Origin: Moheibacter sediminis
Lineage (GTDB): Bacteria > Bacteroidota > Bacteroidia > Flavobacteriales > Weeksellaceae
DNA: 64,000 nt
Assembly (NCBI RefSeq): GCF_900176425.1
Contig: NZ_FWXS01000002.1
Location: 1-64,000 of the forward strand
Direction: 5' to 3'
Part shown: positions 1 through 64,000 of the stretch, one piece after another
Position numbering within the stretch: position 1 is the stretch's first letter
Layout: every line of letters starts with the position of its first letter
The notes under the pieces: generated by a model
What the model was told of the DNA's origin: nothing
Databases searched by the model: none
What the model saw: the letters and a program-made list of their open reading frames with translations, nothing else
Translations under genes and position numbers: made by a program

Positions 1-1
1 A

Positions 2-118
2 CTTCTGAAAAACAAAGTCGTATTTGACGGTCGAAATATCTATGATGCAGAATATCTGAAAGAAGAAGGGTTTGTACATTATGGAATTGGGATGGTTCAT
101 GGAAATAAAGTAAAATAA
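2..118 (+). CDS. UDP-glucose 6-dehydrogenase, C-terminal end (partial)
   Basis: Only the last 38 codons lie in the window; the reading frame is open from base 2 to the TAA at 116-118. The peptide contains VVFDGRNIYD followed by GFVHYGIG, which matches the C-terminal signature of UDP-glucose/GDP-mannose dehydrogenases (the NAD-dependent oxidation of UDP-glucose to UDP-glucuronate). It sits 17 bases before the exporter permease, consistent with supplying a sugar precursor to the polysaccharide cluster. The exact subfamily cannot be settled from this fragment. Confidence 0.75.
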   Translation, partial: LLKNKVVFDGRNIYDAEYLKEEGFVHYGIGMVHGNKVK

Positions 119-135
119 TTAATTAAAAATTATAT

Positions 136-984
136 ATGAGCCAGGAAAATAACGAATGGTCTGAAATAATTTCATCCAAACATACACTTTTGTCTTTAAA
201 TTTAGGTGAAGTTTGGCGATATAAGGATTTAGTTTATATGCTTGTCCGCAGAGATTTTGTTACCACATTTAAACAAACTGTTTTAGGACCGGTCTGGTTT
301 TTTGTAAATCCTATCTTAACGACTATCATGTTTGTTATAATATTTGGACGTGTTGCAAAATTATCAACTGACGGGGCACCTATGATTCCATTTTACCTTG
401 CTGGTGTCATAATGTGGAATTATTTTCAAACTTGTTTAACCTCTACATCAAATGTTTTCAAAGGAAATGCTTCCGTTTTTGGAAAAGTTTACTTCCCTAG
501 ATTAGTTATGCCTTTATCGATTGTAATTTCAAATTTAATGCGTTTTGGTGTACAGTACTTATTGTTTTTGGGCGTTATAATTTTCTATGTAATTCAAGGA
601 AGCATAGAGCCAAATGCATGGATTTTGATGACACCGTTTTTAATTGTGCTTATGGCAGCATTTGCGTTGGGAGCCGGAATGATTTTTTCATCTTTGACAA
701 CTAAATATAAAGATTTCAGTATGTTACTAGGTTTTGGAATTCAATTATACATGTATGCAACACCCGTTGTAATTCCCGTATCATCATTTTCGGAAAAATA
801 CAGATGGATATTAGAGATAAATCCTTTGACAGGCGTTTTTGAATGCTTTAAATATGGTTATTTGGGAACAGGAGATTTTACCATAAATATGCTGATATAT
901 TCGACTTTTGTCATATTTTTAATCCTCTCATTAGGAGCAATTATATTCAACAAAGTTGAAAAATCTTTTATGGATACCGTTTAA
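136..984 (+). CDS. ABC-2 type polysaccharide exporter permease (Wzm-like)
   Basis: The 282-residue protein is the membrane half of an ABC exporter that moves lipid-linked polysaccharide across the inner membrane. An amphipathic N-terminus with RDFVTTFKQTVLGPVW precedes about six hydrophobic segments (near residues 48-70, 84-100, 136-153, 162-184, 196-216 and 247-268), the layout of ABC-2 permeases such as Wzm and TagG. The ATPase partner starts 12 bases downstream, which strongly supports the pairing. Whether the cargo is O-antigen, capsule or teichoic-like glycan is not visible, but the Gram-negative context and the Wzt-like tail on the partner favour O-antigen or capsule. Confidence 0.9.
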   Translation: MSQENNEWSEIISSKHTLLSLNLGEVWRYKDLVYMLVRRDFVTTFKQTVLGPVWFFVNPILTTIMFVIIFGRVAKLSTDGAPMIPFYLAGVIMWNYFQTCLTSTSNVFKGNASVFGKVYFPRLVMPLSIVISNLMRFGVQYLLFLGVIIFYVIQGSIEPNAWILMTPFLIVLMAAFALGAGMIFSSLTTKYKDFSMLLGFGIQLYMYATPVVIPVSSFSEKYRWILEINPLTGVFECFKYGYLGTGDFTINMLIYSTFVIFLILSLGAIIFNKVEKSFMDTV

Positions 985-996
985 ACCTAATTTGTT

Positions 997-2265
997 ATGT
1001 CAAAAAATATAGTATTAGATATAGAAAATGTTTCCAAACAGTATCGTTTAGGAGAAATCGGAACGGGAACTCTGACTCATGATTTGAATCGATGGTGGTA
1101 TTCCCTGAGAGGAAAGGAAGATCCATATTTAAAAATTGGTGAATCAAATGACCGTACCAAAACAGGCAATTCGGATTACGTCTGGGCATTGAAAGATATT
1201 AATTTTCAAATTGAACAAGGAAAAGCGGTAGGAATTATCGGCAGGAACGGAGCCGGAAAGTCCACCTTATTGAAACTTCTTTCTCGCGTTACAAAACCTA
1301 CGACCGGAACCATAAAATATAAAGGAAGAATTGCCTCACTCCTTGAAGTAGGAACAGGATTTCATCCTGAAATGACTGGTAAAGAAAATATTTATCTAAA
1401 TGGAGCTATTTTAGGGATGACTCGAAAAGAAATCACTCGAAAATTTGATGAAATAGTAGATTTTGCAGGTGTAGAAAGATACATAGGTACTCCTGTAAAA
1501 CGCTATTCATCAGGTATGTACGTTCGGCTGGCATTTGCAGTAGCAGCACATTTAGAATCAGAAATTCTAATTGTTGACGAAGTTTTAGCAGTTGGGGACG
1601 CGGAATTCCAAAAGAAATGTTTAGGGAAGATGGGTGATGTAACTCAGGATGAGGGAAGAACGATTTTGTTTGTGAGCCACAATATGGCGAGTGTCAAGAC
1701 ACTTTGTACAGATGGCATTTTAATGGAAAATGGACAAATTTCTTTTAGAGGTGATGTGGATAACGCAGTTTTGAGATATCTGGGTGCAAATAAATCAAAT
1801 GATAGCAATCATTTTAAATTTAATCAAATCCAAAATGAAGTATTCAAATTGGAAGAAATAATATTGAAAAACCCATCAAAATCTAGCGATGAACCTTTAG
1901 ATGAAAATGAAGAAATAGAAATGATAACAAATTTTAATTTAAGATCTGAACCCTCCCGTTATCATATCACTTATCATTTAATTAATGATTATGGAGAAGC
2001 ATTATTTTCATTTGGAAGCTCAGATGTTGACTTGAGAGTTGGTGAAAATTCTCTGACTTGTAAGTTTCCAAAGAAATTCTTTCAGTCAGGAAATTATTAT
2101 TTAAGTTTTTTTCTGGTTCAAGACAAAAAACAGGCAGTGTTGATAGAAAAGGATTTGGTTTCCTTCACAGTAGTTGATGGGATGAGAGATGTAGGAATTT
2201 ATATGGGACGTGAACCTGGTTTTATTCGCCCTCAGTTTAATTGGACTAATACTCAAATCAAATGA
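997..2265 (+). CDS. Polysaccharide exporter ATP-binding protein (Wzt-like)
   Basis: This is the ATPase of the exporter with the preceding permease. The nucleotide-binding domain has the Walker A motif GRNGAGKST (near residue 83), the signature YSSGMYVRLAFA and the Walker B segment ILIVDEVLAVGD. At 422 residues it is longer than a bare ATPase. The extra ~150 residues from about 265 resemble in position the Wzt C-terminal carbohydrate-binding domain that in O9a/O8-type systems recognises the modified chain end. That domain assignment is by architecture, not by motif. Its stop overlaps the next start by four bases (ATGA), implying translational coupling. Confidence 0.9.
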   Translation: MSKNIVLDIENVSKQYRLGEIGTGTLTHDLNRWWYSLRGKEDPYLKIGESNDRTKTGNSDYVWALKDINFQIEQGKAVGIIGRNGAGKSTLLKLLSRVTKPTTGTIKYKGRIASLLEVGTGFHPEMTGKENIYLNGAILGMTRKEITRKFDEIVDFAGVERYIGTPVKRYSSGMYVRLAFAVAAHLESEILIVDEVLAVGDAEFQKKCLGKMGDVTQDEGRTILFVSHNMASVKTLCTDGILMENGQISFRGDVDNAVLRYLGANKSNDSNHFKFNQIQNEVFKLEEIILKNPSKSSDEPLDENEEIEMITNFNLRSEPSRYHITYHLINDYGEALFSFGSSDVDLRVGENSLTCKFPKKFFQSGNYYLSFFLVQDKKQAVLIEKDLVSFTVVDGMRDVGIYMGREPGFIRPQFNWTNTQIK

Positions 2266-3344
2266 TTCTAGTTACCCAACCTTTCTTACCTCCTGAAGAA
2301 GAATATCTAAAATACATACAAGGTATTTGGAAAAGAAACTGGCTTACCAATATGGGACCACTTGCCAGTCAACTTGAAATGGAGCTCAAAGAGCATCTAA
2401 ATGTCAATAATTTATTATTTGTGACCAATGGGACAGTTGCCATACAGATGGCTATCAAAGCATTGGAACTGTCCGGTGAAATTATTACCACACCTTTTTC
2501 GTTTGTAGCTACCACTAGTTCCATTGTGTGGGAAGGGTGTACGCCCGTTTTTGTTGATATCGATTTGAAATCTTTGAATATCGATGCACAAAAGATAGAA
2601 GCTGCAATTACCGAAAAAACCTCAGCAATACTGGCCACACATGTTTACGGAAATCCCTGTGATGTGGAAAAAATAGAAAAAATTGCAAAAAAACATAATC
2701 TCAAAGTTATCTATGATGCAGCACACGCATTTGGTGTTGAAATAAACGGAAAATCAATTTTCGAATATGGTGATGTATCAACTTGTTCTCTTCATGCAAC
2801 AAAATTATATCATTCAGTAGAGGGAGGGTTGATTGTTACCTCAAATTCGGAATTATTGAAAAAAATGGCATCTATACGAAATTTCGGGATTTCAGGATTT
2901 GATTCCTTCTCAGAATTAGGATTGAATGGTAAAAACTCGGAATTCCATGCAGCCATGGGACTTGTTAATTTAAAATACATTAATCAAATTCATGAAAAAA
3001 GAAAAACACTTGCTGATCTCTATGACAAAAAATTAAAGAATTTAAGGGCAGTTAAACCTGTCTGGCATAATAAATCTCAACAAAACTATGCTTATTATCC
3101 CTTAGTTTTGGAAAACGAAGAATTACTTTTGAAAATAAAAGGAGATTTAGACAAGCAGGAAATTTTTACAAGGAGATACTTTTATCCAAGTTTAGCTTCA
3201 GCACTTCCGTATCTTCCTAAATTGGAACTTGATTTTACAGACGATATTTCCAAAAGAGTACTGTGTCTTCCATTGTATTATGACTTGACTCTGGAAGAAG
3301 TAGAATTGATTTCAAGAATAATTATAGGAATTCAAAATAATTAG
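2262..3344 (+). CDS. DegT/DnrJ/EryC1/StrS-family sugar aminotransferase
   Basis: This PLP-dependent aminotransferase would act on a nucleotide-linked keto-sugar. Family hallmarks are FVTNGTVAIQMAIKAL near residue 50, DAAHAFGVE (PLP-ring aspartate) near 150 and the lysine of LHATKLYHSVEGG near 180, which forms the internal aldimine. Length (360) is normal for the family. The first methionine overlaps the wzt-like stop, so it is translated in the same operon. The sugar substrate, such as a VioA- or FdtB-type keto-hexose, cannot be named from sequence alone. It is followed after one base by the WbqC gene. Confidence 0.9.
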   Translation: MILVTQPFLPPEEEYLKYIQGIWKRNWLTNMGPLASQLEMELKEHLNVNNLLFVTNGTVAIQMAIKALELSGEIITTPFSFVATTSSIVWEGCTPVFVDIDLKSLNIDAQKIEAAITEKTSAILATHVYGNPCDVEKIEKIAKKHNLKVIYDAAHAFGVEINGKSIFEYGDVSTCSLHATKLYHSVEGGLIVTSNSELLKKMASIRNFGISGFDSFSELGLNGKNSEFHAAMGLVNLKYINQIHEKRKTLADLYDKKLKNLRAVKPVWHNKSQQNYAYYPLVLENEELLLKIKGDLDKQEIFTRRYFYPSLASALPYLPKLELDFTDDISKRVLCLPLYYDLTLEEVELISRIIIGIQNN

Positions 3345-3345
3345 C

Positions 3346-4047
3346 ATGAAAATAGCAATAATGCAACCTTATTTCATGCCTTATATAGGTTATTTTCAAC
3401 TAATAAACGCGGTAGATAAGTTCATTATTTATGATGATGTAAATTATATAAAACAAGGTTGGATCAATAGAAACAACATATTGCTTAACAATAAAAGCCA
3501 CCTGTTTTCTGTTCCATTAAAAGATGCAAGCTCTTTTAAAAAAATTAATGAAATTGAAATTAATGAAATTTTATTTCCAAAATGGAAAGACAAATTTTTT
3601 AAAACACTCGAAGTTTATAAAAAAGCACCATTTTATGAATCTGTAAGATGTATTTTGGAGAAAATTCTGATTTCGGATCAAGGGAAAATCAGTGATTTGA
3701 TTTATTATAGTTTGGTTGAAATTACTAAATATATAGGCATTCAAACTATAATTGAAAAATCATCATACATTTATAAAAATTCAGAATTGCAAAGAGCAGA
3801 AAGACTTATAGATATTTGTAAAACTGAAAAAGCCAATATTTATATCAATCCTTTAGGTGGTCAGGAATTGTATGATAAAAAATATTTTTCTGATTATGAT
3901 ATTGAACTTTATTTCATAAAAACAAAGGCTATTCAATATCCACAGTTCGGTGATAATTTTGTGCCTTGGTTATCAATTATCGATGTGATGATGTTTAATA
4001 CACCTGAACAAATAAATGAAATGTTGAATCGTTTTGAATTAATTTAA
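3346..4047 (+). CDS. WbqC family protein
   Basis: The 233-residue protein begins MKIAIMQPYFMPYIGYFQL and continues with FIIYDDVNYIKQGWINRN, the diagnostic start of the WbqC-like family, and ends with the family-typical FGDNFVPWLSIIDVMMFN. Members are recurrent in O-antigen and capsule clusters next to aminotransferases and are thought to modify amino-sugars, but no member has a firmly established reaction that I can cite. Here it lies directly downstream of a DegT aminotransferase, the common arrangement. The single-base gap to the upstream gene makes a shared transcript likely. Confidence 0.88.
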   Translation: MKIAIMQPYFMPYIGYFQLINAVDKFIIYDDVNYIKQGWINRNNILLNNKSHLFSVPLKDASSFKKINEIEINEILFPKWKDKFFKTLEVYKKAPFYESVRCILEKILISDQGKISDLIYYSLVEITKYIGIQTIIEKSSYIYKNSELQRAERLIDICKTEKANIYINPLGGQELYDKKYFSDYDIELYFIKTKAIQYPQFGDNFVPWLSIIDVMMFNTPEQINEMLNRFELI

Positions 4048-4053
4048 CCAAAA

Positions 4054-5016
4054 ATGGAAACCAAAGCAATAGGAGGATATTTTGAACTGGAGATTCCTTT
4101 TGGGAAACCCTTGCATGGTGGTGGAAATTGTATTGAATTAAATTCAGGTCGTAACTGTTTGGAATATATATTGAGGGTTAAAAAATATACTAAAATATAC
4201 ATTCCGTTCTATACTTGTGATGCTGTGCTGGAACCTATTAACAAGCTTGATATTTCTTTTGAATTTTATGATATTGACAATAATCTGGAACCGATCTTTA
4301 ATTATAATTTAATAAAAGATTCAGAAGTTTTTTTATACACTAATTACTTCGGAATCAAAGATGATTTCATCAAAAATAAAATACAAACAATTTCAGGGAA
4401 TTTAGTGATTGATAATGCCCAGGCATTTTTTTCAAAACCAATAGAAAATGTTGACACTTTTTATTCTCCGCGAAAATTTGTAGGTGTTTCTGACGGAGGA
4501 ATTCTTTACAGCAATAAAAGACTTCAGGGAAATTTTAAAAAAGATGAAAGCCATTCGAGAATGAGCCATCTATTAAAAAGAATCGATTTATCGGCAGAAA
4601 ATGGATATAGCGATTTTGGAGAAAATGAAGCATCTTTAGAACATCAGCCCATAAAGCAGATGTCAAACTTAACCAAAAGAATTTTATCGGGAATTGATTA
4701 CGAAAAAATCAAAGAACAAAGAAGATCAAATTTTGAATTGCTTCATCAACATCTAAAAACAGAAAACCTTCTAAAATTAGAACTTGATATGGATTCTGTA
4801 CCTTTGGTTTATCCCTTTCGTACAAAAAATGCAGATATTAAAAATAAACTGCATTCAGATAAAATTTACTGTGCCACTTATTGGCCCAATGTCGCAGAAT
4901 GGTGCAATGAAGACACAAATTCCTATTCTTTAGCTCGAGAAATAGTTGCATTGCCTATAGATCAGAGATATTGTAAAGAAGAAATGAATAAAATTTTATA
5001 TAAAATAAATAATTAA
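4054..5016 (+). CDS. Divergent DegT-like (fold-type I PLP) protein, function unknown
   Basis: This 320-residue protein has the general plan of a DegT aminotransferase: a small-residue N-terminal anchor (LNSGRNCLEYIL), IYIPFYTCDAV at the position of the usual 'PSFTFxA' strand, VIDNAQAF where DAAxA is expected, and SPRKFVGVSDGG, whose lysine could be the Schiff-base residue. Motifs are weakened relative to its neighbour at 2262-3344, so it may bind PLP with an altered role or have lost catalysis. It lies in the same run of genes, 6 bases after wbqC-like and 4 bases before the acetyltransferase. Family placement is by pattern and is moderately sure; the function is not assigned. Confidence 0.6.
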   Translation: METKAIGGYFELEIPFGKPLHGGGNCIELNSGRNCLEYILRVKKYTKIYIPFYTCDAVLEPINKLDISFEFYDIDNNLEPIFNYNLIKDSEVFLYTNYFGIKDDFIKNKIQTISGNLVIDNAQAFFSKPIENVDTFYSPRKFVGVSDGGILYSNKRLQGNFKKDESHSRMSHLLKRIDLSAENGYSDFGENEASLEHQPIKQMSNLTKRILSGIDYEKIKEQRRSNFELLHQHLKTENLLKLELDMDSVPLVYPFRTKNADIKNKLHSDKIYCATYWPNVAEWCNEDTNSYSLAREIVALPIDQRYCKEEMNKILYKINN

Positions 5017-5020
5017 AAAT

Positions 5021-5581
5021 ATGAACATTCTTGGAAAAAATGTTACGCTCAGAGCAATTGAAAAGGAAGATTTACCATTATTGCACAAATGGGCAAATGA
5101 CCCTGAAATTTGGGCAATGTTAGGAGGTTGGCACTTTCCTAGTAATTTAGATTATATGGATAAATGGTTTGCAAATTTAGGAGCAAGCCCAAACAAGCAG
5201 AATTTTGCCATCGACACAGAAGAGCATGGTTTAATCGGAACTGTTAATCTTGTTGATATTGATTGGAAAAACAACAACGCATTTACTGGCCTACAGCTTG
5301 GCGACAAAGACATCAGAGGTAAAGGTTATGGTATAGACACATTCATGGCTATTCAGCGATATGCTTTTGAAGAACTCCATCTAAATCGTCTTGATGGAAC
5401 TGTTATTGAATATAATGAACCAGGATTAGGTTTCATAACAAAACATTGTGGCTGGAAAGAGGAAGGGAGACAACGTGGGTGGTATTATAGAAAAAATCAA
5501 TACTGGGATCGTATCATAGTTGGGATAACTCGTGAGGATTATTTTGAACTTATTAAAAAGAATAATTATTGGGATGAATAA
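5021..5581 (+). CDS. GNAT family N-acetyltransferase (RimJ/RimL type)
   Basis: The 186-residue protein has the GNAT layout: an N-terminal VTLRAIEKEDLPLLHKWAND, a central strand IGTVNLVDIDWKNNNA, the acetyl-CoA pyrophosphate loop GDKDIRGKGYG (RxxGxG/A type) and a C-terminal LNRLDGTVIEYN followed by GWKEEGRQR. This is the arrangement of RimJ/RimL-like enzymes. In a polysaccharide cluster next to an aminotransferase the likely substrate is an amino group on a nucleotide-sugar, as in WbtF/WecD-like acetylation; this is inference from context. The 3' end overlaps the next gene. Confidence 0.87.
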   Translation: MNILGKNVTLRAIEKEDLPLLHKWANDPEIWAMLGGWHFPSNLDYMDKWFANLGASPNKQNFAIDTEEHGLIGTVNLVDIDWKNNNAFTGLQLGDKDIRGKGYGIDTFMAIQRYAFEELHLNRLDGTVIEYNEPGLGFITKHCGWKEEGRQRGWYYRKNQYWDRIIVGITREDYFELIKKNNYWDE

Positions 5582-6500
5582 TTATCTATTGACAGACAAG
5601 ACCAAAGAAATTCCTATGGTTTCTGTTGCAATGCTTACTTACGGTCATGAGAATTACATCAAAAAAGCAATCGATAGCGTATTGATGCAGCAAACTTCAT
5701 TTCTCGTGCATTTGGTCATTGCAGATGACTTTTCTCCAGATAACACCCGGCAAATTATTCAGGAATACCAACGGAAATTTCCAGATAAAATAAAACTTAT
5801 TTTACAAAATAAAAATATTGGTGCCCAGGAAAATAATAAAGATTTATTTGCAAACCTCACCGGGAAATATATAGCAGCATTAGAAGGTGATGATTACTGG
5901 ACAGATCCGCTAAAGCTCCAAAAACAAGTAACTTTTTTAGAAGAAAATGAAGATTACAGTATTCATAGTGCTTTGGCAAAAACTTCTCATGGTGATATTA
6001 TTGGAAATAAAATAAAGAATACTTTTACAATTGACGATTTTTTTACCAATAATCATTTAATAACCTGTACCGTCCTTTTTCGCAATACAAAAATAAACAG
6101 TGAATGGTTTAAAGACGTTTTTTTTGGTGATTGGATGCTGTATCTCAATATACTTTTTTTCCATAAAAATACTAAGGCATACTGTGATAATCATGTTTAT
6201 GCATTTTACAGAATTCATGAGAATGGAGCAATGCAAACCATCAATTCAAAATTAAAAACTCACCAAGCACATTTAAATCATATTTTAAAAATTAAAAAAA
6301 TATTTAAACCTAAATACAGCCACCAAGATATTGAAACAATCAAACGACACTCTATCTCATTATTTGAACACAGTATAATTCATAAAAATTATTCTGATAG
6401 CTTTAAAATAGTAACTCAAAATCTGGGTTTGACACCAAAGTTTTCAAATCTAAAAAAGTTTTTGTCTATATTATGGTATAGAAAACATTTGAAAAAATAA
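5574..6500 (+). CDS. Glycosyltransferase family 2 protein
   Basis: The GT-A domain starts with PMVSVAMLTYGHENYIKKA, has VIADDFSPDNT with the nucleotide-binding aspartates, and AALEGDDYWTDPLKLQKQV as the metal-binding DxD-like loop, so it is an inverting family 2 transferase. The frame is open from 5532, but the ATG at 5574 (MNNYLLTDK) is preferred. It leaves an 8-base overlap with the acetyltransferase stop and avoids 14 residues that belong to the overlapping gene. Length is 308 residues. The C-terminal third is basic and may face the membrane. Donor and acceptor sugars are unknown. Confidence 0.88.
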   Translation: MNNYLLTDKTKEIPMVSVAMLTYGHENYIKKAIDSVLMQQTSFLVHLVIADDFSPDNTRQIIQEYQRKFPDKIKLILQNKNIGAQENNKDLFANLTGKYIAALEGDDYWTDPLKLQKQVTFLEENEDYSIHSALAKTSHGDIIGNKIKNTFTIDDFFTNNHLITCTVLFRNTKINSEWFKDVFFGDWMLYLNILFFHKNTKAYCDNHVYAFYRIHENGAMQTINSKLKTHQAHLNHILKIKKIFKPKYSHQDIETIKRHSISLFEHSIIHKNYSDSFKIVTQNLGLTPKFSNLKKFLSILWYRKHLKK

Positions 6501-6559
6501 TATTTCTCCTTTTATCATTATTAATCTAACAATCTTTTGTTTGAAAAAAAACATGAATC

Positions 6560-7138
6560 ATGAAAGAAAAAGTCTGGCAAATAATAGAAAAAATAATAGA
6601 AAAGGCAGCTTTAAGAAAAAAAAAGAATGATTGGAATTTTTTAGTTTCAAAACCTAACGTAAATATACATGACTCGTTTAATTCATTTTACAATAACAAT
6701 ATTTTTTTACTGGATGATTCAGCAAAAATCACAATCAAAGAAGGAGTCAACACTAGAAAATATTGTGAATTTTTAGTCTGGAATGAGGCAGAATTAATCA
6801 TTTCAAAAAATGTTTTTTTTAATAATTCATGCTCCATCAATTGCTTAGAGAAAATAGAAATTGGAGAAGATACTCTTTTTGGAGAAAATGTAAAATTATA
6901 TGACCACAACCACCTAATCTCTAAAACAGAAAAAATATCAATATCTAAAGACCAATTCAGTACAGCTCCGATAAAAATTGGAAAAAACTGCTGGATTGCC
7001 AGCAATGTTACCATATTAAAAGGAGTTACGATTGGTAACAACGTAGTGATAGGTGCAGGCTGCTTAATTCATAAATCAATTCCGTCCAATACGATTGTAA
7101 AAAATATTCAAAATCTGCAATTGGAAACTAATAAATAA
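6560..7138 (+). CDS. Hexapeptide-repeat acyltransferase (LbH fold)
   Basis: The 192-residue protein carries the left-handed beta-helix repeat pattern in its second half (IEIGEDTLFGENVKLYDHNH, IKIGKNCWIASNVTILKG, VTIGNNVVIGAGCLI). The histidines of YDHNHL fit the catalytic position of sugar O-acetyltransferases of the WcaF/NodL/CatB group. The family transfers acetyl groups from acetyl-CoA to sugars; in this cluster it probably decorates the repeat unit. Some 59 bases separate it from the previous transferase, the widest gap in this gene run, so an internal promoter is possible. The gene downstream follows after 3 bases. Confidence 0.85.
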   Translation: MKEKVWQIIEKIIEKAALRKKKNDWNFLVSKPNVNIHDSFNSFYNNNIFLLDDSAKITIKEGVNTRKYCEFLVWNEAELIISKNVFFNNSCSINCLEKIEIGEDTLFGENVKLYDHNHLISKTEKISISKDQFSTAPIKIGKNCWIASNVTILKGVTIGNNVVIGAGCLIHKSIPSNTIVKNIQNLQLETNK

Positions 7139-7141
7139 GAT

Positions 7142-8329
7142 ATGGAAAAGAAAAAAATTCTCTTTATTAGTCATGAAGCAAGTCTCTCGGGCGCCCCTAT
7201 TTTATTATTGAGTATTCTTAAGAAATTTAAATCCAGTGCTTTTTTTGATTTCGATATTCTTGTTTTAAAAAATGGACCATTGTACAAAGATTTTTCTGTG
7301 CTTACAGAAAATATTTATTTAGAAAATAATAAAAACGTACATGAGAATTTTATAAAGAGAAATTTAAACAGAATTGAAACAAAAATTTATGGTAAGAAAT
7401 ATACTCTAAATCAAAGGCAGGATTTGGTGAAAAAAATATCTGCAAACCATTACGATTTAGTTTACGGTAATACAATAGCCTCACTTGAAATCTTAACAGA
7501 ATTTAAAAAATACAATATACCTACTGCGATTACAATTCACGAACTAAGTTTCTCATTGGAAAGTATTATGCCTAAAGAGTTGATTGTACAAAAAATCAAA
7601 CAAATCAATTATATAGTCTGCGGGTCTAAAGCCGTTGGTGATAATCTTGTAGAAAATTATGAAGTTCCTGAAAATAAAATATCCATTATACATGCTTTTG
7701 TACAAGAGCAAATTACAATAAATCAAGAGAAATTCTATTTAAAGCAAAAGCATGAAATAAATGAATCTGAATTTGTAATCGGAATTGCAAGTGCCCAAGA
7801 ATTAAGAAAGGGAACTGATTTAGTACCAGCATTAGTAAAAAAAATACTTCAAAAAGAACCGTTATTAAAATTCAAATTCGTAAATCTTGGCGGCTCGGAA
7901 AATAACCAAATGGTGAGATGTTCAAAATTAGATGCAAAAAAACTAGGTGTGGAAGATTACATCATTTACATTGAACAAAACCAGTATCCTAACGATTATA
8001 TTAATTTGTTTGATATTTTTTTGCTTCTTTCCAGAGAAGATCCTTTTCCCTTAGTGATGCTTTCGGCTGCAAAATTATGTAAGCCGATTATTGCATTTGA
8101 AAAAAGTGGTGGTGCAGAAGAATTTTTAGATGATCAATCAGGTATTTTAGTGCCTTATTTAGACCTTGATATTTTAGCAGAAAAAATCATATCTCTTTTA
8201 CAATATCCGGAACAGATGAAACAGTTAGGGGACAAAATAAAATCAAAACTAACAGAAATGTATTCTGAGGAAATCCTTATACATAAAAACATAGCCTTCT
8301 TACAAAAAATCCTATCCGATAAATCATAG
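7142..8329 (+). CDS. Glycosyltransferase family 4 (GT-B)
   Basis: This 395-residue GT-B protein has the N-terminal ILFISHEASLSGAPILLL with its SGAP/GG-type acceptor loop and, after residue 210, the donor-binding half with GIASAQELRKGTDLV. The segment FLLLSREDPFPLVMLSAAKL ends in the E-x7-E-like region typical of family 4. The chain then ends with a short helix that returns to the N-terminal domain. Such retaining transferases extend the glycan on the cytoplasmic face of the inner membrane. It starts 3 bases after the acyltransferase and ends 5 bases before the next transferase, so all three are probably cotranscribed. Confidence 0.9.
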   Translation: MEKKKILFISHEASLSGAPILLLSILKKFKSSAFFDFDILVLKNGPLYKDFSVLTENIYLENNKNVHENFIKRNLNRIETKIYGKKYTLNQRQDLVKKISANHYDLVYGNTIASLEILTEFKKYNIPTAITIHELSFSLESIMPKELIVQKIKQINYIVCGSKAVGDNLVENYEVPENKISIIHAFVQEQITINQEKFYLKQKHEINESEFVIGIASAQELRKGTDLVPALVKKILQKEPLLKFKFVNLGGSENNQMVRCSKLDAKKLGVEDYIIYIEQNQYPNDYINLFDIFLLLSREDPFPLVMLSAAKLCKPIIAFEKSGGAEEFLDDQSGILVPYLDLDILAEKIISLLQYPEQMKQLGDKIKSKLTEMYSEEILIHKNIAFLQKILSDKS

Positions 8330-8334
8330 AAAAT

Positions 8335-9177
8335 ATGCTTTCCTTAATCATCTCATCTCATAAACCCGATTATTTTGCTGCAGCAGAAAAAAACATTGCA
8401 GAAACCTGTGGCATTCCTTACGAAATCATCCAAATCAAAAATCCTGGTTTAATGGGCATTTGCGAAGCATACAACAAAGGAGCAGAGCAAGCAAAATATG
8501 AAAATCTATTATTTATTCACGAAGATTTATTATTTGAAACTCAAGATTGGGGTAACATATTGGTTGATTATCTGAAAGATGAAAACCTTGGCTGCATAGG
8601 AGTAGCAGGTGCCAACTATATCCCCCATGTACCAACCTCATGGTGGGTTGTAAAGGGATATGCAGCTAGCCATATTGCGCATTTTAACAATGAGACTCAA
8701 AAACGATATGATTATACATTTAAGGGAAATGAAAAAGGGCTTTTCGATGTAAAGTTTATAGATGGGGTTTTTATAGGTTGCCGAAAAGATGTGTGGCAAA
8801 AAAATAAATTTGATGAAAGATTAAAAGATTTCCATGCTTATGATATTTCATTCTCATTAAAGATCAACACATCTCTTCAAAATTTTATTACAAATAAAAT
8901 ATCAATCGTGCATTTTTCTCCCGGAACACTTTCGAAAGAATGGCTCAATCAGTTAATATATAACAGAGAACTAAATGCAGAATATTTTTCGCAAAAAATT
9001 ATAGACAGAAATACAGAATTTGAAGCTTATTTCAACTTTGTAGAATTTTTAAGACAGAAAAGATTTAGTAAAAAAGAAAGACTTACATTTCTCTTAAAAT
9101 ATTTCAATCTTTCCAAATTGGGTGTTATTGGCAGCTTTAAAGCTCTGAGATTTATTTATTGGATTTACAAGTATTAA
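8335..9177 (+). CDS. Glycosyltransferase-like protein (GT-A, 'Glyco_tranf_2_5' type)
   Basis: The 280-residue protein starts MLSLIISSHKPDYFAAAEKN and has IGCRKDVWQ and LLFIHEDLLFETQDWG. The HED triad is the DxD-equivalent of the family 2-like group seen in Bacteroidota polysaccharide clusters. FHAYDISFSLK near residue 170 is another hallmark of this group. The product is probably a soluble or peripheral inverting transferase. No experimentally defined linkage can be inferred. It lies between two other transferase-like genes with gaps of 5 and 2 bases. Confidence 0.82.
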   Translation: MLSLIISSHKPDYFAAAEKNIAETCGIPYEIIQIKNPGLMGICEAYNKGAEQAKYENLLFIHEDLLFETQDWGNILVDYLKDENLGCIGVAGANYIPHVPTSWWVVKGYAASHIAHFNNETQKRYDYTFKGNEKGLFDVKFIDGVFIGCRKDVWQKNKFDERLKDFHAYDISFSLKINTSLQNFITNKISIVHFSPGTLSKEWLNQLIYNRELNAEYFSQKIIDRNTEFEAYFNFVEFLRQKRFSKKERLTFLLKYFNLSKLGVIGSFKALRFIYWIYKY

Positions 9178-9179
9178 GA

Positions 9180-10157
9180 ATGAAATCAGTACTATTCATC
9201 TATCGCAACCAAAATCTTGCCCAAGCATTTGTAAAACATTTCCGCTTAAATAATTACAATGTATATGAATTTTATGACGAACCTATTTCTTATTTTAAAT
9301 TTAATTTATTTCAAAAAATTGAAAATTTAGTTTACAAAAAAGTATTCAAAGATAATAAGCACCTCCATGAAATTAATGAAAGAAATTTTATAAATCATAC
9401 CAACCGTTCACTTAAAAAACTAAAAAGACTCAATCTAAAATTCGATTATTGCTTTGTAATCCGGGGAGATTTAATTCCTGAAAATGCTCTAAAATATGCC
9501 CAAGACATCAGTGGTAAAATGGTTGATTATCAGTTAGACGGCATTAAGGTTTCACAGAAGATATTAGACTATTATTATTTATTTGATAAAGTTTTTGTTT
9601 TTGATGAATCAGATGTAGCAAATTATCCTGAGTATAATTTTACAGCGATTACGAATTGTTATTTTGAAGATAAAATTCAGGAAGAAAAAATAATAGATTT
9701 CTACTATACAGGTGCTTATTTACCAGATAGATTTGAGAATTTAAAAGAAATAATCAATTACTCAGGCACAGAATTCAATTATAAAATATTATTAGGAGCT
9801 TTCAGAAACATGGAATCACCGAAAGAGATAGAAATAATAACTGAACCCATAACCTATGAGGAAAACTTACAATATGCTAAGCGAGCAAAAATACTATTAG
9901 ATTTCAAACGGGAAGAACATGATGGTCTATCATTAAGATTTTTTGAAGCAATGAACTATAATTGCAAAGTAATTACAAATAATCATTCGGTTAAAAATTA
10001 TGACTTCTATAACCCTGATAATATTTTCATTACCGATTTTATTAATTTTGATGGACTAGAAGAATTCATCAAAAAACGTTATCAGTCAATTCCTTCCGAT
10101 ATAAAATCTAAATATGAATTCAAGTCTTGGATATCAAATATTTTAGAAGATGCTTAA
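9180..10157 (+). CDS. Glycosyltransferase-like protein (GT-B, CgeB-like)
   Basis: This 325-residue protein resembles CgeB/capsular GT-B proteins. It begins KSVLFIYRNQNLAQAFVKHF, has DYCFVIRGDLIPENAL in the first half, FYYTGAYLPDRF at the start of the second Rossmann half, and AKRAKILLDFKREEHDGLSLRFFEAM near the C-terminus, where the glutamate of RxFEA lies in the donor site. The open frame extends to 9159, but the ATG at 9180, two bases after the previous stop, is the likely start. It is the last gene before the integrated element. Family membership is by pattern; sugar specificity is unknown. Confidence 0.75.
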   Translation: MKSVLFIYRNQNLAQAFVKHFRLNNYNVYEFYDEPISYFKFNLFQKIENLVYKKVFKDNKHLHEINERNFINHTNRSLKKLKRLNLKFDYCFVIRGDLIPENALKYAQDISGKMVDYQLDGIKVSQKILDYYYLFDKVFVFDESDVANYPEYNFTAITNCYFEDKIQEEKIIDFYYTGAYLPDRFENLKEIINYSGTEFNYKILLGAFRNMESPKEIEIITEPITYEENLQYAKRAKILLDFKREEHDGLSLRFFEAMNYNCKVITNNHSVKNYDFYNPDNIFITDFINFDGLEEFIKKRYQSIPSDIKSKYEFKSWISNILEDA

Positions 10158-10215
10158 AAGGCAGGTTTTTTAAAATAAAGTTTCAGTAAAAATACATCAA
10201 AGATTAATAACAGGC

Positions 10216-10250
10216 AAAACGGCTGTAAGTTAAGGCTTTACAGCCGTTTT
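10216..10250. terminator. Hairpin, probable terminator at the left element end
   Basis: A perfect 13-bp stem (10216-10228 with 10238-10250, core ACGGCTGTAA) closes a 9-base loop. The right arm ends in TTTT and is followed by ATGATTTTTT, so it can terminate transcription from the glycosyltransferase gene on the plus strand. The left arm begins with AAAA, so it may also act on the opposite strand. It lies 58 bases past the gene's stop and inside the proposed element border. Confidence 0.7.
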
Positions 10251-10307
10251 ATGATTTTTTGGTAATGAGGTAAAAAGCAGTAAAAAGCGAGGTTTGGCAA
10301 AAGTAAG

Positions 10308-10323
10308 GTTACTAAAACGTTAC
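10308..10323 (+). other. Candidate integrase arm-type site, left
   Basis: The 16 bases GTTACTAAAACGTTAC match the sequence at 28451-28466 at 14 of 16 positions in the same orientation. Each copy contains two GTTAC half-sites 11 bases apart (start to start). Paired arm sites near both ends are known for IntDOT-type integrases; the role here is inferred. Confidence 0.45.
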
Positions 10324-10436
10324 TTTTAAACATTAGAAACAATCGTTTTAAAACACTGTATTTCAGCTTTCTGCATAGTTTTTCATATTGTTCCGTAGCT
10401 CACATAGGTTTAATTTTATCATTAAGAATTGTGAGT

Positions 10437-11687
10437 ATGGAAACGACAAAAAAATCAACATTTAAGGTATTGTTCTACCTTAAAAAGAACGCCCCAAAGA
10501 AAAACGGAAAAGTTACGGTTATGTGCAGGATTACCGTAAACGGCAAACAGTCTGCATTCAGTACCAAGCTGGATATTTCCGCAACAAATTGGGATTTGAA
10601 GTACGGCAGGGTTTTAGGTAAAAGCCGAGAAGCTCAAGACACAAACAGCAAACTTGACAAAATTCGTTCGGGTATTGAGGAATGCTATTCCAAAATTCTG
10701 AAGAACGAGGGGTTTGTAAACAGTGCTAAACTTAAAAATGCCTTTCTTGGAATGGAAAGCGGAGAACTGACCTTTTTCAAATTCTATGAACAGTTCTTGT
10801 CCGACTACGAGAAAAAGGTTAATAGCGGACTTCGGGTAAATGGCACACGCAGTAAATACAAAATACTTTTAAAACATCTTAGAAATTTTGCACTTACAAA
10901 ATACGGCTATTCCGATGTGTCCTTTAACGACCTTACACCTGATTTTGTTCAGGATTTTGATTACTACCTGCGTGACGACCAAAGTTTAACACACAACACC
11001 ATTTGGCTGTATATGATTGGATTTACTACGCTTTGCCGATTGGCAATGAGCAGAAAGCATCTTGCTTTTAATCCGTTCAGCGAATACAAGAATGCCAAAA
11101 AGGATAAAGACCGTGGTTATCTATTGCGTAATGAATTGGAACAGCTCGTAACGTTCAACTGCGATAAAAAGAAAGACGAATTAGTTAAAGACCTGTTTGT
11201 TTTCAGTTGCTTTACAGGTCTTTCCTATTCAGATATGAAAGGACTTAAAAACAGCAATATCCAAGATTTTTTTGACGGTAACAGGTGGATTATTGTGCGA
11301 AGAAAGAAAACAGCTACATCATCAAACGTGATGCTCTTGGATATTCCAAAAATGATTATTGAAAAATATGCAGGATTGTCAAAGGACGGAAAGGTATTTC
11401 CTGTACCATCAAATACGATTTGTAATGACAGCTTAAAGAGAATATCTCAACTGATTGACTGCCTTGTAGAAAAGAAAGTAACCTTTCATTTAGCACGTCA
11501 TACGTTTGCTACGCTATTTTTAAGCGAGGGTGTTCCGTTGGAGAGTTTGAGCAAAATGTTAGGGCATAAGAATATTGCTACCACTCAGATTTATGCAAAA
11601 ATTCTCAACGAAAAAGTTGGTAAGGATATGCAAAAGGTATCACATAAATTCAAGGGTATGGAGGAGTCCTTTGTTGCAAACTTATAG
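10437..11687 (+). CDS. Tyrosine recombinase / integrase of the element (IntDOT-like)
   Basis: This protein would catalyse integration and excision of the element. It has the Bacteroidota layout: an arm-binding N-terminus (STFKVLFYLKKNAPKKNGKV), a SAM-like core-binding domain near residues 110-205, and a catalytic domain with HLARHTFATLFLSEG, LGHKNIATTQIYAKI and the terminal tyrosine. The usual first arginine (TGLR) reads TGLSYSDMKGL, as in IntDOT, where a serine stands at this position. GTG at 10431 or ATG at 10437 could start translation; ATG is preferred, giving 416 residues. A hairpin terminator follows at 11707. It differs clearly from the shorter recombinase at 23374. Confidence 0.92.
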   Translation: METTKKSTFKVLFYLKKNAPKKNGKVTVMCRITVNGKQSAFSTKLDISATNWDLKYGRVLGKSREAQDTNSKLDKIRSGIEECYSKILKNEGFVNSAKLKNAFLGMESGELTFFKFYEQFLSDYEKKVNSGLRVNGTRSKYKILLKHLRNFALTKYGYSDVSFNDLTPDFVQDFDYYLRDDQSLTHNTIWLYMIGFTTLCRLAMSRKHLAFNPFSEYKNAKKDKDRGYLLRNELEQLVTFNCDKKKDELVKDLFVFSCFTGLSYSDMKGLKNSNIQDFFDGNRWIIVRRKKTATSSNVMLLDIPKMIIEKYAGLSKDGKVFPVPSNTICNDSLKRISQLIDCLVEKKVTFHLARHTFATLFLSEGVPLESLSKMLGHKNIATTQIYAKILNEKVGKDMQKVSHKFKGMEESFVANL

Positions 11688-11706
11688 ATTGTTCATAAAA
11701 AACCAG

Positions 11707-11742
11707 CTTAGTCCATTATTTCAAACAATGGACTGAGTTTTT
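11707..11742 (+). terminator. Terminator after the integrase gene
   Basis: The stem pairs CTTAGTCCATT (11707-11717) with AATGGACTGAG (11727-11737), 11 bp with one G-T wobble and a 9-base loop, followed by TTTTT. It begins 20 bases after the integrase stop and is a convincing intrinsic terminator for it. Confidence 0.75.
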
Positions 11743-11828
11743 AAATTTAAACAGTAATTCCCTGTCAAGTTACAGACTTTCTATGTTTATAACCTATTCT
11801 ATCCTCTGAGAATGTTTTCTAGTATTAC

Positions 11829-11865
11829 AAATAAGCTTTTAGAATGACATTCTAAAAGCTTATTT
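11829..11865. repeat. Perfect 18-bp-arm palindrome before the ABC-3C operon
   Basis: Positions 11829-11846 and 11848-11865 are exact inverted copies separated by one base (centre A at 11847); the left arm reads AAATAAGCTTTTAGAATG. It ends 15 bases before the TATCTTTG promoter element at 11881. As an RNA hairpin the one-base loop would open to three or more bases. It could be a second terminator insulating the operon from the integrase or a DNA operator; there is no T-tract of note downstream on the plus strand, which slightly favours an operator. Confidence 0.7.
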
Positions 11866-11880
11866 CGTACATTATTTATC

Positions 11881-11888
11881 TATCTTTG
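11881..11888 (+). promoter_or_regulatory. Promoter -7 element (TATCTTTG) for the ABC-3C operon
   Basis: TATCTTTG matches the Bacteroidota -7 consensus TAnnTTTG and is followed by CA, with the SMEK gene starting 38 bases downstream of the box. I see no clear TTG at the expected -33 spacing, so activity may be weak or regulated. Confidence 0.6.
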
Positions 11889-11925
11889 CAAGAATTAAAA
11901 TCAGTATATTGTAGTAATTATTTAT

Positions 11926-12852
11926 ATGGATAATAGACATTTGTATTTAACATTAATTGGAAAAAGATTGGCTTATCTCAAAACAGAGGTAGAGCTTTTT
12001 AATTCTCTCAATTTAACAGATATTAATGTTTATGCAGAAAATTTTTATAGAGATTTTTTCAATTTATTAGGTTATGAATTCGATAATACGAATTTCATAG
12101 AAAACAATTTTGCCCATATTGACTTACTTGACACCAAAAATAAATTAGCTATCCAAGTAACGTCTCAAAACGACAACAAGAAAATAAAAGAGGCTATTGA
12201 CGGATTTTTCAAAGACTCTTCTCGCAAGGATTATAAATTGAAAATATTATTAATAGCTAAGAATGCTAAAGATTACAGAACAAAATTTGGTAATAACTTC
12301 AATCATAAAGAAGATGTCCTTGATATAAAGAAAATTTTAGCAGAAATAAACAACATTACGGACTTAGTTAAGCTTAAAAGCATCGCAGATTTTCTTAATG
12401 AACAAATTTTACAAGAAAGGAAGAAGACAGAATCCAATGAAGTAGAAACGATAATGGCTTTGATAGAATATCTAAGCAAAGATGATAACCGTAGTATATC
12501 TGAGAAACCGGAAAATGTAGACCCGCAATTTAAAATCTATAAGAGATTTTCAGAACATAGCGTTTTTTTGATAAATTTATACACAGAACTTTGTACAGTT
12601 TATCAGCAACCATTGATTGAAGCTAAACGAGTAATCGATGGAGTTAAAGCAATTAAAATATCGAGTTATTTAAAAGATGAAAGTGACAAGATTTTAACAG
12701 TTGAAAGTAATAATCCTCAGGTAGCATTAGAAAAGTTAGTTGAGTTATTTTATGGCAAACTTTCCGAAAACGGAATTAAATTCGATAAAATTGCTATAAA
12801 GTTTTATTTGTTAGACGAATTAATCAATTGTAATGTTTTTCCCAATAATTAA
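11926..12852 (+). CDS. SMEK domain-containing protein, probable ABC-3C system effector component
   Basis: The 308-residue protein begins with LTLIGKRLAYLKTEVELFNSL and FYRDFFNLLGYEF, the start of the SMEK domain found in ABC three-component (ABC-3C) conflict systems. Residues 65-85 read AHIDLLDTKNKLAIQVTSQ, a D-x(n)-QxT pattern resembling degenerate restriction-endonuclease-fold sites; a nuclease function is my inference only. The C-terminal ~130 residues (from KIYKRFSEH) are helical and may contact the middle component. The next gene starts 3 bases after this stop and the ATPase overlaps that one, so the three form one operon. Such systems are predicted to be defence or conflict modules. Confidence 0.8.
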   Translation: MDNRHLYLTLIGKRLAYLKTEVELFNSLNLTDINVYAENFYRDFFNLLGYEFDNTNFIENNFAHIDLLDTKNKLAIQVTSQNDNKKIKEAIDGFFKDSSRKDYKLKILLIAKNAKDYRTKFGNNFNHKEDVLDIKKILAEINNITDLVKLKSIADFLNEQILQERKKTESNEVETIMALIEYLSKDDNRSISEKPENVDPQFKIYKRFSEHSVFLINLYTELCTVYQQPLIEAKRVIDGVKAIKISSYLKDESDKILTVESNNPQVALEKLVELFYGKLSENGIKFDKIAIKFYLLDELINCNVFPNN

Positions 12853-12854
12853 GA

Positions 12855-13091
12855 ATGTTAGTATCTAAAGACGAAAATATAAAAACATCATCTGTATATG
12901 TTGCTTCTTTGATTTTGAAAAATATTCAACGTCAAAAAGTAGATAAGATTTCTATTTTTGAGTTATCTAAAGACCTTAAAAAGTATAATATCACACGTTA
13001 CAGGCATATGTTCTTTGGGCTTGCATTTTTATATTCATCCGGAATAATTGATTTTAAAGAACCCTTTATTTATGTCAGAAAGCAGAAATGA
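12855..13091 (+). CDS. ABC-3C system middle component (small winged-HTH-like protein)
   Basis: The 78-residue protein starts MLVSKDENIKTSSVYVASLI and has a compact alpha-rich pattern (ISIFELSKDLKKYNITRYRH) ending in a beta-wing-like FKEPFIYVRK. In ABC three-component systems a small protein of this size sits between the effector and the ATPase gene and is called the middle component. Size, position and pattern fit, although no single motif proves it. It is separated by 2 bases from the SMEK gene and overlaps the ATPase start by 4 bases (ATGA), implying coupled translation and a stoichiometric complex. Confidence 0.72.
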   Translation: MLVSKDENIKTSSVYVASLILKNIQRQKVDKISIFELSKDLKKYNITRYRHMFFGLAFLYSSGIIDFKEPFIYVRKQK

Positions 13092-14815
13092 TTAAGATTA
13101 ACAGACTATACAGCGAACCGCAGATATTCGAACCCATTTCTTTTGAATATGGGATAAATATCATTATGGGAGAAGAGGCAGAAAGCACCAATAAAAAGAT
13201 TGGTGTAGGTAAGTCTATTTGTATAGAGTTCATAAACTTTTGTCTGCTTAAGAGAATACCAGATAGTAGATTAAATTTGATTCCTAAGAAATATTCTGAT
13301 ATAACTGAAAGTCAAATTAAATTAGACGTAGACTTTAATGATAAAAAAATCACTATCTCTCGTTCAATAAAAAATCAAGAAGAAATATTCATTTTTGTTA
13401 ATGGAGAAGAAAAGATTTTTAATAGATTAGATGATGCCTCAGATTATTTAGGCACTTTATATTTTGAACTCTTCCCAGCCAATTTAAAACGATTAAGTTT
13501 TAGAAATTTATTACAACCCATTATCAGAGATGAAAGGTCAGAATTTAAAGACTTAATTCAATCCCACGATACAAAAAAAAGAATACCTTCTGATTGTGGG
13601 CCTCACCTTTTTTATTTGAATTTGGGTCTTGAAAAATATTCAGAGATTAAAACATTGAATGATGAGTTGCAAAAAAGAAAAGTGTACTTCACTGAAATAA
13701 AAAAATTAGTAACTCAAAATAATGAACTCAAAATTCAGGATGCCAAAGCTCATTTAAATGAGTTGGAAAGTGAAGTTTTAAAAGTCAATAAATCTATTGA
13801 AGGGTTGAAAAATAATGAATCCTTTGAATTACTTCAGGAAGATTTAGTTAGATTGGAAAATAAACTGTCAGAACTTAGAATACGTCAACAAGCCATCAAA
13901 TACGAGATTAAGCAAATTGATTCTTTGCCAAAGCCTGAAAATATTAATGAAAATGAAATTTCTATAATATTTAATCAGTTCAAACAAGGATTAGGCGATT
14001 TAGTAGAAAAATCTTTGGATGACCTAAAGGAGTTTAAAAATAAAATAGATGGCTTTAGAAGTTCTATTGTAAATGATCGATTAACTGCTTTAAAAAAAGA
14101 ACTTAACCAACTAAATGAAGTAGTTAGAAAATTAGACAATGATTATTCTCAAAAAATTAGTCTTATAGATAAAGGAGAAGTTTTAAGGGATTTGAAAACT
14201 TCAATAAAAATCTTCAATGACAAAAACAGCGAACTAAGTAACCTTCGTTCCTTGATTGAAAGATATGATACTGCTGAAAGAGATAAAAAGCTATTGGAAG
14301 CAGAAAAAACAGTTCTAATTTCTGATTTTGACGAAGAACTATATCAAAAAGCTAAAATAATTAAGAGTTTTAGAGAAACAATTTTAGAGATTCACGAAAA
14401 AATAATGGGTAACAGGGAGGCTCATTTCGATATCAAGACAACAAAAAATAAAAGTGTTGTTGAATTTGTTATGAGAACTGATGATGATGGTAGTCATTCT
14501 ACTGAAAGAATGAAAGTTTTCATCTATGACATTTCATTAATGCTTAATGAATATACAAAACAATATCATCCCGGTTTTTTAATCCACGATAATATTTTCG
14601 AGGATGATGATTCTATTGAAAAAAGTTTAAATTTTCTTTATGGCTACAATGAAAAGAGTCCTAATGAATTTCAATATATCGTTACGTTGAATAGTGACTT
14701 GATAGAATTAGCTTCTCAAAATGGTAAACTTTCATTTAATGTTAGTGATGTAAAAAGAGCATCATTTACAAAAGAAAATAGATTTTTGGGCTTAAAGTAT
14801 AATGAAACCAAGTAA
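13088..14815 (+). CDS. ABC-3C system ATPase with DUF2326 domain (SMC/RecN-like)
   Basis: The 575-residue ATPase has an N-terminal half-domain with an extended Walker A, GEEAESTNKKIGVGKSICIE. A long charged coiled coil runs from about residue 190 to 435 (repeated KxxLxxLxxE-type segments). The C-terminal half contains HPGFLIHDNIFEDDDSIEKS, where the aspartates act as Walker B/D-loop. This is the DUF2326 architecture used by ABC-3C systems. By analogy with Rad50/SMC proteins it probably senses or clamps nucleic acid and licenses the SMEK effector; that mechanism is inferred. It ends 13 bases before the convergent HTH gene stop at 14829. Confidence 0.85.
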   Translation: MIKINRLYSEPQIFEPISFEYGINIIMGEEAESTNKKIGVGKSICIEFINFCLLKRIPDSRLNLIPKKYSDITESQIKLDVDFNDKKITISRSIKNQEEIFIFVNGEEKIFNRLDDASDYLGTLYFELFPANLKRLSFRNLLQPIIRDERSEFKDLIQSHDTKKRIPSDCGPHLFYLNLGLEKYSEIKTLNDELQKRKVYFTEIKKLVTQNNELKIQDAKAHLNELESEVLKVNKSIEGLKNNESFELLQEDLVRLENKLSELRIRQQAIKYEIKQIDSLPKPENINENEISIIFNQFKQGLGDLVEKSLDDLKEFKNKIDGFRSSIVNDRLTALKKELNQLNEVVRKLDNDYSQKISLIDKGEVLRDLKTSIKIFNDKNSELSNLRSLIERYDTAERDKKLLEAEKTVLISDFDEELYQKAKIIKSFRETILEIHEKIMGNREAHFDIKTTKNKSVVEFVMRTDDDGSHSTERMKVFIYDISLMLNEYTKQYHPGFLIHDNIFEDDDSIEKSLNFLYGYNEKSPNEFQYIVTLNSDLIELASQNGKLSFNVSDVKRASFTKENRFLGLKYNETK

Positions 14816-14828
14816 CGAAGTTCATAGA

Positions 14829-15110
14829 CTACTGTTGGTAGTTATCTTCCAATACTTTTACAATATCGCTTTCACGAAACAAGATTTTCCGTTCGAGCTT
14901 GATAAAAGGTATCAGTCCGTCATCCCTGTACTGTTGCAATGTCCGTTTACTGATGTGTAACATCTCGCAAACCTGTTCGCCTGACAGATAGATTTCCCCT
15001 TTTAGTAATGGGTGGAAATATTCTCTGATATATAACAGTTCATTTTTGATGCCTACCACAGCTTCGAGCAAGGCAAGCATATCTTCGTTTGAATTTCCAA
15101 TCTGTTTCAT
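14829..15110 (-). CDS. Helix-turn-helix protein, excisionase/MerR-like (second of pair)
   Basis: The 93-residue protein ends with YLSGEQVCEMLHISKRTLQQ, RDDGLIPFIKLERKILFRES and DIVKVLEDN, a helix-turn-helix plus wing of the excisionase family (HTH_17). The frame is open back to 15284, but the ATG at 15110 is chosen because it overlaps the stop of the upstream HTH gene by four bases (ATGA). Paired genes of this kind accompany Bacteroidota conjugative and mobilizable transposons, where they act as excision/directionality or regulatory factors. The two paralogues share the LNISKRTLQxYRxxG core. Confidence 0.82.
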   Translation of the reverse strand: MKQIGNSNEDMLALLEAVVGIKNELLYIREYFHPLLKGEIYLSGEQVCEMLHISKRTLQQYRDDGLIPFIKLERKILFRESDIVKVLEDNYQQ

Positions 15111-15403
15111 TTCTTTTGCTTCTTTAATGGTCGCTCTCCCTGCATAAGTAATTCCACTTCGGATAATCTGAAATACGTCTTCCGATTGATTTGCGTTGCC
15201 CCAAGAATACCTTTTGCCCTGTATGTCTGCAAAGTTCTTTTGCTGATGTTCAGCAGTTGGCAGGCTTCCTGTTGGTCGAGCCATTTTGTTGCCTGTTGCA
15301 ATGCTTTGTAGGGTGCAGTCATTTCCGCTATCAAATTGGAAACTTCCTTAACTTCCCTATGCATTGATTTTAAAATCTGAATGTCTAAAACTGTTATTTC
15401 CAT
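15107..15403 (-). CDS. Helix-turn-helix protein, excisionase-like (first of pair)
   Basis: This 98-residue protein starts MEITVLDIQILKSMHREVKE, has WLDQQEACQLLNISKRTLQT as the DNA-recognition helix pair and YFRLSEVELLM as the wing. The frame runs back to 15562 without need; ATG 15403 gives the usual domain length and lies 56 bases from the phased GCCA motif at 15459-15482, mirroring the spacing of the next gene upstream. Overlap with the following HTH gene implies coupled expression. Likely role: excision or transfer regulation of the element. Confidence 0.82.
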   Translation of the reverse strand: MEITVLDIQILKSMHREVKEVSNLIAEMTAPYKALQQATKWLDQQEACQLLNISKRTLQTYRAKGILGATQINRKTYFRLSEVELLMQGERPLKKQKK

Positions 15404-15458
15404 ATCTGCATCATTTAAACCTCTAAAATAAAAGCTATTTACATAGGTCATTCTAATG

Positions 15459-15482
15459 TTGCATCCAATGGCGGTATTTGGC
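15459..15482 (-). promoter_or_regulatory. Phased GCCA motif, copy C
   Basis: Read in the direction of the genes the site is GCCA-6-GCCA-6-GCAA, with the boxes starting exactly 10 bases apart. It lies 56 bases before the start of the HTH gene at 15403, the same distance as copy A from its gene. Likely an operator or promoter-proximal site; this is inferred from recurrence. Confidence 0.5.
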
Positions 15483-15503
15483 GCACAGATGCCAAATACT
15501 GTA

Positions 15504-15887
15504 TTACAATCCCAATTTTGGTTTATTGTTTTTCGGACGAGCCTGTTGTGGTTTGATTGCATTGTCAGTCTTCAAGGCAGGCTTTTTGTTTTTCTGTACA
15601 GTCTGATTTTTTTCATCGTTTTTAAAATCTGAACGCATAACTGTTTTTGTCGTACCAATTAAACTTTCAGGCTGGACAGATTGCTCTGACTGTTCAGCAC
15701 GTTTACCGCCAAATAGCCTGTTCCAATTTATTAAGCCTTTTGCTTCCCTGAACTGGCGTTTGAAATTAGCGATGAAATTAGAAATCGGGTCGCTCTGCTT
15801 ATCAACTTGTATCAAAGGACTATGTTCTTTTTTTCTGATTTGTTCTTTCTCTTTCTGCTCTTTGTCAGGTATTACTTTTTGTGCCAT
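15504..15887 (-). CDS. Basic hypothetical protein of the mobilization module
   Basis: The 127-residue protein is rich in Lys, Gln and Arg and low in complexity in its C-terminal half (NQTVQKNKKPALK, then RPKNNKPKLGL). One more ordered segment is SNFIANFKRQFREAKGLINW near residue 37. I do not recognise a named domain. It lies on the minus strand between DUF3408 and the paired HTH genes, a neighbourhood normally filled by transfer accessory proteins in Bacteroidota elements, so a DNA-binding or relaxosome accessory role is possible. The phased GCCA motif at 15941-15964 lies 54 bases before its start. Confidence 0.6.
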   Translation of the reverse strand: MAQKVIPDKEQKEKEQIRKKEHSPLIQVDKQSDPISNFIANFKRQFREAKGLINWNRLFGGKRAEQSEQSVQPESLIGTTKTVMRSDFKNDEKNQTVQKNKKPALKTDNAIKPQQARPKNNKPKLGL

Positions 15888-15940
15888 AGGTTCAAAATTT
15901 CAGCCCAATATAGAACACAAGGGAATGTATTGTTTTCAAT

Positions 15941-15964
15941 TGGCATTATGTGGCAGTATTTGGC
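15941..15964 (-). promoter_or_regulatory. Phased GCCA motif, copy A
   Basis: In gene direction the site has three GCCA boxes spaced exactly 10 bases (GCCAAATACT, GCCACATAAT, GCCA). It starts 54 bases before the basic hypothetical protein at 15887. Copies B and C keep the same spacing with small base changes. Confidence 0.55.
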
Positions 15965-16207
15965 TTATGTTGGCACAATATGAATAGAAAGTAATCCTCA
16001 AAACACTTTAAATTTTCCTTGCAAAGCCTTCATACATTTAAAGAGTTTTGTACGGATAAAGGAAAGCATACAAAAAACACCTATCCTTAGCCCTTACGTG
16101 TTTTTTGTACCCTTTCTTTGATTGGAATTGATTAAAAAACAATAAAAAAGGTAGCAAAGATAAGGCGGACAGCCACCGCACCACCCAACCAAAAGACTAC
16201 GGCATAA

Positions 16208-16257
16208 TGGCAGGGCAAATATGGTGGCTTCGCCGAGTGGTTGTGTTTGCCCTGCCA
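16208..16257. repeat. 12-bp perfect inverted repeat in a GC-rich non-coding segment
   Basis: Arms 16208-16219 and 16246-16257 are exact inverted copies around a 26-base loop that itself holds a small GGC/GCC hairpin. No T-tract follows, so it is not an obvious terminator. It could be a structured RNA leader, a transfer-origin part or a protein site; the evidence does not choose. Confidence 0.5.
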
Positions 16258-16397
16258 CCCTTCGGGACTTATTCCGTTTCCTTTTGGTTTTTTCGCCTGT
16301 CCGCCTTGTTAAAATGGCTTTCTTTTTTTTCTGTTTTTTTCTTTTGAAAAGTAATTTTAAGAGGGAGCAACGCATCGCACCTGACAAAACACCATAA

Positions 16398-16856
16398 TCA
16401 AAACAGCGGTTTGTGTTTCTCGTTATAGATTTCGCTAATCAATTCCCCGAACTCCTGAAAATGGTATTCGATAATGTTATCCAGATACGCATAAATAGTC
16501 AGCTTGTCCATACCCATAATGTTGGTAAGTCTGTTAAATGTTTCGTGGTGTTCCTGCCGTACATAGACCGATTTGCCTTTGCTTGCATTCCTTTTAGGGA
16601 TTTTAAAGAACTCTACGCAATAATCCTCTTTCGTCAGCTTCTTTGGTTTTGAAACGGTTCTTTTGGTATTGCCTGCAATCGGTTTTGTATCTTCTGTTTC
16701 TACAGATTTTTCGCCTGTTTCGATGGCATTAAGGCCATCGCTATGCGGTAAAGTGTTCTGCTCTTGTTCAGGTTCTTTCTTTTCATCAGTTAGGAAATTT
16801 TCAATAGAAAAATTCTCTGTTTCGGGTTGCTGATTTTTGTTTTCTTCGTGTATCAT
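16398..16856 (-). CDS. DUF3408 domain-containing protein (TraB-like transfer accessory)
   Basis: The C-terminal half (KLTKEDYCVEFFKIPKRN, then SKGKSVYVRQEHHETFNRL and YAYLDNIIEYHFQEF) is the DUF3408 signature. This family occurs almost only in conjugative or mobilizable elements of Bacteroidota, usually after a ParA gene. The N-terminal half is acidic and disordered (PEQEQNTLPHSDG). An earlier frame start would use TTG at 16883; the ATG at 16856, preceded by GAGAGAT, is preferred (152 residues). No ParA gene is present upstream, where a 541-base non-coding stretch lies instead. The fold resembles ribbon-helix-helix DNA-binders; the role in transfer is inferred. Confidence 0.85.
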   Translation of the reverse strand: MIHEENKNQQPETENFSIENFLTDEKKEPEQEQNTLPHSDGLNAIETGEKSVETEDTKPIAGNTKRTVSKPKKLTKEDYCVEFFKIPKRNASKGKSVYVRQEHHETFNRLTNIMGMDKLTIYAYLDNIIEYHFQEFGELISEIYNEKHKPLF

Positions 16857-17070
16857 ATCTCTCAACTTTAATGTTATATCCAATTAGCTGTTTGGTTGGT
16901 TAAGTAGTCAGCTGTATGTACTGTTGCACCTATGTAACAACCTATCTACCTATGTACCTGCATACCCTTAATTAGCTGTTTCGCTAACTGAAAAATATGC
17001 AATTAGCCATCAACTACGTACGTTGATTTGTTATCAGTCACCCTCATTTGCAATCAAGATGTATGCTGAT

Positions 17071-17100
17071 TGGTTACATCGTTAACGATATAGGTAACCA
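17071..17100. promoter_or_regulatory. Nested palindrome (possible operator or partition site)
   Basis: The perfect 12-bp palindrome ATCGTTAACGAT (17078-17089) is flanked by TGGTTAC (17071-17077) and its inverted copy GTAACCA (17094-17100). It may bind a dimeric regulator. The usual ParA partner gene is missing, so a parS-like role is speculative. Confidence 0.4.
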
Positions 17101-17152
17101 GCTAGCTAACCATATACAAAGGAAATAAAAGCAGACCTAATCTGACTTAAGG

Positions 17153-17176
17153 TGGCATTCAGTGGCATCATTTGGC
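17153..17176 (-). promoter_or_regulatory. Phased GCCA motif, copy B
   Basis: In the minus direction it reads GCCAAATGAT, GCCACTGAAT, GCCA, again with a 10-base period. Unlike copies A and C it is about 300 bases from the next minus-strand start (16856), which may reflect loss of a gene, perhaps parA, that once lay between. Confidence 0.5.
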
Positions 17177-17263
17177 TTGAATTGTCGTGGTTGTAAATAG
17201 CTGTTATTCAAATAGTCTTACCGAAATTTGTAATGGAAGCTATGGGTTTTCCCCTCTAACTCC

Positions 17264-17359
17264 AATCCGTTTGCAAAACGGATTTTTCTGAACCCTTGTT
17301 CAGAGCAAGTTATCTCTTGAGGTCCTCGAAATGAATTTCGGCACCTCAAAAGCACTTGC
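17264..17359. other. Candidate origin of transfer (oriT) hairpin cluster
   Basis: A 9-bp stem (AATCCGTTT 17264-17272 with AAACGGATT 17276-17284) is followed by a three-level nested inverted repeat. Its pairs are GCAAGT (17305-17310) with ACTTGC (17354-17359), TTGAGGT (17317-17323) with ACCTCAA (17343-17349), and CGAAAT (1727-17332 region: 17327-17332) with ATTTCG (17335-17340). It lies 65 bases before mobA, the usual place of oriT in Bacteroides mobilizable elements. The nic site cannot be named from sequence. Confidence 0.5.
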
Positions 17360-17424
17360 CCTTGCAGGGGGCTGGAAACGGCTCCGAAGTCGCACGTTTA
17401 TTAAAAATTAAAAATGGATTTATT

Positions 17425-17859
17425 ATGGAAGAGAATAACAGAAAACAGGTTAAAAAGACAGGAAGAAAACCGAAGATTGACCCTGCGGTCAATCGGTATT
17501 CCATTAACCTGAATGATGAAGATAACGCCAGGTTCCTTGCCCTCTTTGACCACTCGGGAATGAAAGTAACGGCACATTTTATTACAGCCTGCATCTTTCA
17601 AAAGACGGTAAAGACCGTAAAAATTGATATGGATGCAGTAGCATACCACGCAGGTTTGACCAAATTTTTCGGACAGTTTCGGGGAATAGCTACCAATTAC
17701 AATCAGATTGTAAAGCTGTTAAACGCTAATTTTTCGGATAAAAAAGCATCTGCATACCTCTACAAATTGGAAAAACAGACAGCAGAAATGAAAGAACTAT
17801 TGCTAAAAGTTGTTAACCTAACCACAGAATTTGAAAAGAAATATCTAAATAAAGAGTGA
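17425..17859 (+). CDS. mobA: MobA relaxosome accessory protein (MobC-like)
   Basis: The 144-residue protein has a basic N-terminus (RKQVKKTGRKPKIDP), a ribbon-helix-helix-like NRYSINLNDEDNARFLALFD and the MobC-type segment FFGQFRGIATNYNQIVKLLN, which in plasmid systems helps the relaxase bind oriT. An open frame extends to a TTG at 17356, but that part runs through the oriT-like hairpins; ATG 17425 is the natural start. The relaxase gene follows after 4 bases, giving the standard mobA-mobB pair of Bacteroidota elements. Base composition is visibly richer in G and C than the polysaccharide genes, a sign of separate origin. Confidence 0.85.
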   Translation: MEENNRKQVKKTGRKPKIDPAVNRYSINLNDEDNARFLALFDHSGMKVTAHFITACIFQKTVKTVKIDMDAVAYHAGLTKFFGQFRGIATNYNQIVKLLNANFSDKKASAYLYKLEKQTAEMKELLLKVVNLTTEFEKKYLNKE

Positions 17860-17863
17860 AGTT

Positions 17864-19129
17864 ATGATTGCAAAAATCGGAAAGGGAAGCAATATGTACG
17901 CAGCTATTTTGTACAATCAGCAGAAAGTGGAAAAGGAAAACGGAACGGTTCAGTTGCTGAATAAGATACCCGACACAGTGGACGGCAGGTATTCTGTAGC
18001 TTATTTTAATAAATGCTTTGAACCGTATCTATCGGCAAATATTAAAACGGAAAAGACGGTTCGGCATATATCGCTGAACCCAGATCCTTCGGATAAGGTC
18101 AGCGATGAGCAGTTTACCGAAATGGCACAGGAGTATATGGAGCGTATGGGCTACGGCAATCAACCTTACATAGTTTTCAAACATACGGATATTGATAGAA
18201 CGCACATTCATATCGTTTCGACCTGCGTGGGCATTGACGGAAAGAAAATCCCCGATGATTACGACCACCCACGCTCAATGGCAATCTGTCGGGACTTGGA
18301 AACGAAGTATAACCTGAACAAAGCAACCGAACAGGAACAGAAACAAACCGATAAGATTTTTAAGCCTGTAAATCATAAAAATGGAAATATAAAGAGCCAA
18401 ATTGCTACGGTAGTGCGACACTTGCCTAAGTACTACAGCTTTTCTACGATGGGAAGCTATAATGCGTTACTTTCTCTATTCAACATCACAGTAGAGGAAG
18501 TCAAAGGCGAGCGGAACGGACAGACCGTAAATGGTTTGGTATATGTAGCATTGGATGAAAACGGAAACAAAGTAAGCAACCCTTTCAAAGCATCGCTTTT
18601 CGGCAAAGATGCAGGCGTGGCACAACTGCAAAAACACATTGAACAGTCCAAAGAAAAAATGAAAGTTAACCCTACAAGGTCAGTTTTAAAGAATACCGTT
18701 GAATTGGCTATGCACACGACAAGCAATGAAACGGATTTTAGAAAGCAACTGACCGAGCAGGGCATCAATACCGTTGTCCGCAGGAACGATAGCGGACGGA
18801 TTTACGGCATCACGTTCATCGACCACGAAAGCCGTAGCGTTTGGAACGCTTCAACTTTAGATCGAAACTTATCAGCAAATGTGTTCAATGATTGGTGGAA
18901 CAACGGAAACAAACCCGAATTAAAGATACAGGATAACCCTGCTCCCACTATGAACGTAATAGACCACCAACCGACAAAAGACCTTTTCGAGTTTATTTCG
19001 CAAAAACATTCACCTAATACCAATATAGGATTATTTAATCTGTTACTCGATACACAAAGCGAGGACTACGAAGAAGAGCAGTTTGCCAACCAAATGAAGA
19101 AGAAAAAGAAGAAAGGGAGAAGATTGTAA
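17864..19129 (+). CDS. mobB: Relaxase / mobilization nuclease (MobB, MOBP type)
   Basis: This 421-residue protein would nick oriT and pilot the transferred strand. The N-terminal relaxase domain starts MIAKIGKGSNMYAAILYNQQ, whose tyrosines are candidates for the nicking residue. It contains ISLNPDPSD and the metal-binding HTDIDRTHIHIVSTC (the three-histidine motif). A middle region (YSFSTMGSYNALLSLFNI) matches Bacteroidota MobB proteins, and the C-terminus ends in a Lys-rich tail (KKKKKKGRR). No VirD4-like mobC follows, so transfer would depend on a coupling protein and mating apparatus supplied by another element. Confidence 0.92.
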   Translation: MIAKIGKGSNMYAAILYNQQKVEKENGTVQLLNKIPDTVDGRYSVAYFNKCFEPYLSANIKTEKTVRHISLNPDPSDKVSDEQFTEMAQEYMERMGYGNQPYIVFKHTDIDRTHIHIVSTCVGIDGKKIPDDYDHPRSMAICRDLETKYNLNKATEQEQKQTDKIFKPVNHKNGNIKSQIATVVRHLPKYYSFSTMGSYNALLSLFNITVEEVKGERNGQTVNGLVYVALDENGNKVSNPFKASLFGKDAGVAQLQKHIEQSKEKMKVNPTRSVLKNTVELAMHTTSNETDFRKQLTEQGINTVVRRNDSGRIYGITFIDHESRSVWNASTLDRNLSANVFNDWWNNGNKPELKIQDNPAPTMNVIDHQPTKDLFEFISQKHSPNTNIGLFNLLLDTQSEDYEEEQFANQMKKKKKKGRRL

Positions 19130-19295
19130 TAGACGTTCTCAATTACATAAAGCCGATTATTAATTTTATTAAGTTAAATCAATACTATAAAAATGATCAT
19201 TTTGTAGTTAGCTATAACGTTTAGAAGTTAAAAGTTTAGTATTTTAGTCGATTCTTAAGGGGTAATAAATCCCTAATCAAATAACGTTTATTTCA

Positions 19296-20852
19296 ATGTC
19301 AGAAGAACAGAAGAAAATCTTAGAGCAACAACTCTGGAATATAGCCAATACATTACGTGGGAAAATGAATGCTGATGAATTCCGAGATTATATTTTGGGA
19401 TTTATTTTTTATAAATATTTAGCTGAAAAAATGGAAATTTATGCCAATTCCATATTGGAAGAAGATAAAATCCAATTCAGAAATATTGATGAAAATACAG
19501 CAAAAGGCTTAGAATATATTGAAGCTATTAGAGAAGAATCTCTTGAAACCTTAGGGTACTTTTTAAAACCATCTGAATTGTTTAGTGAAATCGCTAAACG
19601 AGGAAATAGCGGGAGCAACAATTTTATTCTTGAAGATTTACAGAAGATATTGACCAATATTCAGTTAAGTACAATGGGAACACAAAGTGAAGAAGACTTT
19701 GAAGACCTGTTTTCTGATATGGATTTAAATAGTAATAATTTAGGAAGAACAGCAGATGCCCGAAATGCTATTATTGTAAAAGTGTTGGTGCATTTAGACG
19801 AAATTGATTTCAAATTGAATGATACAGAACTCGATGTATTAGGTGATGCTTACGAATATTTGATAGGTCAGTTTGCCAGTGGTGCAGGAAAAAAAGCTGG
19901 AGAATTTTATACACCTCAAGAAGTCTCTAAAATTCTGGCAAAAATTGTTACTACAGGCAAGAATAGACTTAAGTCTGTGTATGACCCAACTTGTGGTTCA
20001 GGCTCTTTGTTATTGCGGGTTGCAAGAGAAGTAAAAGATGTCAATAATTTCTACGGTCAAGAAATGAACCGTACAACTTACAATCTTGCCCGAATGAATA
20101 TGATACTTCACGGAGTGCATTATCTAAAATTTGACATTAAGCAGGAAGATACTTTAGAACATCCACAACACGAAGGGTTGTTAGCAGAAGCTATTGTAGC
20201 GAATCCACCATTTTCAGCCAACTGGAGTGCCAATCCTTTACATCTTAGTAACGAGCGATTTAGTCAATACGGCAAATTGGCTCCAGCAAGCAAAGCAGAT
20301 TTTGCCTTTGTCCAGCATATGATACACCATCTTGCAGAGAACGGTACAATGGCTATTGTTCTGCCACACGGTGTATTGTTTAGAGGTTCGGCAGAATTAC
20401 ATATTCGAAAATATCTTATCGAACAGAAAAATTATTTAGATGCTGTAATTGGTTTACCTGCCAATATTTTTTACGGTACAGGTATCCCGACTTGTATTTT
20501 AGTGTTTAAAAAATGTAAGGAAGACCCAAACCATATTTTATTTATCGATGCAAGTAAGGAATTTGAAAAAGTAAAAAATCAAAATATATTGCGAGAAAAT
20601 CACATTGATAAAATTGTAGAAACCTATCGTAACAGAACAGTCATTGATAAATACAGTCATTTGGCTACTTTAGAAGAGGTTGCTGAAAATGACTATAACC
20701 TGAATATTCCAAGATATGTCGACACTTTTGAGGAAGAGGAAGAAATCGATATCCAAGCAGTAATGCAGGAAATCAAATTTTTGGAAACCAAACGAGCTGA
20801 ATTGGATAAAGAAATAGATGTCTATTTCAAGGAATTAGGGCTTGTATTTTAG
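19296..20852 (+). CDS. hsdM: Type I restriction-modification system, methyltransferase subunit HsdM
   Basis: The adenine N6-methyltransferase has the HsdM N-terminal helical domain (LWNIANTLRGKMNADEFRDY) and the SAM-binding motif VYDPTCGSGSLLLRVA near residue 228. The catalytic NPPF motif (AIVANPPFSANW) lies near residue 303, and a C-terminal helix probably docks HsdS. Length (518) is normal. The hsdS gene starts 47 bases downstream. It modifies the host sequence and, with HsdS and HsdR, forms the restriction complex. The 166 bases separating it from the relaxase gene hold no gene. Confidence 0.95.
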   Translation: MSEEQKKILEQQLWNIANTLRGKMNADEFRDYILGFIFYKYLAEKMEIYANSILEEDKIQFRNIDENTAKGLEYIEAIREESLETLGYFLKPSELFSEIAKRGNSGSNNFILEDLQKILTNIQLSTMGTQSEEDFEDLFSDMDLNSNNLGRTADARNAIIVKVLVHLDEIDFKLNDTELDVLGDAYEYLIGQFASGAGKKAGEFYTPQEVSKILAKIVTTGKNRLKSVYDPTCGSGSLLLRVAREVKDVNNFYGQEMNRTTYNLARMNMILHGVHYLKFDIKQEDTLEHPQHEGLLAEAIVANPPFSANWSANPLHLSNERFSQYGKLAPASKADFAFVQHMIHHLAENGTMAIVLPHGVLFRGSAELHIRKYLIEQKNYLDAVIGLPANIFYGTGIPTCILVFKKCKEDPNHILFIDASKEFEKVKNQNILRENHIDKIVETYRNRTVIDKYSHLATLEEVAENDYNLNIPRYVDTFEEEEEIDIQAVMQEIKFLETKRAELDKEIDVYFKELGLVF

Positions 20853-20899
20853 TTTTTTATATCCTTAATGTTTTTGCTAACGAAAATTAAATCATCGAG

Positions 20900-22111
20900 A
20901 TGACAAATAAAAAATTAAAAGTAGGTAACGTTCCAAATTTGAGATTCCCAGGATTTATTGAAGAATGGCAAACGAAGAAATTGGGAGAGATTGCAACATT
21001 TTCAAAAGGAAAAGGAATTTCTAAAAGTGATATCGAAGAAAATGGAATTACCGAATGTATAAGATATGGAGAACTTTATACACATTACACAGAAGTCATT
21101 AACGAAATAAAATCCAAGACTAATGTAAATACATCTACTTTAGTTTTAAGTGAAGAGAATGATGTTATCATTCCTGCGTCTGGAGAAACAACAATCGATA
21201 TTGCAACAGCTTCCTGTGTTTTGAAGTCAGGCATTGCATTAGGAGGTGATTTAAACATCATCAAAACAGCGAATAATGGAGTTTTTTTATCCTATTATCT
21301 AAACAGTAAAAAGAAAATGGAAATAGCAAATTTAGCACAGGGCATTTCCGTAGTACATTTATATTCGAGTCAATTAGCTTCCCTTACTTTAAGTTTACCA
21401 AAACTCAATGAACAAGATAGAATTTCTTCATTTTTGGTTTTACTTGACGAAAGAATCCACACCCAAAACAAAATAATTGAACAATTAAAAACCTTAATTA
21501 AAGGGCTAAGTGAAAAGATATTTTCTCAGAAAATTAGATTCAATGAGTTCAATGAGGAATGGGAAGTACAAGGCTTGTATGATGTTTTAGTGAAATTTGA
21601 TAAAACCACAACGATAAATAATCAGTATCCTATCCTAACTTCTGCTAGAACAGGTATATATTTCCAGAAAGATTACTTTGATGGAAATGAAGTAGCAAGC
21701 AAAGATAATAGAGGATACAACATCGTTCCTCGTGGTTATTTTACTTACAGACATATGAGCGATGATGTAACTTTTAAATTTAATATAAACACTATTTGTG
21801 ATAAAGGAATCGTAAGCACTTTATACCCTGTTTTTACAACTAGTGGTGTAAACGATTACTTTTTAAAAACCTATTTAAATGAGGGACAAGCGTTTAAAAA
21901 CTATGCATTATTACAAAAGCAAGGCGGGTCGAGAACATATATGTATTATAACAAGTTATCAAAGCTTAAATTACTATTTCCCACTCTCTCGGAACAAAAC
22001 AAAATTTCTCAATTTCTTTCTTCTATTGATGCCAAGATTCAGGCGGAGAAAAATATTTTGGATAAATATCAATCTCAAAAGAAATATCTGCTACAAAACC
22101 TATTTATATAA
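20900..22111 (+). CDS. hsdS: Type I specificity subunit HsdS (expressed copy)
   Basis: The 403-residue HsdS has two target-recognition domains (about residues 12-185 and 210-385), each preceded by a conserved start. It also has a central conserved helix with NKIIEQLKTLIKGL and a C-terminal one with KYQSQKKYLLQNLFI. It recognises a bipartite DNA target for HsdM and HsdR. It has a real ATG and sits just behind hsdM, so this is the active allele. Three segments (5' 63 bp, central 49 bp, 3' end) are duplicated exactly in inverted orientation in the neighbouring cassette, which allows domain swapping. Its last codons overlap those of the opposing copy. Confidence 0.94.
   Translation: MTNKKLKVGNVPNLRFPGFIEEWQTKKLGEIATFSKGKGISKSDIEENGITECIRYGELYTHYTEVINEIKSKTNVNTSTLVLSEENDVIIPASGETTIDIATASCVLKSGIALGGDLNIIKTANNGVFLSYYLNSKKKMEIANLAQGISVVHLYSSQLASLTLSLPKLNEQDRISSFLVLLDERIHTQNKIIEQLKTLIKGLSEKIFSQKIRFNEFNEEWEVQGLYDVLVKFDKTTTINNQYPILTSARTGIYFQKDYFDGNEVASKDNRGYNIVPRGYFTYRHMSDDVTFKFNINTICDKGIVSTLYPVFTTSGVNDYFLKTYLNEGQAFKNYALLQKQGGSRTYMYYNKLSKLKLLFPTLSEQNKISQFLSSIDAKIQAEKNILDKYQSQKKYLLQNLFI
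20930..20992 (+). repeat. Inverted repeat IR1, left copy (63 bp, exact)
   Basis: The 63 bases coding for the first conserved hsdS block (around RFPGFIEEWQTKKLGE) are identical, in inverse orientation, to 23193-23255. I compared both base by base; identity ends sharply at both borders. Recombination between the copies would invert the whole two-gene segment. Confidence 0.95.
21459..21507 (+). repeat. Inverted repeat IR2, left copy (49 bp, exact)
   Basis: The 49 bases of the central conserved helix (KIIEQLKTLIKGL) are an exact inverse copy of 22630-22678. Recombination here would exchange the second recognition domains between the expressed and silent hsdS. Confidence 0.95.
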
Positions 22112-22130
22112 ATAGGTTTTGTAGCAGATA
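22085..22130. repeat. Inverted repeat IR3, 46-bp perfect palindrome at the hsdS 3' ends
   Basis: Positions 22085-22107 and 22108-22130 are exact inverted copies with no spacer, so both hsdS genes end in the same LLQNLFI codons and overlap by eight bases. The palindrome can also act as a bidirectional terminator-like hairpin. Similarity continues beyond with mismatches. Confidence 0.93.
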
Positions 22131-23246
22131 CTTTTTCTGTATCTCATATTTTTGCAGTGATTTTTTTCCAATATTTATTTTTTCGTCAATAGTTGACAAC
22201 AATTTTTCTATTTTATCTTGTTTTTCCGAAGAAGGACAGAAAATAGTAGATTCTCCGTAGTCTTTGAAATAAATGTGTGGAATTCCAGAACCAACTTTGT
22301 ATTTTTCAAAGTTGAAAAATTTCAAACAGAAGAAAATATATCTTAAATTAATTTCTGACTTTGCAGTTAAATAGTTTAGAGTACCAATAACCGAAAATTT
22401 ATCCGATCCAAATTGCACCTTTCCAACTCCAGAGCCATCTTTGATTATTAAAACTGCATCTTTATTAATTTGGTAATTTTCCGTAAACGCAATAATACCC
22501 GAGGCTCCATAAACTGGATAAACTCCATTTTTATCAATTACATTCGATTCTGTTAATGATGATGAATAACAAGAAACACAATCACTTAATTTTCTATTTG
22601 GTACTTGCTTTAGAATTAGTTTTTGACAAAGCCCTTTAATTAAGGTTTTTAATTGTTCAATTATTTTGTTTTGGGTGTAGATACGATCATCCAACAAACT
22701 TAATAAAGCGGTTATTCTTTCTTGTTCTTTTAGATCAGGAAACGATAATTCAATTTTTGAAATTCGTCCAACATTGATACTTAAAACCTTTGAGCCTTGA
22801 GACTCTTTTTGAATTTGTGTTCTAACTTGATTGGATTTGAATAAATATCCATTAAAGCCCAAATGGAAAATATTTTCTTTTGGTCTCGCCAATAAAGTAT
22901 GTAACCCTGATAGTAATTTTTCACCGTTAACATTTACAACTTCAATACTTTTACCCACATCATTCAGATCTTCGGAAGCATCTGCAAATATAATGTCTCC
23001 TTCTCTGCAATAATTTTCATCTGAAATTCTTTGTAAATTTATTTCCTCATTTATAAAAGGTACTATTTCATTAGTAATATTAAATAAGGTTTGAAATTTA
23101 GTATGGATATCGCCGTAATGGATATTCTTTACAGCTCCAGATTCATAATTCAAATTCTCACGCGAAAAGGAATTGGTTACTTTGAAGTCTATAATCTCTC
23201 CCAATTTCTTCGTTTGCCATTCTTCAATAAATCCTGGGAATCTCAA
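22104..23246 (-). CDS. hsdS: Silent inverted hsdS cassette (no start codon)
   Basis: This 380-codon frame encodes an HsdS with two different recognition domains, sharing with the expressed gene only the starting block, the central helix and the C-terminal helix. Upstream of the shared start block the frame meets a TGA only ten codons before PNLRFPG, with no ATG between. There is therefore no usual start and no hsdM ahead of it: it is a storage copy. Inversion between IR1 copies would place it behind the expressed ATG. The listed 5' border is a TTG and should not be taken as real initiation. Confidence 0.9.
   Translation of the reverse strand: MRFPGFIEEWQTKKLGEIIDFKVTNSFSRENLNYESGAVKNIHYGDIHTKFQTLFNITNEIVPFINEEINLQRISDENYCREGDIIFADASEDLNDVGKSIEVVNVNGEKLLSGLHTLLARPKENIFHLGFNGYLFKSNQVRTQIQKESQGSKVLSINVGRISKIELSFPDLKEQERITALLSLLDDRIYTQNKIIEQLKTLIKGLCQKLILKQVPNRKLSDCVSCYSSSLTESNVIDKNGVYPVYGASGIIAFTENYQINKDAVLIIKDGSGVGKVQFGSDKFSVIGTLNYLTAKSEINLRYIFFCLKFFNFEKYKVGSGIPHIYFKDYGESTIFCPSSEKQDKIEKLLSTIDEKINIGKKSLQKYEIQKKYLLQNLFI
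22630..22678 (-). repeat. Inverted repeat IR2, right copy
   Basis: Exact inverse of 21459-21507, lying in the central helix region of the silent hsdS. Identity stops at C/T on one side and A/T differences on the other. Confidence 0.95.
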
Positions 23247-23255
23247 ATTTGGAAC
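23193..23255 (-). repeat. Inverted repeat IR1, right copy
   Basis: Exact inverse of 20930-20992. It lies at the 5' end of the silent hsdS, 118 bases before the recombinase start. Confidence 0.95.
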
Positions 23256-23373
23256 ATAGGATTTTATATCTCTTATTCAGAAGATTTGAGAAACATTTGA
23301 CCTCCAATTCAAACACTAACTCATTTAATTACTTTCTGCTTCCTTTGTCATTTTAAAACTTTAATTCAATAAA

Positions 23374-24297
23374 ATGAACAAAAAACAAATTTCAGAAGTC
23401 ATTGGTCTGTGGAAAATAGACAAAAAGCAGTACGTAAAAAAATCGAGTTTCTCAGCTTACACGCTCTTAATTGAAAACCATCTAATACCTGTTTTCGGTG
23501 ATAAATGTGCAATTGAAGAAGCCGATGTGCAAAGCTTTGTATTCCAAAAACTGGAAACCGGTTTAAGTCATAAAACCATTAAGGATATTTTAATTGTCCT
23601 GAAAATGATTCTCAAATTTGGTGCGAAAAATAAATGGTTGGATTATACCCCTTTCGATATTCAGTTCCCAACTGAAAGAGAAAAGCACAATATCGAAGTT
23701 CTTACCAGAAATGATCAGAAAAAAATTATGAATTATATTCAGGAGCATTTTACATTCCGCAATTTAGGGGTTTATATTTGTTTGAGTGCTGGTATACGTA
23801 TTGGGGAAGTATGTGCATTAACTTGGGAAGATGTTGATACAGATAATGGAGTTATTAGTGTTAATCAGACGATTCAACGTATATATGTGATAGAAGAAGG
23901 AACCAGAAAAACGGAACTTATTCTTGACACTCCTAAAACTAAGAATTCTATCCGTGAGATCCCAATTAGCAAAGATTTGTTGAAGATATTGAAACCGTTT
24001 AAAAAAATAGTAAATCCTTCATTCTTTGTTTTAACAAATGATGCCAAACCGACAGAACCCAGAACTTATCGTAGCTATTACAAAAATCTAATGAAAGAGT
24101 TGAAAATGCCAGATCTTAAATTTCACGGGTTAAGACATAGTTTCGCTACCAGATGTATTGAAAGTAATTGTGATTACAAAACGGTAAGTGTATTATTAGG
24201 ACACTCTAATATAAGTACAACCTTAAACTTATATGTTCATCCCAATATGGAGCAAAAGAAGAAAGCAATTGAACAGATGTTTAAAGCATTGAGGTAG
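23374..24297 (+). CDS. Tyrosine recombinase, probable hsdS invertase
   Basis: This 307-residue recombinase has an N-terminal SAM-like domain (KSSFSAYTLLIENHLIPVFG) and a full catalytic set: Arg in SAGIRIGEVCALTWEDV, HGLRHSFATR, LLGHSNISTTLNLY and the nucleophilic tyrosine of LYVHPN. It differs from the element integrase in length, in lacking the arm-binding domain and in having the standard first arginine. Adjacent position to inverted hsdS copies matches phase-variable type I loci in Bacteroides and in streptococci (CreX/PsrA-type). It is therefore the likely invertase, by context. It has its own upstream gap of over 100 bases and is probably transcribed separately from hsdM-hsdS. Confidence 0.88.
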   Translation: MNKKQISEVIGLWKIDKKQYVKKSSFSAYTLLIENHLIPVFGDKCAIEEADVQSFVFQKLETGLSHKTIKDILIVLKMILKFGAKNKWLDYTPFDIQFPTEREKHNIEVLTRNDQKKIMNYIQEHFTFRNLGVYICLSAGIRIGEVCALTWEDVDTDNGVISVNQTIQRIYVIEEGTRKTELILDTPKTKNSIREIPISKDLLKILKPFKKIVNPSFFVLTNDAKPTEPRTYRSYYKNLMKELKMPDLKFHGLRHSFATRCIESNCDYKTVSVLLGHSNISTTLNLYVHPNMEQKKKAIEQMFKALR

Positions 24298-24412
24298 TTA
24301 TGATTTATAACTTTTAAATTTTCAAGCCCAAATAATTTTATGCAATTCTGAAAAGTAAATTTATTTGGGCTTATTTTTATTATTTTAGCCATATAATCAC
24401 ATTGTATAGATA

Positions 24413-25381
24413 ATGACCATAAAAGAGGCTATTTTAAAAAGTTTAGAGGATTTGAACACATTAGCAAATTCAATTGAAATCTGCAATCACATTCTTGAAA
24501 ACAAATATTATGAATTTGCAGGTAAAACACCAGCTTCTACCGTTTCAGCTCAGTTAGGAGATTATATTCGTAATGGCGATACAAGGGTAAAGCGTCTTAA
24601 GCAGACAAATGGGACATATTCTTATTACCTGACAAAAAACGAGCAAAATATTGGTATTGATATTTTGAGTGGCGATATTGAAATGCAAAAAAATCCAGTT
24701 GTCAAACTTAAAAAGCCCAAAGTTTACGAAGAACGAGATTTACACAAGCTCCTGAGTAGTTATCTAAAAAATACAGATACTTATTCTAAGACAATTTTTC
24801 ACGAACAGTCTAATGGTAAAGATAATAATCAAATCTGGACACATCCTGATATGGTTGGAATCAAATTTTTGCATTTACAGACTAAAGCCAGTCAGAATTT
24901 TTTAAAGTCAATTAATCGTGTGGACACATTCAAATTGAGTTCTTATGAATTAAAAAGAGAAATTAATAGTGATAGTGAGTTGAAAAAAGCTTTTTTTCAG
25001 GCAGTTTCAAATTCAAGCTGGGCAAACTATGGCTATTTAGTGGCATTTGAATTTAGTGATAGTTTGAATGAAGAAATGGCTAGGCTTAATCAATCTTTTG
25101 GAATTGGAATTATAGAGCTTAACGCCAATCCATATCAAAGCAAGATACTATTCCCAGCCGTATTCAGAGATTTGGATTTTAAGACTATTGACAAACTTTG
25201 TAAAATGAACAAAGAGTTTGAAAAGTTCATCGAACAAACTGAAAAGTTAATGACTGCAAATGAAAAATATATTTCAGGAGCAGAGAAAGAACTTGATGAA
25301 TTCTGTGACAGTTATTTTATTAACGACACAGAAGTTGAAACCTACTGTAACGAAAAATACATCCCTACCAGCGAAGCATAA
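24413..25381 (+). CDS. HARE-HTH protein with possible PD-(D/E)XK-like C-terminal domain
   Basis: The N-terminal 75 residues (TIKEAILKSLEDLN, then YYEFAGKTPASTVSAQLGDY and GTYSYYLT) are a HARE-HTH winged helix, a DNA-associated domain seen in RNA polymerase delta and modification systems. The C-terminal 200 residues include DMVGIKFL and, after a gap, FKLSSYELKREI and FFQAVSNSSWANYGYLVAFE, a D...ExK arrangement like restriction-endonuclease folds. The overall architecture resembles the uncharacterised COG2958 family. It lies between the invertase and hsdR and 39 bases before hsdR, so it may add a nuclease or regulator to the system. The nuclease reading is inference. Confidence 0.72.
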   Translation: MTIKEAILKSLEDLNTLANSIEICNHILENKYYEFAGKTPASTVSAQLGDYIRNGDTRVKRLKQTNGTYSYYLTKNEQNIGIDILSGDIEMQKNPVVKLKKPKVYEERDLHKLLSSYLKNTDTYSKTIFHEQSNGKDNNQIWTHPDMVGIKFLHLQTKASQNFLKSINRVDTFKLSSYELKREINSDSELKKAFFQAVSNSSWANYGYLVAFEFSDSLNEEMARLNQSFGIGIIELNANPYQSKILFPAVFRDLDFKTIDKLCKMNKEFEKFIEQTEKLMTANEKYISGAEKELDEFCDSYFINDTEVETYCNEKYIPTSEA

Positions 25382-25420
25382 CAAACATTCCTATTAACTA
25401 CTTTATACCTGATAATTATT

Positions 25421-28288
25421 TTGAGCAAACAGTCTGAACAAATTTTAGAAGAACAACTCGTTAACCAATTACAAAAATTGGGTTATAAATATATCACCAT
25501 TGCTGATGAGAAATCTTTATTGGCAAACCTAAAAACGCAATTAGAAAAGCACAACCATATAAAATTCAGCGAGAGTGAATTTGAAAAAGTATTAAACATT
25601 GTCAATAAAGGTTCTGTATTTGAGAAGGCTAAAATATTACGGGAACAGAAACATCATATCATCCGAGATAATGGAGATAATCTATATTTTGAATTTCTTA
25701 ATGTAGAACATTGGTGTCAGAATGAATATCAGGTTACCAATCAGATAACACAGGAAGGAAAATATCAAAATCGCTATGATGTTACTTTATTGATTAACGG
25801 ATTACCTCTTATACAAATAGAGCTAAAGCGAAGAGGTTTGGAAATGAAGGAAGCCTTCAACCAAATTAACCGTTATCAAAAACATAGTTTTGGTGCAGGA
25901 AAAGGTTTGTTCCATTTTGTACAGTTATTCATTATTAGTAATGGTGTCAATACCAAATATTTTAGCAATTTTGGAACACATAAACAGGAATATCTTCAAA
26001 CTTTCCATTGGACAGACGAACAAAATAATCCGCTCAACAATATTCTGAATGGTTTCACAGATGCTTTTTTAGAACCCTGCCACATCAGTAAAATGATATG
26101 CAAATATATTGTGCTGAATGAAACAGACAAACGCCTAATGGTACTTCGTCCGTATCAGTACTATGCAGTAGAAAGCATTATCAAAAAGGTAACGGAAAAT
26201 GAAATTTTGAACGGTTACAACATTGAAAAAAACGGATATATCTGGCATACCACTGGAAGTGGTAAAACGTTGACGAGCTTTAAAGCAAGTCAGATTTTAT
26301 CTAAAATTCCGGCAATCAAAAAGGTAGTATTTGTAGTTGACAGAAAGGATCTGGATTATCAAACCAATCAGGAATACGACAAATTTAACAAAGGTTCTGT
26401 CAGTTCTGCAACCAATACAGACGATTTAATACGGAAATTCAATGACCCGAATGTTAGCATTATTGTTACGACCATTCAAAAGCTGAACAATGCTATTTCG
26501 GGCAGGAATTTAGTGAAAATGAAATCCATTCAAAACGAACGAATGGTCTTTATTTTTGATGAATGTCACCGTTCTCAGTTTGGCGATACGCATAAAAACA
26601 TTGTAAATTACTTCTCTAATATTCAATTATTTGGTTTTACAGGTACTCCAATTTTAGCTGAGAATGCAAATGGAGAAAAAACCACAGCAAGTTTGTTTGG
26701 CAAATGCTTGCATAAATATGTGATAACCGATGCGATAAGAGATGAAAATGTATTGAAATTTTCAATAGAATACATTCAAACGTTCAAGAAAAAAGAACAT
26801 ATCATTGATTTGAAAATAGAACAAATCAACGAAACGGAAGTATTTGAGGCTCCTGAACGAAAAGAAGCGATCGTAGATTACATTATACAATACCACGATC
26901 AAAAAACACAATCCAAGAAGTTTTGTGCAATGATGTGCGTACAGGATATTGATGCTGTTATTAAGTATTATGAAATTTTTAAACGTAAAAAATTAAATGG
27001 TGAGCATAATCTTAAAATAGCAACAATCTTCAGTTTTGCTCAAAACGAGGAGGAAATGGAAGATTCCACTTATTCGCAATTAGGAATGGTTGCCGAGCCT
27101 CAAGCCGAATACGGATATAGACCTCATCGTAGAGAACTACTGGAAAATTATGTACAAGACTTCAATGATTTATTTGGGGAGAAACAAAATATTAAAGACA
27201 CCGAAAGTTTTTACAATTATTACAATGCTGTAGCTAAAAAATCCAAGCAGAATGAAACGGATATTCTATTGGTAGCTAATATGTTTTTGACAGGATTTGA
27301 TAGCAAGTATCTAAACACCTTATATGTTGATAAGAATCTCCAATACCACGGGCTTATACAAGCTTTTAGCCGTACAAATCGTATTTTAGATAAGAATAAA
27401 ACACAAGGAAATATTGTATGCTTTAGAAATCTCAAAGATAAAACAGATGAAGCTATTGCTTTGTTTAGTAACAAGGAGGCGATTGATGAAATTATAGTTG
27501 AACCTTATGAAACATATGTCGAAAAATTCAATGAGACAACTCAAAAGTTATTAGAAATCGTTCCAAAGGTAGACGCTGTTGACAGTTTATATACCGAAGA
27601 AGATAAATTACAGTTTATCTTAGCTTTTCGTGCTTTGATACGTTTGCATAAGAAGATGAGTCATTATTCAGAGTTCACGTGGGATGATTTAGATATTGAA
27701 GAACAGCTTTTTGCAGATTATACTAGTAAATATTTAGATTTAAAAGATAGACTTGGGTCTGATCCTTCACCCGAAAAAACATCTATTTTGAATGATATAG
27801 ATTTTGAATTAGAATTGATAAGACGTGATACTATCAATGTTACATATATTATTCAGTTGTTGATTAAATTCAAGTCAAAACACAGTGCGAAAGACAAAGA
27901 AAGTATTGAAAAAGAAATTGCCAACTTATTGAATACGGAAGTTTCATTAAGAAGTAAAAGAGAATTAATAGAGAAATTTATTCAAGAAAGCCTGCCAAAT
28001 ATTGAAGATACAGATACTATTCCCGAAGAATTTGAAAAATTCTGGAATGAAGAACAAGAAAATGCCCTTCAAGAGTTAGTAAGATCTGAAAATCTGTCTG
28101 AAGAAAAGACAGAAAAATTAATAGAAAACTATCTTTTTACTGAACGTGAACCTTTGCGAAAAGAAATTTTAGCACTTAGAGAAGAAGGAAGACCCAGTGT
28201 ATTGAAATCTAAAGAAATCGGTGACCGAATCTTGAATAAAATCTTAGATTTTGTTGAGACTTTTGTAAATGGGGTATCAGGAAATTGA
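25421..28288 (+). CDS. hsdR: Type I restriction enzyme, motor/nuclease subunit HsdR
   Basis: The 955-residue protein carries an N-terminal nuclease domain (RYDVTLLINGLPLIQIELKR, the D...ExK pattern). A helicase motor follows, with Walker A IWHTTGSGKTLTSF, DEAD-type FIFDECHRSQFGD, motif III GFTGTPIL and motif VI QAFSRTNRILD. The C-terminal helical region probably contacts HsdM. It translocates DNA and cleaves at distant sites when the HsdS target is unmethylated. No ATG is near the start; the frame opens with TTG (MSKQSEQILEEQ), a plausible but weaker initiator. Length is usual. It is the last gene of the element. Confidence 0.93.
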   Translation: MSKQSEQILEEQLVNQLQKLGYKYITIADEKSLLANLKTQLEKHNHIKFSESEFEKVLNIVNKGSVFEKAKILREQKHHIIRDNGDNLYFEFLNVEHWCQNEYQVTNQITQEGKYQNRYDVTLLINGLPLIQIELKRRGLEMKEAFNQINRYQKHSFGAGKGLFHFVQLFIISNGVNTKYFSNFGTHKQEYLQTFHWTDEQNNPLNNILNGFTDAFLEPCHISKMICKYIVLNETDKRLMVLRPYQYYAVESIIKKVTENEILNGYNIEKNGYIWHTTGSGKTLTSFKASQILSKIPAIKKVVFVVDRKDLDYQTNQEYDKFNKGSVSSATNTDDLIRKFNDPNVSIIVTTIQKLNNAISGRNLVKMKSIQNERMVFIFDECHRSQFGDTHKNIVNYFSNIQLFGFTGTPILAENANGEKTTASLFGKCLHKYVITDAIRDENVLKFSIEYIQTFKKKEHIIDLKIEQINETEVFEAPERKEAIVDYIIQYHDQKTQSKKFCAMMCVQDIDAVIKYYEIFKRKKLNGEHNLKIATIFSFAQNEEEMEDSTYSQLGMVAEPQAEYGYRPHRRELLENYVQDFNDLFGEKQNIKDTESFYNYYNAVAKKSKQNETDILLVANMFLTGFDSKYLNTLYVDKNLQYHGLIQAFSRTNRILDKNKTQGNIVCFRNLKDKTDEAIALFSNKEAIDEIIVEPYETYVEKFNETTQKLLEIVPKVDAVDSLYTEEDKLQFILAFRALIRLHKKMSHYSEFTWDDLDIEEQLFADYTSKYLDLKDRLGSDPSPEKTSILNDIDFELELIRRDTINVTYIIQLLIKFKSKHSAKDKESIEKEIANLLNTEVSLRSKRELIEKFIQESLPNIEDTDTIPEEFEKFWNEEQENALQELVRSENLSEEKTEKLIENYLFTEREPLRKEILALREEGRPSVLKSKEIGDRILNKILDFVETFVNGVSGN

Positions 28289-28502
28289 TGTTTCAATTCT
28301 CTCATTTAAGTAATCATTTTACAAAAATCAGAAATATCTAAGAATCATAAGAAAATTAAGGATAGGAAATCTAAAACCTATCCTTTCCATTTTTTTGTAT
28401 ATTTGCTTTGAGCTAACGGAAACAGGTTGAAAAGCAAAGCAATAAGCACCGTTACCAAATCGTTACCTGACTTCTTTGATTATCTCTATAAAAGCTTAGT
28501 AT
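28289..28502. other. Right end region of the element
   Basis: No gene is seen here. It contains a TATATTTG promoter-like box at 28398-28405 and the right arm-type site at 28451-28466. The 11-bp repeat at 28531-28541 lies just beyond, inside the 3' end of the next gene. Confidence 0.5.
28451..28466 (+). other. Candidate integrase arm-type site, right
   Basis: GTTACCAAATCGTTAC matches the left site at 10308-10323 at 14 of 16 positions, same orientation, and lies 65-80 bases from the proposed right junction. Confidence 0.45.
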
Positions 28503-29330
28503 TCAAACGATAAGGCTTTTCCCTGAAAACTTTAAAATAAAAAAAACACGGTTTTTACTTTGTCTAGATAAGGAAATGATACTTTTGACGGCATGATTTT
28601 TTACATCGTTGGGTATAATTTCATGAGAAAGTAATTCTCTGTAGTAAATAGCTGAAGTATTATACGAATTAAAAAGATTTTGTTTGTAGTTGCTAGTCAG
28701 CCCATCTTGTAAATAATCTCCTTTGTAAATTATCTGATTGAAATAATAAAATTTATAATTCTGAGATAGTCGATTCCAGAGAAGAGATTCCAGACAAAAA
28801 AATTCTTTCTCGATTTCCGGAAATTTATATTTTTTAGCAATTTCAGTTTTTACACAAATGGCTGTTTCTTCGTTGTACCCAAGCTTATAAGTAAATTCGA
28901 TAGAAGAAGCAACTATACTAGGTTCGCTAAATGTATGAACCATGCTTTCTCCTGTTTTTTTAAAAGCCTTCATGCCTACCAACCCAATTATTTCATCGTT
29001 TAATCTATTGCTGTTTTGATTAAGTATCTCCAATGAATCATCTGTTAAAATATCATCGCTGTCAACAATGAAAAATAACTCTCCTTTTGCTTTTTCTAAT
29101 CCCAGATTAATGGCTGTATGCTTGCCTCCATTTTTCTTTTTTAGGTAGCTTATATTCAAGTTTTCATTGGAAATGAATTTATTGATGAGAAGTTCAGTAT
29201 CATCTGTAGATCCATCATCCACAATTAACCATTCAAAATCTTTATAACTTTGTCGGAGTAAACTTTCGTATAAATTTTCAATAATGAATTTTCTATTATA
29301 AGTAGGTGTAAAAACAGTAAATTTGAACAT
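28503..29330 (-). CDS. Glycosyltransferase family 2 protein, C-terminus probably altered by the element
   Basis: The 275-residue GT-A protein begins FKFTVFTPTYNRKFIIENLY, with WLIVDDGSTDDTE and FFIVDSDDILTDDS as the nucleotide- and metal-binding loops, so it is a family 2 transferase. The final residues FSGKSLIV come from the stretch shared with the element's right end. Removing the element at the 11-bp repeat would change the ending to FILK followed by NLPFKHLLKYLISKT and a stop. It belongs functionally to the same surface-polysaccharide cluster as 136-10157. A palindromic divergent promoter separates it from the next gene. Confidence 0.87.
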   Translation of the reverse strand: MFKFTVFTPTYNRKFIIENLYESLLRQSYKDFEWLIVDDGSTDDTELLINKFISNENLNISYLKKKNGGKHTAINLGLEKAKGELFFIVDSDDILTDDSLEILNQNSNRLNDEIIGLVGMKAFKKTGESMVHTFSEPSIVASSIEFTYKLGYNEETAICVKTEIAKKYKFPEIEKEFFCLESLLWNRLSQNYKFYYFNQIIYKGDYLQDGLTSNYKQNLFNSYNTSAIYYRELLSHEIIPNDVKNHAVKSIISLSRQSKNRVFFILKFSGKSLIV

Positions 29331-29350
29331 TTAATTTTAGTAGTATAGTT

Positions 29351-29366
29351 TAGTTTTGCAAAACTA
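29351..29366. promoter_or_regulatory. Palindromic divergent promoter (two overlapping TAGTTTTG boxes)
   Basis: The 16 bases TAGTTTTGCAAAACTA are a perfect palindrome, so the -7-type box TAnnTTTG appears on both strands. It stands between divergent glycosyltransferase genes starting at 29330 (minus) and 29427 (plus). No good TTG -33 box is visible for either direction. Confidence 0.5.
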
Positions 29367-29426
29367 CACATAAAAATCTTACCTTATGATTATTAACCAT
29401 CTTATAAGCTTTATATCTTTAAACAT

Positions 29427-30224
29427 ATGATTCCTAAGAAAATTCATTACTGCTGGTTTGGTAATAATCCTAAACCTCCAATCGCAGAGTTTTGCATTCA
29501 AAGTTGGAAAAAATTTAATCCGGACTTTGAGATTATTGAGTGGAATGAAACCAATTTTGATGTCAATTTAAACCAATTTGCCCGTGAAGCCTACAACAAA
29601 AAGAAATGGGCTTTTGTAGCAGATGTGGCAAGAGTTTATGCGTTATTTAATCATGGAGGTTTCTATTTAGATACAGATATGGAAATGAAAGGCCCATTAT
29701 CAGACTTTACTCACGAATCTGCTATTTGTGGTTTTGAAATAAAAAATCTTCCTTATTCTGCATTCTGGGGAATTGAAAAAGGACACATTTTAGGAGAGAA
29801 AATGCTGGCTCATTATAATGAAACTATATTTGAAGAAATTCCCAATACTCATATTTTTTCTAAACTTTTGGTGGAAGAATTTGGTGCAGACGCTGAAAAG
29901 GATACTTTTCAAAAATTAAAACATAACGTCAGCCTTTATCCGTCCAATTATTTTTCATTGGATTTGCCGCTCAATTACGTAACTCATCATTTCTCCGGAT
30001 CTTGGCATGATAGCTGGACAGCCGAAGAAAATCATTATAAGCAAATGGTAAATATGTATGGGATTCTCAATATGCTTTTAAATGAAGAAAACTCCAAGAA
30101 AAAAATAACCAATGTTGTGCTCAATCATAAAGCCCTCAATATAGATGATGTACTAGACAAGATACCTACTCGGTATATTTTTAACTACATGAAACAGAAA
30201 CTAAAGAAAAGAATAGGATTATGA
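29427..30224 (+). CDS. GT32-like glycosyltransferase (DXD sugar-binding region)
   Basis: The 265-residue protein begins IPKKIHYCWFGNNPKPPIAE and has FVADVARVYALFNHGGFYLD followed by TDMEM, the DXD signature of the Gly_transf_sug / OCH1-like (GT32) family. The mid region (AICGFEIK, ...HHFSGSW) also fits. These are retaining transferases. The stop overlaps the next gene by four bases (ATGA). It is part of the polysaccharide cluster on the far side of the element. Confidence 0.9.
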   Translation: MIPKKIHYCWFGNNPKPPIAEFCIQSWKKFNPDFEIIEWNETNFDVNLNQFAREAYNKKKWAFVADVARVYALFNHGGFYLDTDMEMKGPLSDFTHESAICGFEIKNLPYSAFWGIEKGHILGEKMLAHYNETIFEEIPNTHIFSKLLVEEFGADAEKDTFQKLKHNVSLYPSNYFSLDLPLNYVTHHFSGSWHDSWTAEENHYKQMVNMYGILNMLLNEENSKKKITNVVLNHKALNIDDVLDKIPTRYIFNYMKQKLKKRIGL

Positions 30225-31060
30225 TGACAAGGATCAAAAACGCACTTTCGGTTTTGTTGGGAATTAATGAGGTTAAAAAAAAGAAACAGAAAGATTTTTC
30301 ATTTATAGATAATCCTTTTTCTGAGCAGCAATTGGAAATATTAAATTCAATTTCAATCGAATTTCTATTCAGTGAATTTGGAGAAAACAGAGTAAACGGA
30401 GGAGGAAGTGATTTAAATGGCTCACAGCGTTTAGACCCGACTTTATCATCACTAAAAAAGTATTTTCCCAATGCAAAATATACAGTTTATTCTGATTTCG
30501 ATATAAATATACCAGATGTTGATTTAATTAAAGTAAACTCACCTGTAATGTATCCGGAACATTCCCGATACGGATACAGAACTGCAGATTATTTTAAATT
30601 TCAATCTCTTATAAACTCAAAGGCTGATTTCAAATGCATTTTGGATTCTGATATGCGAGTAGTTTCTTCAGATATCGTTTCGCTCATTTACATGACAATC
30701 AAATTTGGATTCTGTGTGCCTTACAATGATAGACAACTATTGAGACAAGATATGATTCTCTCAAAAGATACCCAAACCATCAATGATGAAAGTCTCGGGT
30801 TAGGACATTCTTACAATCAAAGTCCTATGACTTTATGGAAAGATGATTCCCGGGGTGTAGAATTCTACCAAACCTGTTCGGAAATCATGAAAAAAGACCC
30901 GTCCCGGGCTTCACTTGTGATGTGGAAAGCTGCTTGGAAAACGGGTCTATATCCTTATATTTTACCAAAACAATGGTGTGTGTGCGATGGAAACGAGGGG
31001 ATAGGTGAGGAGGTAATCCTGCATGTTGGTCATAAAAAAGTCAAGGACTTTTATAACTGA
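30221..31060 (+). CDS. Glycosyltransferase-like hypothetical protein with DSD motif
   Basis: This 279-residue protein has no clear named family, but it contains CILDSDMRVVSSDIV (a DxD-like motif after a hydrophobic strand) and YTVYSDFDINIPD. The segment GYRTADYFKFQSLINSKADF resembles the substrate-binding helix preceding the DxD in GT-A enzymes. It is coupled to the GT32 gene by a 4-base overlap, which supports a partner role in glycan synthesis. It also has a basic N-terminus (VKKKKQKDF). The catalytic assignment is inference. Confidence 0.6.
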   Translation: MMTRIKNALSVLLGINEVKKKKQKDFSFIDNPFSEQQLEILNSISIEFLFSEFGENRVNGGGSDLNGSQRLDPTLSSLKKYFPNAKYTVYSDFDINIPDVDLIKVNSPVMYPEHSRYGYRTADYFKFQSLINSKADFKCILDSDMRVVSSDIVSLIYMTIKFGFCVPYNDRQLLRQDMILSKDTQTINDESLGLGHSYNQSPMTLWKDDSRGVEFYQTCSEIMKKDPSRASLVMWKAAWKTGLYPYILPKQWCVCDGNEGIGEEVILHVGHKKVKDFYN

Positions 31061-31061
31061 T

Positions 31062-31721
31062 TTATTTTTTCACCTTTATCGTACATCCAATTGCAACTGT
31101 AGTAGTTTGCTGGATAGGTTTTTTGGCTAATAAAGCATCTACTGCAGCTTCCACATAATGCTCATCTGCATCGCTTGCATCTTCATAATTATTGTCAATC
31201 GTACCTATATATTTCACAATGTTTTTACCATTTTCTTTGTTCAGCAAGAAAACATGAGGTGTTTTCGTAGCACCATATAACGGATAAACTTTTTGTCCGT
31301 CATCAAATAAATAGGGAAAAGTAAAACCTTTTTCTTTCGAACGTTTTTTCATGTTTTCAAAGCTGTCTTCAGGCTGAACTGTTGGGTCATTTGGATTGAT
31401 TGCGATGACAGGATAACCTAATTTTGAATATTTCTTATCCAAAGCAATGATTCTGTCTTCATAAGCAATTGCATAAGGACAATGGTTACAAGTGAAAATT
31501 ACTAAAAAACCTTTAGCGTCTTTATAGTCAGCCAAAGAAACAAACTTATCATTTACATTCTTCAATTTGAAATCTGCTGCAACATCCCCGATATGGTAAC
31601 CATTGTGAGCTGTAGATTCTTTGGGCTCAGCCATTGCAATTTCAACGGTTGAGGTTTCTGTTTTGGATTGACACGAAGTCAAAACAAATCCGGCAAATAA
31701 TAGGATTAAAATCTTATTCAT
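31062..31721 (-). CDS. Thioredoxin-family lipoprotein (CNHCPYA redoxin)
   Basis: The 219-residue protein has a lipoprotein signal (MNKILILLFAGFVLTSCQSK; lipobox LTSC) and a redoxin domain with HIGDVAADFKLKNVNDKFVS and FTCNHCPYAIAYEDRI. The CxxC here is followed by PYA, typical of a Bacteroidota/Planctomycete thioredoxin-like group whose partner is uncertain. Then comes YPVIAINPNDPTVQPEDSF and a cis-Pro-like TKTPHVFLL. It is probably an envelope-anchored thiol-disulfide protein. It starts three bases after the stop of the TlpA-like gene, so both share a transcript. Confidence 0.82.
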   Translation of the reverse strand: MNKILILLFAGFVLTSCQSKTETSTVEIAMAEPKESTAHNGYHIGDVAADFKLKNVNDKFVSLADYKDAKGFLVIFTCNHCPYAIAYEDRIIALDKKYSKLGYPVIAINPNDPTVQPEDSFENMKKRSKEKGFTFPYLFDDGQKVYPLYGATKTPHVFLLNKENGKNIVKYIGTIDNNYEDASDADEHYVEAAVDALLAKKPIQQTTTVAIGCTIKVKK

Positions 31722-31724
31722 AGT

Positions 31725-32219
31725 TTATAAATTTTCATTAATGATGTCTTCCAATTCATATTGAGTCATTTGTAACTCCTGGAAATGAACTTTCTTTTTA
31801 TTTTTGTAAAAAATAGTGGCAGGTATAGCGCCGCTCCAGCTTTTGTCGGTAGCAGGTATCCATTCATTCATTTTTTTATTATCATCCAAAAGATATACAT
31901 CTACATTCAGATGATTGGATTCAATGAATTTTTTCACTTTCGTGTCCATCGCTTTTACATTATCCAATGAAACTAGAATCATCTTATAATTAGGGTCAGA
32001 TTTGTACAATTCATTTACTTCCATAAAGTGTGGAAGCTCTTCTATACAGGGTTTACACCAGGTCGCCCAGAAATTTACGACGTACAATTTCCCATCATCT
32101 TTTTGAATGATAGATTTTAGTTCCTCATAATTTACCGATTTGAGCACATAACTTTCTGATTCTTGTGCATTGCAGCTCCAAAAAGCCAAAAACAAACTTG
32201 TCAGCAATAAATTTTTCAT
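31725..32219 (-). CDS. TlpA-like thioredoxin, exported or lipid-anchored
   Basis: The 164-residue protein has an N-terminal hydrophobic segment ending SCNAQ (possible lipobox LAFWSC), then VVNFWATWCKPCIEELPHF with the WCxxC site and WSGAIPATIFYKNKK with the cis-proline. The TlpA/ResA family acts as a periplasmic disulfide reductase, commonly in cytochrome c maturation or protection. The next gene on the strand is another thioredoxin-like lipoprotein, pointing to an envelope redox pair. Upstream is a 229-base gap with no gene. Confidence 0.87.
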   Translation of the reverse strand: MKNLLLTSLFLAFWSCNAQESESYVLKSVNYEELKSIIQKDDGKLYVVNFWATWCKPCIEELPHFMEVNELYKSDPNYKMILVSLDNVKAMDTKVKKFIESNHLNVDVYLLDDNKKMNEWIPATDKSWSGAIPATIFYKNKKKVHFQELQMTQYELEDIINENL

Positions 32220-32423
32220 TTTATAAATTTAATAGGAAATCAATGAGTAAATTGTTAATGAAGTTTAAATTAAGTAAAATTTAACTTAATAATTCAATGA
32301 AATTATTATTCACGTGTAAATACATCAAATTCGTTTTAGTAAAAAAAATTAAATGGCATCTTATTTGTTTAGTGACAACATGATTAAAATCATAATTGAT
32401 CAAAATCATAATAAGTGAAATAA

Positions 32424-32618
<195 letters not shown>

Positions 32619-32678
32619 TTTTAAAAAACAATAATTGAAAATTGTGCTGGTAGGAAGTTTCATGCCGGCACAATTTCT

Positions 32679-33269
32679 TTATGCTTTTTTGAAAAATAAT
32701 CTTTTGATGGAATGCCCAAATCGTCTGTCATTTGGGTATTTTCTATGTTTGGTAATGTTGTTGAAAATCAAAGCAACAAAAAATAAAATCAAAGTTCCAG
32801 TCAATACAGGAGTGAAAACATACAAATAGCCCAATTCCTGAATTTTCTCAGAACCAATTACAGCAATCAGTGCAGCGGCACCACCCGGTGGATGAAGCGC
32901 TTTGATCATTTGCATACTTACGATTGAAAGCGAAACGGCAAGCGGAGCAGTTATCCAGATAATGTCAGGCAAAACTTTAGCAATTGACACTCCAATAGCT
33001 GCGGAAATCACATTACCCAAAATTAAATTTCTTGGTTGAGCCAGCGGACTTTGTATCGCGCCATAAATCAAAACACTGGAAGCACCGAAAGAACCGATCA
33101 GAAATATATTTTCTTCTTTTGTCAATATAAAGCTTTGAAAAAAAGCAATCAATGCAATGCCGATAAACGCACCTAGAAATGACCAGAAATGCTCTTTATA
33201 GTCAACCAGCGTTTCTTTATAAATCACATATCTTGAAATCCGTAAACCTCGGTTTATCCTTTTTTTCAC
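32679..33269 (-). CDS. HPP family integral membrane protein
   Basis: The 196-residue protein has about four or five transmembrane segments (residues 32-52, 60-78, 85-103, 108-125, 150-172) and the family motif IKALHPPGGAAALIAV. HPP proteins include cyanobacterial nitrite transporters; in heterotrophs the transported compound is unknown. The basic start (MKKRINRGLRISRYV) is cytoplasmic. It is convergent with the lmo0937 gene. No operon partner is visible. Confidence 0.88.
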   Translation of the reverse strand: MKKRINRGLRISRYVIYKETLVDYKEHFWSFLGAFIGIALIAFFQSFILTKEENIFLIGSFGASSVLIYGAIQSPLAQPRNLILGNVISAAIGVSIAKVLPDIIWITAPLAVSLSIVSMQMIKALHPPGGAAALIAVIGSEKIQELGYLYVFTPVLTGTLILFFVALIFNNITKHRKYPNDRRFGHSIKRLFFKKA

Positions 33270-33516
33270 TGGTTTGGGTGCTGCTTTTTTTCAGAATTTT
33301 TAATGATGTAAATATAAACCAAATGCCTAAAGGCTGATATGAATTAAATCAACATTCGCTGTGTTATACGATATAGTGCCCATTAGTTAAAACGACATTT
33401 ATTCACCTTATAATATATGTTGTAATTAATAGAATTAACAACAAAAACCACTCGTAAAACACTTGTAACTTCATTTGTTTTCCCTTAAATTCGTTCCCAT
33501 CCAAACATAATATCAA

Positions 33517-34290
33517 ATGAACATCATAAGCTACAACGTCAACGGTATCCGAGCCGCCATGAAAAAAGGACTCAACGAATGGATTGCTGCGGCACAGCCC
33601 GACGTACTTTGCCTCCAAGAAATCAAAGCAAACGAGAATCAAATCGCAAATGAAATGCAGATTTTGACAGATTTGGGATACAATTCCTATTGGCATTCCG
33701 CACAGAAAAAGGGTTACAGTGGTGTTGCAATTCTCACCAAAGAAAAACCACTTCATGTCCAATTCGGAACCGGTATCGACTACATTGACAACGAAGGACG
33801 CGTTTTGCGTGTAGATTTTGCAGATGTTTCTATCATCAGTCTTTATCTTCCAAGCGGTACCAACCTGGATAGGTTAGATTTTAAAATGCAATTTTGCCAT
33901 GATTTTTTAAATTACATCAAAGAACTCAGAATTTCCCATCCAAACTTGGTAATTTGTGGTGATTATAATATCTGTCACGAAGCCATCGACATTTGGGATC
34001 CGATTCGAAATGCGAAAGTTTCGGGATTTTTGCCGATGGAACGCGAATGGCTCAGCGAATATATCATACAATGCGATTTGATCGATTCATTCCGTTATTT
34101 CGTCAAAGAACCGCACCACTACAGCTGGTGGAGCCAAAGATTTCCAAGTGTAAGACTCGAAAACAAAGGCTGGCGTATCGACTACAATATGGTCAGCAAA
34201 CCATTGGAAAATAAATTGAAAAGAGCAGCCATTTTGCCCGAAGCCAAACATTCCGACCATTGCCCGGTTTTGGTGGAATTAGATGTTTAA
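33517..34290 (+). CDS. xth: Exodeoxyribonuclease III
   Basis: The 257-residue protein has the exonuclease III/AP endonuclease sites: MNIISYNVNGIRAAMKKGL, VLCLQEIKANE (metal-binding Glu), HSAQKKGYSGVAILTK, VICGDYNICHEAIDIW and the final AKHSDHCPVLVEL with the catalytic Asp-His. It cleaves at abasic sites and removes 3' blocking groups in base excision repair. Length equals the usual 255-270. The downstream DUF2461 gene starts 20 bases after its stop, so the two may be cotranscribed. Confidence 0.96.
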   Translation: MNIISYNVNGIRAAMKKGLNEWIAAAQPDVLCLQEIKANENQIANEMQILTDLGYNSYWHSAQKKGYSGVAILTKEKPLHVQFGTGIDYIDNEGRVLRVDFADVSIISLYLPSGTNLDRLDFKMQFCHDFLNYIKELRISHPNLVICGDYNICHEAIDIWDPIRNAKVSGFLPMEREWLSEYIIQCDLIDSFRYFVKEPHHYSWWSQRFPSVRLENKGWRIDYNMVSKPLENKLKRAAILPEAKHSDHCPVLVELDV

Positions 34291-34310
34291 CTTTAATAAA
34301 TTTAAATTAT

Positions 34311-34979
34311 ATGAACTACTTCACCCCCGAATTCCTACAATTCCTACGAGAATTACCTGCTAATAACAATCGCGATTGGTTTCACGAAAACAAAAAACAC
34401 TACGAAGAATTTGTAAAATTTCCGTTTGAGAAATTCGTAACAAATTTGATTGAAGCTTTTAAAAATGAAGGTTTAGCTGTTGGCGAATTAACTGCGAAAG
34501 AATGCATTTTCCGCATCAATCGCGACATCCGTTTCAGTCAGGACAAATCTCCATATAAAATTCATGTTTCAGCGTTGATTGCTCCCGGCGGACGCAAGAG
34601 CATGAACAGTTTTGGAGCGTACATTGAACTTTCTGGCGAACACGTTCGTTTGTACAGCGGTGCTTATCAACCTTCGCCGGAACTTTTGCAGCAAATCCGT
34701 CAAAAAATTTATGACGAACCGGAACGTTTGCAAGAATTGATTTCAGATAAAAAATTCAAACAAAATTTCGGAGAAATTCGTGGCGAGAAAAATAAACGCA
34801 TCAATAAACCTTTCTCCGAAATCATCGAAAAACAACATTTAATTCTCAATAAATCATTCTATTATTTCAAAAATTACGATCCGGAAATCGTTTTGGAAAA
34901 TGATTTCATCAAACAATTAATCAAAGATTATAAAATCATTCAACCATTGAATCATTATTTCGAAGAAGCGATTCTATAA
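34311..34979 (+). CDS. DUF2461 domain-containing protein
   Basis: The 222-residue protein matches the DUF2461 family (TIGR02453): FTPEFLQFLRELPANNNRDW with FHENKKHYEEF, then RINRDIRFSQDKSPYKIHVS in the middle and LSGEHVRLYSGAYQPSPELL. No biochemical activity is established for the family. The frame is open from 34260, overlapping xth, but the ATG at 34311 matches the family start and follows the xth stop. The promoter for ffh lies just past its end. Confidence 0.9.
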   Translation: MNYFTPEFLQFLRELPANNNRDWFHENKKHYEEFVKFPFEKFVTNLIEAFKNEGLAVGELTAKECIFRINRDIRFSQDKSPYKIHVSALIAPGGRKSMNSFGAYIELSGEHVRLYSGAYQPSPELLQQIRQKIYDEPERLQELISDKKFKQNFGEIRGEKNKRINKPFSEIIEKQHLILNKSFYYFKNYDPEIVLENDFIKQLIKDYKIIQPLNHYFEEAIL

Positions 34980-35023
34980 TAAAAACATCAAACTTCCATC
35001 TTCCAACATCCAACCAAAAATCT

Positions 35024-35031
35024 TATCTTTG
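35024..35031 (+). promoter_or_regulatory. Promoter -7 element (TATCTTTG) for ffh
   Basis: TATCTTTG followed by CA matches the Bacteroidota -7 consensus, 22 bases before the ffh ATG at 35054. The -33 region has no clear TTG. Confidence 0.6.
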
Positions 35032-35053
35032 CAAACCAAAATAATCAAGAACG

Positions 35054-36391
35054 ATGTTCCAGAGTTTACAGGATAAATTAGACAAAGCATTACATACGCT
35101 CAAAGGAAAAGGGCAGATTACCGAAATCAACGTTGCAGAAACCATCAAAGAAGTGCGCAGAGCTCTGGTCGATGCCGACGTGAGTTACAAAGTAGCAAAG
35201 GATTTTACGGACAAAGTAAAAGAAAAAGCACTTGGGCAAAACGTAATTACTTCCCTGAATCCAAACCAGTTGATGGTCAAAATCGTCCATGACGAATTAG
35301 CCGAATTGATGGGTGGTGACAGTGAAGAATTAAATTTATCTGGAAATCCAACGATTATTTTGATTGCAGGTTTGCAAGGTTCCGGTAAGACAACGTTCTC
35401 CGGAAAATTGGCAAATTACCTGAAAACCAAAAAGGGCAAAAATCCTTTGTTGGTAGCGGGTGATGTTTACCGTCCGGCGGCGATTGAGCAGTTAAAAGTT
35501 TTGGGTGAGCAAATCGGCGTTCCTGTTTATGCCGAGACCGAAAATAAAAATCCGGTTCAGATTGCACAAAATGCTTTGCAGAAAGGGAAAGAAGGAAACC
35601 ACAATGTGATTATTATAGATACTGCGGGTCGTTTGGCGATTGATGAAGCGATGATGAATGAGATTCGTCAAGTACATCAAACTGTAAAACCTCACGAAAC
35701 TTTATTTGTCGTGGATTCCATGACCGGACAAGACGCAGTGAACACCGCGAAAGCATTCAATGATGTGTTGGATTACAACGGAGTTATTCTTACCAAATTA
35801 GACGGTGATACACGTGGTGGAGCGGCTTTGACGATTCGTACGGTGGTTGATAAACCTATTAAATTCATCTCGACCGGAGAAAAAATGGAAGCTTTGGATA
35901 TTTTCTATCCAAGTCGTATGGCGGACAGAATTCTCGGTATGGGTGACGTTGTTTCCTTGGTAGAACGTGCGCAGGAGCAGTTTGACGAGGAAGAAGCAAA
36001 ACGTTTACAAAAGAAAATTGCCAAAAATACATTTGATTTTGATGACTTTTTGAAACAAATTCAGCAAATCAAACGCATGGGTAACATGAAAGATTTGATG
36101 GGGATGATCCCCGGAGCTGGAAAGGCATTGAAAGACATTGAAATCGATGACAATGCATTCAAAGGGGTGGAAGCAATTATTCATTCCATGACACCAAAAG
36201 AAAGACAAAATCCTCAATTAATTGATGCAAGTCGTAAAAAGAGAATAGCTTCAGGTTCAGGAACTTCTGTTCAAGAAGTCAATCAGTTATTGAAACAATT
36301 CTCTGAAATGGGCAAAATGATGAAATTCATGCAATCTCCGGGTGGAAGACAAATGATGCAGGCAATGGGTAAAAATGCGCCAAAAGCTTAA
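35054..36391 (+). CDS. ffh: Signal recognition particle protein Ffh (SRP54)
   Basis: The 445-residue GTPase binds signal peptides of membrane proteins and 4.5S RNA. It has an N domain (MFQSLQDKLDKALHTLKG), G1 GLQGSGKTTFSGKLA, the DTAGRL motif, G4 TKLDGDTRGGAA and a methionine-rich M domain (MGKMMKFMQSPGGRQMMQAM). All motifs are intact. The gene has its own promoter and a strong terminator, so it is monocistronic. Confidence 0.97.
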   Translation: MFQSLQDKLDKALHTLKGKGQITEINVAETIKEVRRALVDADVSYKVAKDFTDKVKEKALGQNVITSLNPNQLMVKIVHDELAELMGGDSEELNLSGNPTIILIAGLQGSGKTTFSGKLANYLKTKKGKNPLLVAGDVYRPAAIEQLKVLGEQIGVPVYAETENKNPVQIAQNALQKGKEGNHNVIIIDTAGRLAIDEAMMNEIRQVHQTVKPHETLFVVDSMTGQDAVNTAKAFNDVLDYNGVILTKLDGDTRGGAALTIRTVVDKPIKFISTGEKMEALDIFYPSRMADRILGMGDVVSLVERAQEQFDEEEAKRLQKKIAKNTFDFDDFLKQIQQIKRMGNMKDLMGMIPGAGKALKDIEIDDNAFKGVEAIIHSMTPKERQNPQLIDASRKKRIASGSGTSVQEVNQLLKQFSEMGKMMKFMQSPGGRQMMQAMGKNAPKA

Positions 36392-36443
36392 TTCGAAAAT
36401 TTTCAGGAACTTATCCCGCTGTACTTTACAATAATTTTTGATG

Positions 36444-36473
36444 ACTCCTTTTTTGTTGCTGCAAAAAAGGAGT
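36444..36473 (+). terminator. Terminator after ffh
   Basis: The stem pairs ACTCCTTTTTTG (36444-36455) with CAAAAAAGGAGT (36462-36473), 12 bp with a six-base loop. It lies 53 bases past the ffh stop. The U-tract after the stem is short (TTTCATTT), so efficiency is uncertain. Confidence 0.65.
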
Positions 36474-36569
36474 TTCATTTCATTCCCACTCTTTTTTGCA
36501 GACAAAAAATCTCGTTCTCTGCAAAATGATTTCCACTGCCATCGGGGTTAATTTCACATTATGGTTTAT

Positions 36570-38291
36570 TTAATTTTTTATAATTTTTCCAGAATCAATC
36601 ACTTTTCCATCTTCTGAAATTTTGTAAAAATAAATTCCATTAGATAGATTTGAAATATTGATTTTAGTTTTATTATTTAATTCTAAATCAAATATTTGAA
36701 TTTGTTTTCCTTCTGAATTAATCAATTCAAATTTTGAATTGGAATCAAATTTTCCATCAATAAATAAAGTATCTTTCGATGGATTCGGATAAACTTTGAA
36801 TTCTGATTTATTAATTTCACTTAAAGCCATAGTTCCGTTTCCTTCAGTTAGATTATAAATGTTATTGATATCTAATCCTGAAAAATTCTCTACCAATCCC
36901 GAAGGCCATTTAATTTGAATTTCTTGAATTTCCGCAGCATTTCCCAACCCAAAATGTGTAGTCAAACTGTTTTGACTTGCATAGCCAGATGAAGCTTCAA
37001 CTTTTCGCATTTGTGTGACAGAATTTCCATTTATTACAGCAGTTATTTTTACAATTGTACCGATTGCAGATTTGTTGGAATTCGTTCCGATACATTTTAT
37101 TTTAATCCAATTATTTCCTGTTCCTGTATTTTTAAAAACAGCATTTTCTTGTGATTCATTTTCATTATTTGCTAATATCACATCCAACCACCCATCGTTA
37201 TTATAATCTCCAAAAGCCGCGCTGTATGTCCATCCTTCATGATTTGCCAAAATTGAAGAAGTATTTTTTGTGAAATTCCCATTTCCATCATTGATGAAAA
37301 TTGAATTGGTGAAATGAGTATCTGAATAGGAATTTGCGATAAATAAGTCCAAATCGCCGTCATTGTCAAAATCGCCAAAAGTGGAACCAAAAGAATTCGT
37401 GATTTCTGCGGAAATTTCAGAATCTAAATCTTCTGTAAAAATCCCATTTTCATTGATGAACAATTGATTGGAATGCTCGTAATTCGTAACCAGCAAATCA
37501 AAATCGCCATCATTATCTACGTCAGCCCATGAACTTCCCATTGAATTTTTGAGATCCTGTACAATTGCTAAATCAGTTATCTGAGTAAAATTATTAGGAC
37601 CGTCATTTCTATAGAGTGTATTTTTATTATTGCCTTCATTGGTTACAAATAAATCTGAATCTCCGTCATTGTCATAATCTACCCAATCCACAGAACGAGA
37701 AGGAATATTTTCGTTTGTAATGATCAAATCAGTTCTTTGAATGAATGAGCCATCTCCTTGATTCTCAAAGTATAAATTGCGCAAAGATTGTGCGCTGTTC
37801 GTAATGTATAAATCCAATAATTGATCATTGTTGACATCAATCAAGGTAGCAGTTTCTGAATAAGTTAAATTTGGAGCAACATTCGGATCAAAAGTAAAAG
37901 TTGAATTCCCATTGTTTCTGTAAAAGTAATTTCGTTTCGGCTGACCGCCCGAACCCCAAGTTACCACAAATCCATCTAAATCATTATCATTGTCAACATC
38001 TGCAAAACTGGCTCCGACAGCGCGGATGCTGTGTTCCACGATATCATCATCGGTCACAGTGATGAAACTTCCGTTACCATTGTTCAGATAAAGCATATTT
38101 TTTTCGCCTGTCGAGAGTCCGTTTGTGAAGAAAATATCGTCCCATCCATCACCGTTTACATCTATGAAATTGGCACTTCTTGAAGAAGATAGGGTAGTAG
38201 TAATATCCGGAAAATTCATTTTTTCAAAGGATTGCGCGTAGGAATGACTTAAGAGAAATAATGTAATCACACTTAAAATAAAAGTTTTCAT
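36570..38291 (-). CDS. Secreted FG-GAP/VCBS repeat protein with ASPIC/UnbV and T9SS sorting domains
   Basis: The 573-residue protein has a Sec signal peptide (MKTFILSVITLFLLSHSYAQ) and then at least seven repeats with the D-x-D-x-D-G calcium-loop type (FIDVNGDGWDDIFFTNG, FGDFDNDGDLDLFIANS), giving a beta-propeller. An ASPIC/UnbV domain follows near residues 385-480 (KSAIGTIVKITAV; EIQIKWPSGLVENF), and the C-terminal T9SS type A tail (FKVYPNPSKDTLFIDG) ends at 573. It is exported by the type IX system to the cell surface or medium. The ligand is unknown. It is transcribed divergently from the LytS-like gene. Confidence 0.9.
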   Translation of the reverse strand: MKTFILSVITLFLLSHSYAQSFEKMNFPDITTTLSSSRSANFIDVNGDGWDDIFFTNGLSTGEKNMLYLNNGNGSFITVTDDDIVEHSIRAVGASFADVDNDNDLDGFVVTWGSGGQPKRNYFYRNNGNSTFTFDPNVAPNLTYSETATLIDVNNDQLLDLYITNSAQSLRNLYFENQGDGSFIQRTDLIITNENIPSRSVDWVDYDNDGDSDLFVTNEGNNKNTLYRNDGPNNFTQITDLAIVQDLKNSMGSSWADVDNDGDFDLLVTNYEHSNQLFINENGIFTEDLDSEISAEITNSFGSTFGDFDNDGDLDLFIANSYSDTHFTNSIFINDGNGNFTKNTSSILANHEGWTYSAAFGDYNNDGWLDVILANNENESQENAVFKNTGTGNNWIKIKCIGTNSNKSAIGTIVKITAVINGNSVTQMRKVEASSGYASQNSLTTHFGLGNAAEIQEIQIKWPSGLVENFSGLDINNIYNLTEGNGTMALSEINKSEFKVYPNPSKDTLFIDGKFDSNSKFELINSEGKQIQIFDLELNNKTKINISNLSNGIYFYKISEDGKVIDSGKIIKN

Positions 38292-38449
38292 AACAATATG
38301 ATTTTGAATTAATTTCAGTAAAATTCTGAATCATAATTTTGGGTTGTATAAATTTGATATGAAGCCTGAAAATTTTGATATAAAAGCTGATAATTTGTTT
38401 ATCAAGTGATTGAAAAACAATTGATTCTGAACGATTTTTCAACCTTTAA

Positions 38450-39508
38450 ATGAAAATTATTGATTTCCTTTGTTTAAATTTTTATAAAATGAACCGGGTA
38501 AAATGGGTTTTGATTTTATGGTTAATTCTGGCTGTCTCAACATTTTTTCAGTTGTTTGCAGTTGAATATTCAGGAAGATATGATTATCAATTGATTGATT
38601 ATATGATAACTCCGTTAGGAACTATGTTCAACGGGGTGTTGTTATTTTTCCTTATGGTTTTACCATTTTTTGATGTAACTTCAAAATACAGCAACTTCAA
38701 AAGGATTTTATTTCTTTGTCTGTTTGGAGTTTTTTATGCGTTTGTATTTATATTGACGTTGCACTTAATTCCACATGTTTTTTATCCAAACCCTTCTGAC
38801 TATAAGGAAAGTGTGTTTAGTTTTATCGTGGGGGATTTTCATAATGTATTGAAAAACTATTTATTTCAAATTGCAATTCTCTATGCTTTTGAGTTCATAG
38901 GAAAAGAAAGAAATTCTATCAATCAACAGAAAAACCTTGAAATTGAATTAAATCAAACCAAACTTCAAATTTTGAAAAGCCAGTTGCAGCCGCATTTTCT
39001 ATTCAATGCATTGAACAGTGTGGTGGCGGAAATAGATGAAAATAAACAAAAAGCGCAGGAAATGATTGTCAATCTGAGTGACATTCTCCGCACAACTTTA
39101 AACAGTAATTTTGAAATTCCGATTACTTTGGAAGAAGAAATTTCAACGATTAAAAAATATCTTTCCATAGAAAAAACCAGATATGAAGAACAATTAGATT
39201 ATGAAATTAAAATTTCTCCCGAGGCTTCAAAAATGAAATTGCCGAGTTTGATTCTTCAGCCTTTGGTAGAAAATTCTATCAAGCATGGGTTTAAAGGATT
39301 TAATAATTCACTTAAAATTATAATTGAAGCGGATGAAGGAGAAAAATCTGTATTTGTCAAAAATAATGGAGCAAAATTAACAAGTCAAATTCACCAAATT
39401 GGATTGAATAATGTCGCGGAACGAATGGAAATTTTTACAGGAAATAAAAATTCATTCCAAATCTATCAGGAAGGTGAATGGGTAATCAATAAAATCCTAT
39501 TAAAATGA
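38450..39508 (+). CDS. LytS-type sensor histidine kinase
   Basis: The 352-residue sensor has four hydrophobic segments in the first 150 residues (e.g. WVLILWLILAVSTFFQLF and FLMVLPFF). The His_kinase domain follows with SQLQPHFLFNALNSVVAEI (phosphorylated His near residue 181), and the ATP-binding region has LILQPLVENSIKHGF (N box) and GLNNVAERM. This is the LytS/YehU family, which pairs with LytTR regulators. ATG at 38489 (MNRVKWVLI) could be an alternative start. It overlaps the response regulator by four bases, so the two are translated together. Confidence 0.92.
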   Translation: MKIIDFLCLNFYKMNRVKWVLILWLILAVSTFFQLFAVEYSGRYDYQLIDYMITPLGTMFNGVLLFFLMVLPFFDVTSKYSNFKRILFLCLFGVFYAFVFILTLHLIPHVFYPNPSDYKESVFSFIVGDFHNVLKNYLFQIAILYAFEFIGKERNSINQQKNLEIELNQTKLQILKSQLQPHFLFNALNSVVAEIDENKQKAQEMIVNLSDILRTTLNSNFEIPITLEEEISTIKKYLSIEKTRYEEQLDYEIKISPEASKMKLPSLILQPLVENSIKHGFKGFNNSLKIIIEADEGEKSVFVKNNGAKLTSQIHQIGLNNVAERMEIFTGNKNSFQIYQEGEWVINKILLK

Positions 39509-40242
39509 AAAGATTAAGTGCAATTGCTGTCGATGATGAGGCGCCGGCATTGAGACGACTTATAAAAATGATTGAGGGAAACTCTGATATTCAGTTGATT
39601 GCTTCAGCGAAATCTGCATTGGAAGCCAAAAAAGTAATAATTGAATTTAAACCGGATTTGCTTTTGCTTGACATCCAGCTAAAAGATGCGACTGCATTTG
39701 ATTTGCTTTCTGAAATTAAGAATCATTTTTACGGAAAAACCATTTTTATTACGGCTTATGACCAATATGCCATAAAAGCATTTGAATATGAAGCAATTGA
39801 TTACCTATTGAAACCTTACACACAAGAGCGTTTTAATTCTGCTATTAGCAGGATTATTTCAAAACAGGAAAAGACTGATTTAAATGATTTAATGAATTTA
39901 TTGAAAAATTATACAGTTAATTCTCCTAAAATGCTGGCGATACCGGAAGGTGTTAAAAATCATTTCATTGAAAAAGAAAAGTTACAATACATCATTTCAG
40001 AGGGGTATTATTGTAGTTTTATTTCTTCAGACGAGAAAAAGTTGATCAGAATTTCTCTGAAAAAATTAGAAGAATTTTTGCCAGAAGGTTTTATGAGAAT
40101 TAATAAATCTACAATTATCAATAAAGATTTCATTATGGAATCAAGTCATCATAAATCAACTGTAAAAATTATAATGTCTGACCAAAATGAATTTTATGTT
40201 TCAGAGAATTTTATAAAGAATTTTCAAAAGGAGATAATTTAG
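39505..40242 (+). CDS. LytTR family response regulator
   Basis: The 245-residue regulator has a receiver domain with LSAIAVDDEAPALRRL, the phospho-acceptor Asp in LLLLDIQLKDATAF (near 53), IFITAYDQYAIKAF and the lysine of DYLLKPYT. A LytTR DNA-binding domain occupies about residues 145-245 (YIISEGYYCSF ... FMRINKSTIINKDFI). It is the partner of the LytS-like kinase. The targets are not obvious here. It ends 12 bases from the convergent obgE stop. Confidence 0.93.
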   Translation: MKRLSAIAVDDEAPALRRLIKMIEGNSDIQLIASAKSALEAKKVIIEFKPDLLLLDIQLKDATAFDLLSEIKNHFYGKTIFITAYDQYAIKAFEYEAIDYLLKPYTQERFNSAISRIISKQEKTDLNDLMNLLKNYTVNSPKMLAIPEGVKNHFIEKEKLQYIISEGYYCSFISSDEKKLIRISLKKLEEFLPEGFMRINKSTIINKDFIMESSHHKSTVKIIMSDQNEFYVSENFIKNFQKEII

Positions 40243-40254
40243 TCCTATTTTGAT

Positions 40255-41241
40255 TTAATCATTCAATTTATTCCAAAGCAAATCTTTCAACTCCATCAAT
40301 CCCAATTGAGCAACGGAAGAAATGTACAAATGCGGAATGTCTTTTGGAAGCAATTCAGAAATTTCTTCTTTTAATTCATCATCGAGCATATCGCTTTTAG
40401 AAATCGCTAAGATCCTTTCCTTGTCTAGTAATTCCGGATTGTATTCACGCAATTCATTCACTAAAATTTCATATTCTTTCACATGATCTTTGGAGTCTGC
40501 AGGAATTAAAAACAACAACAAAGAATTTCTTTCTATATGGCGTAAAAATCTATGTCCCAAACCTTTTCCTTCGGCAGCACCCTCTATAATTCCGGGAATA
40601 TCCGCCATCACAAAAGATTGGTGATTTCTATAAGGAACAATTCCTAAGTTGGGTGTGAGCGTTGTAAAAGCATAATCCGCAATTTTAGGTTTCGCCGCAG
40701 AAACGACTGAAAGCAAAGTTGATTTTCCAGCATTTGGAAACCCAACCAACCCAACATCCGCCAAAATTTTCAATTCAAGAATTACTTGCCCCTCCAATCC
40801 AGGTAACCCCGGCTGAGCATAACGTGGAGTTTGTCTTGTAGGAGAGCGGAAATGCCAGTTTCCAAGTCCGCCTTTTCCACCTTCCATCAAAATTACCTGT
40901 TGACCGTCTTCCGTGATTTCACCCATGAAATCTCCGTTTTCGTCTTTGGCAATTGTCCCGATTGGAACTTCAATGACCACATCATTTCCATCTGCACCGG
41001 TTGCGCGTGAAGTACCTCCATTTTTTCCGTTATCAGCCTTTAAATGACGTGTATATCGCAAGGGTAGGAGTGTCCATAGCTGCGCATTTCCTTTGAGAAT
41101 GATGTGTCCACCGCGTCCGCCGTCACCACCGTCAGGCCCACCTTTTTCGATAAATTTTTCACGGTGAAGGTGTGCAGATCCGGCGCCGCCATTTCCACTT
41201 TTACAGTTTAATTTGATGTAATCTACGAAGTTTGAATGCAA
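40255..41241 (-). CDS. obgE: GTPase Obg/CgtA
   Basis: The 328-residue protein begins with the glycine-rich Obg fold ([20 protein letters not shown], then [12 protein letters not shown]), followed by the G domain: G1 [13 protein letters not shown]3 [15 protein letters not shown] and G4 ISKSD rather than NKxD. It acts in late assembly of the 50S ribosomal subunit and stress control. The C-terminal OCT extension is absent, as in many Bacteroidota, which explains the shorter length. It is alone on its strand, with a 93-base gap to the next gene. Confidence 0.96.
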
Positions 41242-41334
41242 AACTGAAGTTTTATTTAATTTGCAAAAATACGGATTTTAATTATGAGGTGGGCTGTATT
41301 GTAGAGATAATGCTCTTTTGATAAATTTAAAAAT

Positions 41335-41889
41335 TTATGATGATAAATCCGCAATACACTTTTCACGAATTATCCATATTTCTTCTAAGGAAAATGATTT
41401 TGATTTAATCCAATCATTAAGAAAATTTTTATGGAATTCCACTTTAAAATCAATAACCTGAGAGGGTTGTATTTCAATTTCTAAAATCAAATCATTAACA
41501 AAATTTAATTCTGAAGAATTTGAAGTTGTACAGTCAAATATTTGATTGTGGATTTTTAAATAATTATGCGCTTCAGGAATATAATCTAAATTGAATTCAT
41601 TTAAAGTGTTTTTAATTTTGGGCGTATTTTTTCCATTCATCCTGAAGATTCCCAACATCAATTTCACTTCAGCCTTTTGATTTTCAATTGCCAACTTTTT
41701 CAATAAAGCATGTTTGGAACTGCAAGTTCCTTTCATTTCATTCAAAACCAAAAGAAAATTTTCACGATTTGAATTTCTTCCGTATGGCAAATTTTTAATG
41801 AATTTCATCGCTTCAGAAAAGGAATTAATTTCCAATTTTTGAAATTTTTTAGAAATGGATTTTTCTGAAATTAAGATAAAATCAAACAT
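41335..41889 (-). CDS. Hypothetical protein with transglutaminase-like motif
   Basis: The 184-residue protein has KGTCSSKHALLKKLAIENQ near residue 75, matching the cysteine-bearing helix of transglutaminase-like folds. Later it has IPEAHNYLKIHNQIFDCTT, where His and Asp could complete a triad. No recognised named domain otherwise. Homologous small proteins are common in Flavobacteria without assigned roles. It has no export signal. It is alone between obgE and uvrA on the minus strand. The fold assignment is weak. Confidence 0.6.
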   Translation of the reverse strand: MFDFILISEKSISKKFQKLEINSFSEAMKFIKNLPYGRNSNRENFLLVLNEMKGTCSSKHALLKKLAIENQKAEVKLMLGIFRMNGKNTPKIKNTLNEFNLDYIPEAHNYLKIHNQIFDCTTSNSSELNFVNDLILEIEIQPSQVIDFKVEFHKNFLNDWIKSKSFSLEEIWIIREKCIADLSS

Positions 41890-41943
41890 AAATTACTTTT
41901 AAAATCATTTATAATTCAACATTTAAAATTCAAAATAATAAAT

Positions 41944-44763
41944 CTAAAGTTCTTCTTTCAAAAATTTTCCTGTAATGCTTTTTGAGTTTTTTACTACTTC
42001 TTCCGGAGTACCTTTTGCTACGATGGTTCCACCTTTTTCACCACCATCGGGACCAATGTCGATGATGTGGTCTGCAATTTTGATAACATCTAAATTGTGC
42101 TCGATGATGATCACCGTATTTCCAAAATCTACGATTTTTTGAATTACATCCATCAAAACACGAATGTCTTCAAAATGCAATCCTGTAGTGGGCTCATCAA
42201 GAATGTAAAGAGTTTTTCCGGTTTGTTTTTTGCTCAATTCCGAAGCCAATTTTACACGCTGCGCTTCACCGCCGGAAAGGGTAGTGGATTGCTGCCCCAG
42301 AGTGATATAACCCAAACCGACATCTTGCAAAGTTTTCACACTTCTAAAGATTTTAGGAATAGGTTCAAAGAACTCAACGGCTTCGTTGACGGTCATGTCC
42401 AAAACGTCAGAAATGGATTTTCCTTTGTATCTGACTTCCAGTGTTTCACGATTAAAACGTTTTCCATGACAAGTTTCGCAAGGAACGTAAACATCTGGTA
42501 AAAAGTTCATTTCGATGACTTTCAATCCGCCGCCTTCACAGGTTTCGCATCGTCCTCCTTTTACATTAAATGAAAATCTTCCGGGCTTATAACCGCGGAT
42601 TTTTGCTTCAGGTAATTGGGTAAACAAATTTCTGATATCAGAAAATAAATTGGTGTAAGTCGCCGGATTAGAGCGAGGTGTTCGCCCAATTGGAGACTGA
42701 TCCACTTCAATTACCTTGTCAATGTGTTCTAAACCTTCAATCTTTTTGAAAGGCATCGGTTCCTGTTCCGAGCGGTAAAAATGTTTGCTCAAAATCGGGT
42801 AAAGCGTTTCGGTGATCAAAGTAGATTTTCCGCTTCCTGAAACCCCTGTAATTACCACCAATTCACCCAAAGGAATTTCCAGCGTTACATTTTTCAGATT
42901 ATTTCCGGAAGCACCCGAAAGCTTGATGAAGTCTCCGTTTCCTTTCCTTCTTTCTTTTGGAATTTCTATTGCCAAATCTCCATTGATATAATCAGAAGTC
43001 AGCGTATGCGCATTTTTGATGTCTTTTGGAAGACCATGCCAAACGATTTTTCCGCCGCGTTTTCCGGCTTTCGGACCGATGTCGATTACGTAATCCGATT
43101 CCAAAATCATGTCTTTGTCATGTTCCACTACCAAAACCGAATTTCCAATATCACGCAATTTTTTGAGTGAATCAATCAGTTTCACATTGTCACGCTGATG
43201 CAGTCCAATGCTGGGTTCGTCCAAAATATAAAGTACGTTGACAAGCTGTGAACCGATTTGCGTAGCCAAACGAATTCGCTGCGCTTCACCGCCGGAAAGT
43301 GATTTGGAAGGTCGGTCGATTGAAAGATAATCTAATCCGACATCTAAAAGGAAAGTCAATCTGGTGCTGATTTCTTTCAAGATTTCTTCCGCGATTTTCT
43401 TTTGTTTTGGGTCTAATTTTTTGTCTAATGTATTGATCCAATTCAATAAAAATCTCAAATCAAAATGAGCGACTTCACCGATGTGTTTATTGTCCATTTT
43501 GAAATGAAGCGATTCATTGTTCAAACGGTATCCGTCACATGCAGTACATTTGACTTGTTTTGAAAATTTGCGTGAAATAGAATTTGCCGAAGGATTCATT
43601 TTGTCATTCATCAATTCATCTAGAAAAGAAATAATTCCTTCAAAATCAATTTTATAAATTTTGTTTACGTCTGCAAATTTCAATTGAACGTCAACAGTCT
43701 CTTTCAATCCATGCAAAATGTCATTGACCAATTCTTTCTTTAATTTTTTGAAAGGTGTGTCGAGATTTTCATTGTATTTAGCATAGATGGATTCGATTTG
43801 TTTCTTGATTCTGCTTGTATTTTTAATTTCTTCCAAAGGTGCAATCATTCCATTTTTAAAAGAACGATTGTGATCAGGAAAAACCTTATCCAAACTCACT
43901 TCTTTCAATTCTCCTAATCCATTGCAAACCGGACAAGCACCTTTTGGAGAGTTAAACGAAAATGAATTCGGTTCGGGAGAAGGGTAGGAGATACCTGTGG
44001 TGGGACACATGAGATTTCTGCTGTAGAAACGGGTTTCGTTTGTTTCATAATCCAAAATCATCAAAACATTGTCTCCCTGCTGCATTGCTGTATCAATAGA
44101 ACTTTTCAATCTTTCGTCTGAAATTGAATCATTTAATTTTAATTTATCAATCAATAATTCAATGTCATGGGTTTTGTAACGGTCTAATTTCATTCCGGGC
44201 GTGATGTCTATAACCTCACCATTGACACGAACTTCCATATAGCCGCGTTTTGCAATTTGGGCAAATAATTCGCGGTAATGTCCTTTTCTGGAACGAACCA
44301 AAGGCGAAAGAATGGCAATTTTTTTCTCCTGAAAATTATTTCGAATCAAATCTTTGATGTGTTCATCAGTATAGCTAACCATTTCTTCTCCAGTGTTGTA
44401 CGAATAAGCAGTGGAAGCTCTTGCGTAAAGCAACCGCAGAAAATCATAAATTTCAGTAATGGTTCCTACAGTAGAACGCGGACTTTTTGAAGTAGTTTTT
44501 TGTTCGATGGCAATCACGGGCGAAAGTCCTTCAATTTTATCGACATCAGGACGTTCCATTCCTCCTAAAAACTGTCTTGCATAGGCAGAAAAAGTTTCGA
44601 TGTAGCGACGCTGACCTTCCGCATAAATGGTGTCAAAAGCTAAGGAAGATTTCCCACTTCCGCTGAGACCGGTTATGACAACCAGTTTTTCGCGGGGAAT
44701 TTTAATATCTATGTCTTTTAGATTGTGTTCGCGCGCGCCGTAAACTTCTATAAAATCGTTCAT
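41944..44763 (-). CDS. uvrA: Excinuclease ABC subunit A
   Basis: The 939-residue protein opens [18 protein letters not shown] and has two ABC ATPase modules (Walker [13 protein letters not shown] near residue 35 and [15 protein letters not shown] near 640) and two LSGGEAQR signatures. It also has zinc-binding cysteine pairs ([28 protein letters not shown]). It scans DNA for bulky lesions and loads UvrB. The frame opens six codons earlier at 44781, but the later ATG gives the UvrA standard start. It is preceded on its strand by the terminator at 44802-44830. Confidence 0.97.
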
Positions 44764-44801
44764 ATTCAAAAAATCGTACAAAGTTACATGAATTCAAGAC
44801 G

Positions 44802-44830
44802 AAAAAAAAGTGCTCTTAAAAAGAGCACTT
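44802..44830 (-). terminator. Terminator of the SRPBCC/GyrI-like gene
   Basis: On the minus strand the stem AAGTGCTCTT (44830-44821) pairs with AAGAGCACTT (44817-44808) around a 3-base loop and is followed by TTTTTT. It is 24 bases past the stop of 44854-45891, so it separates that gene from uvrA. Confidence 0.8.
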
Positions 44831-44853
44831 CAGTAATTTTGTATTTGAATAAA

Positions 44854-45891
44854 TTATTTAATCGGAATGTAAATTTTGGTAAGCAATTCGTTTTTATCTT
44901 TTACAATTTCAGGGTCATTCATGTAACTTTCCCAATGTGAATTACCTAAAGATAATTTTTCTTTGGCTGCATATTGCTTCATTTTTTGAATGGTTTGGTT
45001 CAAAGTTTCATAACTTCCTTTGTGGATGCAAACCAAATTTTTTCCTGCAGGCAACGAATAAAGCTGCATATCTTCCTCTAATTTAACTATTTCTGTAATC
45101 GGATAACCGCAATAAAATTTTGCCTTTTTGGAAGCGGTGTCGATATATTCAAAATACGAAGTGGGTTTACCGATATTTTGTGGTGGAATTTTTATAAAAT
45201 CGGTCAAGTAACTGAATAATTTACCCAAAGATTCTTCACGTGCAGTATTGATTTCACTCGCGTCCAACGAAGTTTCGTTTAGAATTGTGATTAGTTTTTC
45301 TCCATCAAACATTTCAGTTTTAATCATTCCGGGAAGTAAAGAATTGGCTTGTTCAGGAGTTAAAGCTGCAGATTTCAATCTTTCTTCCAAAGAAATCAAA
45401 CCTTCATCCAATTTTTCTTTGATATTTTTTGAAGTAAAATAACTGTAATATCTTGAAAAATAACCGATTTCTTCGCTTTCAATTTTCCATTTTAATTTTG
45501 TTTTGGAAGCACCTTCAGGAATAAATTCAACTAACATTTTAGATACTTTTCCTAATCCCAAACCTTCGAGTTTAAATTCGATTTGTTTATTAGGTTCGGC
45601 TGTGGAAATGGTAAGTTCACCACTCTGAGATTCGTTTTCAACATTTCCCCATTTATACCCCGCACCTTCACCACGATAAGGTGCGAAATATTCTTTTTTA
45701 GCTGTGGAATCGGATTTTGCCCAGGGTTCCCATTCGGAATATTCTTTCAGATTATTGAATTCTTCATAAACAATTCCTACCGGCAGATTGAGTTCTTTCT
45801 CAGTTTCGGCAGTTATTTTGTTGGGTAAAAACAAAGGAATAATTAAGATTGCAATTACTAAAACGATCAAAAATTGTGTAAATCTTTTCAT
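44854..45891 (-). CDS. SRPBCC-type domain fused to GyrI-like effector-binding domain, membrane-anchored
   Basis: The 345-residue protein starts with one transmembrane segment (FLIVLVIAILIIPLF) and then a helix-grip SRPBCC-type domain (VGIVYEEFNNLKEYSEWEPW ... KLKWKIESEEIGYFSRYYS) to about 160. The last 150 residues form a GyrI/AraC effector-binding-type domain (CGYPITEIVKLEED ... GSYETLNQTIQKMKQY, ...SHWESYMND). Such two-domain architecture occurs in Bacteroidota; both folds bind hydrophobic or small ligands, so a sensor or ligand-sequestering role is possible. Assignments are from fold patterns. Confidence 0.7.
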   Translation of the reverse strand: MKRFTQFLIVLVIAILIIPLFLPNKITAETEKELNLPVGIVYEEFNNLKEYSEWEPWAKSDSTAKKEYFAPYRGEGAGYKWGNVENESQSGELTISTAEPNKQIEFKLEGLGLGKVSKMLVEFIPEGASKTKLKWKIESEEIGYFSRYYSYFTSKNIKEKLDEGLISLEERLKSAALTPEQANSLLPGMIKTEMFDGEKLITILNETSLDASEINTAREESLGKLFSYLTDFIKIPPQNIGKPTSYFEYIDTASKKAKFYCGYPITEIVKLEEDMQLYSLPAGKNLVCIHKGSYETLNQTIQKMKQYAAKEKLSLGNSHWESYMNDPEIVKDKNELLTKIYIPIK

Positions 45892-46007
45892 AGAAAATGA
45901 ATTTTGACAAAGGTAAATATTAGAGTTGTCTTTTTTGAAAATTTAATTTAAGGAATTTAATTTAAAAATATTACATTTGGTATAACTAATCAATAAATAA
46001 AAATTTA

Positions 46008-46598
46008 ATGGACATTTCACACTTATTACAAGGACCTGTTGGACAACAGTTGGTTTCAGGGGTAGTTAGCCAATTGGGAATCAAAAATGAACAAGCTCAA
46101 ATGGCTATTTCTGCTGCAATTCCTTTTTTGCTTACCGCTTTAAATAAAAATGCTGCAAACGGTGATGCACAAAATATTAATAAGGCATTGGAAACAAAAC
46201 ATGACGGAAGCATTTTGGATAATTTGGGTGGATTTCTAAGTTCAGGAAATTTCTCAGATGGTGCCGGAATTTTAGGACACGTTTTGGGAGGTAAACAATC
46301 TCAGGTTGAAAATGCGATTGGACAATCAAGTGGTTTGAATGGCGGGCAAGTGGCTCAGCTTTTGGCCATGCTAGCACCAATTGTTATGGGGTATTTAGGA
46401 AAAGAGAAAAATTCACAAGGTTTAGATGCTGGTGGATTGACTGGTCTTCTAGGAGGATTGGTTGGTGGTGCTGCTCAAACAAACCAAAGAGAAATGAGTA
46501 CAATCGAAAAACTTCTTGACCAAGATGGAGATGGAAGTGCAATGGACGATGTGATGGATATTGGAAGTAAACTTTTAGGAGGGTTTTTCAAGAAATGA
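46008..46598 (+). CDS. DUF937 domain-containing protein
   Basis: The 196-residue protein starts LLQGPVGQQLVSGVVSQLGI and contains repeated Gly/Leu-rich helices (DNLGGFLSSGNFSDGAGILG, LGGKQSQVENAIGQSSG, GLTGLLGGLVGGA), the DUF937 (YidB-like) composition. The C-terminus has DQDGDGSAMDDVMDIGS, a calcium-loop-like segment. It is a soluble cytoplasmic protein of unknown role. A TACATTTG -7-type box lies at 45972-45979, 29 bases before the ATG. A strong terminator follows. Confidence 0.87.
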   Translation: MDISHLLQGPVGQQLVSGVVSQLGIKNEQAQMAISAAIPFLLTALNKNAANGDAQNINKALETKHDGSILDNLGGFLSSGNFSDGAGILGHVLGGKQSQVENAIGQSSGLNGGQVAQLLAMLAPIVMGYLGKEKNSQGLDAGGLTGLLGGLVGGAAQTNQREMSTIEKLLDQDGDGSAMDDVMDIGSKLLGGFFKK

Positions 46599-46616
46599 TT
46601 GAAAAAAAATGAAAAT

Positions 46617-46653
46617 GAAAGAGGGAAGTTCTGTGAACTTCCCTCTTTTTTTT
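46617..46653 (+). terminator. Terminator after the DUF937 gene
   Basis: The stem AGAGGGAAGTT (46620-46630) pairs with AACTTCCCTCT (46636-46646), 11 bp with a 5-base loop, followed by seven T residues. It is a textbook intrinsic terminator 21 bases past the stop. Confidence 0.9.
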
Positions 46654-46870
46654 AATTCTTGAAGCAAACTATATTTTTCTTCAAGATACCACTTCTAATA
46701 ACTGATAATGTTTTTGAAAAATTTAAAATGTTTTGGATTGTAGAATCCTTTGGTGAAAAAATCTCACCGATAAAAGAGTAATTTTGCTTCATATACAATA
46801 ATTTTGAGTTCATATAAATAAAAACGCATCACTCAAAATTATATTGCAAAATGTTTATAATTAATTTTTA

Positions 46871-47461
46871 TTAAACCATAGTCAAAGAAAGATTTTTATC
46901 TTCGATGACTTTTCTCAAATTAATCAAAGCATATCGCATTCTTCCCAAAGCCGTATTGATACTGACATCGGTCTCTTCAGCAATTTCTTTGAAGCTCAAT
47001 CCTTTGAAGATTCTAAGTCTTAAAACTTCTTGCTGGTCTTCAGGTAGATAATCGATTATTTGTCTTAATTCTTTGTCAATCTGTTCTTTAATAATTTTGG
47101 TTTCCGAACAATCTTCCGGATCTGCCAAAAAATCGAAAATACTAAACTCTTCATCCATAAAAGTTTCACCAATCACAGGCATTCTTCTGCGTGATCTGAA
47201 ATAATCAATGGATAAATTATGAGCAATACGCATGACCCAAGGTAAAAATTTACCTTCTTCATTGTATTTACCTTCTTTTAAAGTAAGAATTACTTTTACG
47301 AATGTATCTTGAAAGATATCTTCAGCAATGTCTTTGTCTAAAACTTTGGAGAAAATAAAGCCATAGACTTTATTTTTGTGCCTATCGATTAATTCGGCTA
47401 ATGCTGCCTCGTTGCCGAGAATATAAGCATCGACCAATCGCGAATCATCAATGATTTCCAT
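46871..47461 (-). CDS. RNA polymerase sigma-70 factor, ECF type
   Basis: The 196-residue sigma factor has region 2 (KVYGFIFSKVLDKDIAEDIF, then QDTFVKVI and LPWVMRIAHNLSIDYFRSRR) and region 4 (YLPEDQQEVLRLRIFKGLSF, KEIAEETDVSINTALGRM), the layout of group 4 sigma factors. Regions 1 and 3 are absent. It directs transcription from alternative promoters. No anti-sigma gene sits beside it, so control must be elsewhere. The 217-base gap on its downstream side contains a 12-bp inverted repeat (46798-46809 with 46831-46842). Confidence 0.93.
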   Translation of the reverse strand: MEIIDDSRLVDAYILGNEAALAELIDRHKNKVYGFIFSKVLDKDIAEDIFQDTFVKVILTLKEGKYNEEGKFLPWVMRIAHNLSIDYFRSRRRMPVIGETFMDEEFSIFDFLADPEDCSETKIIKEQIDKELRQIIDYLPEDQQEVLRLRIFKGLSFKEIAEETDVSINTALGRMRYALINLRKVIEDKNLSLTMV

Positions 47462-47582
47462 ACTATCTACTTTTGTCTCAAATGTTAAATAATGTAGAAA
47501 GTAGCTCTATAGGCAATGAATTTTAATTGTTATATCAGCAAATATATAAAATAATCTTAAAGGATATGATTTTTTTCATAAA

Positions 47583-47613
47583 AAAAAAGCTGCCTTGAAA
47601 AGACAGCTTTTTT
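47583..47613 (-). terminator. Terminator of the pfkA-gapA unit
   Basis: On the minus strand GCTGTCTT pairs with AAGGCAGC (one G-U wobble) around a 3-base loop, followed by a run of eight T. It lies 23 bases past the gapA stop. Confidence 0.85.
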
Positions 47614-47635
47614 ATATTTATTTCAGAACTACCTA

Positions 47636-48655
<1,020 letters not shown>

Positions 48656-48664
48656 TTAAGGTTA

Positions 48665-49651
48665 TTATATTGCTAAAATCTTAGCTACTTTTATGAGTTC
48701 TTCGTCTATTTGATTGTGTTTTTTGATGGCTTCTTCTATGGGGGTATAAACTACTTTGTTGGAACGCAAACCCGCCATCAAATTTGATTTCCCTTCTAAA
48801 ATTGCCTCAACAGCCGCGACACCTAAACGGCTAGCCAAAACCCTGTCCTGACAGGTTGGACTTCCGCCTCTTTGTATGTGTCCCAGAACTGTTACGCGAA
48901 TATCGTATTCAGGAAATTTCTTTTGGGTGGCTTTTGCCAAATCATATACATTTCCTAATTCTTCTCCTTCTGCAACTACTATGATGCTTGAATTTTTTCC
49001 TGCCTGTTGTGACCTTTCTAAAGTTTGAAGCAATTCTTCCAAGCTGTCCTTTTTTTCAGGAATTAAAATATCCTGGGCACCTGAAGCAATTCCACTATTT
49101 AATGCTATAAAACCTGCATCGCGTCCCATTACTTCCACAAAGAAAACACGGTTGTGGGAAGTAGCAGAATCACGGATTCTGTCAATCGCTTCTATAACAG
49201 TGTTCAGCGCGGTGTCATATCCAATCGTAGCATCTGTTCCAAAAATATCATTGTCGATGGTTCCCGGAATTCCTATAAACGGAACTTCAAATTCTTTATG
49301 AAAAACAGAAGCACCTGTAAATGAGCCATCTCCACCAATTACAACTAAAGCATCTAATTCATTTAATTTGAAATTTTCAAAAGCTTTTTTTCGTCCTTCC
49401 GGCGTTCTGAATTCTTGTGACCGTGCAGTTTTTAAAAAAGTTCCGCCACGGTTGATGATGTGTTTTACGGAGCGAGGTCCGAGTTCTGACATATCATTAT
49501 TAATCAATCCGTGATAACCTTCCTTGATGCCGATGCATTGAATGTTGTAATACGAGCAAGCCCTAACAACTGCACGTATGGCAGTATTCATACCGGGAGA
49601 ATCACCTCCTGAAGTTAGAACCCCTATTTTTTTGATAGATTTTTTTGCCAC
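48665..49651 (-). CDS. pfkA: ATP-dependent 6-phosphofructokinase
   Basis: The 328-residue enzyme has LTSGGDSPGMNTAIRA, the ATP loop VVIGGDGSFTGASVF, and PGTIDNDIFGTDATIGYDTA with the catalytic TIDND motif. The effector-site region contains LGHIQRGGSPTCQDRVLASR. The GGDGS (glycine) version indicates an ATP-dependent rather than PPi-dependent enzyme. It catalyses the committed glycolytic step and pairs with gapA downstream. Confidence 0.97.
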   Translation of the reverse strand: MAKKSIKKIGVLTSGGDSPGMNTAIRAVVRACSYYNIQCIGIKEGYHGLINNDMSELGPRSVKHIINRGGTFLKTARSQEFRTPEGRKKAFENFKLNELDALVVIGGDGSFTGASVFHKEFEVPFIGIPGTIDNDIFGTDATIGYDTALNTVIEAIDRIRDSATSHNRVFFVEVMGRDAGFIALNSGIASGAQDILIPEKKDSLEELLQTLERSQQAGKNSSIIVVAEGEELGNVYDLAKATQKKFPEYDIRVTVLGHIQRGGSPTCQDRVLASRLGVAAVEAILEGKSNLMAGLRSNKVVYTPIEEAIKKHNQIDEELIKVAKILAI

Positions 49652-49719
49652 TTTTTAGCTGAAAATTGATTTACAAATATAATAAATAGGGATTGTTAAA
49701 TAAAATTATTAGGATAAAG

Positions 49720-50373
49720 TTATCTTTTTTCTATTTCCTGAATGGGTTCCAATCTTCCGGTACGGAAATCTTTTTCCAAAATCACTTCTATGTATAAATC
49801 TTCTCTGGTTTTGTGTGGGTCAAATTGTGTTTTTAAATCTAAATCAAATGCGCCTCCGGCTGAATTCCAAAGAAATGCGTTCATACCGCCACGTAACTCT
49901 TTGATGATTTGAAATGATGTTTTATCGGTTTCTCTGTGGATTAATTTGATTAAAATCTGACCTCTGGAGCGTGATAAATCTTTCAATTTTCCTTCAAATT
50001 CATCTGCCAGCACTTTTTGTCTTTCTTTTACAAATTTTCTTTTTTCTCTGTTACTGCTAAATTCTTTTGAAGATTCTTCTATGAAATTATATTCTTCAAC
50101 TGCAACTTTTACGTAAGGCCAAACATCCCGAACCCTTTTGCGGAGCCATAAATAATATTTTTTTTCTAAATCTGATTTTAAATTTAAATGAAATAAATCT
50201 GCATTATTCAGCTGAATGGTATCAAAAGCAGCCAAATCATCCTCAGTTATAGAATCCATTTCTGCCAATTCCTTTTGTAATTCTTGTTCTTTTTGTGGTT
50301 CGACCTGCGAAAAAATAAAACAAGGAAATAAAATAATAAGTATTAGGAGTAGTTTAAAATTCATAAACCGCAT
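49720..50373 (-). CDS. DUF4294 domain-containing exported protein
   Basis: The 217-residue protein has a hydrophobic N-terminal signal (FKLLLILIILFPCFIFSQ) and a charged body with RKRVRDVWPYVKVAVEEYNF, then ESSKEFSSNREKRKF and GRGxL-type LSRSRGQILIKLIHRE. This corresponds to the DUF4294 family of Bacteroidota, with no known role. Two ATGs, at 50373 and 50364, could start it. It is divergent from the M42 peptidase gene. Confidence 0.78.
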   Translation of the reverse strand: MRFMNFKLLLILIILFPCFIFSQVEPQKEQELQKELAEMDSITEDDLAAFDTIQLNNADLFHLNLKSDLEKKYYLWLRKRVRDVWPYVKVAVEEYNFIEESSKEFSSNREKRKFVKERQKVLADEFEGKLKDLSRSRGQILIKLIHRETDKTSFQIIKELRGGMNAFLWNSAGGAFDLDLKTQFDPHKTREDLYIEVILEKDFRTGRLEPIQEIEKR

Positions 50374-50506
50374 ATAATCAAAAATTGTTCCTATTTTGTC
50401 TTATTGTTAACTAATTGAGAATTTAGATTAAGATAAATTAATTACCGGAAAATATTGAAATTCATTTTGGTTAAAAAAATATGTAGGTTTGTCGAAATTT
50501 TAATCA

Positions 50507-51592
50507 ATGGCTAAAAAAGAATTTTATTCTAAAAAATCACTTCAGTTTTTAGAAAATTATTTAAATACTACTTCACCAACTGGATATGAAACCGCCGGGC
50601 AATTGGCTTGGATTGACTATATAAAACCTTATGTTGACGAAATTAGATCTGATAATTACGGGACGGCTTACGGAATTTTGAATCCGAAAGCAAAATATAA
50701 AGTTATTTTAGAAGCGCATGCCGATGAAATTTCATGGTATGTAAATTATATTTCAAAAGAAGGAATGTTGTACGTAATCCGCAATGGTGGTTCAGATGCA
50801 GTAATTGCACCTTCAAAACGTGTGAATATTCATACCAAAAAAGGGATCGTTCCAGGATTATTTGGCTGGCCGGCGATTCATGTGCGTGATAGAGAACGTG
50901 ATGAAATTCCAAAAATAGAAACCATTTGGATTGACTGTGGCGCAAGTTCAAAAGAAGAAGTTGTAAAAATGGGAATTCATGTTGGATGCGTGGTAACTTA
51001 TCCGGATGAGTTCATGATTTTAAATGATAAGTATTTTGTTTGCAGGGCTTTGGATAATAGAGTTGGAGGTTTTATGATTGCGGAAGTTGCAAGGCTGCTT
51101 CATGAAAATAAAGATAAAATCGATTTTGGAGTTTATTTTACAAATTCTGTTCAGGAAGAAGTTGGATTGCGCGGAGCAGAAATGATTACCAAAACCATTC
51201 AGCCTGATGTTGCGATTGTGACTGATGTTACCCACGATACTTCTACTCCGAAAATGAGCCAGATCAAAGATGGCGAAGTAAAATGTGGAGACGGACCGGT
51301 AATTACTTATGCGCCAGCGGTTCAGAATAATTTGAGAGAATTGATCATAGAAGCTGCTGAAAATAATAAAATTCCTTTCCAACGTGCGGCAAGCAGCCGT
51401 GTAACGGGAACTGACACCGATGCTTTTGCGTACAGCAATGGCGGCGTTCCGTCGGCTTTGGTTTCTTTGCCTTTGCGTTATATGCATACGACTGTAGAAA
51501 TGGTTGATAAAAATGATGTGGAAAATACCATTAAATTGATGTATGAGTCTGTAAAAAAAATTAAAGAGGGCCAGAATTTTAAATATTTCTAA
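50507..51592 (+). CDS. M42 family metallopeptidase
   Basis: The 361-residue peptidase has the dinuclear-zinc pattern of M42 (TET/FrvX-like) aminopeptidases: the metal histidine and aspartate in VILEAHADEISWYV, the bridging Asp in CRALDNRVGGFMIAE, the catalytic glutamate in QEEVGLRGAEM and AIVTDVTHD. The C-terminal histidine is in PLRYMHTTVEMVDKND. Members form tetrahedral dodecamers that trim peptides in the cytosol. Its stop is 18 bases before the PAP2-like gene. Confidence 0.92.
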   Translation: MAKKEFYSKKSLQFLENYLNTTSPTGYETAGQLAWIDYIKPYVDEIRSDNYGTAYGILNPKAKYKVILEAHADEISWYVNYISKEGMLYVIRNGGSDAVIAPSKRVNIHTKKGIVPGLFGWPAIHVRDRERDEIPKIETIWIDCGASSKEEVVKMGIHVGCVVTYPDEFMILNDKYFVCRALDNRVGGFMIAEVARLLHENKDKIDFGVYFTNSVQEEVGLRGAEMITKTIQPDVAIVTDVTHDTSTPKMSQIKDGEVKCGDGPVITYAPAVQNNLRELIIEAAENNKIPFQRAASSRVTGTDTDAFAYSNGGVPSALVSLPLRYMHTTVEMVDKNDVENTIKLMYESVKKIKEGQNFKYF

Positions 51593-51610
51593 GATTTCTC
51601 GTGCTTCGAA

Positions 51611-52192
51611 ATGACACAGAAAAATAATTCATTTGCAAAAATAATATCGACAATGGGACATCCGCTGGTGACTGTCCCATTTGTTGTTATTTTTCTTTTA
51701 TTTCAGACGCAGCCATTAAAAAATGCGTTGTTTATTTCTTGTTTGGTAATTGGAATTATTCAAATTCCGGTTTTGATTAATTTGACCAAAAAACTTAAAA
51801 AAGAAAAAATAGAAAGCTTCGATGTTTCGGATAGAAATGAACGAAAAAAGTTTTACTTTTTGGTTCTTCCTTTGTTAATCTTGGTAAATCTGATTTTGAT
51901 GTTTACAAATCAATCCAAAGATTTGATTTACAGTTTTCTGTTTGCGACGATTTTATTGCTGATTATGCAGGCGATGAATTATTTCATCAAAAGTTCATTG
52001 CACGTCGCGGTCAATGTTTATTTGGGATTTTTGTTGTTTAATTTAAATCCCATTGCAGGAATTTTATGGTGGATTTTTGTGTTGATGATTGCTTGGTCAA
52101 GATTGGTACTAAAAAAACACACAACCCAGGAGGTTGTGTGCGGTTTTATAATCGGAGCGATTTGTGGCTCTGTTTTGCAGTTATTTATCTAA
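51611..52192 (+). CDS. PAP2-superfamily-like membrane phosphatase
   Basis: The 193-residue protein has about five or six hydrophobic helices and residues at PAP2 motif positions. These are KSSLHVAVNVYLGF (degenerate form of the PSGH motif) and AWSRLVLKKHTTQEVVCGFIIGA, which matches the SRxxxxxHxxxDVxxG motif with Q in place of the usual aspartate. Catalytic histidines are retained. It may act on undecaprenyl- or phosphatidyl-phosphates. The missing aspartate weakens the call to a family-like protein. It ends face to face with the beta-helix gene. Confidence 0.72.
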   Translation: MTQKNNSFAKIISTMGHPLVTVPFVVIFLLFQTQPLKNALFISCLVIGIIQIPVLINLTKKLKKEKIESFDVSDRNERKKFYFLVLPLLILVNLILMFTNQSKDLIYSFLFATILLLIMQAMNYFIKSSLHVAVNVYLGFLLFNLNPIAGILWWIFVLMIAWSRLVLKKHTTQEVVCGFIIGAICGSVLQLFI

Positions 52193-53556
52193 GGCGTTAC
52201 TGTTTGTTGGTATGCTCCTAAAGTAGGATTATTAGGTCTTGCAATTTGTAAAATGTCTTGATCCACGCCTTGATTTCCAATATCACCATTTTGAGCAGCA
52301 GGAGAATCAATTTTTAATCTCAAATCATTAGTTCCAAATCCAGGGTTTACAAATAAAGGATCTCCTTCAGTAATATTGGATGCTGGAAAAGTTAAATCTC
52401 CAAAGTCGTTTCTTATTAAATTATTTCTAAAATCATGAATGAAAGCACCACTTCCAACGCTGTCAAAAACTATAGCATTTGAAGCGCGTCCATAAAAAAT
52501 GTTGTTATAGAAATTTGCTTGCGTGATTGAAGCTCCATCATTACTTAAAACTAAGCTATGATTACTTCCGATTCCTTGTCCAATGTTGTGGTAATTTGCA
52601 AAAGTACAATGCCTGAAATCATAAGTTCCACCCTCAATTCCTAAAGCTGTAATATTACTATTATTAATTACAAGATTGTATCCTGTGATGTTAGCATTTT
52701 TTGCATATAAACCGATAGATTCGTTGTTTAAGATTTTGGTATTTGAAATTTCCAATCTAGAATTTTCTACTTCCAATCCGATATTTCCGCCTTTTATTAT
52801 TGCGTAATCGATTTTATTTAAAATACTTGTATTAGGAGATTTAATTTTAATTTCCCCCCACATATTTGGTAAAGAGTCCGAACGTTCGTCATGTCTGTCA
52901 CTTCTGAAACGGACTTCATTTCCGAGTTGACCATTGACGGTCAGATTTCCATTAACTGTCATTCCTGCACCATTGTGAAAATAAACTCTTGTTCCACCTT
53001 GTATAGTTAGGTTGTTATTTACAACGGCATTCCCAAAAATTACTCTTGATTCAGAATTATCCCAACTTGGTTCAGTGATTAACACATCAGTTTGTCCTTG
53101 CTCAGGAATATAAAACTTAGCCTTTTCAATCCAAGACAATAATTTCACATTTTGCGAACCATTTGTAGTTTCAAAAACTACTTCATCTTCATACAAAGGA
53201 TTTACAGGTGCTTCGCCTGCAGCCATTTCCACAAAAATGAAAATACTGTCTTTGGCTCTTACAGGAACATTTTCAAATGCATACCCCGGCATACCGTCAA
53301 CATTTAGTTTATAGAGAGAACTTTCGCCACGCGACAAATAGATCCTTGGAATTTCAACATCTTTGTTCTGACGGTTGTGAACCGTAAATTTGTAAGTCTG
53401 AGAATTGGTATGGTTAAAAATGGTGTCCAAAGAAATCGTATCGGTAGAAAATCCTAATTCATCAGAAGCCGGATCAAAATCAAAATCATCACGACATGAA
53501 GTGATTCCTATAATTAGTAATAATATTGCGCCGGTTACAAGGGAACGTATTTGCAT
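52189..53556 (-). CDS. Lipoprotein with right-handed beta-helix (pectate-lyase-like) repeats
   Basis: The 455-residue protein has a lipoprotein signal (GAILLLIIGITSCRDD; lipobox ITSC), so the mature protein is anchored in the outer membrane. From about residue 170 it shows repeating Asn-rich strands (VVNNNLTIQGGTRVYFHNGA, NTSILNKIDYAIIKGGNIGL, ILNNESIGLYAKNANITGYN) typical of right-handed parallel beta-helices. The N-terminal 150 residues form a beta-rich domain seen in Bacteroidota surface proteins. It has no catalytic residues that I can point to. It is convergent with the PAP2-like gene. Confidence 0.75.
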   Translation of the reverse strand: MQIRSLVTGAILLLIIGITSCRDDFDFDPASDELGFSTDTISLDTIFNHTNSQTYKFTVHNRQNKDVEIPRIYLSRGESSLYKLNVDGMPGYAFENVPVRAKDSIFIFVEMAAGEAPVNPLYEDEVVFETTNGSQNVKLLSWIEKAKFYIPEQGQTDVLITEPSWDNSESRVIFGNAVVNNNLTIQGGTRVYFHNGAGMTVNGNLTVNGQLGNEVRFRSDRHDERSDSLPNMWGEIKIKSPNTSILNKIDYAIIKGGNIGLEVENSRLEISNTKILNNESIGLYAKNANITGYNLVINNSNITALGIEGGTYDFRHCTFANYHNIGQGIGSNHSLVLSNDGASITQANFYNNIFYGRASNAIVFDSVGSGAFIHDFRNNLIRNDFGDLTFPASNITEGDPLFVNPGFGTNDLRLKIDSPAAQNGDIGNQGVDQDILQIARPNNPTLGAYQQTVTP

Positions 53557-53596
53557 AATTTCAATAAATTAATTCGAACAAAACTACATAAAAAAA

Positions 53597-53626
53597 CGAA
53601 TTTCGAACTTCGAATTTCGAACTTCG
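53597..53626. repeat. 14-bp tandem repeat, about 2.1 copies
   Basis: CGAATTTCGAACTT occurs twice without a gap (53597-53610, 53611-53624) and is followed by CG. The unit is near-palindromic. It lies between the lipoprotein gene and the L31 promoter; it may be a regulatory site or simple replication slippage. Confidence 0.7.
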
Positions 53627-53670
53627 CGTAAAAATATTAATTTTACAAAAATAAAAATCTATAAATCATT

Positions 53671-53698
53671 TTGTAATTCAGAATTATTTTTATCTTTG
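53671..53698 (+). promoter_or_regulatory. Promoter for ribosomal protein L31 (TTG-17-TATCTTTG)
   Basis: TTG at 53671-53673 and TATCTTTG at 53691-53698 are separated by 17 bases, matching the Bacteroidota sigma-A consensus TTG-N17-19-TAnnTTTG. It lies 73 bases before the L31 start, leaving a leader of about 60 bases. Confidence 0.8.
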
Positions 53699-53771
53699 CA
53701 CACTCAAAATGAGAAGTTAACTGCAATGGAAACGGTAGGAAGTGGAAATTGCGAATCAAAAAATAAACATT

Positions 53772-54023
53772 ATGAAAAAAGGAATTCATCCCGAAAATTA
53801 TAGATTAGTTGTATTCAAAGATATGAGTAATGATGAAACTTTCATCACTCGTTCTGGAGCTGACACACGCGATACAATTGAAATCGATGGTGTAGAGTAC
53901 CCATTGATCAAAATGGAGATTTCAAGTACATCTCACCCTTTCTACACAGGAAAACAAAAATTGGTAGATACAGCAGGTCGTATCGACAAATTCAAAAATA
54001 AGTATTCAAAATTTCAAAAGTAA
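53772..54023 (+). CDS. rpmE2: Ribosomal protein L31, type B
   Basis: The 83-residue protein reads [20 protein letters not shown] at its start and [20 protein letters not shown] near its end, the type B L31 pattern without zinc-binding cysteines. It is a large-subunit ribosomal protein. The frame opens at 53742, but the ATG at 53772 matches the family. It has its own promoter and terminator. Bacteroidota use this cysteine-free form as a main L31, independent of zinc supply. Confidence 0.97.
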
Positions 54024-54042
54024 GATTTTGATTTGTTCATAA

Positions 54043-54073
54043 TAAAAAAGTTCCGTTTTGCGGGACTTTTTTT
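54043..54073 (+). terminator. Terminator after L31
   Basis: The stem AAAAAAGTTCCG pairs with CGGGACTTTTTT around TTTTG with one G-U pair, and T residues continue to 54073. It begins 20 bases past the stop. Confidence 0.85.
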
Positions 54074-54099
54074 ATGCAATCAATTTTTTTTTTCAATAT

Positions 54100-54245
54100 T
54101 AGGGCACGTCCGCCGTGCTGCCCTTTGAGCAGGCATCCCGTCGGTCGGGCTTTTCACGGCTCCGCTTCGCTTCGGTACTTCATTGCATTTCGTACCGCTT
54201 CTTTCAGTCGCGCCCTTGCAATCCCTCGTGCGAGTCGAGGGTTTT
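54100..54245. ncRNA. GC-rich hairpin-dense non-coding element
   Basis: This ~146-base block is far richer in G and C than its surroundings. It contains four successive hairpins: GCACG/CGTGC (54104-54108 with 54114-54118), CCCG/CGGG (54137-54140 with 54146-54149), CGGTAC/GTACCG (54173-54178 with 54192-54197) and CCCTCG/CGAGGG (54223-54228 with 54236-54241). It could be a structured RNA or a REP-like dispersed repeat; no gene is supported. I did not match it to a named RNA family. The rest of the 324-base gap up to 54347 is AT-rich and empty. Confidence 0.4.
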
Positions 54246-54347
54246 ATAATAATTTTAAGCCCTTAATATTATCAATAATTCGTCGAGTTTTATAAAATCA
54301 AAAAACATATACCAAATTACTTGTTCGTAAAAGCGTTTCAATTTTAT

Positions 54348-54923
54348 TTACGAAAGACTTTTCGCCCGTATCTCACTCAGGTATTCCGGTGTGAATCCAA
54401 GAAAAGAAGCTATCAGATATTGCGGTATCCGTTGCACAAACGCTGGTTGGGCCTCAACCATCTTATGGTAAAACTCCTCTTTACTATAATTGAATAAATA
54501 CCTCAATCTCCTTTGAGCTGCCGCAAACGCACGCTGATAAACAAATCTGAAATATCTTTCCATTTCCGGAAACTTTATCAGCAATTCCTCCTGAGCTTCC
54601 TGGCTGATCACCAAAACGACTGACTTTTCCACCGCCTGTATATAGAAATCCGTCACAAGCTTATGTTCATAAGCAAGATGATCCGTTATCCACCAAGTTT
54701 CAATTGCAAATTCAGTCGTTTGTTCCGTTCCTTTCTCATTGATGAAAAACTTCCGCAGACAACCCTCCAGTACAAAATAATGAAACTTGCAAACATTTCC
54801 TTCCACTAGCAGATTTTCTTTCTTTCTCACATTTAACACATGAAAATAATCCAGAATCAGAGGGAAATCTTCCTCACTCACCTGGATAAATTTTTCTAAA
54901 TGTGCTTTGAAAATCCCTGACAT
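54348..54923 (-). CDS. Crp/Fnr family transcriptional regulator
   Basis: The 191-residue protein has a cyclic-nucleotide-binding-like beta-roll (LLVEGNVCKFHYFVLEGCLR, TEFAIETWWITDH) and a short C-terminal HTH (IPQYLIASFLGFTPEYLSEI). The Arg/Glu residues for cAMP binding are not conserved, as in many Bacteroidota Crp-like proteins, so another effector is likely. The protein is close to the family length of about 190. The targets are unknown. It lies alone on the minus strand below the aminopeptidase gene. Confidence 0.9.
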   Translation of the reverse strand: MSGIFKAHLEKFIQVSEEDFPLILDYFHVLNVRKKENLLVEGNVCKFHYFVLEGCLRKFFINEKGTEQTTEFAIETWWITDHLAYEHKLVTDFYIQAVEKSVVLVISQEAQEELLIKFPEMERYFRFVYQRAFAAAQRRLRYLFNYSKEEFYHKMVEAQPAFVQRIPQYLIASFLGFTPEYLSEIRAKSLS

Positions 54924-55026
54924 TGATAATATTTATTTTGTCATTCTGAATGGAATTTAATTAAAAATCTAAAATAAATAAGATTTCTCCTTCGTCGGAA
55001 TGACATATTGAAATTAACTTCAATTT

Positions 55027-56325
55027 TTAAGCATTCATCAAGCTTTCTATCTCCTCAACTTCGATAGGAATATTCTTCATCAGATTGATTGGCGCACCCG
55101 AACTTTGAATCACATAATCATCTTCGATTCTGACTCCTAAATTCTCCGAAGGGATATAGAATCCCGGCTCATTTGTAAACACCATTCCTTCCACAAATTT
55201 ATCGGATAAGATACCATAATCATGCGTATCTAATCCCATGTGGTGCGAAGTTCCGTGCATCATGTATTTTTTGTAAGCAGGCCATTCAGGGTTTTCATTT
55301 TGAACGTCTGCTTTGTCAATTAAACCTAAACCAAGTAATTCAGAAGTGTAGATTTTGCCCATTTCTCTGTGGTAATCATACCAGTTATTTCCAGCAACCA
55401 ACAATTTCTCTGCTTCATTTTTACAATTCAAAACCGCATTGTAAATTTCTTTTTGTCGCTCATTGAATTTCCCATTCACAGGAATCGTTCTGGTCATGTC
55501 AGATGAATAATTTGCATACTCAGCTCCAACATCCAAAAGCAAAATGTCGCCGTCTTTACACTGCTGATTGTTTTGGATATAATGCAAAACATTGGAACTG
55601 TAACCGCTTCCTATGATTGGCGTATATGCAAAACCTTTCGAACGATTTCTCAAAAACTCATGTGCAAATTCCGCTTCGATTTCATATTCCCAAACACCTG
55701 GCTTTGTGAAAGATAAAATTCTTCTGAATCCTTTTTCAGTAATGTCACAAGCCGTTTGGATCAACTCAATCTCTTCCGGTTCTTTGATTGAACGAAGTCT
55801 TTGCAAAATCGGATTGCTGCGCAAATAATTATGTGCCGGATAATCATTTTTCAAAGTTTTGATGAAACGGTCTTCGCGAGTTTCAACTACACGTTCTGCA
55901 CGGTAATGTTCATTGATATTGATGTAAATATTATCTGCTTCGGTCAATAACTTATAAAGCACTTTATGGAAATCTTGTAACCAATAAACCGTTTTAATTC
56001 CTGAAACTTCAAAAGCTTGTTCCTTATCTAATTTTGCTCCTTCCCAAATCGCAACGTGTTCATTTGTTTCACGAAGGAAAAGGATTTCTCTGTGTTTTTC
56101 CTCATAACTATCCGGGAAAATAACTAAAATACTTTCTTCCTGATCAATTCCTGATAAATAAAAAATATCTCGGTGCTGATTAAAAGGCAGCGTACTGTCG
56201 GCACTTACCGGATATATATCGTTTGAATTGAAAACCGCGATTGATTTTGGTTTTAATTCTTTAGTAAATTTTTGTCTGTTTTTGATGAATAGGTCAGAGG
56301 ATATCTGTTCGTATTTTGTAGTCAT
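55027..56325 (-). CDS. Aminopeptidase P family protein (M24B)
   Basis: The 432-residue enzyme has the M24 metal site: DILLLDVGAEYANYSSDMTR (two Asp), MHGTSHHMGLDTHD (His), VFTNEPGFYIP (Glu) and GVRIEDDYVI (Glu). The N-terminal creatinase-like domain (PFNQHRDIFYLSGIDQEESI) is typical of aminopeptidase P. It removes N-terminal residues before proline. Cytoplasmic, no signal peptide. It is monocistronic on the minus strand. Confidence 0.95.
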   Translation of the reverse strand: MTTKYEQISSDLFIKNRQKFTKELKPKSIAVFNSNDIYPVSADSTLPFNQHRDIFYLSGIDQEESILVIFPDSYEEKHREILFLRETNEHVAIWEGAKLDKEQAFEVSGIKTVYWLQDFHKVLYKLLTEADNIYININEHYRAERVVETREDRFIKTLKNDYPAHNYLRSNPILQRLRSIKEPEEIELIQTACDITEKGFRRILSFTKPGVWEYEIEAEFAHEFLRNRSKGFAYTPIIGSGYSSNVLHYIQNNQQCKDGDILLLDVGAEYANYSSDMTRTIPVNGKFNERQKEIYNAVLNCKNEAEKLLVAGNNWYDYHREMGKIYTSELLGLGLIDKADVQNENPEWPAYKKYMMHGTSHHMGLDTHDYGILSDKFVEGMVFTNEPGFYIPSENLGVRIEDDYVIQSSGAPINLMKNIPIEVEEIESLMNA

Positions 56326-56387
56326 AACTGATTTTTATGAAAACAAATGTATGAAAGATGAAATGGTAATGCAAGTTAAAATAGGTA

Positions 56388-56423
56388 TAAAAAAGTAACA
56401 CCTCATTCGTAAGAATGAGGTGC
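56388..56423 (-). terminator. Probable terminator of argS
   Basis: A perfect 10-bp stem (CACCTCATTC 56400-56409 with GAATGAGGTG 56414-56423, GTAA loop) is followed on the minus strand by TTACTTTTTT, so it should terminate argS. The next bases on the plus strand hold a tiny frame (56447-56497, MKKLLAFMVSNLHKLF) after an A/C-rich lead; a gene fragment is possible. Confidence 0.65.
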
Positions 56424-56532
56424 TAACCTTAACCAACCTAAACCTATGAAAAAGCTATTAGCTTTTATGGTGTCAAATTTACACAAATTATTTTAACCAC
56501 AAAACTTTTAGCCAAAAATTAAGTGAATATTA

Positions 56533-58302
56533 TCACATTTTTTCCGGAACGTTAATTCCTAATAAATTAAATGAAGATGCAATTACATTTGCTGTCCATA
56601 AAGCCAAGTACAATCTGAAATTTTTAATGTTTTGATCCTCAGCTTTTAAAATTGTATAATTTTGATAGAAATGGTTAAAATGTTTTACTAAATCATATGT
56701 ATAATTCGTTACTAAAGCCGGGCTCAACTCAGCCGCAGCTTTTTGAATCGTTTCTTCGTAATTGTTCAAATGACGAATGATTTCTTTTTCAGTTTCGTTC
56801 AATTCAATTGAATTCAAATCAAAATTTTGCGGTTTTCCCTTTCTCAGTATAGATTGAATTCGAGCAAAAGCATACTGAATAAAAGGTCCCGTATTTCCGT
56901 TGAAATCTACACTTTCTTTCGGATCAAACAAAATTCGTTTTTTAGGATCTACTTTTAAAATGAAATATTTCAAAGCGCCCATTCCAATGATTTCGTAGAG
57001 TTTTTCCTTTTCTTCATCAGAATAATCATCCAGTTTTCCTAATTCTAGAGAAATTTCTTTCGCGGTCTGGTGCATTTCTTCCATCAATTCATCGGCATCA
57101 ACCACTGTTCCTTCGCGTGATTTCATTTTCCCTTCAGGCAAATCAACCATTCCGTAAGAAAGATGCTCGAGCGTCTGTGCCCAATCGTAACCTAATTTTT
57201 TAAGAATTAAAAACAAAACTTTGAAATGATAATCTTGTTCGTTTCCGACAACGTAAATCAATTTATCGATGTCAAAAGTTTCAAATCTTTCCACCGCAGT
57301 TCCGAAATCCTGAGTGATATAAACCGAAGTTCCATCCGAACGCAAAACGAGTTTTTCGTCCAAACCGTCTTCCGTCAGATCAATCCAAACTGAACCGTCT
57401 TCTTTTTGGTAAAAAACACCTTTTTCAATTCCTTTTTGAATTAAATCTTTACCTAATAAATACGTATTGCTTTCGTACTGGTAATGGTCAAAATCAACGC
57501 CTAATCTTTTATAAGTTTTTCCAAATCCATCATAAACCCAACCATTCATAGTTTCCCAAAGCGAGCGAACTTGTAGGTCTCCGGATTCCCATTTTCTGAG
57601 CATTTCCTGCGCTTCGAGAAATAACGGAGCGTTCTTTTTAGCTTCATCTTCAGATTGTCCTTTTTCAACTAAATCTTTGATTTCAACTCGATAATGTTTG
57701 TCAAATTCAACATAATATTTCCCAACCAAATGATCGCCTTTGATTCCTGAAGATGCCGGTGTTTCTCCGTTTCCAAATTTTTCCCAAGCTAACATCGATT
57801 TACAAATATGTATTCCACGGTCGTTGATGATTTGGATTTTCTGTGTTTTGAATCCAGCTGCATCAAAAATCTGTGCTACGGAATAACCCAAAAGATTGTT
57901 TCGGATGTGACCTAAGTGAATCGGTTTGTTGGTATTGGGCGAAGCATATTCAACCATTACCGAAGAAGAATCATCTGTTTTTGGTGTAAAACCAAATTTA
58001 GGATTTTCAGCATTTTCAATGATTCCATTTAGTAAAAACTGATTTTCAAAACTTAAATTCAGAAAACCTTTTACCACATTGAAATCCTTGATGTTCCCAT
58101 TTGCTTTCAGGAATTCTCCGATTTCATTTCCGATATCTTCAGGTTTCTTTTTCAATAATTGAATCAATGGGAAAACAACAAGCGTGTAATCTCCGTCAAA
58201 TTCCTTACGTGTATTTTGGACTTCAATCCTTTCCGGAGTGATTCCATAAATTTCGGTTATTGAATTTGATACGATTTCTATTACTTGTTTTTTGAGATTC
58301 AT
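56533..58302 (-). CDS. argS: Arginyl-tRNA synthetase
   Basis: The 589-residue class I synthetase has an N-terminal Add1 domain (VIEIVSNSITEIYGI). The HIGH-equivalent is YASPNTNKPIHLGHIRNNLL, the signature KMSKS-equivalent is EGKMKSREGTVVDADEL, and the anticodon-binding domain lies at the C-terminus (ESVDFNGNTGPFIQYAFARI). All active-site parts are intact. It charges tRNA-Arg. It is followed by a hairpin terminator. The gap to yebC upstream is 85 bases. Confidence 0.97.
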   Translation of the reverse strand: MNLKKQVIEIVSNSITEIYGITPERIEVQNTRKEFDGDYTLVVFPLIQLLKKKPEDIGNEIGEFLKANGNIKDFNVVKGFLNLSFENQFLLNGIIENAENPKFGFTPKTDDSSSVMVEYASPNTNKPIHLGHIRNNLLGYSVAQIFDAAGFKTQKIQIINDRGIHICKSMLAWEKFGNGETPASSGIKGDHLVGKYYVEFDKHYRVEIKDLVEKGQSEDEAKKNAPLFLEAQEMLRKWESGDLQVRSLWETMNGWVYDGFGKTYKRLGVDFDHYQYESNTYLLGKDLIQKGIEKGVFYQKEDGSVWIDLTEDGLDEKLVLRSDGTSVYITQDFGTAVERFETFDIDKLIYVVGNEQDYHFKVLFLILKKLGYDWAQTLEHLSYGMVDLPEGKMKSREGTVVDADELMEEMHQTAKEISLELGKLDDYSDEEKEKLYEIIGMGALKYFILKVDPKKRILFDPKESVDFNGNTGPFIQYAFARIQSILRKGKPQNFDLNSIELNETEKEIIRHLNNYEETIQKAAAELSPALVTNYTYDLVKHFNHFYQNYTILKAEDQNIKNFRLYLALWTANVIASSFNLLGINVPEKM

Positions 58303-58387
58303 TTAATTGGGTTTTAAATTTTGAATTTTGAATGCATTGAAACATTCTCATTTTTAATTCAAAATATATAATTTATAATAATTTTTA

Positions 58388-59095
58388 TTATGCCATTGTC
58401 GTGTAAACATTCTGAACGTCATCGTCTTCTTCGATTTTTTCAAGAAGTTTATCAATATCGGCTTGTTGTTCTTCGGTTAATTCTTTGGTGACCTGCGGAA
58501 TTCTGTCAAATCCACTCGAAAGGATTTCGAAATTGTTTTCTTCAAAATATTTCTGAAGAGACCCAAAACTTTCAAAAGGAGCATAAATCATGATGTTGCC
58601 TTCGTCTTCGAAAACTTCTTCTGCACCAAAATCTATTAATTCCAATTCCAATTCTTCCACATCCATATTTTCACCTTTCACAGTAAAATTACAAGTATGG
58701 TCAAACATGAATTCAACGGAACCTTGTGTACCTAAGCTTCCACCGGTTTTGTTGAAATAACTTCTGATGTTGGCAACGGTTCTGTTGTTGTTGTCTGTGG
58801 CAGTTTCAACTAAAACAGCGATTCCGTGCATGGCATAACCTTCAAATAAAACTTCTTTGAAGTTGGCAGTTTCTTTGTCCGATGCTTTTTTGATGGCGCG
58901 TTCCACGTTTTCTTTCGGCATGTTGGCCGTTTTCGCATTCTGAATGATTGCACGCAAACGTGAATTGGCTTCCGGATTGGGACCGCCTTCTTTCACAGCC
59001 ATTACAATATCTTTCCCGATTCGGGTAAAAACTTTGGCCATCGTGGCCCAACGTTTCATTTTTCTTCCTTTTCTGAATTCAAACGCTCTTCCCAT
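58388..59095 (-). CDS. YebC/PmpR family DNA-binding protein (TACO1-like)
   Basis: The 235-residue protein opens MGRAFEFRKGRKMKRWATMA and has the family segments FTRIGKDIVMAVKEGGPNPE, NSRLRAIIQNAKTANMPKEN and VERAIKKASDKE. YebC proteins were described as transcription regulators and more recently linked to relief of ribosome stalling at proline runs; both are family statements. The gene is transcribed away from the polyprenyl synthase gene. Confidence 0.93.
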   Translation of the reverse strand: MGRAFEFRKGRKMKRWATMAKVFTRIGKDIVMAVKEGGPNPEANSRLRAIIQNAKTANMPKENVERAIKKASDKETANFKEVLFEGYAMHGIAVLVETATDNNNRTVANIRSYFNKTGGSLGTQGSVEFMFDHTCNFTVKGENMDVEELELELIDFGAEEVFEDEGNIMIYAPFESFGSLQKYFEENNFEILSSGFDRIPQVTKELTEEQQADIDKLLEKIEEDDDVQNVYTTMA

Positions 59096-59218
59096 TTCAT
59101 TTTGATTTTAAGCGTTGCAAAATTAATTGTTTTTGAAGAATTATGTTTAAAAAACTATTGATAAGAATTTTTAATAAATTTTTCAAGGTTACATTTAATT
59201 TCTCAAAATCCTATGCGC

Positions 59219-59226
59219 TATCTTTG
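59219..59226 (+). promoter_or_regulatory. Promoter -7 element (TATCTTTG) for the polyprenyl synthase operon
   Basis: TATCTTTG followed by CC lies 24 bases before the ATG at 59251, inside the longer frame opening at 59143. It therefore supports 59251 as the true start. Confidence 0.55.
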
Positions 59227-59250
59227 CCACTAAGAAATCATACCGTTTAT

Positions 59251-60225
59251 ATGAATAGTGTTATAGAGGAATATCAGGAAATAGTTAGCAAGGCATTAGA
59301 AGAATTTTCATTCGATGAATGGGAGCCGAAAGAATTGTATGAACCATGCGATTACATTTTGAGCATAGGAGGGAAGCGGCTTCGTCCAATTATTGTGATG
59401 TTGGGTTCTTATGTTTTTGATGGAAAAGTTGAAGATGTTTTGAAGCCTGCTTTGGCGATTGAATTTTTTCATAATTTTTCTTTGATGCACGATGATATCA
59501 TGGATGCTGCGCCCTTGCGACGCGGTAAACAGACCGTTCATATAAAATACAATACCAATGTGGGGATTCTTTCCGGGGATGCGATGCTTATCAAAGCTTA
59601 CGAAATGTTCGAAGATTTGCCTGCCGATAAGTTTAAAGTAGTAACGAAATTGTTCTCTAAAACTGCAGTTGAATTGTGTGAAGGTCAGCAATATGACATG
59701 AATTTTGAAACACAGGAAGTTGTTACATATGAAGAATACATCAAAATGATTACCCTCAAAACTGGTGTCATGATGGGAGCTTCTCTCAATATAGGCGCTT
59801 TGATTGCAGATGGAAGTGAGGAAGATTGCCATAATTTATATGAATTTGGGAAAAACCTTGGAATTGCATTTCAGTTGAAAGATGATTATTTAGATGTTTT
59901 TGGTCAGCAGGATTTTGGTAAAATTCATGCAGGTGATGTGTTCGAAAATAAAAAAACAATTTTATTTATCAAAGCCTTAGAGAAAGCGGGGCCAAAAGAA
60001 ATAGATGAATTGAAATTCTGGTACAGCATGAAAACCGATAATGTCGATAAAGTTTATGCGGTAGAAAAGATTTTCCGTATGTTGAAAGTGGATCATGCAA
60101 TTATGGATTTAATTTCAGAATATACCAAAAAGTCAATGGAATACCTGGACAAAGTTTCTGCCTCTGAAGAGAAAAAAATACAACTTAGACAATTGGCTTC
60201 ATCCCTTATCGAGAGACAGATCTAA
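59251..60225 (+). CDS. Polyprenyl synthetase (trans-isoprenyl diphosphate synthase)
   Basis: The 324-residue protein has GGKRLRPIIVML (substrate phosphate site), the first aspartate-rich motif in FHNFSLMHDDIMDAAPLRRG and the second in FQLKDDYLDVFGQ. It condenses isopentenyl diphosphate units into farnesyl, geranylgeranyl or longer diphosphates; chain length is not clear, though the residues before the first DDxxD (FSLMHDD) allow medium chains. A frame from 59143 exists but the ATG at 59251 is preferred because a promoter box sits inside the longer version. Its stop overlaps the GSCFA ATG by one base. Confidence 0.92.
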   Translation: MNSVIEEYQEIVSKALEEFSFDEWEPKELYEPCDYILSIGGKRLRPIIVMLGSYVFDGKVEDVLKPALAIEFFHNFSLMHDDIMDAAPLRRGKQTVHIKYNTNVGILSGDAMLIKAYEMFEDLPADKFKVVTKLFSKTAVELCEGQQYDMNFETQEVVTYEEYIKMITLKTGVMMGASLNIGALIADGSEEDCHNLYEFGKNLGIAFQLKDDYLDVFGQQDFGKIHAGDVFENKKTILFIKALEKAGPKEIDELKFWYSMKTDNVDKVYAVEKIFRMLKVDHAIMDLISEYTKKSMEYLDKVSASEEKKIQLRQLASSLIERQI

Positions 60226-61217
60226 TGCAATTCAGAACTGAACTTTTTTTACCCGAATCGAAATGGAAATTATCTCACAACGATAAAATCCTCGGAATCG
60301 GTTCTTGTTTTGTGGATGCCATTGGAGATAAATTAAATTTAGGAAAATTCAGAATTCTCCAAAATCCTTTTGGCACTTTGTTTCATCCTGTTGCGATGGA
60401 AAACGCTTTGGCTAGAATTCATTCCAACGTCACTTACGCCGAATCAGAAATTTTCAACCGTGATGAGTTGTTTTTCAGTTGGGACCATCATACTTCTTTC
60501 AATAAAACTTCGATGAAATCGACTTTGGAAGGCATTAATTCTCAGTTGGAAAAAGCCAATGAATTCATTCAAAATGCAAACATTTTCATTTTGACTTTCG
60601 GAACTTCAAGGGTTTACAAAATCAAACAATTGGACTTGATTGTTGCTAATTGCCACAAAGTTCCGGGGCAGCATTTTGAGAAAGTTTTATTGACTGATGC
60701 ACAGATAAAATCTTCAATGAGGAATTGTTTTAACTTCATTCTGGATATCAATCCAAATGCGAAAATCATTACAACAATCAGTCCTGTACGTCATGTCAAA
60801 GACGGTGTGATTGAAAATAACATCAGTAAATCCAAGTTGATTTCAAACTTACATGATTTGATTTCACAATATGAAAATGTAGAATATTTTCCTGCTTATG
60901 AATTGATGATGGACGATTTACGAGATTATCGTTTTTACAAAGAAGATTTGATTCATCCGAATGACATGGCGATTGAATACATTTGGGATAAATTTTCAGA
61001 AAAATATTTTACAGAAGAAACTTCTATCAAAATCCGGGTAGCTGAAAAAATCAATTCGTCATTGTCACACAGACCGATGAACACGAGTTCGATTGCATAT
61101 AAAACATTCTTGTTTAACACAATGAAAAAAATTGAACAAACCGAAACCGGATTTCCCAAAGGCAGCTTCAATGCTGAAAAAGAAATATTAAAAAATTTAA
61201 TGAGAAATGCTGATTGA
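60225..61217 (+). CDS. GSCFA domain-containing protein
   Basis: The 330-residue protein contains ILGIGSCFVDAIGDKL, which is the GSCFA signature, then NPFGTLFHPVAMENAL, FILTFGTSRVYK, TISPVRHVKDG and EDLIHPNDMAIEYIW. The catalytic-like Ser and His in SCF and HPND suggest an SGNH-hydrolase relative, but no activity is established. It sits between the polyprenyl synthase and TatD genes, overlapping both ends (1 and 11 bases), so the three are one operon. Confidence 0.9.
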   Translation: MQFRTELFLPESKWKLSHNDKILGIGSCFVDAIGDKLNLGKFRILQNPFGTLFHPVAMENALARIHSNVTYAESEIFNRDELFFSWDHHTSFNKTSMKSTLEGINSQLEKANEFIQNANIFILTFGTSRVYKIKQLDLIVANCHKVPGQHFEKVLLTDAQIKSSMRNCFNFILDINPNAKIITTISPVRHVKDGVIENNISKSKLISNLHDLISQYENVEYFPAYELMMDDLRDYRFYKEDLIHPNDMAIEYIWDKFSEKYFTEETSIKIRVAEKINSSLSHRPMNTSSIAYKTFLFNTMKKIEQTETGFPKGSFNAEKEILKNLMRNAD

Positions 61218-61974
61218 TACACATACACATCTTTATTCGGATGAATTTGACAATGACCGCGATGAAATGATTCATCGCGCAAACTCTATTGGAATCGAAA
61301 GATTTTATCTGCCCGCTATCGACTCGTCTTACACACAAAAAATGTTTGATTTGGAAGCGAAATATCCTGAACAAATGAATCTCATGATGGGTTTGCATCC
61401 AACTTCTGTACAGCCTGGAACTTATTTGGATGAATTGGAAAATGTGAAAAATTGGTTAGATAAAAGAGCGTTTTCAGCAGTTGGAGAAATCGGGATTGAT
61501 TTGTATTGGGACAAAACTACTTTAGGGATTCAGCAAACAGCATTTAAAACTCAGATTGGGTGGGCAAAAGAAAAAGGATTGCCAATTGTGATCCATTGCC
61601 GCGAAAGTTTTGATGAAATTTTTGAAATTCTGGAAGAAGAAAAAGACGAAAAACTTTTCGGAATTTTCCATTGTTTTACAGGAACGAAAGAACAAGCGGA
61701 GCGTGCCATTGGTTTCAATATGAAATTGGGAATAGGAGGAGTAGTTACTTTTAAAAATGGGAAAATAGATCAGTTTTTAAATGAAATTCCGCTCGAACAT
61801 ATTGTTCTGGAAACAGATTCTCCTTATTTAGCTCCGGTTCCTTATCGTGGAAAAAGAAATGAATCTGCTTATCTGAAAAATGTGGTTGAAAAGTTGGTTG
61901 ACATTTACCAGATTTCTGAAAAAGAAATAGCTCAATTGACTTCACAGAACGCATTGTCTGTATTTGAAAATTGA
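61207..61974 (+). CDS. TatD family metal-dependent hydrolase (DNase)
   Basis: The 255-residue TIM-barrel hydrolase has the metal ligands in IDTHTHLYSDEFDNDRDE, the Glu in AVGEIGIDLYWDKT, the His in IVIHCRESFDEIF and IFHCFTGTKEQAERA, and the Asp in LETDSPYLAPVPYRGKRNE. TatD proteins are 3'-5' exonucleases or deoxyribonucleases in repair and in DNA degradation. It starts 11 bases before the GSCFA stop. Confidence 0.95.
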   Translation: MLIDTHTHLYSDEFDNDRDEMIHRANSIGIERFYLPAIDSSYTQKMFDLEAKYPEQMNLMMGLHPTSVQPGTYLDELENVKNWLDKRAFSAVGEIGIDLYWDKTTLGIQQTAFKTQIGWAKEKGLPIVIHCRESFDEIFEILEEEKDEKLFGIFHCFTGTKEQAERAIGFNMKLGIGGVVTFKNGKIDQFLNEIPLEHIVLETDSPYLAPVPYRGKRNESAYLKNVVEKLVDIYQISEKEIAQLTSQNALSVFEN

Positions 61975-61999
61975 GCTATGCTTGACAAAAAGTAGTCTA

Positions 62000-63112
62000 T
62001 TATCTAACCAAAGTAAATTTGGTATTGATTACTTCTGCACCGTTTTGGTTTACTGCTTTCAATATGTAAATTCCTGGTTGTAATGAACCGTTTAAATTTA
62101 CTTTGAAATCACCTACAGACTGGACTGCAACTGAGTTAGAATAAACCATTTTGTTATTTAAATTCCAAACTGTGATGTCTAATTTTGTAGATTCATTTAC
62201 TTTAGAAACGATGTTCAGCTCGCTTGCTTTCACGATTGTAGGATACAAGCTGTAGCTTGAATTGCTTAAATTATCAGCCACATTTTGTTTCAACAAATAA
62301 GGACTTGAAAGATCATAAACAGGAACATCATAATTCGAAGCAAATTTAGCTTCCAAAGAATCGAAATTCAAAGTATAAAATCCTGATTCAGAAGTCGTAG
62401 CCAATACAACGCTTCCATCTTTTGCAACAGCCGCACCGTTTACAGTATAATTTTCAGGCAAACCTTTGATTTTACCAACGAAAGAAGCATTTTGATTATT
62501 TGGATTCAGCTTAAAAACGTTTCCTGCCGCACTGATTACATATAAATTACCAAAAGCGTCAGCAATCATATCTCCTCCGAAAGCATGTGTTTCATTGCTG
62601 AGCTTTTTCATTTCAGCGATGAATCCACTTGAAGCCCCTAAATTCTGAACATTTCCGCTTGGAGAAATTTTCAGCAATTCAGTTCCGTTGTTGTTCAAAG
62701 CATACATGAAACCGTCAGCCGCAGTCGTCATACGTGCGAAATAAGTTCCCTGATCTTTTGTATCTAATGAAGATTTTTCAATTTCTTTGAAAGTTCCGCT
62801 TTTCGAAGTTGTATTTACAGTCATCAAACGGCTTTGTGTCATCGGGATGAAGAAAATATCCCCTGCAGTATTTGTGGTCATCGCCGCAATGTATTTCCCG
62901 CAATTGCAAGATTTTCCAGCTTCTGAAATCAAATTCAGGTTATCTGCTTTTGAAAGTAAGATGTTTGATGAATTCAGATTATTCAGATCAATTTTTCTGA
63001 AATCATTGAATTCAATTTTTCCTTTTGTCAAGCCGGTTACAGCAGTGATGTCTTGTGCGCTCACAAAGGTTCCGGCGATTAAAATAGAACTAAGAAGTAA
63101 AGTTTTTTTCAT
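62000..63112 (-). CDS. Secreted protein with T9SS type A sorting domain
   Basis: The 370-residue protein has a signal peptide (MKKTLLLSSILIAGTFVSAQ). Its body shows repeated motifs around GKYIAAMTTNTAGDIFFI, MTTAADGFMYALNNNGTELL, GDMIADAFGNLYVISAAGN and VAKDGSVVLATTSESGFY, a beta-propeller-like recurrence of DGxxY. The C-terminal domain (STKLDITVWNLNNKMVYSNS ... GIYILKAVNQNGAEVINTKF) is a type A sorting signal for the type IX secretion system. Ligand unknown. Convergent with tatD and divergent from the Hsp20 gene. Confidence 0.85.
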   Translation of the reverse strand: MKKTLLLSSILIAGTFVSAQDITAVTGLTKGKIEFNDFRKIDLNNLNSSNILLSKADNLNLISEAGKSCNCGKYIAAMTTNTAGDIFFIPMTQSRLMTVNTTSKSGTFKEIEKSSLDTKDQGTYFARMTTAADGFMYALNNNGTELLKISPSGNVQNLGASSGFIAEMKKLSNETHAFGGDMIADAFGNLYVISAAGNVFKLNPNNQNASFVGKIKGLPENYTVNGAAVAKDGSVVLATTSESGFYTLNFDSLEAKFASNYDVPVYDLSSPYLLKQNVADNLSNSSYSLYPTIVKASELNIVSKVNESTKLDITVWNLNNKMVYSNSVAVQSVGDFKVNLNGSLQPGIYILKAVNQNGAEVINTKFTLVR

Positions 63113-63322
63113 AATTAAATGGTATTTAATGATTAGCCGAACCGAAGTTAGGAATTAATTGTCAGACTTTAAAATTAAATTTCAATACAAATTCAGACAA
63201 AATGTCTTAATTATTTTAACATATAATTAAAATTAAGACAAAAAGTCAGTTGTTTTCATTGTTTTTCCAATCGGAATGCTAATTGATTTTAAGGAAGTAT
63301 AACAAATTAAAAAAAATAGAAT

Positions 63323-63754
63323 ATGAATACTTTAATGAGAAAAAATCCTGATTTATTTGGTGGGTTGATGGAAAATCTTTGGAACGAAAACAATTGGAAC
63401 AGACCTGCAGAATTTAAAAGACATTTTTCAACGCCTGCTGTCAACATCAAAGAAAACGAGACTGAATACCAATTGGAATTGGCTGCACCGGGATTGAACA
63501 AAGAAGATTTTAACCTGGAAATCAAAGAAGGAATTTTGAAATTGAGCGTTTCGAAAACTAAACAAGAAGAAGAAAAAACTGAAAATTACACTAGAAAAGA
63601 ATTTGGTTTTCAAAAGTTTGAAAGAAATTTTGCATTACCGAAAAACACCATTCAACTCGAAAACATACAGGCAAATTACGAACAAGGAATCTTAACTGTA
63701 ACCTTGCCTAAACAAGAAATCAAAGAGACTGTAACGAAAGTTACGGTGCAATAG
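63323..63754 (+). CDS. Hsp20/alpha-crystallin family small heat shock protein
   Basis: The 143-residue protein has the alpha-crystallin domain: VNIKENETEYQLELAAPGLN, KEDFNLEIKEGILKLSVSK and FERNFALPKNTIQLENIQA, with the C-terminal GILTVTLPKQEI containing the LxVxLPK-type motif. Small heat shock proteins bind unfolding proteins and hold them for refolding. It is monocistronic and ends before a hairpin terminator. No obvious CIRCE element is visible upstream. Confidence 0.95.
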   Translation: MNTLMRKNPDLFGGLMENLWNENNWNRPAEFKRHFSTPAVNIKENETEYQLELAAPGLNKEDFNLEIKEGILKLSVSKTKQEEEKTENYTRKEFGFQKFERNFALPKNTIQLENIQANYEQGILTVTLPKQEIKETVTKVTVQ

Positions 63755-63785
63755 ATTACTTTTTCATTATCATTTATTGTTAAGG

Positions 63786-63819
63786 TCCTGCAGATGAGAG
63801 TCTGCAGGATTTTATTTTA
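63786..63819 (+). terminator. Terminator after the Hsp20 gene
   Basis: TCCTGCAGA (63786-63794) pairs with TCTGCAGGA (63801-63809) around TGAGAG, followed by TTTTATTTTA. It lies 31 bases past the stop. Confidence 0.85.
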
Positions 63820-63857
63820 AAATAACTCAGCAAAAATCTGTAAAATCCACGGGAGAA

Positions 63858-64000
63858 TTATGTAGATTTTATAAATCTTTTCTTCAGATTTCCCTGTAAA
63901 GCATCCAGATTAAATAACAAAACCGAAAAGAAAATCAAAGTATAAGCAATTCCTTGAACTAAGTTTACCTTTTCGTGGAAATACAAAACAGCCAGTAAAA
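63858..64000 (-). CDS. EamA/RarD-type transporter, C-terminal end (partial)
   Basis: On the minus strand a frame reads LLAVLYFHEKVNLVQGIAYT, a hydrophobic LIFFSVLLFNLD and the tail LKKRFIKST before TAA (63858-63860). The segment matches the last membrane helices of RarD/EamA drug-metabolite exporters. The start lies outside the window, so only the last 47 codons are seen. Confidence 0.6.
   Translation of the reverse strand, partial: LLAVLYFHEKVNLVQGIAYTLIFFSVLLFNLDALQGNLKKRFIKST

Follow-up and report, generated by a model that had tools for sequence, protein, structure and literature searches.

The described system closest to the element reported here is Flavo-1 (RF01705). Table 1 of PMC2864571, published in 2010, enters it as an RNA ('y') of the Bacteroidetes that is not cis-regulatory ('n'), and gives no function in that table. 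The passage of PMC9723704 that places Flavo-1 in the F. psychrophilum map reports no consistent relation to transcripts, and the entry in PMC9029176 lists it without a function. Among the open-licence literature matches listed, no description of the element type studied here was found. Looser parallels exist as well. REP/BIME repeats are short intergenic hairpins present in many copies, and integron attC sites, whose core boxes are AAC and GTT, are recognised as one folded strand and conserve structure above sequence.

The element lies in the window, a 64,000-nucleotide stretch of Moheibacter sediminis DNA (contig NZ_FWXS01000002.1, positions 1 to 64,000). It occupies the gap between two converging genes, one for ribosomal protein L31 (53742-54023, plus strand; PF01197; type B in NCBIfam) and a Crp/Fnr-like gene (54348-54923, minus strand) whose cNMP-binding match scores 27.2 bits against a cut-off of 27.5. 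The original prediction had described a GC-rich block at 54100-54245 as a possible structured RNA or dispersed repeat. The base composition is as claimed, with a GC content of 0.61 at 54100-54199 versus 0.22 at both 54000-54099 and 54250-54349. Both halves of the description are supported, by many copies and by covariation, and neither of the findings named beforehand as refuting it, a single copy or a lack of covariation, was obtained (23 copies; covariation above controls). The strand and the limits had to be changed. RNA of the plus strand folds no better than its shuffles (z -0.90; 35 of 200 as good), whereas the minus strand, the structured sense, does (z -3.35; 0 of 200 as good), and the real unit spans about 54102-54233. 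The four stems that had been drawn as a row of local hairpins all exist as strings: CGGTAC/GTACCG at 54173-54178/54192-54197, CCCTCG/CGAGGG at 54223-54228/54236-54241, CCCG/CGGG at 54137-54140/54146-54149 and GCACG/CGTGC at 54104-54108/54113-54117. That row is not the conserved fold, in which only CGGTAC/GTACCG is a helix as drawn. GCACG at 54104-54108 pairs there with CGTGC at 54227-54231, the CCCG/CGGG pairing is a competitor of the conserved helix P2, and the CCCTCG/CGAGGG hairpin overlaps the 5' end of the element and extends beyond it. The parts of the window copy are as follows.

54102 to 54233, minus strand: the element, one copy of a dispersed structured repeat, with limits from comparison with nine other copies
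54227 to 54231, minus strand: 5' arm of the closing stem P1 (GCACG in minus-strand sense); P1 pairs completely in 21 of the 23 copies from this genome, with 3' limits set by eye
54104 to 54108, minus strand: 3' arm of P1 (CGTGC in minus-strand sense), placed by eye with the pairing in view
54223 to 54225, minus strand: 5' arm of P2 (GGG in minus-strand sense); two-sided changes in two of the three pairs of the paralogue alignment
54147 to 54149, minus strand: 3' arm of P2 (CCC in minus-strand sense), the other side of the same three pairs
54173 to 54197, minus strand: distal helix CGGTAC/GTACCG with the apical loop; helix 4 of the paralogue alignment, with 96.7% of cells paired and two-sided changes in two pairs
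54109 to 54146, minus strand: variable third arm, common to the Flavo-1-type copy L006 (81% identity, query 9-62, E 4.9e-7)
54223 to 54241, plus strand: terminator-like hairpin CCCTCG/CGAGGG followed by TTTT, across the 5' end of the element and outside the conserved fold, from the consensus scan

Read on the minus strand from 54233 to 54102, the element is a three-way junction that has P1 (54227-54231 paired to 54104-54108) as its closing stem. Its first arm is long and contains P2 (GGG/CCC), one A.G mismatch, one short helix, an internal loop of 3x3 that is mostly of the GNA/GNA form, more helices and usually a GNA triloop, the last being present in 45 of 45 orthologues and 8 of 10 paralogues. 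The second arm is variable. The internal loops are purine-rich, and the columns of the A.G mismatch and the GNA loop are invariant or nearly so. A 73-aa ORF across the block was considered as coding and rejected, because the orthologue alignment contains gaps of 1 and 2 nt.

The block was searched against the whole M. sediminis genome (G000; 3.23 Mb in 27 contigs, with the window on C17). The count of copies by BLAST that had been suggested gave 19 blastn matches down to E=10; of the 15 inspected, eleven were copies by eye. A covariance model, R1, was built from ten own-genome copies; its matches number 26 at E≤10, of which 16 reach E≤1e-3; the window copy, itself one of the ten builders, matches it at 54140-54232 with 79.3 bits (E 9.7e-17). 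Element ends are present in seven of the ten weaker places (L056-L065), mostly with a shorter core. L057 (judged degenerate), L059 (identical with the Flavo-1 copy L024) and L065 were left out, and the place of L064 was read as L185. The hand-checked total is at least 23 related copies of 74-147 nt. Of 27 own-genome copies, 24 are free of overlap with ORFs of at least 100 aa, and we take the ORFs of 107, 116 and 123 aa overlapped by L042, L049 and L025 for chance open frames. The nearest ORFs converge on the copy in 6 cases, diverge in 9 and run in tandem in 12, according to a neighbour table of simple length-based ORFs from which those overlapping the element are excluded by construction. No recurring neighbour or orientation preference was seen by eye among these 27.

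Covariation was evaluated in two sets. P1, of five base pairs, stays paired in nearly all own-genome copies despite ten different 5' arms. Its arms match in 24 of 27 copies, whereas 10,000 random pairings of the arms gave 9.0 matches on average and never more than 17; these 27 comprise 24 own-genome copies and three from genus relatives, Flavo-1-type copies included, the 3' limits behind both P1 counts were judged by eye with the pairing already known, and L049 and L095, being orthologues, are not independent. At fixed register P1 fails in L024 (limit one base short), L185 (pairs one base off), L006, L027 and L053. The ten paralogues, aligned with the variable arm removed and the 3' ends set by eye, give a covariation score of 0.386 versus 0.168 shuffled and at most 0.120 slid, and 19 further pair types, a number that is only modestly high (reached by 50 of 500 shuffles). 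Because this alignment is partly hand-set, the independent set of 45 Chryseobacterium sequences, aligned with MAFFT, is important. Without a given structure, RNAalifold returned 37 pairs for these sequences, all within the 40 drawn, and 13 of them show two-sided changes. The drawn structure scores 0.133 there, versus 0.072 shuffled (0 of 500 as high) and at most 0.042 slid. Two-sided changes occur in 8 of 13 pairs of the variable arm, in 2 of 2 of the apical helix and in five pairs of the inner helices; the arm that matches the variable third arm of the window copy covaries as helix 8. P1 hardly varies among the 45 orthologues and no pair of it is changed on both sides, so that its covariation rests on the paralogues. 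A conserved fold with compensatory changes, one mark of a structured noncoding RNA, is present.

Flavo-1 had been named as a lead. It fails for the window copy, where a 241-base search up to E≤10 yields no Flavo-1 match (gathering score 42 bits) and the Rfam check that had been proposed assigns no family. When the window, 11 own-genome loci, 20 family loci and 20 stretches from relatives were scanned, no Rfam family reached its gathering score on a window-type copy; at L088 a Flavo-1 match of 39.2 bits lies beside the element, not on it. The lead holds for the genome, where the two types share ends and the 3' arm. Flavo-1 occurs there at six places above the gathering score and at others below it, and several of these matches have the same outer anatomy as the window type. 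L006, 27 kb away on the same contig, matches the full Flavo-1 model weakly (21 bits versus 42) and is the copy that has the third arm in common with the window copy. L007, of the window type, and L030 and L031, of the Flavo-1 type below the gathering score, have identical first 12 nt, last 9 nt that are identical or almost so, and different middles. In the Rfam model the flanks are drawn unpaired. P1 and the third arm fall outside it, and the distal arm of the window copy is another one. Since the window copy has no Rfam match, yet Flavo-1-type copies have ends in common with copies of its type and one of them has its third arm, we place it beside Flavo-1, not in Flavo-1. Both types are found in many copies per genome in Bacteroidota, as hairpins with GNA-type internal loops, and all 53 stretches retrieved with a core pattern (below) are titled Bacteroidota. 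We incline, if only a little, to the view that the window element and Flavo-1 form a larger Bacteroidota group of structure-conserved elements, and this forms part of our best explanation.

Some variant forms were noted in other genomes. L116, L123 and L155, from Flammeovirgaceae and Cyclobacteriaceae MAGs, have a short core, GCGGC/GCCGC as closing stem and another distal arm, like the short-core copies of M. sediminis. Two contigs of the Bacteroidia MAG SKYG108 (L138, L141) carry five R1 matches in 12 kb. In at least three of these copies the roughly 40 nt preceding the 5' end resemble one another, which would suit a longer form of the element in this MAG.

To compare sites, 24 pieces of flanking proteins from 12 copies were used as one query, and the gene pairs of five copies were located in genus relatives. 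The L045 site is empty in five of five relatives (gap 156-167 nt versus 406 here) and the L048 site in all four with a readable gap (125-131 nt versus 434 here), with boundaries not resolved to the base; a fifth relative has a gap of 860 nt and no element match at the L048 site. At the L044 site two relatives lack a match, and the gap of one is as long as here, which makes the length uninformative. The single relative located for L043 has a shorter gap and no match. The L049 copy is also present in G001 (55.9 bits), with no match in G002 and G005. For the window site only L31 could be placed: the stretch downstream of it has no element match in four relatives, and a Crp-like gene was not found beside L31 in them. 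Altogether R1 matches in one of the 20 stretches from relatives, and Flavo-1 at E≤1 in none of the 20. Because the L045 and L048 sites lack the element in relatives, some copies are lineage-specific, by gain here or by loss there. The copy common to G001 means that not all copies are recent, at least one being older than the split from G001.

The search for a mobiliser covered several candidates. No target-site duplication was detected (score 42 versus 38.0 shuffled, with 101 of 300 shuffles as high). The Y1 transposase, PF01797, has no match in the M. sediminis genome, the positive control giving matches in 5 of 14 known genomes. Plasmid and phage collections returned no match at E≤1e-3. A pattern search by the 5' end for an autonomous form with its ends split by a gene gave 27 places versus 13 for the reversed control; six of those not yet known were inspected, one being another copy (L185) and five looking like chance, and no such form was seen among them. 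The genome has one reverse transcriptase and five genus relatives have no RVT_1 match, so that its presence parallels copy number. It was rejected as a mobiliser, because it belongs, with PRTase and WH genes, to a type III-A retron (L195, G000:C9, about 262-265 kb), which is a defence system.

The element differs in some respect from each of the looser parallels. It is a short intergenic hairpin in many copies, like the REP/BIME repeats that go with RAYT, but the genome lacks the Y1 transposase. MITEs resemble it in being short, non-coding and dispersed, and its ends may count as inverted; the end arms, matched in 21 of 23 copies, are only 5 bp long and vary in sequence between copies, and no target-site duplication was detected beside them. 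As in attC sites, structure is conserved more than sequence. However, the copies are isolated, no cassette array being seen, and their conserved ends are TGCRYS..GGGAT and GCCC rather than AAC/GTT boxes. The explanation that we find somewhat the more probable is that of a mobile, dispersed element of about 75-150 nt. The folded single strand of a copy would be the form that some enzyme recognises; copies would spread as its non-autonomous passengers, and some would afterwards be retained for the fold. Against the mobile reading stand the absence of a mobiliser from the searches above, the lack of target-site duplication and the empty plasmid and phage collections.

A locus in Chryseobacterium bears on this explanation in both directions. 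Within the family, matches at E≤1e-3 were found in 35 of 148 genomes, many of them in genus g20 and carrying one strong copy each; under stricter filters, 7 of 296 genomes of a phylum-wide sample match at E≤1e-4. A fixed core pattern run over 84,980 species genomes, one per species, retrieved 53 stretches: 47 are titled Chryseobacterium, and the remaining six belong to four assemblies of other Bacteroidota. The end of an ALDH gene adjoins the element in 45 of the Chryseobacterium stretches, with the element antisense to the gene; the other two (L121, L152) stop short of the ALDH side. The best NCBIfam model for this gene is the acetaldehyde dehydrogenase ExaC, at 859 bits and below the cut-off of 900. 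The same neighbour is found at 19 of 29 loci of the family set (g20 and g9). The ALDH side is constant, and gene content on the 5' side of the element varies. DUF779 comes next, with no AdhP gene visible, in 12 of the 47 (L125, L126, L137, L146, L150, L151, L153, L154, L160, L162, L165 and L166).

With L121 and L152 left out, the element core (87-90 nt, 45 sequences) has a mean pairwise identity of 92.0% and a minimum of 82.8%, and its unpaired loop positions are conserved as much as its stems. We read the Chryseobacterium copy beside the ALDH gene as under strong purifying selection, because the third codon positions of the ALDH gene (44 sequences) have a mean pairwise identity of 59.5%. The 60 nt after the 3' end are 77% identical, in a stretch that runs into the ALDH gene. 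Selection supports the part of the preferred reading in which some copies are retained for their fold. A selected copy fixed in position is not expected of a mere passenger and counts against the other part.

The main rival, accordingly strongest at this locus, is that these are regulatory or structural RNA elements acting in place, as an antisense RNA or an mRNA 3' end, and dispersed by duplication with no dedicated mobility system. The single conserved locus adjoining ALDH and the purine-rich internal loops favour it, as does the excess of G-U over A-C on one strand. As to the strand itself, folding energy is lower in the minus-strand sense for 21 of 23 copies, and the consensus energy is -44.2 kcal/mol in that sense versus -39.6 in the opposite one. 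G-U exceeds A-C by 82 to 26 in the 45 orthologues, although 45 of the 82 come from one invariant pair and 18 of the 26 from one pair; the count is 48 to 17 for 61 distinct mixed rows taken without P1, one pair making up 12 of the 17. Energies and pair types favour the minus-strand sense. This preference does not separate RNA from single-stranded DNA, and we put minus-strand RNA slightly ahead as the working molecule. Hairpins of d(GCGNAGC) are very stable DNA mini-hairpins, and the GNA triloop recalls them, which is one reason why single-stranded DNA is ranked nearly level. No T-run after a stem was found at the 3' end of the element, 21 of 27 copies continuing with A in the minus-strand sense. 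Against the in-place reading, the M. sediminis copies have no common neighbour or orientation. Moreover, the 60 nt before the 5' end in Chryseobacterium (44 sequences) are only 33% identical (17% shuffled), and the promoter word TAnnTTTG shows no excess there (2 of 45 versus 6.8 shuffled), although a looser form does (17 of 45 versus 6.9). Elements acting in place thus remain a serious but doubtful account of the whole set. The mobile reading fits the M. sediminis genome better and the regulatory RNA reading the Chryseobacterium locus, and both may be valid for different copies.

Template-switch correction of imperfect palindromes during replication yields matched changes in both arms, and the copies are palindromic, so a passive repeat with an unselected fold could in principle show paired changes. 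Such correction should make internal mismatches vanish, yet the A.G mismatch and the GNA loop columns persist, and the Chryseobacterium loops are as well kept as the stems while third codon positions have diverged; we consider this account very unlikely. That the block only forms the 3' end or the terminator of the L31 gene and is GC-rich by chance is scarcely credible: the CCCTCG/CGAGGG hairpin does have TTTT on the L31 strand and is among two terminator-like sites in the region (0.6 expected), but it lies outside the conserved fold, the remaining copies lie away from L31, and for 9 of 27, flanked by diverging genes, neither neighbour ends towards the copy. The L31 terminator named in the original prediction, at 54049-54073, is visible by eye (GTTCCG/CGGGAC, then a T-run) and is absent from the output of the consensus scan.

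Returning to the reading of a dispersed passenger element, a wider and more tentative version is that Flavo-1 and these elements could constitute one Bacteroidota-wide class of mobile hairpins, moved in the form of a folded single strand by an undescribed enzyme, with no duplication of the target, and open to domestication, as the fixed and selected copy at the ALDH-like gene end in Chryseobacterium might exemplify.

For Flavo-1, published in 2010 with no function given in the table concerned (PMC2864571), the comparison suggests a full unit with a closing stem and a third arm beyond the Rfam model, and a sister type that Rfam misses. There is also evidence that copies have been gained or lost. 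In dozens of Chryseobacterium species selection on the element appears far stronger than on synonymous sites, and the ALDH locus makes the function of the element directly testable.
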